Notes under the pieces: model-generated
Told to the model about the DNA's origin: nothing
The model's database searches: none
Seen by the model: only the letters and a program-made list of their open reading frames with translations
From: a virus
Virus record (IMG/VR): IMGVR_UViG_3300007540_000167
Location: 1-20,371 of that record
Reading direction: 5' to 3' (one strand)
DNA length: 20,371 bases
Translations under genes and position numbers: made by a program
Part shown: piece after piece, positions 1 through 20,371 of the stretch
How positions within the stretch are numbered: position 1 is the stretch's first letter
How the letters are laid out: each line of letters opens with the position of its first letter

Positions 1-853
1 CTGCTTCGCTTATTAATCCTAGCGCCTGCTCTTTTGCGCCTATCTCGCGTCCAACTTCACGCGCAGGAGCTGACACCTGACGCCCTCTAATTTTACCGCC
101 TATTGCGCCAACAGTCGGCCCCAGTGGACCGAGCACTGCGCCTGCTCCGGCTCCAAATAGTGCTTGCTGTCTAGCAGCTTCCTCACGCTCTTGAGGTGTA
201 GCCCCTTCGCCGTAACCGTATATTGCACCTTCCAAAGCCCCAACGCCGGCCCCAAGGCCAGTTCCTGCGGCTACACGGCTTAGTAAAGAAGTGCCAAGCG
301 GAGTGACAGATATTGCAGGAGCAGCTATAGCCGCAGGAATAGCGGTCGCCACGCCTACGCCTGCTCTTGATATTCCAGTTGTAACTGGCGCTACTATCTC
401 TCGAGCCTCTTGCGCCGCTCTTGTTGCCTGCGCTGCCTCTGGGCTAAACTGCCCTATGATTTCGTCAATATATGAGCCAACAAATGGTACGCCTTTTATC
501 GCGCTTGCAGCTCTTGCCGGTAACTCACCTACTTGGCTAATAATATCTTCAGCCATAGACGTTTTGTAAACTTCTCCGGCTTTACCGCCTGCGGCTCGTA
601 TTTGGGATATACGCGCAGGATCTGATGTAGTGTATCCGTCAGTAACGTAAGTCTCTTGACCGGTTTGTGTGCTTTTTAAAATGCGCCCACCGTCATCAAA
701 CTGTTCGACTATCTCAGCGCCAGTTGGTGCAGGCTTGAGCCGTTGCTCGAGCGCCATACCCTCTTCAATTAATGCCTCTGCCGCCTCTATGTCTCCTGCT
801 TCGTAAGCTGCCTTTGCGGCTTTACGATAATCTTCTACAGTGTATTCTGCCAT
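1..853 (-). CDS. Internal virion / ejection-type protein, 3' end cut by window edge
   Basis: Partial gene: 284 codons are visible from the ATG at 853-851, and the frame stays open to base 1. The N-terminus (MAEYTVEDYRKAAKAAYEAG) is charged and helical. From about residue 135 come Gly/Ala-rich segments with GxxxG-like spacing (for example GTGLGAGVGALEGAIYGYG and LFGAGAGAVLGPLGP), suited to membrane insertion or helix packing. The N-terminal DYRKAA plus GDIEAAEALI pattern and a 'GVPFVGSYIDEIIG' stretch are, from memory, typical of large phage proteins injected with DNA. Its place as the last of three internal-type genes fits that. The start follows the upstream stop by one base (TAA-A-ATG). A C-terminal enzyme domain such as a muramidase could lie outside the window. 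The role is inferred. Confidence 0.7.
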   Translation of the reverse strand, partial: MAEYTVEDYRKAAKAAYEAGDIEAAEALIEEGMALEQRLKPAPTGAEIVEQFDDGGRILKSTQTGQETYVTDGYTTSDPARISQIRAAGGKAGEVYKTSMAEDIISQVGELPARAASAIKGVPFVGSYIDEIIGQFSPEAAQATRAAQEAREIVAPVTTGISRAGVGVATAIPAAIAAPAISVTPLGTSLLSRVAAGTGLGAGVGALEGAIYGYGEGATPQEREEAARQQALFGAGAGAVLGPLGPTVGAIGGKIRGRQVSAPAREVGREIGAKEQALGLISEA

Positions 854-854
854 T

Positions 855-2048
855 TTAACCGCCTTGAAGCCATTTTTGTTTTCTTTCGTTTAAAGATCCT
901 GCCGCGCCAGTTGTTGGCTCGTAAAAAGTGTCTGGCGGAATATTTTCTCCCATAGATCTACGTCTGGCAATATCAGTATAAAATCTAAGCTCGGCCAGTG
1001 CGGCTCTAAAATCTTCTGGGCTTTGAGTTGTAAGCAACCTAGCCCCTGCTTCTTCAGCTTTCTTACCTTCTAACTCTGTAATTTGGCCTCCGCCTTTTAG
1101 GCTTTCAAATGCATTTAAGAACACGCCACCTTTAATTTTGTCTAAAACACCTCTGGCTACTTGCGCCTGTGGAAGCAATGCCCCAAGCCCTAAAGTGTCA
1201 AGTGCGCCGGTTGCTATGCCTTTTACACCTACAATCTGATCTAAGCCTTCAAGACTTAACAAGTTATCAATATCTGCTATCATCGCCGTGGCTTTTGAAG
1301 CTCCTGACATGTTGGACTCTTGCTTCTCAACATTGCCAAGAAGAATGTTTGCAGTGGGGGCGTCTATAAGTTGGCCAGTGAGGGCGCTCATAATTGCTTC
1401 ACGCTGTTGCGTAGGACTGCCTGCCGCGCCTGCGCCGCCCATACCCATGCCACCCATAAGATTACCCATAAGCTGACGCCTAGCTGCTACCGCTTGGCGC
1501 TTACGCTCCATGTCGGCACGCTCTCTAAAGCCTGTTAGTGTTCCAGAAAATGCTGTGCCCTCTTTCCCTTGCAGCGCCATGCCTGCATCCTTAATTGCGG
1601 CAAATGCAAGCATTGTTCTTTGATTTTTGCTCAAATTTTCAAACGGGTCTTGTGATATAGATTGATCAAGCAAGCTCATCATGGCGCTTGGCGCGGTTAC
1701 GGTTGTTGCTTTTTCTGGCATTGTCGGAGGAGTTGCCCGATCTGCAAGTCTTATATTTCCCCCTATGCCAAGTTCCGTTAAGGCATCTGTCGCGATGCCT
1801 TCTGAGCCAACGACTGGTTCGCTTGGCATTGGGCTAGTTAAAATTCTGTCTGCCTGATTAACTACCTTTCCCTCTCCCATAGGCATCGACGGGACACTCA
1901 AGTCCATAGCACCTCTTGCCAACTGCTCTGCCGGAGATCCTGTAGCCATGCTCATCTTCTGCAAGTCTGCCGCCGTAGCTACGTCGCCTGCCATAGCGTC
2001 TATGAGACCAAATCTGTCTATGTCTTCTTGTGTTAGTATATATGCCAT
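855..2048 (-). CDS. Putative internal virion protein (397 aa)
   Basis: The product has 397 residues, no signal peptide and no clear membrane segment. It has a Met/Gly-rich low-complexity stretch at about 193-210 and a conserved-looking C-terminal part with KIKGGVFLNAFESLKGGGQI, TELEGKKAEEAGARL and then SPEDFRAALAEL. In my recollection the 'LKGGGQITE-EGKKA' block is shared by internal or ejection proteins of many marine podoviruses, where it lies among the last structural genes as here. The start is the ATG at 2048-2046, with an AGGAAG ribosome binding site and 9 bases after the previous stop. It probably leaves the capsid with DNA or forms part of the ejection apparatus. That role is inferred from position and the motif. 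Confidence 0.65.
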   Translation of the reverse strand: MAYILTQEDIDRFGLIDAMAGDVATAADLQKMSMATGSPAEQLARGAMDLSVPSMPMGEGKVVNQADRILTSPMPSEPVVGSEGIATDALTELGIGGNIRLADRATPPTMPEKATTVTAPSAMMSLLDQSISQDPFENLSKNQRTMLAFAAIKDAGMALQGKEGTAFSGTLTGFRERADMERKRQAVAARRQLMGNLMGGMGMGGAGAAGSPTQQREAIMSALTGQLIDAPTANILLGNVEKQESNMSGASKATAMIADIDNLLSLEGLDQIVGVKGIATGALDTLGLGALLPQAQVARGVLDKIKGGVFLNAFESLKGGGQITELEGKKAEEAGARLLTTQSPEDFRAALAELRFYTDIARRRSMGENIPPDTFYEPTTGAAGSLNERKQKWLQGG

Positions 2049-2057
2049 TTTAACTTC

Positions 2058-3707
2058 CTACGTTCTTAAAAATGGTAAGTTCATTCCATAAGGCCCAAGC
2101 CCCATACCAATGCTACCTATCGCACCCAACGCAGGCCCGAGCCCACCAGTACGCTGTGTGGTCGTGCCAAGTCCGGCAGGTATACCTGATGCCGCGCCGA
2201 GCAATGCGTTCAAGCCAGTAAGTGGGAAATCTTGCTCTCTGCCAAACTGACCGTATGCAGCGTCTAACTGAGCTTGTTGTAACGCTTGTCCAACTCCCCC
2301 TGCGCCCATCTGAGCTCCGAGGCCGGCTAATTGCTGTTGTAGTTGTCCGCCTGCGGTTCCTAACAAGCCCTGCGCTCCTGCTTGCTGCAATCCGGCAGCA
2401 TCGAATTGGCCGCCAAATGTCGCCGCTTGAGCTGCCTGATCTCTTGCTGCCTGCGCTTGCGCCGCAGCATTTTGAGCCTCGGCAGCCGTAAGCCCTGCTT
2501 GTTGCGTTAAGCCTGCTTGCTGCGCTGCCCGTGCAAAATCTTGTTCGGAAGCCGTAAGGCCGGCAGTTTGCGCAAGACCTGCTTGCGCTTGGGCTCTAGC
2601 CGCTTCTTGCGCCGCCGCAGCCATTGCCGCTTGCTGCTCAAATGCAGCTTGTTGCATTGTGCGTTGATTAAGGGCATCCATAGACTCCAAGCCTGCTTGC
2701 TGCGTAAGCTGCGCTTGCGCCTGCGCCCTAGTATTAAAAGCCGCTTGGTTAGAAAGCGTCGCTTGCTGCTCAAGTTGTGCCTGTTGCCTTGCAAACTCGT
2801 TAGCCGCCTGCATATTGCCTGCTCTGGCTGCTTGATCTCTTGCCGCCGCAGCTTCTCTGGCTTGTTGGCCAAGTGTTTCTGCTTGCAGCTCTTGCTGTGC
2901 CGCCAAGCTGCGTGCTTGCTGCACATTGCCAATGTCAAAACGACCACTAGCTAATGCTTCACTAAACGCTCTTTCACGCTGCGTTGCTGAAAGTTCTCCG
3001 GCTTGTCTTACAGCTTCTCCTGCCAGTATACCCTCTTGAACAGCCTGACGAGATCCACCAAACGCGCCGGCTGCTTCTGCCTCGGCAGCAAGTCTATTAG
3101 ATGCTAATTGCCTTTGCCTTTCAATGTCTTCTTGGCCTGCTTCGATAACTGCTTGAGTGTACGGAGAGAGGTATGGGTCAATATCTGTAGTAGCCAACTT
3201 ATCTACCGCAATCTCGCTTGGGGCTTCGGCTGCCGACACTGCGCCTACTGCTCGCATACGCTCGGCTTCTTTTAGCTGTGCGGCTCTCGCTCGCTCAACT
3301 GGATCAATTTGAGCGCCTTCATATGTGACCATATCGCCAATCGTTGTAGCCGAAGGTAGCATTGTTCTTTCAATAGTGGCTCCGCCGAAAGCTTGAGTAG
3401 GCTGAACTGTGGCTCCGCCATATGTTGTGACCGGAGCTGCGGTTGCCGCCTGCATCGGCGTCATCTGGAAGTCTGCCAAACGCCCGAAAGTTTCTCCTGC
3501 CTGCTCAAACATAGGCGCACCCATACTAAGGGCTCCGTAGCCTTCCATTGCTTGTTGTTGTAATGGCGTTAGTCCTGCAACAAGCTCGCCTTCATATGGG
3601 GTAAACTCTCTACCGGCTATATCTTTAGCGTATGGAAGGACAGTTTCTTCGAGAAACTCTCTTTGAAACTCGGGTAATTTTGTTTCGCTTGTGGTTTTAG
3701 ATCCCAT
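2058..3707 (-). CDS. Ala/Gln-rich internal virion protein (549 aa)
   Basis: The 549-residue product has three regions. The N-terminus (1-150) resembles phage proteins beginning with '...PYAKDIAGREFTPYEG...LTPLQQQA'. Residues about 170-210 contain DPYLSPYTQAVIEAG and the AGAFGGSR motif, which I recall as a hallmark of a marine-phage internal protein family. From about 240 to 460 there is a long Ala/Gln-rich helical region with repeated QQAGL and QAQ units, likely an extended helix or coiled coil. Start and upstream stop share one base (TAATG), with GGAG upstream, so translation is probably coupled to the GNAT-like gene. It is probably a DNA-ejection or capsid-internal protein. Long ORFs in other frames across 2222-2954 are by-products of the low-complexity codons. 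Confidence 0.7.
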   Translation of the reverse strand: MGSKTTSETKLPEFQREFLEETVLPYAKDIAGREFTPYEGELVAGLTPLQQQAMEGYGALSMGAPMFEQAGETFGRLADFQMTPMQAATAAPVTTYGGATVQPTQAFGGATIERTMLPSATTIGDMVTYEGAQIDPVERARAAQLKEAERMRAVGAVSAAEAPSEIAVDKLATTDIDPYLSPYTQAVIEAGQEDIERQRQLASNRLAAEAEAAGAFGGSRQAVQEGILAGEAVRQAGELSATQRERAFSEALASGRFDIGNVQQARSLAAQQELQAETLGQQAREAAAARDQAARAGNMQAANEFARQQAQLEQQATLSNQAAFNTRAQAQAQLTQQAGLESMDALNQRTMQQAAFEQQAAMAAAAQEAARAQAQAGLAQTAGLTASEQDFARAAQQAGLTQQAGLTAAEAQNAAAQAQAARDQAAQAATFGGQFDAAGLQQAGAQGLLGTAGGQLQQQLAGLGAQMGAGGVGQALQQAQLDAAYGQFGREQDFPLTGLNALLGAASGIPAGLGTTTQRTGGLGPALGAIGSIGMGLGPYGMNLPFLRT

Positions 3708-4159
3708 TACCTTAACTCCATCTCATAGTGAGTATACACCGCTCGGAAAGGCGACGCATCTACATATTTCCCAAAGCCTTTTCTACCATCTGCCTCTAAC
3801 GCATCAAGTTGAGCGTCAATCGCTAAATTTTTAAAAAAACTTATTGCTTCATTCATCCACTGTCTCATACGCTTACCGCCAATAAATTCAATTTTTAAAT
3901 TTCGTCTCTGAGGGTGCTTTACAACCACTGTCGTTATGGCCGCTACTAACTTGTCCTCAAGGTGAATAAGCCACATGACAGATCCACCAGATCTTATGTC
4001 GTCCTCAACGTCCTGCATTGTGACGTTTTGGGCTTGCCTTAGAATAGCCGGAGCCAGTAACTCCATCCCCTTACTAACAAACTTATCAAAATCATCAGAT
4101 AGCACGGGGAGTATGCTTATCTTTGGCTTTGTGTGCAATCTTACAACATTATCTAACAT
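3707..4159 (-). CDS. GNAT-like acetyltransferase-fold phage protein (150 aa)
   Basis: I start this gene at the ATG at 4159-4157 (MLDNVVRLHTKPKIS), preceded by TAGGGGTG and 10 bases after the upstream stop. A longer frame to 4255 would run into the upstream gene and adds an Arg-rich, non-conserved leader. The 150-aa product matches, from memory, a GNAT-like family found in podovirus structural modules. It has a central 'SGGSVMWLIHLEDKLVAAITTVVV' strand pair, 'KIEFIGGKRMRQWM', and a final 'LDALEADGRKGF' with an aromatic tail. Such proteins are annotated as acetyltransferases or internal virion proteins; substrate and activity are generally unknown. The classical R/QxxGxG/A acetyl-CoA loop is not obvious, so the fold may be kept without catalysis. 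Confidence 0.65.
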   Translation of the reverse strand: MLDNVVRLHTKPKISILPVLSDDFDKFVSKGMELLAPAILRQAQNVTMQDVEDDIRSGGSVMWLIHLEDKLVAAITTVVVKHPQRRNLKIEFIGGKRMRQWMNEAISFFKNLAIDAQLDALEADGRKGFGKYVDASPFRAVYTHYEMELR

Positions 4160-4169
4160 ATTTACACCC

Positions 4170-4823
4170 CTACGAATGGATTCTTGTAATTGCGAGGGTC
4201 GATGATGGCGAGGCAGGAGAAAACGACGTCGCGGCTGTTGCACCCAAGCTGCCATTTGTGCTATCTACCGCCCACTTCATTTCGATGTAATCATTGGCTA
4301 CAAACTCAAGTAAAAACACTCTAGAGGCAAGCATTGTACCACCGTTGTTGTGTATTGACTTAACCATCGTAAGGTTGTTAATGTTTGTTCCGTTTTTTGC
4401 AGGCCAAAAGTAAAACTTTACATCGCTTGCGCTTGAGCTTGTTATTTCTGCGGTAAAGCTTAATAAGTATTCACCAGTTTCTTCAAACACAATACGCTCG
4501 TTATTGGTGGCGTCTCTGTCTATCTTGTAATTATTTGTAGGCGCCTCATAAGTAATGCTGTAAGCAGTATTAGCCGACGCAGCCGTTTGCGCTGTTGTGC
4601 GTATAAGTTTAACGTGACCACCCTCTAGCAAAATTTGGCGAAATTCGCCATTTCGGGAGACTAGAGGGTAGTCGTTTACCCTATCATATAAAATAACCCC
4701 ATCTTCTGCGGCAGAACTATACTGATCTTTTGCGTCTAATTGGTTAAGCGCTTTGCCAAGAAATCGCCTAATGTTTTCTGCCCAAGCCTGTATATCTGGT
4801 GTATACGGTGGGACAATCCTCAT
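4170..4823 (-). CDS. Tail-module structural protein (217 aa)
   Basis: The best start is the ATG at 4823-4821, giving MRIVPPYTPDIQAWAENIRR. It overlaps the upstream TGA as ATGA and has AAGGTGG as ribosome binding site. An upstream ATG at 4871 would put 16 codons inside the previous gene. The N-terminal 60 residues are helical (IQAWAENIRRFLGKALNQL). The remainder, with 'YEAPTNNYKIDRDATNN' and 'EETGEYLLSFTAEI', is beta-rich with Asn/Ser/Thr, like a C1q/TNF-type jelly-roll or virion-surface beta domain. That type of fold would suit a receptor-binding or decoration part. I do not recognise the family. Its place between the 492-aa tail protein and the GNAT-like gene supports a virion role. Confidence 0.6.
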   Translation of the reverse strand: MRIVPPYTPDIQAWAENIRRFLGKALNQLDAKDQYSSAAEDGVILYDRVNDYPLVSRNGEFRQILLEGGHVKLIRTTAQTAASANTAYSITYEAPTNNYKIDRDATNNERIVFEETGEYLLSFTAEITSSSASDVKFYFWPAKNGTNINNLTMVKSIHNNGGTMLASRVFLLEFVANDYIEMKWAVDSTNGSLGATAATSFSPASPSSTLAITRIHS

Positions 4824-6298
4824 CTGCGCCCACCTTGCCGCGCATCTAAGCGCATAATGCCTAATCTCCAATCAGTAGCAACATTACCTTCAACTCTCAT
4901 ACGAACTTGCCGCCCTTGAAATCTTACAGAAGTAGGATTACTCATGTTAAATGGCCCATATTCACTTTCACTAGTATTCGGATAAAATCTTGTTTTAAAT
5001 TTTGCTTGCACATCGCCTTGCGTTTTTTCGTCTGGTATTAACTCCACAACATTCATTAAATTATCACCATTACCTAGTGCAATTGGCCCTGTTTCAGCAA
5101 AAGGCGTAGCACTATCATAACTGTAACCTATTTCATGCTCATACAATTCACCGTCACTTTTTATAAACATTGGGTATCTAAAAACACCACGGTCAACTCC
5201 TGCCGTTCTATCCATAGAGCCTGTCATCCAAATGTTTTCGGCATAATCGTATGCAACATAACGATTGCACTCTGTACTATCTGAGCTTGGATAAAACCAC
5301 CATATTTCGTTCCAAGACGAATTTACAACGGCGCTTACTTTACTTCTTTGGTCATTATTAAAATCAGAGAAAACATAGTCTCCTACTTCACACGGAACAT
5401 CTTGCACCCTGCCACCAGAATATATAAAGAAACCACGTTGCCCCATCCAAAATACGCCATTATCTACTGATACTGCCGCAGCCGCGCCTATTAAGCCGCA
5501 TGAAGTGCCAACGCGCTCAAAGCCATATACAAATGGTGGCCCTTGATATGTCATTGTATGGGCATCTTCTGTAGTTAAAATTAAAGATTGCCCTCTTGTT
5601 CTCAGCCCTTTTAAAATTATGCCGTTAGTTTGTATTCTTAAATCGCCTGCTTGGTTTGTTGCCGCAGGAGTCCAACTTGTGTTATCTTCTTGGTCGCTCC
5701 ATTGCACTTTCCTTGGGTCGCCGCCTGCGCCAAAACAAACAACAAATCTTTCTTCTGTCACCATAAAACCAGAGCAAGACGTAGGAGCGTTAGAAACTTG
5801 CGCTGCTTTAACAGCATTATTTAATTGCCATTCGTACAACTTTCCATCGTCTGGAGACATAGCAAGTAAATACTCACCCCAGTTATCAAGCGACCAAACT
5901 GTGGCTTTTAAAATATTTTCACTATCTACCCGTGGTAAACCGTACCCTTCTCGTCCGTAAAAACTTGCGCCATATCCAGTGCTTATAGTTGCGTCAACTC
6001 TACCGGCCGTCAACCCAACAGGAGTAATGTCTGTAGATGTTCCATCAGCTTGTAATGCGTAAAGCTTATTATACGTTCCAGTTGCTAAACGCCTGTTAGA
6101 GCTGTTATCTTCCCACGCTATAATAAATCTGGCAACGCCATTAATATCTACGCTTTGTCTTTGCCTCCACCCACCTATCGGGCGCAGAGCATCTTCATGC
6201 CATCTAACTAGGTTGACGTCACGCCACCTACCTTTTGACATAAGATCAGTGCCATTTCTGTACTGACCTTTTGGTATCTGTAGGGGTATTAAAGGCAT
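4820..6298 (-). CDS. Tail protein, probable beta-propeller-type hub or stabilisation protein (492 aa)
   Basis: The product has 492 residues and begins MPLIPLQIPKGQYRNGTDLM, followed by KGRWRDVNLVRWHEDALRPIGGW. From memory this opening is very common in a family of marine podovirus tail proteins (T7 gp12 / P22 gp10-like position: tail tube or head-tail stabilisation). The body has many short Trp/Tyr-rich beta strands (for example GVFWMGQRGFFIYSGG and EIWWFYP) consistent with a propeller fold. ATG at 6298-6296 follows a GGGGGAGA ribosome binding site. It ends in an ATGA overlap with the next gene. Which named podovirus protein it equals cannot be decided without structure comparison. Confidence 0.7.
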   Translation of the reverse strand: MPLIPLQIPKGQYRNGTDLMSKGRWRDVNLVRWHEDALRPIGGWRQRQSVDINGVARFIIAWEDNSSNRRLATGTYNKLYALQADGTSTDITPVGLTAGRVDATISTGYGASFYGREGYGLPRVDSENILKATVWSLDNWGEYLLAMSPDDGKLYEWQLNNAVKAAQVSNAPTSCSGFMVTEERFVVCFGAGGDPRKVQWSDQEDNTSWTPAATNQAGDLRIQTNGIILKGLRTRGQSLILTTEDAHTMTYQGPPFVYGFERVGTSCGLIGAAAAVSVDNGVFWMGQRGFFIYSGGRVQDVPCEVGDYVFSDFNNDQRSKVSAVVNSSWNEIWWFYPSSDSTECNRYVAYDYAENIWMTGSMDRTAGVDRGVFRYPMFIKSDGELYEHEIGYSYDSATPFAETGPIALGNGDNLMNVVELIPDEKTQGDVQAKFKTRFYPNTSESEYGPFNMSNPTSVRFQGRQVRMRVEGNVATDWRLGIMRLDARQGGRR

Positions 6299-6315
6299 CT
6301 ACCATGTCTCCCCCA

Positions 6316-6816
6316 TTAAGGTTTCGTAGGCCAGTCGGCATCTTCCAAGTTAGGCCAGTTCTCATGCGTTGGCAAATCTCTTAAGGCTTGGCGATACGTG
6401 GTCATTTCGCTCGACATTGTTACGTCTGACATGCCATGCCAGTCTGTCTCTGCAAGCTTGCTGTCTCTGGTTGATCTGTTTGATGTTGCAGTGTTGGCAT
6501 CTAGTGTAGCTTGATACGCAGCCTCATGCTCTGCCTTTGTTGTCTTCTTGCCATCATCATCCGTAGTATCTGCAAACATGTCACGAGCTACAAAGCGCTG
6601 CACCCAATCACCGTTAGCATTTTGCTCCACGCCATCACGAGCAGATGTTTGATATGCACTAGTTGTAGCAGCAGGGCTTGCCAGTACTGGGTCAATGTTC
6701 ATTGCGTCACAGACATTACTGTTCCACACTTTTGGAAGAGACATATTTTTAAATGCTGCTCTCCATTCGCCTTGGCTCTTAACTTCGCCTGTTGTTCTTT
6801 CACGATATTCTGACAT
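6316..6816 (-). CDS. Phage tail assembly chaperone-like protein (166 aa)
   Basis: The product is 166 aa, charged and without membrane segments. The C-terminus reads RDSKLAETDWHGMSDVT, then YRQALRDLPTHENWPNL and DWPTKP. This 'TDW..., YRQALRDLP..., WP..P' arrangement is the signature of the Phage_tail_APC / fibre-assembly chaperone type domain as I know it. Such proteins usually sit directly after fibre genes, as this one does, and help fold or attach fibres. The N-terminal half contains 'TGEVKSQGEWRAAFKNMSLPKVW', recalling host-interaction proteins that precede the domain. ATG at 6816-6814 has AAAGGAG about 10 bases upstream. Confidence 0.75.
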   Translation of the reverse strand: MSEYRERTTGEVKSQGEWRAAFKNMSLPKVWNSNVCDAMNIDPVLASPAATTSAYQTSARDGVEQNANGDWVQRFVARDMFADTTDDDGKKTTKAEHEAAYQATLDANTATSNRSTRDSKLAETDWHGMSDVTMSSEMTTYRQALRDLPTHENWPNLEDADWPTKP

Positions 6817-6850
6817 TAGTTGATACTCCTTTTTGTCAGTTGATTATGGT

Positions 6851-8788
6851 TCACGCAATGGCATAAAAGATGTATGTTCCATCAGTAAAGTCACCTGAGA
6901 TCTGAAAGCCAGATGAAAGAGGGTCAATGTAATCCGTGTTGGTAACTTCAGCCGCATTTGTGTTTAGCAATAAGTAAGGATCATTCCCAGAAACTATGCC
7001 TCGCACACTATCCCAAATATACCAGTCTCCAGTTGCATCAGTTCGCTTCAGCAAAACAAATCTAGCTCCTGATGCAAAGCCACAATCTACATCGGTAGAG
7101 CTTCCTGAGTGTGTTACTGAACCAACTTTACTGACACCTGCTAGGGTAGCGAAAAGGTATACTACATGTGTCTGACTGCTTGTGTTAAAAACCCCTTGGA
7201 AGTTTGTACTGGTTGGACCTGTACCCCAAATACCACTAGAACCTGATCTTACTGCATTTTTATCCAATTCCATGTAACCGTTATTAGGATCGGACAAATC
7301 TTTATGATAAACATACCATGCACTTGTAGTGCTACGTTTCTTCAACCACATCATCTCGGGTACTACACCAAGATTATGAGCGATGGTGCGAGTTCCTGTA
7401 CCATCCCCTGTGTAACAAAAAACGTCAAAATAACCTCTGGCTCTTTTCCACATATATGAATAAGAGTTTGTGTCATTAGATGCGTTTGAGTTCCAACCGT
7501 CCATGTAATCCCATTCGTACTCATTACCATCTTGGAATTGATAAGTACTGTTGGAAAGGCCGAAATACTTTCCTGTAAGCCTTGTTGCTACATTGGTGTC
7601 ATGAGTGGTATTTATAGCATTTGCTCTAAGTGCCATATCCACAGTAAAATTTGATACATATGCAGGTTCATTAGCACTTTTCGTTGCAACATTAAAAACC
7701 TTAGTGGCATCATCTGGTGCAGCTAGTGGGCCTCTACGTATTGCCATGTAGATAAAAGTTTGACTTGCAGCAATATAACCATCGTGAAAAAAACCAGTTG
7801 AAGTAGGAACAATACCTGACGTACCTCCTGTTGAAGATTCAGCACCACTTGTGTCTGCATAAAGACGAGCATTTTCTACAGGATTATCGTTAGACATACC
7901 TCTCATAGTATCCAGTAAATACCAGTTTGACGCTGTAGTTGAACATTTTACAAGCACAAATTGAGGTTCAAAACCTAAATTAACAGTAGCATCTCCATTT
8001 CCATCAGTACCATAACTACCACACTTTATAATATCTTGGTCACTATCAGGACCAAACTCACCGTCATTATTGTTGTGTGCGAATAGGTAGGCTACGTAAT
8101 TAATACCGTTATGATTTACGTTTCCACTTAAATTTAAATTATCCGCATCAAATCTGGTAGTCCAATAGACAGAATTAGATTGTTCACCAACAGCGGTGTT
8201 TAATCTTAGAGACTTGTTGGCATTTAAACCTATATGATCTACCCACCAAGCATCAGCACTACCATCACCACCAACAGCAGCTAAAGCTTTATATACTATC
8301 ATTGCAGGTGCGACCCCAAGATTATGAGGTACATTTCTTCCGTTTACACCATTCCCCGTATACGTCACTATGTCAAAAAATTTAGCCTGTTTCCGAAATG
8401 TCCAACTGACGTACTCAGTTCCATAACTCGCATTAGTTCCATTTTCAAAAAGGTTTGCTCCTAACGTAAAACCATTAGAGTTAAAGGATTGTAACCCATC
8501 AGACTGAGTAGATGCTGCGTTAGTGCTAGCAGTGCCTCCAAAAATACGACCTCCATTTGGGCCTGTTCCACGTGCTGTATCATAAATAGTGTGGAACGCA
8601 CTAGAGCTTCCATCTCTAGATTTTAACCAAACCAAACCACCTTCACCACTAAGGTCAATGCCGTTATTAATTGCTTGGTTAGCACCAGTTCCGTCATACA
8701 AAAACGTTGAAAAAACTTCATCTACATCAAGACCTGCACCACCCCCTGCGCCAGAGGCTGCTGCCGCTACTATTTTAGAAGCTGTCAT
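6851..8788 (-). CDS. Tail fibre / receptor-binding type protein with DUF7483-like repeats (645 aa)
   Basis: I choose the ATG at 8788-8786 (MTASKIVAAAASGAGGG), four bases after the upstream stop. A longer frame to 8866 overlaps the preceding gene. The protein shows at least five half-modules. The clearest pairs are FFDIVTYTGNGVNGRNVPHN (138-157) with YFDVFCYTGDGTGTRTIAHN (453-472), and NWYLLDTMRG (288-297) with DWYIWDSVRG (588-597). A first half-copy ends in FHTIYDTARG (65-74). Each half ends near a strand such as YVAYLFAHN, VVYLFATLAG or IFYAIA. From memory this is the DUF7483 phage tail domain. The protein probably forms the distal part of a fibre; the next gene encodes a tail-chaperone-like protein. 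Base composition is A+T-richer than in the portal gene. Confidence 0.75.
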   Translation of the reverse strand: MTASKIVAAAASGAGGGAGLDVDEVFSTFLYDGTGANQAINNGIDLSGEGGLVWLKSRDGSSSAFHTIYDTARGTGPNGGRIFGGTASTNAASTQSDGLQSFNSNGFTLGANLFENGTNASYGTEYVSWTFRKQAKFFDIVTYTGNGVNGRNVPHNLGVAPAMIVYKALAAVGGDGSADAWWVDHIGLNANKSLRLNTAVGEQSNSVYWTTRFDADNLNLSGNVNHNGINYVAYLFAHNNNDGEFGPDSDQDIIKCGSYGTDGNGDATVNLGFEPQFVLVKCSTTASNWYLLDTMRGMSNDNPVENARLYADTSGAESSTGGTSGIVPTSTGFFHDGYIAASQTFIYMAIRRGPLAAPDDATKVFNVATKSANEPAYVSNFTVDMALRANAINTTHDTNVATRLTGKYFGLSNSTYQFQDGNEYEWDYMDGWNSNASNDTNSYSYMWKRARGYFDVFCYTGDGTGTRTIAHNLGVVPEMMWLKKRSTTSAWYVYHKDLSDPNNGYMELDKNAVRSGSSGIWGTGPTSTNFQGVFNTSSQTHVVYLFATLAGVSKVGSVTHSGSSTDVDCGFASGARFVLLKRTDATGDWYIWDSVRGIVSGNDPYLLLNTNAAEVTNTDYIDPLSSGFQISGDFTDGTYIFYAIA

Positions 8789-8792
8789 ACTG

Positions 8793-9506
8793 TTATCCCA
8801 TCGCCTGACCGAGTGTGAAGCCGTAGTAATTAGTACCGCCGTCCACCGTAATAAAGGCAAACACATCTACCCCTGCGTTAGTTGCAGTTATCGTGGGTGC
8901 TGTGGCGGCGGCCCAATCTACGCTTGCAGGCCAAGAAATTACTCTGGCTGAACTGTCTTGCACCACCTTCAAGATAAAAGCTGAAGCTCTGCCAGATGCG
9001 GCAGGGTTGCTAAACGTGTAGGTTACATTCTCAGATAAGGTATGCGTAAACACGTTACCATCTTGTAGGTTAATCGTGGCTGCGTTAGAGCTAGAGGTTA
9101 CGACGGTGCTCTCTTCAGTTGTGCCGTTGTCAAACCCCACCACGCCATTTGCATCTGCCGTTACCGCCTTAGACGCTGCCGTTAATCCTAATGTTGTTAT
9201 GTCTAAATAATTAAGTTCAGCAGTTGTTGCAGTTACACCACTAACAATATTAAGCTCTGTTGCTGTAGACGTGATCGCCGTGCCGCCGATAGATAGCGTG
9301 CTAAAATTACCAGTGTTCGCGGAGTTTGCACCAATGGGCGTGCCATCTATTGCACCAGAGTTAATGTCTATGCCTGTTACTGGCGTTGTGCCGTCAAGTA
9401 GATCATCCGTCTTATCCCAATTGGCATTTAAATAACCGCCCCATGCGTCCTCGTCTCCTCCAACGGTAGGTTTTTGAAAACTATATGTTGTTGTGTTTGC
9501 CGGCAT
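8793..9506 (-). CDS. Tail fibre-type protein (237 aa)
   Basis: The 237-residue product starts MPANTTTYSFQKPTVGGDED and continues with a WGGYLNANWDKTDDLL stretch, the usual opening of tail-fibre proteins in marine phages. Residues about 80-105 contain 'TATELNIVSGVTATTAELNY', a repeat unit very common in phage fibre shafts. The C-terminal part (140-237) is a beta-rich head with 'VFTHTLSENVTYTF' and 'AFITVDGGTNYYGF'. It has no membrane segment. It sits directly upstream of the repeat-bearing 645-aa fibre protein and may form the proximal segment. ATG at 9506-9504 immediately follows the preceding gene's stop. Confidence 0.75.
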   Translation of the reverse strand: MPANTTTYSFQKPTVGGDEDAWGGYLNANWDKTDDLLDGTTPVTGIDINSGAIDGTPIGANSANTGNFSTLSIGGTAITSTATELNIVSGVTATTAELNYLDITTLGLTAASKAVTADANGVVGFDNGTTEESTVVTSSSNAATINLQDGNVFTHTLSENVTYTFSNPAASGRASAFILKVVQDSSARVISWPASVDWAAATAPTITATNAGVDVFAFITVDGGTNYYGFTLGQAMG

Positions 9507-10166
9507 TTATGCAGCCCTCTCTAAATAATCTGCGTCTGTCCAAGTTGTACTAGCTTCTGTTGCGTCTGTCCATACGGTAGTCGGATCAGTTGCATCTAGC
9601 CACTTGTACCTCGCTACTGTTGTAATTGTTGAGGCTGCATTTAAACTCGCCGCCATCAATCTGACGCGATTATAGCTTATATTTATGCTAGATGATAGTC
9701 CCACATTTGACTGGCCTACAACGTCTATAACACCGTTAGAAATAAAAGATGCGCTAGGCGTTATGGAAGCGCTTACATTTCTAACAGCAACGCCGCTAAC
9801 AGAAACTGAACACGCCGGCGTTATGCTTGCAGCTCCGTCCTCTATTGAATAGTTTTCACCATAGACGAAAGAGCCATATATTCCGAGCCCGTACCCTGCT
9901 CTAAAACCATCTGCCTCTACATATTCAACGGCGGCGCTTACAACTGTGTTTTGAAGTGAAATACTTGCCGCAGCATTAGTGACCCTAATTGCTGCGCTAG
10001 CTGTAGAAGAAGAAGAGCTTATAGCAGAAGCCGCGTCAATGACAGTTTCGGCGGCGGCTGTTACACTACATGATGTGGATAAACTTGCCGCGCCTTGCGT
10101 AGTTTCTGGCTGCCCATAAAGACCAGAGCCATGCTCGCCAGTGTCATATGTAGAGCGCAGTCCCAT
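9507..10166 (-). CDS. Ser/Ala-rich repeat structural protein (219 aa)
   Basis: The product has 219 aa and is dominated by degenerate Ala/Ser repeats of the form AAS-(hydrophobic)-x-x-S-x-V-x-x-A. These occur in GAASLSTSCSV, AASISLQNTV, GAASITPACSV, ASITPSASF and AASLNAASTI. The C-terminus repeats a Trp-Thr-Asp-Ala unit (WLDATDPTTVWTDATEAST, then TWTDADYL). A Gly/Tyr-rich turn (YGLGIYGSFVYG) interrupts the middle. I have seen similar proteins in marine phage tail modules, without assigned function. The start shares one base with the upstream stop (TAATG). It is probably a fibre, neck or baseplate component with repeated beta strands. No catalytic motif is seen. Confidence 0.65.
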   Translation of the reverse strand: MGLRSTYDTGEHGSGLYGQPETTQGAASLSTSCSVTAAAETVIDAASAISSSSSTASAAIRVTNAAASISLQNTVVSAAVEYVEADGFRAGYGLGIYGSFVYGENYSIEDGAASITPACSVSVSGVAVRNVSASITPSASFISNGVIDVVGQSNVGLSSSINISYNRVRLMAASLNAASTITTVARYKWLDATDPTTVWTDATEASTTWTDADYLERAA

Positions 10167-10555
10167 TAAGCCAATGTAATATCTAAGTCACCCGTTGGGA
10201 TTCGGAACACGTCGCCGTCGTTAATTGCTTTTGCAGTTGTTAATGCACTATGAACTATCATATCTCCTCCGCTAGACGCGGTCATAACGCCAATGTGAGA
10301 TATTGTTCCCCAGTTACCGCCTGACGCAACAGGAAACTCTACAGCCGCCGTATTAGTTGCTAAGTCGTTAGATACTGAAAATGTTACAGCCGTCCTTGCG
10401 TAGCCATTTCCTGAGATTTCATTTGAAGTTGATCCAGTGTCAGTTGGGTCTGCGGTAAACAGACCGATATACCAAGCGGTTGGTCGGGTTACACTAGTTG
10501 CTGTAAATACGTAATTTAATACGTGCGTTTCATAAGTATTAGTAAAAGACATCAT
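10166..10555 (-). CDS. Conserved phage tail protein (129 aa)
   Basis: The product is 129 aa. Its pattern 'FTNTYETHVLNYVF...WYIGLFTADP', 'SGNGYARTAVTF', 'GNWGTISHIGVM', ending in 'GDVFRIPTGDLDITLA', belongs to a small tail or fibre-base protein family widespread in phages and prophages, from memory. It is beta-rich and probably trimeric or part of the tail-fibre attachment. Two adjacent ATGs (10555 and 10552) are possible starts. CGGAGATA precedes them, which favours the first by spacing. A perfect palindrome lies just upstream (10564-10577). Confidence 0.7.
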   Translation of the reverse strand: MMSFTNTYETHVLNYVFTATSVTRPTAWYIGLFTADPTDTGSTSNEISGNGYARTAVTFSVSNDLATNTAAVEFPVASGGNWGTISHIGVMTASSGGDMIVHSALTTAKAINDGDVFRIPTGDLDITLA

Positions 10556-10563
10556 TATCTCCG

Positions 10564-10577
10564 TTAGATCGATCTAA
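10564..10577. repeat. 14-bp perfect palindrome upstream of the 129-aa tail gene
   Basis: TTAGATCGATCTAA reads identically on both strands and ends 9 bases before the 129-aa gene's start on the minus strand, beside its GGAG ribosome binding site. It lies in the only real gap (10556-10597) in this stretch of the operon. Without a loop it is a better protein-binding palindrome than an RNA hairpin. No function can be assigned. Confidence 0.5.
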
Positions 10578-10597
10578 TTAAAAGATACACCATTTAT

Positions 10598-11221
10598 TTA
10601 CGAATAGCTAGTTATCCTCATACGCGGTGCGGTTACTGCGAACCTAGTATCATCTGAAGACTTTTGTAGAGATCCTAGCGCATTTTGATACAGCGAAGAC
10701 CACACTTGTATTCTAGAGTCGTCTAGCAAATATGGAGCTGCGTGTAATAAACTTCCGTATAAATAAACATCGGGCGAATCCTGTAATAACCAGTTATACG
10801 TGGTGCTATCACTTAAAGACGGTATTTCTTCATAAAATGTAAGCTGCATAGTGTACTCGGCGTCTGGGGTTGGGAACACCTCTATAGCTTCGCCAATGTG
10901 GGTGTAATACTTTGGGCGACCTGCATTGTCGTTATTTTCTTCCCTATACTGCAACATATCGTCAACGCTTATAGCTTCGAGCCTAAAAGTTGTCCCAGAC
11001 GTAATCGCAAAGCGCATTGTCTCTATCCAATTTGGGGGAAGCTGCACATAACGACTATCTAACGTGGCATCTACTCTTTCCACCATTTTATAATGACGCA
11101 ATTTTCTGTTTAAATCTGATTCAGCCATAGTAATAAAATCAGGTATTACGCTTGTTAAGTCATCTCTGTTTAGCCAGTTGGCTATGGATGTCTTGAGCTC
11201 AGAATAGGTTGTAATGCTCAT
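10598..11221 (-). CDS. Head-tail adaptor (SU10/P22-type, 207 aa)
   Basis: The 207-aa product starts MSITTYSELKTSIANWLNRD and has 'IPDFITMAESDLNRKLR', the characteristic N-terminal helices of the phage adaptor family that docks under the portal in SU10-like and P22-like virions. Its middle contains 'YVQLPPNWIETMRF' and 'PTPDAEYTMQLTFYE', and the end has 'SPDVYLYGSLLHAAPYL', all usual for this family from memory. The start overlaps the preceding stop as ATGA, showing translational coupling to the 99-aa gene. Length is normal for the family. The exact named equivalent is inferred. Confidence 0.8.
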   Translation of the reverse strand: MSITTYSELKTSIANWLNRDDLTSVIPDFITMAESDLNRKLRHYKMVERVDATLDSRYVQLPPNWIETMRFAITSGTTFRLEAISVDDMLQYREENNDNAGRPKYYTHIGEAIEVFPTPDAEYTMQLTFYEEIPSLSDSTTYNWLLQDSPDVYLYGSLLHAAPYLLDDSRIQVWSSLYQNALGSLQKSSDDTRFAVTAPRMRITSYS

Positions 11222-11517
11222 AATGTGCCGGCCCTTGTCCTAAATACTCGGTTGTTGCCATCGTTTAACCACTTACGCATCGCCTTCGGATCGTCTGCAA
11301 TCCCTTGGCGCTTGAGCTCATAGTACACTGAAAGAGGTAATGACGCCACCTTGTTGACGTCTCGGTATCTATTCGGTGTCTCTTTGTATTCGTTTTTATT
11401 TCTCTCGGCGATTGCGGAGACATCTTGCTTTGTCTCAACGACATATTCGCCCTTATCGGTTACGTGCCAATACTTTGTTATTCCGGTGGCAGGGTCTTGG
11501 TCAAATATACGCTTCAT
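11218..11517 (-). CDS. Conserved phage structural-module protein (99 aa)
   Basis: The start is placed at the ATG at 11517-11515 (MKRIFDQDPATGITKYWHVT) with GGAG at 11524-11527. The frame can be extended to a TTG at 11529, but this would have no ribosome binding site. The protein is small and charged. It ends in 'AMRKWLNDGNNRVFRTRAGTL', a conserved 'LND..N..FRT..G.L' ending I recall from many podovirus genomes between the major capsid and adaptor genes. The function is unknown; a head-completion or capsid-associated role is suggested only by position. Confidence 0.7.
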   Translation of the reverse strand: MKRIFDQDPATGITKYWHVTDKGEYVVETKQDVSAIAERNKNEYKETPNRYRDVNKVASLPLSVYYELKRQGIADDPKAMRKWLNDGNNRVFRTRAGTL

Positions 11518-11535
11518 TTCTAACTCCAAGTAAGT

Positions 11536-11555
11536 GGGGCGACCGAAGCCGCCCC
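11536..11555 (-). terminator. UUCG-loop hairpin after the major capsid gene
   Basis: On the minus strand GGGGCGGC and GTCGCCCC flank a TTCG tetraloop, giving 8 bp with one G-U pair. The same bases on the plus strand would carry an A-C mismatch, so the structure favours the minus-strand transcript. It begins 7 bases after the major capsid stop and is followed by ACTTACTT, a weak U tract. It may be a leaky terminator or a 3' mRNA stabiliser that raises capsid mRNA relative to downstream genes. Confidence 0.6.
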
Positions 11556-11562
11556 GACTGTA

Positions 11563-12516
11563 TTATGATGTTGCTAGGTCGAAGACACCTGCGTGTGCGC
11601 CTTCGTTAAGAACCTTCAAGCCAAACTCAGCAAGGATCATACGCTTCTCAGCGTCACCAGTTTTTGCTAGTTCTACTTGTTGGATCGGACGCAAGTAGCA
11701 TACTGATGCGTACTCTGGGTCCAAGCAAAAAGCATCACGATCTCTACTAAATCGGTTTGCAACCACGTTTAAGGTCCCAAAATCTGACATGTAGACATCT
11801 GCCGTACCGATAATTGTTGTCGGACTATCGGAAGGAGCCTGATAACGCTGTGCCGCGATACCTGCAAAGCCTGATACAACGGTCTTGTTATGCGGCCCAA
11901 CCATCAGAATGCTTGGCTCGCCACCGGCTGAAAATGCAGCCTGCATTGCGTCTTTAAGCATTGCTTCGGTAAATGCAGCTTGCGTACCATCTGTACGAGC
12001 GTCAGTACCATCACCAGTTGGTGAAGCACCGCCTGATCCGAATACATCGTTAGTAGCAATCCAAGAACCCAATCCACCGGTTTCCCGTGCGGTTGAGCTA
12101 TTTCCTGCCACTTGTGCATTATTGTCAGTAAGAACTGCTTCGATGTCACGCTTTAGCTCTTTTCCGCGCTTCGCCAATTGATAACTTAATTCGTCATTTC
12201 TGCCGGCCAAATCTTGCGCTGATAGGTTGTCAGCGACAATAGTTGTACGACGCAAAATGTGCGTGTAGTTACCAACTCGAGTGGTTGCTGCCGCAGCATC
12301 AAAAGATCCTACGTCGTCACCATCGATTTGTGCGGTTTTGCTTGTTGCCGCCAATGAGTCAGTTTGCCACTCGAAGTAAGTGTTAGATACGTTTTCAGAT
12401 CCAACGTTACTTTGAAATGGAACCTGTTCGGGCGAAATTGAGCTGATAATATCAGCTAATGATTCACGAATACCTTTGGCATCAAAGGACGTGAACGTAT
12501 TTGTTACAATAGCCAT
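11563..12516 (-). CDS. Major capsid protein (SU10/DUF5309-like, 317 aa)
   Basis: The 317-residue product opens MAIVTNTFTSFDAKGIRESL, followed by ADIISSISPEQVPFQSNVG and 'TYFEWQTDSLAA'. This is the typical opening of the SU10-type HK97-fold major head protein family as I know it. Other family-like blocks are 'HILRRTTIVADNLSAQDLAG', 'KRGKELKRDIEAVLTDN' and, near the end, 'CYLRPIQQVELAKTGDAEKR'. It forms the icosahedral shell. It sits directly after the scaffold gene, has an AGGAGAT ribosome binding site and is followed by a strong hairpin, consistent with high expression. Confidence 0.88.
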   Translation of the reverse strand: MAIVTNTFTSFDAKGIRESLADIISSISPEQVPFQSNVGSENVSNTYFEWQTDSLAATSKTAQIDGDDVGSFDAAAATTRVGNYTHILRRTTIVADNLSAQDLAGRNDELSYQLAKRGKELKRDIEAVLTDNNAQVAGNSSTARETGGLGSWIATNDVFGSGGASPTGDGTDARTDGTQAAFTEAMLKDAMQAAFSAGGEPSILMVGPHNKTVVSGFAGIAAQRYQAPSDSPTTIIGTADVYMSDFGTLNVVANRFSRDRDAFCLDPEYASVCYLRPIQQVELAKTGDAEKRMILAEFGLKVLNEGAHAGVFDLATS

Positions 12517-12526
12517 TATAAATCTC

Positions 12527-13540
12527 CTATAGTAAGGCTTTTATTGCTGAAGCCGCGTCTTGGACACGGCCGGATTGTTTTGCGTTCTGAATCGCTTTTT
12601 GTGCATCTGACTTAGGTCTCGGCTGTGACGCTTTGGAGCCGCTTCTCAATGTCTTGGCGCGTGCTTTTTTCGGCTTGGCCTTTGCCGCAGTAACTCGCGT
12701 TTCTCCTCGATCATATAGCATGGCTTTCCTCGCTAACTTCACAAGCGTGGCATTTGTCAAACCGCCAATGTCCTGCTCGGTAAATCCTTCGCCAAGTAGA
12801 AAGTCCCGTATCTGGGTTGCTTCCTGCGCCGCAACTTTATTGTCGCGCCACTCGGGTATGACTTCCGGCAGTATTTCGCGTTGCTGAGAAACGTACTGCT
12901 CCTGCATTTGTTGCACCTTTTGTTGCTGCAACGCCTGCAATCGCTGTTGCTCGGCTTGGACGGCTTGCATCTGAGCTTCACGCTCGTCTTGCTGCTTCCG
13001 CCACTGACGTTCTGCCTTCGCTGCCATCGTGGGGTCTGTGTCGTACAGTGTATCCCAATCCGGCTCCTTCTCCTTCTGCTCAAGCCGTTGCTGCAAAGCA
13101 GGCAACATCTGAGCATATTGTGCACGTTCACGCTCGATTTCGGAGTATTGCGCTTCTAGCGTTTTACGCTGTTCTGCCAATTCCTGCGTCTTACGTGTGT
13201 AATCTCTCTGCCTTAGATTAGCTGCTTTCAGCTCTTCAACGGTTATCTCTTCACCATCGACCTCTACTATGGCCCCTAGTATATTGAAGGATTCGTCTTC
13301 CGACCTTTCTGCATCTTCCTCGGCTTCGAGCTCCTCCTCAGATCCTTCGACAACTGAATTATCTTGCTCAGTTGCCTCCATCTCCTCGGGGGCTTCAGCC
13401 TCCTCCACTACTTCTTCAGTGGTTTCGGCCTCAAGCGCATCAGTTGCCGCAGCGTTATCCTCTTCGGGCGCAAGTATGGCTCTGATTGCATTTTGAGCAC
13501 TGTACAGATCAGTCCCTAATGGGTTGTTGTTTTCTGCCAT
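12527..13540 (-). CDS. Capsid scaffolding protein (337 aa)
   Basis: The product is 337 aa. Residues about 25-85 are extremely acidic (runs of Glu/Asp). Then comes 'VEVDGEEITVEELKAANLRQ' followed by 'RDYTRKTQELAEQRK', the typical scaffold signature of phage capsid genes. Residues about 130-225 form a Gln/Glu-rich coiled coil. The C-terminus is basic (AKPKKARAKTLRSGSK) and ends 'GRVQDAASAIKALL', suited to binding the shell protein. It probably guides procapsid assembly and is later removed. It lies immediately before the major capsid gene with a 10-base gap. ATG at 13540-13538 has TGGAG upstream. Confidence 0.88.
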   Translation of the reverse strand: MAENNNPLGTDLYSAQNAIRAILAPEEDNAAATDALEAETTEEVVEEAEAPEEMEATEQDNSVVEGSEEELEAEEDAERSEDESFNILGAIVEVDGEEITVEELKAANLRQRDYTRKTQELAEQRKTLEAQYSEIERERAQYAQMLPALQQRLEQKEKEPDWDTLYDTDPTMAAKAERQWRKQQDEREAQMQAVQAEQQRLQALQQQKVQQMQEQYVSQQREILPEVIPEWRDNKVAAQEATQIRDFLLGEGFTEQDIGGLTNATLVKLARKAMLYDRGETRVTAAKAKPKKARAKTLRSGSKASQPRPKSDAQKAIQNAKQSGRVQDAASAIKALL

Positions 13541-13563
13541 CTCATTAACTCCATATTATGGGC

Positions 13564-13806
13564 TTATTTTCTTTTTATTTCAATAGCCCCGTTATCTACC
13601 ATTGCACGCAGCAATTGTCGTACTGATTGAACGCCGCGTAATTTCATATAAATAGCCTCACGGCTATCACTATCATTGGTTTCAGTCGCTTTAAACTCAA
13701 ACCAACAATCCTGCTCGATCTCGTCTAAAAATCTTCTGAGATCTGTATCTTTAAGTAGACGGTCTGCCTCCCTGCCGTCATCTATAATTTGCTGTTTAGT
13801 CTTCAC
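13564..13806 (-). CDS. Small conserved phage protein between portal and scaffold (80 aa)
   Basis: The start is the GTG at 13806-13804. It overlaps the portal C-terminus by 11 bases and has a perfect AAGGAGG at 13813-13819 at normal spacing. The 80-aa product is charged and all-helical, with 'DTDLRRFLDEIEQDCWFEFK', 'DSREAIYMKLRGVQSV' and 'LLRAMVDNGAIEIKRK'. I recall similar small helical proteins next to portal genes in many marine phages, without assigned function. It may act in portal or procapsid assembly; this is inferred from position only. Confidence 0.72.
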   Translation of the reverse strand: MKTKQQIIDDGREADRLLKDTDLRRFLDEIEQDCWFEFKATETNDSDSREAIYMKLRGVQSVRQLLRAMVDNGAIEIKRK

Positions 13807-15919
13807 GCGCAGCCTCCTTTATTACGTCAGCCTGCGCTTTCATAACTTCTCGATTGATTGCTAGATCGGATCGGATCTGTTCGACGTTGAGCTGCGTGCC
13901 ATACTTGGCTTTCATTTCTTCAGCCTTCACAAATAACTCCGCCTCTAGCTCGTCACGCTTACGGTCATCCTCAAGCCTAAACTTCTCGCGTTGCATTTGT
14001 AGCTCGGCAGCTTTCTTCTGAATATCCGCTTGTATTTGCTGAATTTGCACTTGGATAAGCTGCTCGTTAATGTCTGGCTTTTTATCTTGCGGCGGTGGCT
14101 GAAACTGAGCCGGATCGCCCCAGAACTGTGAGGTATCTTTAAACCCTGCTATTTCTGTCATAGATTTCAATGTGTTAGACAGTTTCTGCATATCAGTAAG
14201 TGGGTTAATTGGACCCATCGTCTGCATCGCGTCTTTCTGCATCTCGGCAATCTGACGTAGCATTAGCATACGCTCGGTGTCAGAACCGCGTCCGAGGGCT
14301 ACGTTAACTGTGACATCCATGTCGCTATTCCACACACGCGGATCTATAGGCACGAAATTATTATTCAGCCTAATCATGCGCTCGCGGTCTTGGTGGGTGG
14401 TTACTAGATGAAGCACAAGCTCATACATGCGCTTTACGCCCGTCTCGGCAAAGACACGCGCAATCATCTCGATATGTTGTTGTGCGGCGCTCACGGTGGC
14501 TGCTACGGCTGTAGCTGTGCTAGATTGTAGTGCGCCGGCATCTAAGCCTGCGGATGCCTTGGATATGCCAGTGCGAGCCTCTTTAACCTCGTCCATATAC
14601 TGTAATACTGGGAAAGCGGCTTGGCCGACAAACGGCATGGCCATAGGCTGCACTTGACCGGCTGCACGCTGCCTAATTATTGCGCCGACCTCGGTAGACA
14701 TGACGTCATCAATGTTCACCATACCCTCGACAACCGCGACCCGTGGGTGGATCGACATGCTGAGGCTGTCAAGTGTGTTACGCATAATGGACGACTTGAT
14801 TCGCTGCACGTCCATCACCGTGTCGGCTACAGACATGCCAAAGAAGTCGTGTGGCTCTGGATCTGGACATAGCGTCGCAAACGGCGCCATGTCGCATGGC
14901 TCGTTCATTAAAATCTTGTTACCGTCGCCTGCGGTGCAAACTTTACGCAGCTCGGCAATGCCGTCGCCGTCGTAGTCAACTTTGATATAGTTTTCGACGT
15001 ATAGCACCTTTTTCATCGCAGGGTCGTGGCGCTCGTTCATCTCATTTGTCAGCGCCTTGTTCCGCGTGTAACGCTCTACGTTGGTGTCCATGTCGTCGTA
15101 TGACGCGCCGAGCTCGGATACCTCGTCGTAATCGTATCCCATCGCCACAAGCTCTGACACGGTTACGATGCGCCGGTGGGCAACGTAATCGGCTTGCTCA
15201 ACCGACTTGCTTTCGCGTGAAATTAGGAACTCCTCCGGAGGCACGGCCTCTAGCTTAACGCGGCCATCTGGATGCGTGTATGTCGCCCTAACGGCGTGCA
15301 TCATTGGCACTGGCATATCCTCGCCGGTGAGCGGATCTTGCATTGGCTCTCCCATAGGCTCAGACGCTACGATCTCCACCTCAACCGCAGGATCTGACAT
15401 CAGCGCCGCGAGGGACGCGTCATCGAGGCCAGAATAGGAAACGGTTTCGTATTTCGTCTGGTCGTCCCAGTACACCTTCAGTATGCCGACCTTACGCACA
15501 AGCGCGTCCATAAAGGCAGAGTGCATTTCTAGGAAGCCGTTGTTGTCTCGATTTATGATGTAATTAGCGTAATCGGTAGCCTGCTTGGCTGCGGCGACGT
15601 CTTCTGGGCCTTGCGGCACGTATTCCACGGTCTGGTCGCTGCCGTGGAAAATACGCATGAGCGACGGCATAATCGCCTGCACGGTGTCGCGCACGTCCAT
15701 TGATACAACTTGGCTGCGCCCGTCTTCCTCATTGCCAAACGGCTCGCCTCGGTAATACTGGGTGGCTGTGGCTCTCTGCGGCGAGATCCAGTTATCGATG
15801 AAGTCGATTGCGTCGTCGATCTCTTTGCCGACAATTCCTTGCAACTCCTCGTCTGGCATGACGTCAGGGTTCATCTCCTGCTCAAGCTCTTCTGCAAGTT
15901 TACTTACTTCGTAGTCCAT
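13796..15919 (-). CDS. Portal protein (P22/SU10-like, 707 aa)
   Basis: The 707-residue length is usual for large podovirus portals. Family-like blocks include WISPQRATATQYYRGEPFGN (44-63), DVRDTVQAIMPSLMRIFHG (75-93), PDPEPHDFFGMSVADTVMD (352-370), SAGLDAGALQSSTATAVAA (456-474) and TVNVALGRGSDTERM (537-551). Residues about 615-705 form a long Gln/Lys/Glu-rich helix that may be the barrel or tail of the ring. The dodecameric portal is the DNA channel and binds terminase and adaptor. ATG at 15919-15917 has a strong GAGGTGAT ribosome binding site. A CtrA-like box lies 34-49 bases upstream. G+C is visibly higher than in the neighbouring 703-aa gene (35/60 in the bases at 15601-15660). Confidence 0.88.
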   Translation of the reverse strand: MDYEVSKLAEELEQEMNPDVMPDEELQGIVGKEIDDAIDFIDNWISPQRATATQYYRGEPFGNEEDGRSQVVSMDVRDTVQAIMPSLMRIFHGSDQTVEYVPQGPEDVAAAKQATDYANYIINRDNNGFLEMHSAFMDALVRKVGILKVYWDDQTKYETVSYSGLDDASLAALMSDPAVEVEIVASEPMGEPMQDPLTGEDMPVPMMHAVRATYTHPDGRVKLEAVPPEEFLISRESKSVEQADYVAHRRIVTVSELVAMGYDYDEVSELGASYDDMDTNVERYTRNKALTNEMNERHDPAMKKVLYVENYIKVDYDGDGIAELRKVCTAGDGNKILMNEPCDMAPFATLCPDPEPHDFFGMSVADTVMDVQRIKSSIMRNTLDSLSMSIHPRVAVVEGMVNIDDVMSTEVGAIIRQRAAGQVQPMAMPFVGQAAFPVLQYMDEVKEARTGISKASAGLDAGALQSSTATAVAATVSAAQQHIEMIARVFAETGVKRMYELVLHLVTTHQDRERMIRLNNNFVPIDPRVWNSDMDVTVNVALGRGSDTERMLMLRQIAEMQKDAMQTMGPINPLTDMQKLSNTLKSMTEIAGFKDTSQFWGDPAQFQPPPQDKKPDINEQLIQVQIQQIQADIQKKAAELQMQREKFRLEDDRKRDELEAELFVKAEEMKAKYGTQLNVEQIRSDLAINREVMKAQADVIKEAARED

Positions 15920-15952
15920 GTATCACCTCTTGAGTAGTGGCTTGCATTTTTG

Positions 15953-15968
15953 TTAAAAATTTGTTAAC
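15953..15968. promoter_or_regulatory. CtrA-like box TTAA-N7-TTAAC (site 1)
   Basis: TTAA at 15953-15956, seven bases, then TTAAC at 15964-15968. The reverse strand also reads TTAA-N7-TTAAC. This equals the full consensus of the alphaproteobacterial regulator CtrA. It lies 22 bases before the 52-aa plus-strand gene, with a TATAAA at 15974-15979 and AGGAGA at 15980-15985, and 34 bases before the portal start on the other strand. Close packing of box, TATAAA and ribosome site leaves open whether CtrA would activate or repress. Confidence 0.6.
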
Positions 15969-15990
15969 TGTTTTATAAAAGGAGACCGAT

Positions 15991-16149
15991 ATGTCAAAAA
16001 TAGAAACCGACCCAGATATAATACGAGAATTAATTTTCTTAAAGGCAAAAGATTTAGGCTTAGAAGAAGAAAGCCTAATTGAGCTTGATGAGTTACTTTG
16101 CAAATTAATTAACATAGAAAATCCAGAACCTTTTATTTACCCTGTTTAA
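15991..16149 (+). CDS. Small plus-strand protein (52 aa), unknown function
   Basis: The ATG at 15991 gives MSKIETDPDIIRELIFLKAK and a further 32 residues, ending FIYPV before TAA at 16147-16149. A perfect-looking AGGAGA lies 5 bases upstream. It is one of only two short genes here on the plus strand. It meets the 703-aa gene tail to tail with a 17-base overlap. The protein is acidic (many Glu/Asp) and helical with Leu/Ile spacing (ELIFLKAKDLGLEEESLIEL), so it may pair with a partner. The CtrA-like box and own ribosome site suggest independent control, in the manner of a moron gene. I do not recognise a family. Confidence 0.7.
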   Translation: MSKIETDPDIIRELIFLKAKDLGLEEESLIELDELLCKLINIENPEPFIYPV

Positions 16150-18244
16150 GTAAGTCTCTTAAAATACCGTCTATTATTTCGTTTGTCATAAGTTGAGCAG
16201 GAACTTTAGTTTTTATAGCATGAGTTTTATGAGCTTCATTAAATGGCTGCCCTGACTTAGTTACACCGCCCTCCATAGCATCGTATACATCTTTAAACAG
16301 TTTGCTTTGATGAACGAGAGGTAGTGACCCTAAATAATCTCCTGTTATTTGAGTGTTATATGTAGAGTGTGGAAATTTAGGAGCAGGAACATTACCTTTT
16401 GGATTATTTGGAAGTACAGGCATTTTTGTGTCTATGCGAGCAGCTCCTCCTCCAAACATTCCTGCGCCCAACTCTCTTTGAGATGGATCTGTAACCGCAT
16501 ATCTAATTTGACCCGAGCTTGGAAAGCCTTCTTTTTGCATAGGTGAAGCCTCTGCAATCCTAATAAAAGATTTTCTAACCTCTGGGCTTGCGTTGTTTAA
16601 ATATGATCTTAAATTAGGAGATCTGATACCTACAAAGTTTTTATCTACAGCCAACATAAGCTCATTAAAATCTTTTGCGCCTTTTTTGGTTATTTTAGCC
16701 CCTTTCACCATTTCCGCCATAGCGTCGCCTGTAAAAGTAGCAAAATCATTTGCATTAGGCGCCATACTGCCAGTTACACCTACAATATCTGCACCCTCAA
16801 AATTTTTCTCTGCTTTATCTGCGGTTTTTGACAGTCTGGTTATAATATTACTGTTTGAAGCCCATATAGACTTATCTGCTTGAGCCGCAGGGCCGCGCAT
16901 AAAATCAATACCCCCTTCTGTATAAACTGGGGTATCAAATTTTACATCATCAATAGCATCTAATATTAAACCTCTTGAAGTTCTATCGCCATAAAAGGGA
17001 ATAACAACTTTACCCCTCATATCCTCCCACGACATAGGCTTCCTTGGCTTATTCTCTCCTGTATCTGTAAGGCTTACATCAGTATCAGTTAAACGTTTTC
17101 TTAATTTTGTGTTCTGATACCCTAAAGGGTCGAGATCTTCTTTGTTTAGTTTTTGAGCGTTTTCGTCTACTGCAAACCCTAATATACCTGCGCCTTTAGA
17201 TTTGTTTGCAGCCACAATGCTAGGATCATATGCATCAGCAAAATCAGCAAACCTACTTCTTAAAACCGCAGGATCTCCTGCTGTTCTGTCAGTAAGCATA
17301 ACGTGGCTTACACTGCCCCTATCTTCAATAGCATTAATATAAGGTATATTCGTATATTTTTTATCAGTAAGGTCTTTTCTAAAAGCCGCCATACCTGCGT
17401 CAAAATCTTCGGGCTTGCTAAAACCGTTATTATCTAGCCAATTTTGCATATAATCCCGAGCCTCAATCTCAGTCATAATACTGCCGTCTTCTTTTAACAA
17501 AGGCTTATCTGTTCTTGCCAACAGAGGAAGCGTTTGTCCCCCTTCTGACTTTAAATATTCCATTTGGGTGTCAATATCTTTTTGATTTAACTCGCCAAAT
17601 CTTACATTATACCTAGACAGAGCTGCGTCTTTAGTCCCCACATGTGGGCCAAGTCTATCAAATCTTGGACCCCCTGCGTAGGGTATTAAACTATCGCCCT
17701 TCATTTGATTATTGTTCATGTAATGAAAAACTGGAGAAGTGAACATGCCTTGCACTTCGGGATTATTTTTTATTTTAGGATCTACTTTAGTAGTTTTTGC
17801 TGTAGCTTTTCTTGTGGGACTCAAGGCGCCGCCAAGGCTTGCAAATCCTGCGGCATTTAATGCTTCACCCATAGCATCAGAGCTAGGTACTTGCCCACCG
17901 TAAGACGCTGAAGGTAAAGTAACCGCCCTTGCTATTGGGTCCAACAAGTTGCCAAGAAAATTTTTAGGCTCAAATTGCGTGTTTTTAATTGCGTCAGTGC
18001 CAGTTGACCCTACAGGCTTTGAGGCAAGACCAAATATAGTAGACTCTCTATTCCTATCAGACAAATCTTTTCGAGCATTATTGCCGAATCCAAATAAATT
18101 TTTAAACGGGCTGTTTTGCTCTCGATACGTTCTTTGCATAGTACGTATTTGATCATCTGTATATTCAGATGAAGAATTAGGGTTTGTAACCATAGATATA
18201 AAGTCACGAAACTGCCGTGGAGACATATCTAGATAGCTTGCCAT
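16133..18244 (-). CDS. Phage polyvalent-type protein with ADP-ribosyltransferase-like domain (703 aa)
   Basis: The 703-residue product resembles, from memory, modules of large phage polyvalent proteins. Region 1 (about 165-350) looks like a phage ADP-ribosyltransferase-like domain. It has FHYMN (173-177, where family members have YHGT), RFDRLGPHVGTKDAALSRYN (194-213), YINAIEDRGSVSHV (302-315) and LRSRFADFADAYDPSIVAA (328-346). Region 2 (about 403-530) has VVIPFYGDRTSRG (413-425), a TPVYTEGGIDFMRG run (438-451) and WAS (461-463), like a known polyvalent-associated domain. Region 3 (570-640) has EGFPSSGQIRYAV and PHSTYNTQITGDYLG. It could be injected to modify host proteins. The changed YHGT motif leaves activity uncertain. 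It is A+T-rich (18/60 G+C at 16561-16620) compared with the portal. Confidence 0.65.
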   Translation of the reverse strand: MASYLDMSPRQFRDFISMVTNPNSSSEYTDDQIRTMQRTYREQNSPFKNLFGFGNNARKDLSDRNRESTIFGLASKPVGSTGTDAIKNTQFEPKNFLGNLLDPIARAVTLPSASYGGQVPSSDAMGEALNAAGFASLGGALSPTRKATAKTTKVDPKIKNNPEVQGMFTSPVFHYMNNNQMKGDSLIPYAGGPRFDRLGPHVGTKDAALSRYNVRFGELNQKDIDTQMEYLKSEGGQTLPLLARTDKPLLKEDGSIMTEIEARDYMQNWLDNNGFSKPEDFDAGMAAFRKDLTDKKYTNIPYINAIEDRGSVSHVMLTDRTAGDPAVLRSRFADFADAYDPSIVAANKSKGAGILGFAVDENAQKLNKEDLDPLGYQNTKLRKRLTDTDVSLTDTGENKPRKPMSWEDMRGKVVIPFYGDRTSRGLILDAIDDVKFDTPVYTEGGIDFMRGPAAQADKSIWASNSNIITRLSKTADKAEKNFEGADIVGVTGSMAPNANDFATFTGDAMAEMVKGAKITKKGAKDFNELMLAVDKNFVGIRSPNLRSYLNNASPEVRKSFIRIAEASPMQKEGFPSSGQIRYAVTDPSQRELGAGMFGGGAARIDTKMPVLPNNPKGNVPAPKFPHSTYNTQITGDYLGSLPLVHQSKLFKDVYDAMEGGVTKSGQPFNEAHKTHAIKTKVPAQLMTNEIIDGILRDLLKQGK

Positions 18245-18245
18245 A

Positions 18246-18545
18246 TCACCACTTCACCTTGTCTGCCCAGTACGCCGCCGACATTTTGCCTTTGGCAATG
18301 TTTTTACCGTGTCGCGCCTTAAATGATGCGCGTTTCTTCTTCATCTTGTCGCTCTCGCCTGCCTTCGGCTTGCCTGCGGTTTTGGCGCCCTGTTGGCCAA
18401 ACCTGATCGTCTTTACCTTATCTCCGGATTTCGCAACCACGACGTGCGATTTCTTCGGGTGGCTCGGCGTGCGTTTAGGCTTATTAAAACCCGAGACGCC
18501 GGCGCGTGCTAGGCGTGGATCTTTTTTACTTTTTCTTTCCGCCAC
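18246..18545 (-). CDS. Lys/Arg-rich conserved small protein (99 aa)
   Basis: The product is 99 aa and very basic. Residues 23-37 (PKRTPSHPKKSHVVV), 44-53 (VKTIRFGQQG) and 70-99 (KKRASFKARHGKN, then MSAAYWADKVKW) match a family of small proteins I recall in marine phages and large algal viruses (I believe DUF5872, not checked). The start is a GTG at 18545-18543, overlapping the upstream gene by 20 bases. No ATG is available nearby and the ribosome binding site is weak, so coupling to the upstream gene is likely. A DNA-binding or virion DNA-condensing role is plausible from the charge only. The next gene starts after one base. Confidence 0.72.
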   Translation of the reverse strand: MAERKSKKDPRLARAGVSGFNKPKRTPSHPKKSHVVVAKSGDKVKTIRFGQQGAKTAGKPKAGESDKMKKKRASFKARHGKNIAKGKMSAAYWADKVKW

Positions 18546-18717
18546 TTTTCTTCGCCTTTTTCGCAGTCTTTGCCGCCGCCTTAAATGATTTTGCCGTCGG
18601 TGCGCCCTTCGAGCCTACTTTACGCATTTTCTCTGGTGTTTTACCTGCCGCCTTCTGGCGTTTGATTCTTTCACGTTTAGCGTGGATGTTGGTGTATAAG
18701 CCCGTTTTCTTAGCCAT
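18526..18717 (-). CDS. Small Lys-rich conserved phage protein (63 aa)
   Basis: The 63-aa product, MAKKTGLYTNIHAKRERIKR followed by 'EKMRKVGSKGAPTAKSFKAA', ends in a Lys/Ala tail. I recall 'GLYANIHAKRKRI...EKMRKPGSKGAPTA' proteins as common small genes next to structural modules in marine podoviruses, with no known role. The start shares one base with the previous stop (TAATG), and the end overlaps the next gene. Its high basic charge suggests nucleic-acid contact, possibly inside the capsid. It is the second of three coupled basic genes. Confidence 0.75.
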   Translation of the reverse strand: MAKKTGLYTNIHAKRERIKRQKAAGKTPEKMRKVGSKGAPTAKSFKAAAKTAKKAKKSGGKKK

Positions 18718-18851
18718 TACTTCTTTTTTCCCATCTTACGCTTGGTCGTCGTGCCGTACTGCATTTTCTTTCCGGATTTCTTTGCAGCTTTCTTCGCGGC
18801 TGCCATTCCCTTCTTGCTGTATGAATACTTTTTTCCGCCGACCATAGGCAT
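18717..18851 (-). CDS. Small Lys-rich conserved phage protein (44 aa)
   Basis: This 44-codon gene begins at the ATG at 18851-18849 (MPMVGGKKYSYSKKGMAAAK) and ends TAA at 18719-18717, where the last base is the first of the next ATG. A strong AAGGAGAT lies 5 bases upstream. An alternative ATG two codons later (18845) has longer spacing. Twenty-three of the first 30 residues are Lys, Ala, Gly, Ser or Met. Similar 'MPMVGKKKFPYTKKGMAAAKKAAK' proteins are frequent in marine phage genomes, unassigned. It is the first gene of the structural run after the terminator and candidate promoter upstream. Confidence 0.78.
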   Translation of the reverse strand: MPMVGGKKYSYSKKGMAAAKKAAKKSGKKMQYGTTTKRKMGKKK

Positions 18852-18892
18852 GACAAATCTCCTTAACGGTTAATTTTGGCCAATAATACAGC

Positions 18893-18898
18893 ATTATA
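18893..18898 (-). promoter_or_regulatory. Candidate -10 element for the small-basic-gene run
   Basis: On the minus strand this reads TATAAT, preceded by TG, about 41 bases before the 44-aa gene start. No good -35 hexamer is visible; the matching position falls in the terminator's loop. It could serve as the start of the late operon after the terminator. Confidence is limited by chance occurrence in A+T-rich DNA. Confidence 0.35.
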
Positions 18899-18900
18899 CA

Positions 18901-18930
18901 GAAAAAGAAAGACCGCGCATGTGCGCGGCC
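18901..18930 (-). terminator. Rho-independent terminator, minus strand
   Basis: Minus strand: CCGCGC, 4-base loop, GCGCGG (stem 18913-18918 with 18923-18928), followed by TTTCTTTTTC. It lies after the antisense side of the plus-strand genes and before the small basic genes. It would stop minus-strand transcripts coming from the terminase and separate them from the structural run. No T tract follows on the plus strand. Confidence 0.7.
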
Positions 18931-19030
18931 AGTTGAGGGAGGTCAATACGTATGGAGCGTATCGAGGGTAGTGTATCACAGTTTTCCGATTTTACGAAAA
19001 ACTTTTTTCATTATGGGGGTTGTGTATGTG

Positions 19031-19046
19031 TTAACGTTTTGTTAAC
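19031..19046. promoter_or_regulatory. CtrA-like box TTAA-N7-TTAAC (site 2) with promoter
   Basis: TTAA at 19031-19034, seven bases, TTAAC at 19042-19046; the reverse strand matches as well. TTAACG at 19031-19036 is 17 bases from TATAGA at 19054-19059, a normal -35/-10 distance. AGGAGG (19067-19072) then precedes the ATG at 19078. This is the geometry of a CtrA-activated promoter, as known in alphaproteobacteria, driving the 60-aa gene. Confidence 0.65.
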
Positions 19047-19077
19047 GTATATGTATAGAGAGAATCAGGAGGATCAC

Positions 19078-19260
19078 ATGAAAACCGCAGAACAATATAG
19101 AAAAGAACTTAAAAAAGAATTTCCAAACAGAAGCGACGATAACATCGAAAAGCTTATCAAGAATAGAATGAGAATGGATAAATATTACTTTGATATGTGT
19201 GGATATGTTCCAAGCGAAAAAATGGTTAACACATTAAGTAGCGACGCAATCATAGTTTAA
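19078..19260 (+). CDS. Small plus-strand protein (60 aa), unknown function
   Basis: I choose the ATG at 19078 because AGGAGG lies 5 bases upstream and the promoter ends just before it. The frame is open to 18952, but that would put the promoter inside the gene. The 60 residues begin MKTAEQYRKELKKEFPNRSD and have a Lys-rich helix (NIEKLIKNRMRMDKYYF) then 'MCGYVPSEKMVNTLSSDAIIV'. It has one Cys and no membrane segment. I recognise no family. It is followed after 8 bases by a GC hairpin. With its CtrA-like box it forms a second moron-like unit, analogous to the 52-aa gene. Confidence 0.68.
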   Translation: MKTAEQYRKELKKEFPNRSDDNIEKLIKNRMRMDKYYFDMCGYVPSEKMVNTLSSDAIIV

Positions 19261-19268
19261 CAATCAAC

Positions 19269-19284
19269 GGGGGCGTAAGCCCCC
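19269..19284 (+). terminator. GC hairpin after the 60-aa gene
   Basis: GGGGGC and GCCCCC enclose a GTAA (GNRA-type) loop, 8 bases after the stop. The next bases are TAAACC, so the U tract is missing. It may be a weak terminator or the first element of a larger RNA structure in 19261-19451. Confidence 0.5.
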
Positions 19285-19300
19285 TAAACCAACAACGTAA

Positions 19301-19346
19301 GCCGTGAGTGCGAGGTGTAAACTACATAGAAAACGCCAACCACGGC
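19301..19346 (+). other. Structured intergenic region, middle stem
   Basis: GCCGTG (19301-19306) pairs with CACGGC (19341-19346). Inside, GGTGT (19314-19318) can pair with ACGCC (19333-19337), with one G-U. The sequence AGTGCGAG occurs twice, 40 bases apart (19307-19314, 19347-19354), once after each arm. No ORF or tRNA fits. It may be part of a small RNA, a leader for the HNH gene or a DNA site. Confidence 0.4.
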
Positions 19347-19387
19347 AGTGCGAGCCAAGACCATCCTTTCTTTGGTGATCGCGTAGT

Positions 19388-19429
19388 AGGGGAGCTCGTC
19401 TGGTCAACGAATAAAGGCTCCCCTTCTTT
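19388..19429 (+). terminator. Hairpin with T-rich tail upstream of the HNH gene
   Basis: AGGGGAGC (19388-19395) pairs with GCTCCCCT (19417-19424); an inner TCGT/ACGA stem (19396-19399, 19407-19410) extends it. TTCTTT follows. This is terminator-like on the plus strand and ends 9 bases before the HNH ribosome binding site AAGGAG (19438-19443), so it could close a short RNA or attenuate HNH expression. Confidence 0.5.
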
Positions 19430-19451
19430 AACTAAACAAGGAGAAATTTAA

Positions 19452-20126
19452 ATGGCGATACAATTAAGAAAATGCGCGTGCAGAAATTGCTGCAATTTTT
19501 TTACTTTAAGAAATAGTAATTATTGCTGCACATATTGCAGCCGTCTCGCATCTCGTGAAGCTTGGGACAAAAGAAACCCAAACTATAGAAAGTCTAAAAT
19601 CTACAAAGATTTAATTAATAAAAGAAAACGGGAACGATACAAAAACGACAAAGAATATAAACAAAAAATATTAAACACCCAAAAAGAGCGCACAAAAGAA
19701 TTACGTAAAGACGATAATTTTGTTAAAAAACGAAGAGCTATAAACAACAAGTATAATAGGTCTGAAAAAGGTAAAGAGCGTGCTAAAAAATACATTAAGG
19801 AAAGATCTGAAAAAGATTTAAACTTTAAAATACTAACAAGATTAAGATCTAGACTTTATCACGCAGTTCATAGCCAAAAAACAATTAAAGAAGAAAGCGC
19901 CATCAAAATTTTAGGGTGCTCTACTCAAGAACTAATACCTTACTTAGAGAGTAAATTTTGCAAAGGTATGACGCTAGATAACTACGGCGATTGGCACATT
20001 GACCACATTAAGCCGTGCGCGTCATTCGATCTAACAGATCCAGAGCAACAACGCGACTGCTTTCACTACACAAATCTTCAACCTCTTTGGGCTCAAGACA
20101 ATCAAATTAAATCAGACAAGTACTAA
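19452..20126 (+). CDS. HNH homing-type endonuclease (224 aa)
   Basis: The product has 224 aa. N-terminal CxxC pairs (Cys10/Cys13 and Cys26/Cys29, with Cys8, Cys14, Cys25 nearby) form a likely zinc ribbon. Residues about 40-125 are a Lys/Arg-rich helical linker for DNA. The C-terminus carries GDWHIDHIKPCASFDL (179-194), with His182, Asp184 and His185 of the HNH core, then HYTNLQPLWAQDNQIKSDKY (205-224) with Asn208 and Asn217. This is the standard free-standing phage HNH nuclease arrangement. It is on the plus strand, converges on the terminase gene with a 4-base overlap, is A+T-rich, and follows a structured leader. AAGGAG precedes ATG at normal spacing. Homing or a packaging-related nick are both possible; homing is more likely from the family. 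Confidence 0.85.
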   Translation: MAIQLRKCACRNCCNFFTLRNSNYCCTYCSRLASREAWDKRNPNYRKSKIYKDLINKRKRERYKNDKEYKQKILNTQKERTKELRKDDNFVKKRRAINNKYNRSEKGKERAKKYIKERSEKDLNFKILTRLRSRLYHAVHSQKTIKEESAIKILGCSTQELIPYLESKFCKGMTLDNYGDWHIDHIKPCASFDLTDPEQQRDCFHYTNLQPLWAQDNQIKSDKY

Positions 20127-20371
20127 ACAACGCCCCGAATACTACGCTTCAACGGTCGGCTCCATGCGCCGGCCGAACTCGTTCCAGACGCAAGCGTCGT
20201 GTGGTCATTGGCCAGTGACAAGCAAATGGCGTCGGCTCTGTCGGGCGAGGCAACGCCCCTCTTCTTCATCGCTTCCTTCGACTCAACTTGGATCTTACCT
20301 GCCGAAGTAAAGTGATAGCGTGGCGCAGCAAGCTCCGCATACAACGCATCGTCACGCGGCAAACGCACATC
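20123..20371 (-). CDS. terL: Terminase large subunit, C-terminal fragment
   Basis: This is the last 82 residues of the gene; the frame continues beyond base 20371. The pattern RLPRDDALYAELAAPRYHFT, then AGKIQVESKEAMKKRGVAS and PDRADAICLSLA is the C-terminal nuclease end of phage large terminases. The Asp in 'SPDRADA' is usually one of the metal-binding residues of the RNase H-like nuclease. It cuts concatemeric DNA and, with the ATPase part outside the window, pumps it through the portal. The apparent GTG at 20368 is just an internal codon, not a start. The stop (TAG) overlaps the HNH stop. Confidence 0.88.
   Translation of the reverse strand, partial: DVRLPRDDALYAELAAPRYHFTSAGKIQVESKEAMKKRGVASPDRADAICLSLANDHTTLASGTSSAGAWSRPLKRSIRGVV

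What the first reader, a model, noticed from the sequence alone, without database searches (positions are those of the whole stretch)
16133..18244. Virion-module protein with altered ADP-ribosyltransferase-like motif
The 703-aa protein carries the family's later blocks (GPHVGTKDAALSR, INAIEDRG, LRSRFADFADAYDP), but the YHGT-type start motif is FHYMN. It also carries a 'GDRT...G' polyvalent-associated domain. Its position between small basic genes and portal, and its low G+C relative to the portal, suggest an acquired, possibly injected effector.
Basis: partly seen in the sequence, partly recalled or inferred. Interest (0 to 1): 0.62.

Follow-up and report, generated by a model that had tools for sequence, protein, structure and literature searches.

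The report
Swappable ADP-ribosyltransferase module beside phage portal
A marine phage gene next to the portal carries an enzyme-like domain of the ADP-ribosyltransferase fold, from a previously unnamed subfamily, in a slot where closely related phages carry other such domains or none, so it is probably a swappable weapon delivered into bacteria at infection.

Summary
The protein has three parts: a variable N-terminal region, an ART-like module (aa ~160-345) and a conserved C-terminal domain (aa ~367-703). AlphaFold2 of the ART module (pTM 0.76) matches ART-superfamily structures: 14 viral models at E<=1e-3, the named ones mostly ART-PolyVal. Nearly all PDB matches kept on a second structural alignment are ARTs. 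'FHYMN' is not a decayed YHGT: about 80 distinct relatives share their own set (H174, GxH201xG, R211, E259, E307, S313, R320; all but one fully invariant), with no acidic residue at the usual strand-5 position. Pfam and PHROGs do not recognise it, and I found it almost only in uncultivated viral contigs. The key find is the slot. Phages with 96-99% identical C domains carry the window-type ART, other ART-like modules (about six kinds), or nothing; about 15-16 changes are needed on the C-domain tree. The gene lies between terminase and portal, and relatives are fused to peptidoglycan hydrolases, which fits virion delivery (inferred). The C domain looks YTH/EVE-like by fold only. Low G+C is shared by orthologues and is not evidence of recent acquisition. 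Catalysis and injection are untested.

The parts
16133..18244 (-). whole ORF, 703 aa: variable N-terminal part + ART module + conserved C-terminal domain
17768..18244 (-). N-terminal region (aa 1-159), glycine/alanine-rich stretch near aa 125-140; varies between relatives
17210..17767 (-). ART-fold module (aa 160-345), the exchangeable cartridge
   Evidence: AlphaFold2 pLDDT 78.9, pTM 0.76; ART matches; alignment A3
17714..17728 (-). FHYMN, predicted strand 1 with invariant H174 (73/73)
17633..17653 (-). LGPHVGT (aa 198-204), predicted strand 2 with invariant H201 (76/76)
17306..17326 (-). EDRGSVS (aa 307-313), loop and start of predicted strand 5; E307 and S313 invariant (80/80)
16136..17137 (-). 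conserved C-terminal domain (aa 370-703), predicted YTH/EVE-like fold with a helical insertion
   Evidence: AlphaFold2 pLDDT 84.7, pTM 0.80
16979..16990 (-). GDRT (aa 419-422), conserved in the C domain
16853..16867 (-). IWASN (aa 460-464), W-A-S nearly invariant in the C domain
15900..16115 (-). 71-aa ORF between the ART gene and the portal, kept in near relatives
13796..15919 (-). portal protein (SU10-type)
18246..18545 (-). 99-aa basic protein, phrog_7595, conserved neighbour
18526..18717 (-). 63-aa basic protein, phrog_16028, conserved neighbour

Best explanation
This is a modular phage effector protein. Its middle module is a member of an unnamed subfamily of the ADP-ribosyltransferase superfamily. 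Its C-terminal domain is a conserved carrier that probably holds the module with the virion or binds nucleic acid. The most likely course is: the protein is made late with the head genes (inferred from position), packaged near the portal, and ejected into the bacterium with the DNA (inferred). There the ART module uses NAD+ to modify a host macromolecule, or consumes or rearranges NAD+/ADP-ribose, so as to favour infection (inferred). The ART module sits in a slot that is exchanged for other ART-like modules or left empty (shown by sequence), as expected if host targets or defences change quickly (inferred). The conserved residue set (H174, H201, R211, E307, S313) is taken as the active-site set, with H201 about where H-Y-E/D ARTs have Tyr and no acidic residue at the usual strand-5 position. 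That register is read from the alignment and predicted strands, not from a superposition.
For: Fold: the ART module models with pTM 0.76. BFVD gives 14 hits at E<=1e-3, and several named ones are ART-PolyVal, e.g. A0A8S5PYJ8 3.4e-4 and Salmonella phage Mutine 5e-4. Of the 45 PDB entries kept with Z>=2, nearly all bear names of ART-superfamily proteins: RES toxins, ParT, MbcT, NatT, tankyrase, cholix, Arr. Conservation: H174 73/73, H201 76/76, R211 76/76, E307 and S313 80/80, R320 78/78 in 82 distinct sequences. Slot: HG[GT]/YRG ART-like modules or nothing replace it. Pairs with the same C domain differ in cartridge: L107/L110 C 97% and portal 97%; L025/L107 C 99%; L089/L094 C 96% with none against window type; L076/L077 C 99%. 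The C-domain tree needs 16 label changes against 19.5 shuffled. Position: where genes are held, terminase - this gene - portal. C domain and ART also occur as adjacent separate genes in L157, L160, L170 and L183. Delivery: ART fused to a transglycosylase in L027, C domain fused to CHAP in L044. Literature: phage ARTs near terminase/portal are argued to be head-packaged (PMC9503650, PMC5512222).
Against: No Pfam, PHROG or PDB sequence match to any ART for the window protein; PDB Foldseek E only 0.1-0.2 and Z at most 6.5, in the range of a merely common arrangement. The residue set lacks the acidic strand-5 residue of known macromolecule-modifying ARTs, so catalysis may be absent or different. 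No virion proteomics was found for this or a close relative. Many relatives lack the module, so it is dispensable.
Confidence: 0.6

Rival explanations
1. Non-catalytic ART fold: the module keeps the fold and a ligand pocket but does not transfer ADP-ribose. It would bind or sequester NAD+/ADP-ribose-type molecules or a protein partner.
For: No acidic residue at the usual strand-5 position; Tyr of the H-Y-[ED] set replaced, apparently by His, throughout the family.
Against: Strict conservation of two His, two Glu, Arg, Asn and Ser over sequences about 30% identical suggests chemistry; the H-H-h clade of catalytic ARTs also lacks the acidic residue (PMC9503650). Replacement by modules with canonical HGT starts suggests equivalent enzymatic roles.
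Confidence: 0.25
2. An ART that acts inside the infected cell late in infection (host take-over or exclusion of other phages), not packaged.
For: No direct evidence of packaging; some phage ARTs (T4 ModA/ModB) act from within the cell (PMC9503650).
Against: Position among head genes; fusions to peptidoglycan hydrolases.
Confidence: 0.2
3. An RNA/DNA- or small-molecule-directed ART (KptA/DarT-like action), with the C domain as nucleic-acid reader.
For: H-H pattern resembles the H-H-h description; C-domain model resembles YTH, then EVE, folds.
Against: Nearest structural matches include RES/ParT and PARP types as well; the YTH resemblance is fold-only (hhalign P 0.24).
Confidence: 0.2
4. A head-assembly or portal-vertex structural protein in which the ART module is a decoration without enzymatic role.
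For: The C domain is the constant part, next to the portal.
Against: In L007, about 98% identical over its 384 aa, the C domain is missing and a different separate ORF follows, so the C domain is not strictly required; only 4 of 50,697 phage records encode a recognisable C domain.
Confidence: 0.15

Closest known systems
ART-PolyVal / Tox-ART-HYD2 domains of phage polyvalent proteins (Pfam PF18760; Iyer et al. 2017, PMC5512222)
   Same: ART fold (BFVD hits so named); phage gene near portal/terminase; multi-domain protein; one relative matches PF18760 weakly in the expected register (L051, E 0.026)
   Different: Below the Pfam cut-off; described set is H-Y-D, here H-(H)-S with a separate invariant Glu; 2-3 recognisable modules rather than a giant protein
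RES/ParT/MbcT toxins
   Same: Among the best solved-structure matches (ParT Z 6.5, RES 5.9)
   Different: Chromosomal toxin-antitoxin proteins; no sequence similarity; active-site equivalence not tested
MuF polymorphic toxins of temperate phages (PMC5576092)
   Same: Constant head-associated part with an exchangeable effector
   Different: No MuF domain was detected; the slot is internal, not C-terminal; modules seen are ART-like only; no immunity gene was looked for
T4 Alt
   Same: Precedent for a head-packaged, injected phage ART (PMC5512222)
   Different: Different ART family and architecture
Cyanophage A4 pre-ejectosome chain (PDB 9k3a_B, residues 1418-1600)
   Same: ART model aligns with Z 6.3 to a protein of a podophage ejection complex
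   Different: Whether that region is described as an ART was not checked; no paper held

Membership tests
ART superfamily | ART fold | tested here: met
   Predicted structure only; nearly all VIA rows are ARTs, BFVD E down to 4.5e-6
ART superfamily | NAD+-dependent activity | not testable with these tools
   needs biochemistry
ART-PolyVal (PF18760) | score over Pfam gathering cut-off | tested here: not met
   no match for the window protein; best relative 15.7 bits against 31.2
Tox-ART-HYD2 / ART-PolyVal | active-site set His (strand 1), Tyr (strand 2), Asp (strand 5), after PMC5512222 | tested here: inconclusive
   His 73/73; strand 2 has invariant His201 and strand 5 has Ser313, no Asp/Glu; register is one residue uncertain without superposition
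H-H-h clade of ARTs | His, His, hydrophobic active-site profile (PMC9503650) | tested here: inconclusive
   two invariant His; the third position reads Ser or a neighbouring hydrophobic residue depending on register
Polyvalent proteins | two or more effector-type domains in one phage protein encoded with head genes | tested here: inconclusive
   one ART-like domain plus one domain of unknown role; relatives add InPase, SLT or CHAP
YTH / EVE (PUA-like) domain | fold of the C domain | tested here: inconclusive
   top 40 VIA rows are YTH, best Z 7.2, rmsd 4.1, 148 of 157 aligned; EVE rows next at 3.3-3.5; such Z is common by the tool's own note
YTH domain | sequence profile match | tested here: inconclusive
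   no Pfam hit in 20 members; hhalign P 0.24, though it aligns IWASN with IWCST
MuF polymorphic toxin | MuF domain | tested here: inconclusive
   no Pfam or PHROG MuF match; absence of a profile hit does not exclude a remote one

The most novel reading that the evidence does not exclude
A podophage-type 'polymorphic ART' system: one virion slot beside the portal that is reloaded with different ART families. The window's type is a new catalytic class (His-His-Ser with a displaced Glu), coupled to a phage YTH/EVE-like domain that would direct the enzyme to modified nucleic acid.
Probability: 0.15. Interest if true: 0.78.

Novelty: new variant of a known kind. Interest (0 to 1): 0.52.

Why it matters
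Injected phage ARTs are known, but here near-identical phages differ mainly in which ART sits in one defined slot. That gives natural isogenic-like comparisons to find what each ART targets and which host defence drives the exchange. It also adds a family of the ART fold that Pfam and PHROGs miss, with a residue set that tests how far ART catalysis can depart from H-Y-E.

Tried and rejected
Pfam, PHROGs and PDB sequence searches with the window protein: nothing. A scan of 84,980 prokaryote genomes with the ART pattern: no match; with the C domain: no relative; both rest on exact short patterns, so they can miss divergent copies. Isolate phages with two ART relatives: one weak hit (Virus Rctr197k, E 8e-3) and none; plasmids: none. 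YTH family in the window: none, and the control did not ring. hhalign of the ART profile against other cartridges: weak, above column shuffles in 5 of 6 cases but short, and part of the signal comes from shared linker. Low G+C as a sign of acquisition: rejected, since most orthologues show the same offset. A degenerate, decaying motif: rejected, since the set is invariant in the family. No coordinates were available, so active-site distances could not be measured.

Full report
Observation. It is followed by a 71-aa ORF and an SU10-type portal, and preceded by two small basic ORFs. The window is a whole 20,371-base virus record, probably a fragment of a genome.

Architecture from relatives. Relatives in viral contigs divide the protein in three: N-terminal aa 1 to about 150, a middle module about 160-345, and a C-terminal domain about 367-703. 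L010 has the N and C parts without the middle module; L012 has a different YHGG-type module there. In other loci the C domain and the ART are separate neighbouring genes (L157, L160, L170, L183). In L007, about 98% identical over 384 aa, the ORF ends at the linker and is followed by a different 413-aa ORF.

Is it an ART? Sequence libraries are silent or nearly so. The AlphaFold2 model on 32 sequences has pLDDT 78.9 and pTM 0.76. Foldseek in BFVD gives 14 hits at E<=1e-3, the named ones mostly 'ART-PolyVal'. In the PDB, Foldseek is weak (RES toxin E 0.1-0.2), but in the VIA second look nearly every retained entry bears the name of an ART-superfamily protein. Z is moderate (at most 6.5), so the case rests on consistency across libraries, not on one score. 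The other modules in the same slot also look like ARTs (PF18760 at E 0.007-0.24 for several, below cut-off; the rest by their HGT-type start motif only).

Motif. In 82 distinct sequences H174 (73/73), G199, H201, G203 and R211 (76/76), E259 (77/78), Y302, N304, E307 and S313 (80/80) and R320 (78/78) are kept. Some loci were found with patterns covering LGPHVGT or [YF]T..IPY.N, so the invariance of those stretches is partly by selection; H174, R211, E307, S313 and R320 are not in the patterns. The residue after the strand-1 His is Y, F, T or W in most, not G: FHYMN is a normal family version. Reading strand 2 and strand 5 from DSSP, H201 falls about where Tyr stands in H-Y-[EDQ] ARTs and S313 about where Asp/Glu stands; this is an inference with one residue of uncertainty.

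The slot. Among 43 clusters of complete C-domain proteins, 11 carry the window-type ART, 8 HG[GT]-type modules, 1 a YRG type, 19 no module and 4 something else (types by simple pattern, so approximate). Pairs with 96-99% identical C domains differ in cartridge. The C-domain tree needs 16 changes of label against 19.5 for shuffled labels. One row, L113, is cut at its 5' end and its label is not safe, and two rows are long-branched, so 'about 15' is the fair statement. Direction (gain or loss) is not known.

Context and delivery. Where flanking genes are held, terminase lies upstream and portal, scaffold and capsid downstream. One ART relative is fused to a lytic transglycosylase (L027) and one C-domain protein to a CHAP domain (L044), both usual in proteins that enter through the envelope. 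Published surveys place phage ARTs near head genes and argue for packaging (PMC9503650, PMC5512222). Packaging here is inferred.

C domain. The model (pLDDT 84.7, pTM 0.80) most resembles YTH domains (Z 7.2; 40 top rows), followed by two EVE domains. Sequence comparison does not confirm it. The tool's note says Z of 7-8 is common for models without a clear match, so I treat this as a lead. The domain is rare in isolates: 4 of 50,697 records.

G+C. The gene is at 0.395, the portal at 0.529; all three parts of the gene are alike (0.39-0.41). Orthologues show the same offset in most phages. This argues against recent acquisition of the ART module as the cause.

Verdict. The ART-like core is real and belongs to an unnamed subfamily. 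The most informative feature is the exchangeable slot. Known kind (phage ARTs in virion-module proteins), new variant.

Noticed in passing
L007 6156-7397: In a near relative of the window the C domain is missing from the ART protein and a separate 413-aa ORF (phrog_3170, unknown function) follows.
   Followed up: partly
window 19452-20126 (+): 224-aa ORF on the opposite strand to most others, HNH-like ending by eye, directly beside the terminase-related ORF at the window end; also in L002 850-1521 but not seen in all relatives; possibly a homing endonuclease.
   Followed up: no
window 855-2048 and 2058-3707 (-): PHROG matches to 'released from the phage upon host infection' and, weakly, 'DNA ejection protein', so candidate ejected proteins occur elsewhere in the window.
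   Followed up: no
L020 2708-4399: Window-type ART preceded in the same protein by another region matching phrog_2579 (E 1e-26) that looks like a second ART-type domain by eye.
   Followed up: partly
L016 4870-7566 (MW202675.1): C domain fused to an inorganic pyrophosphatase domain (Pfam InPase E 2e-47) in a protein annotated 'type I restriction enzyme'; the annotation looks wrong.
   Followed up: partly
L027 4506-6407: Window-type ART fused to a lytic transglycosylase (SLT, E 4e-21).
   Followed up: partly
L050 622-3072: Window-type ART in one protein with a DUF6884 domain (E 2e-9).
   Followed up: no

Follow-up and report, generated by a model that had tools for sequence, protein, structure and literature searches.

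A new family of structured phage RNA, predicted from covarying helices around a nearly invariant core

A gene-free stretch in the genome of a phage very likely encodes, on its plus strand, one conserved structured RNA (window positions ~19269–19429), as judged from its predicted fold and from covariation. The RNA represents a new family that matches no catalogued Rfam family. The window, i.e. the whole stretch of DNA that was analysed, is a virus record of 20,371 bases from an SU10-like phage (portal PF23899, E 2.4e-211). Its truncated terL has 98% identity to terL relatives over 82 aa; a search with the full-length relative in L036 gave Sinorhizobium phage phiM5 as the best isolate whose host is named (48.7% identity). 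The RNA consists, in order, of a hairpin (P0), a nearly invariant core (GUAAGCCRUGAGUGC...AACCRYGG) in which helix P1 encloses helix P2, a further helix (P3) and a terminator-like hairpin (P4); the positions are given in Table 1. The most likely single reading of its function is that of a regulator acting in trans, which we put forward tentatively.

Table 1. Positions of the RNA elements and neighbouring features in the window.
Feature	Position	Strand	Remark
CtrA-like box TTAA-N7-TTAA	19031..19045	+	candidate promoter element 5' of small ORF and RNA
Small upstream ORF, 60 aa	19078..19260	+	not conserved
P0 hairpin GGGGGC-GUAA-GCCCCC	19269..19284	+	
5' core GUAAGCCGUGAGUGC: unpaired GUAA, P1 5' strand with bulged A (19307), then GC	19297..19311	+	
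P2 helix, 19314-19318 with 19333-19337	19314..19337	+	sequence free, covarying
P1 3' strand ACCACGGC	19339..19346	+	
P3, 19348-19356 with 19374-19384	19348..19384	+	
P4 terminator-like hairpin, arms 19388-19395 and 19417-19424, then UUCUUU	19388..19429	+	
AAGGAG, likely ribosome-binding site of HNH gene	19438..19443	+	outside RNA
HNH-type nuclease gene, 224 aa	19452..20126	+	between RNA and terminase stop
terL 3' end (terminase large subunit)	20123..20371	-	convergent with RNA

The predicted folding energy of the plus strand was −58.2 kcal/mol, compared to −47.4±3.8 kcal/mol for dinucleotide shuffles (z −2.85; 1 of 200 shuffles as good); the fold of the minus strand was unremarkable (z −1.23; 23 of 200 as good). 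The three stems that the initial annotation had placed in the stretch were all recovered, but a fourth (P3) had been missed, and the middle stem is actually composed of two stacked helices, P1 (19301–19309 with 19339–19346) and P2. P3 contains a nearly invariant G-U pair (19354/19376), seen in 62 of the 63 sequences scored, and after this pair a GA bulge (19377–19378); its apical loop contains UCCUUUC (19364–19370). The 8-base direct repeat AGTGCGAG, described as following each arm of the middle stem, is present there but is not conserved as a repeat, because its second copy sits in the covarying 5' strand of P3: it reads AGCGCGAG in L004 and L036, and more distant members have AGCGTGAG or AGCTAGAG there. 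P0 is probably not an essential part of the RNA. Its loop changes from GUAA to UUCG among the close relatives (L005 and L036), and it was set aside as a fixed part given that a hairpin ending near the core occurs in 8 of 21 unrelated groups versus 4.0 expected, which is a weak excess. A clear terminator is lacking in some members located before terS (L206, L225 and L191).

The RNA lies 266 bases downstream of a box that we take to match the CtrA consensus and that would act as a promoter element; each of the six close-clade members keeps this box, which is found within 1.2 kb upstream in 14 of 56 loci overall. The 60-aa ORF yielded no match in Pfam or PHROG, and different small ORFs replace it in L002, L003, L004 and L036. 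The product of the HNH-type gene, whose end overlaps that of terL, matched endonuclease VII in PHROG (phrog_1035, E 1.3e-6) and nothing in Pfam. Separately, a minus-strand hairpin with CCUCCC and a T-rich tail was observed at 18904–18971, 5' of the late genes, and is kept in relatives. It resembles SorX (27.8 bits, gathering cut-off 46.6) and OmrA-B (25.9 bits, gathering cut-off 40), both below the cut-off, and may be another small RNA or the terminator of a leader.

Covariation analysis had been proposed as a check on the structure, and compensatory changes are indeed present. Six close relatives (window included) share the stretch at 92% mean column identity, with paired changes in P2 (GGUGU/ACGCC to GGUGG/CCACC) and in P3 (CCAAG/CUUUGG to CCGGA/UCUGG). 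A covariance model (R1) was built from these six sequences and searched in 100 sources, yielding more distant copies beside terminase genes with E-values from 2e-15 to 2e-5. RNAalifold predicted 31 pairs from 40 matches, 18 of which had two-sided changes. Subsequent values refer to an alignment of 66 matches from 65 sources, which was fitted to the model and thus leans towards it: 98.5% of the 1983 base-pair cells were paired versus 78.5% when shuffled, the covariation was 0.570 versus 0.201 (shuffled) and at most 0.136 (slid), and two-sided changes were found in 23 of the 31 pairs. The latter included all four pairs of P2, seven out of eight in the main helix of P3 and all nine of P4; five of the eight P1 pairs never vary. 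Two further candidates were rejected. GGUGAUC of P3 was dropped by eye as an extended Shine-Dalgarno sequence, as distant members keep only UGA plus the pairing, and a general kissing interaction between the P2 and P3 loops gave no excess (sum 82 versus 82.2 shuffled, 576 of 1000 shuffles as high); CGCCAA/UUGGCG in these loops is common to three clusters of one clade.

The spread of the RNA was assessed with pattern scans for GTAAGCCRTGAGTGC...AACCRYG (spacers of 25–55 and 3–26) and for the variant ...AACCRYGG (spacer of 56–86). These gave 73, 36 (22 new) and 20 viral stretches, amounting to 115 contigs, of which only a few are estimated to be chance matches for an assumed collection of ~5e10 bases. 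Weak entries among the 115 are eight of the L209 type, without a G after the first AACCACG (R3 E 0.074 for L218); L159 (R3 E 0.025) and L165 (1e-3); and several from the third scan (E 0.001 to 0.47; R3 missed L274). L117 was rejected as a chance match inside coding DNA; its positions 1–3250 hold repeated variable-protein ends and a reverse-transcriptase-like ORF, by eye a diversity-generating retroelement. In a genome collection of 84,980 species the first pattern matched 6 stretches. Five of these (L200–L204) were judged to be chance, having the pattern without the following G and a coding look, and L205 (a Desulfamplus MAG; R3 E 5.9e-5) is a plausible member. Among 398 Pseudomonadota genomes R3 was positive in one (E 4e-6), in which the RNA (L252) is directly preceded by an HK97-type capsid gene (PF05065, E 9.1e-39); the short-spacer pattern was found in none. 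Two further searches covered 30 records each, with five in common; every positive record had one strong copy apart from that of L146, which had two. The latter copies (240–420 and 833–1013), both cores with a terminator hairpin, lie on either side of a 122-aa ORF a short distance before a terL gene.

No member was found by R3 in 11 records of named phages, and MW202711, weakly matched by R2 (E 0.005), was no longer matched by R3. Five RNAs and the window region were compared by blastn with 50,697 phage records, which yielded no convincing member; the alignments of the L089 and L227 RNAs with named phages extended over at most about a quarter of the query among the matches listed and were judged to be chance. 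The window region had no blastn match in plasmids. Rfam 15 gave no match at the gathering cut-off in the window and in 18 loci, and at weak E-values no credible overlapping match in window positions 18850–19600, L265 and L256. Searches of the open PMC literature gave no recognisable description of the RNA. Phage-encoded structured RNAs as such are already known. Phage and metagenome DNA also contains GOLLD and ROOL (cf. PMC12286853), structured RNAs whose role is unclear. Both are far larger than the RNA described here, which also lacks an Rfam match.

A second type of the RNA keeps the core and P2 and is devoid of P3. There a covarying pseudoknot appears to take the place of P3, formed by part of the P2 region with the bases that directly follow ..ACGG, e.g. 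GCCGAAC/GUUCGGC in L265, GCCCAGC/GCUGGGC in L262 and GCCCGUC/GACGGGC in L261. A pseudoknot of at least 6 bp was found in 13 of 28 clusters filed as "other" versus 3.9 when shuffled (0 of 500 shuffles had as many), where the 28 include four misfiled first-type clusters and five chance genome hits, one of which counts among the 13. Eleven of the 13 pairings start 1–3 bases into the tail. The first type showed no pseudoknot excess (1 of 20 versus 0.95). The pseudoknotted form could be the compact fold of an RNA that cleaves itself or blocks exonucleases, thereby processing or protecting phage messages, and an invariant core with free stems in intergenic DNA is consistent with such a role. However, no Rfam ribozyme was matched in the window and the loci searched, and the P4 terminator of many members fits the end of a transcript; we consider this explanation unlikely.

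The genes around the RNA bear on the remaining alternatives. At 40 of 80 terminase loci the RNA lies downstream of terL on the opposite strand; at the other 40 close terminases there is no RNA in the bases searched, three of these being unassessable (<210 bases). In 23 of the 40 RNA loci the core starts 114–136 bases from the terL stop and no gene intervenes, and in 17 an HNH-type gene is wedged in. Elsewhere the RNA is located shortly before terS and terL (L191, L206, L225/L226 and L207), 1.7 kb before terL (L213), before a portal gene (L165) or at the end of one (L205), by an RNR gene (L227), near PhoH (L224) or ~1.1 kb after a DnaB gene (L209). Terminase neighbours are frequent, but the RNA is explained by no single gene.

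The putRNA of phage HK022 may be taken as the nearest mechanistic parallel with a known structure, the likeness being one of architecture. According to PMC9378689, putRNA is ~70 nt long, has two stem-loops and needs no protein factor; it shares with the RNA described here the phage origin, two adjacent stem-loops and conserved unpaired positions. A put-like antiterminator, whose two stem-loops ~1 nt apart bind their own RNA polymerase and carry it past terminators, would also suit the location just before terS-terL in L191, L206 and L225. However, putRNA acts in cis just after early promoters, whereas the RNA described here would often end a transcript, with a terminator. The 23 loci without an intervening gene offer nothing to read into, only the convergent terL, and elsewhere the RNA follows capsid or portal genes. 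An RNA that ends transcripts with no gene beyond speaks against antitermination in cis, which we regard as quite improbable.

A packaging RNA, or a packaging/recognition site working with the terminase as had been suggested in the initial annotation, draws on the RNA adjoining terL in the window's group and on terS/terL near the RNA in L191, L206, L207, L225 and L213. As a general role this is not supported: the RNA is elsewhere found by RNR, PhoH, DnaB, portal or capsid genes, and half of the close terminases lack it in the bases searched, as given above. In addition, the common G-U pairs, one of which is nearly invariant, suit RNA better than DNA. No Rfam match to phage pRNA (phi29-type packaging RNA) was obtained in the window or the 18 loci. 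This explanation is very improbable.

The HNH-type genes wedged between RNA and terL are diverse; seven representatives were tested and the remainder assigned by sequence likeness. L051 encodes a NUMOD3/HNH homing endonuclease, L087 and L085 an HNH protein of phrog_2118 and L066 one of phrog_2255; the genes of the window and L070 fall in an endonuclease VII-like group, whose L036 member had a match to the uncharacterised phrog_28061 alone. With four or more kinds of nuclease sharing one slot, the terL stop looks like a hot spot. HNH-type genes were assigned by likeness in 5 of the 37 assessable loci without RNA (L045, L046, L047, L058 and L086; L097, flagged by a pattern, was discarded because its gene does not look HNH-like). 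L033 lacks both the RNA and an HNH-type gene, and no RNA was found in the 27 loci of relatives of the window HNH gene (L006–L032). RNA and nuclease thus come and go separately, and by this comparison the RNA is independent of the HNH gene. A leader controlling the nuclease, as first proposed, or a recognition site for it could be read from the adjoining HNH-type genes (17 of 40 RNA loci versus 5 of 37 without RNA, loci that are related and not independent), but is contradicted as a general cis role by the 23 loci lacking the gene, by HNH-type genes in the slot and elsewhere without RNA and by the several nuclease kinds, and has hardly any probability left. HEARO, the omega RNA of IscB, is also a structured RNA upstream of an HNH nuclease gene. 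The RNA described here is unlike it in having no Rfam match and in persisting without its nuclease; IscB-type proteins have RuvC plus HNH, and the adjacent protein here is 224 aa. In L045 the HIDH motif of the HNH gene is changed to QIDH, and this gene is possibly inactive. At the terL 3' end of the RNA-less L044, L048–L050, L076, L079 and L081 lies a ~400-aa gene starting with MKYGSVCSGVEAATVAWH, by eye a DNA cytosine methyltransferase.

Among the three initial proposals, that of a small RNA fares best, given a conserved RNA with its own terminator and the CtrA-like box upstream. The P3 loop suggests how it could act in trans. A pentamer of ACCUCCUUU was present in the P3 loop of 15 of 24 clusters versus 5.8 for dinucleotide shuffles (0 of 2000) and 3.2 expected in plain shuffles, with the anti-Shine-Dalgarno motif set chosen post hoc, after the P3 loops had been seen. 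For the other loops the numbers were 4 of 24 versus 1.8 (P2) and 4 of 24 versus 0.8 (P4). Four out of five later-seen sequences, all of one clade (L256, L264, L270 and L273), had the motif as CCUCCUUU or GCUCCUU; it was absent from the P3 loop of L252 and from P3 in the largest cluster (21 of 66 rows). The P3 loops of 17 loci paired over at least 6 nt with 80 start regions versus 43.8 for shuffled loops, which is roughly the excess that almost any anti-Shine-Dalgarno string would give. In L172 the loop matches one gene over 10 nt and a second one over 9 nt, and this second gene is matched in L144 as well; covariation of P3 loops with their start-region targets was not demonstrable. Since the motif is absent in the largest cluster and P3 in the second type, pairing with Shine-Dalgarno sequences could account for the action of no more than some members. 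The AbcR1/AbcR2-type sRNAs of alphaproteobacteria (PMC5461406, PMC8844928) act in trans, as proposed for the RNA described here, but they are bacterial and have another fold, and the RNA described here has no Rfam match. An anti-Shine-Dalgarno seed in a loop is a feature of this sRNA group.

It is quite possible, short of an even chance, that the RNA acts in trans through pairing of its P3 loop with ribosome-binding sites. Transcription would yield either the RNA by itself or a longer transcript of the small upstream ORF with the RNA at its 3' end, and would stop at the terminator-like hairpin of the RNA. The P1 core, nearly invariant and the part that the family shares, would be the docking site for a conserved host factor. 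A pyrimidine seed in the apical loop of P3 would pair with Shine-Dalgarno sequences and thereby repress the translation of host or phage messages.

Among the carriers of the core are SU10-like phages and others that have a terS-terL module, as well as ~100-kb contigs with RNR or PhoH genes and a capsid-bearing element in a bacterial genome. Its presence in unrelated phages suggests a common host target. One core, in two-hairpin and pseudoknotted forms, may plausibly, if still tentatively, have spread as a general phage effector that works via a universal host machine, with the ribosome, RNA polymerase or an RNase as candidates. The RNA provides a means to annotate intergenic phage DNA and a defined target for study.
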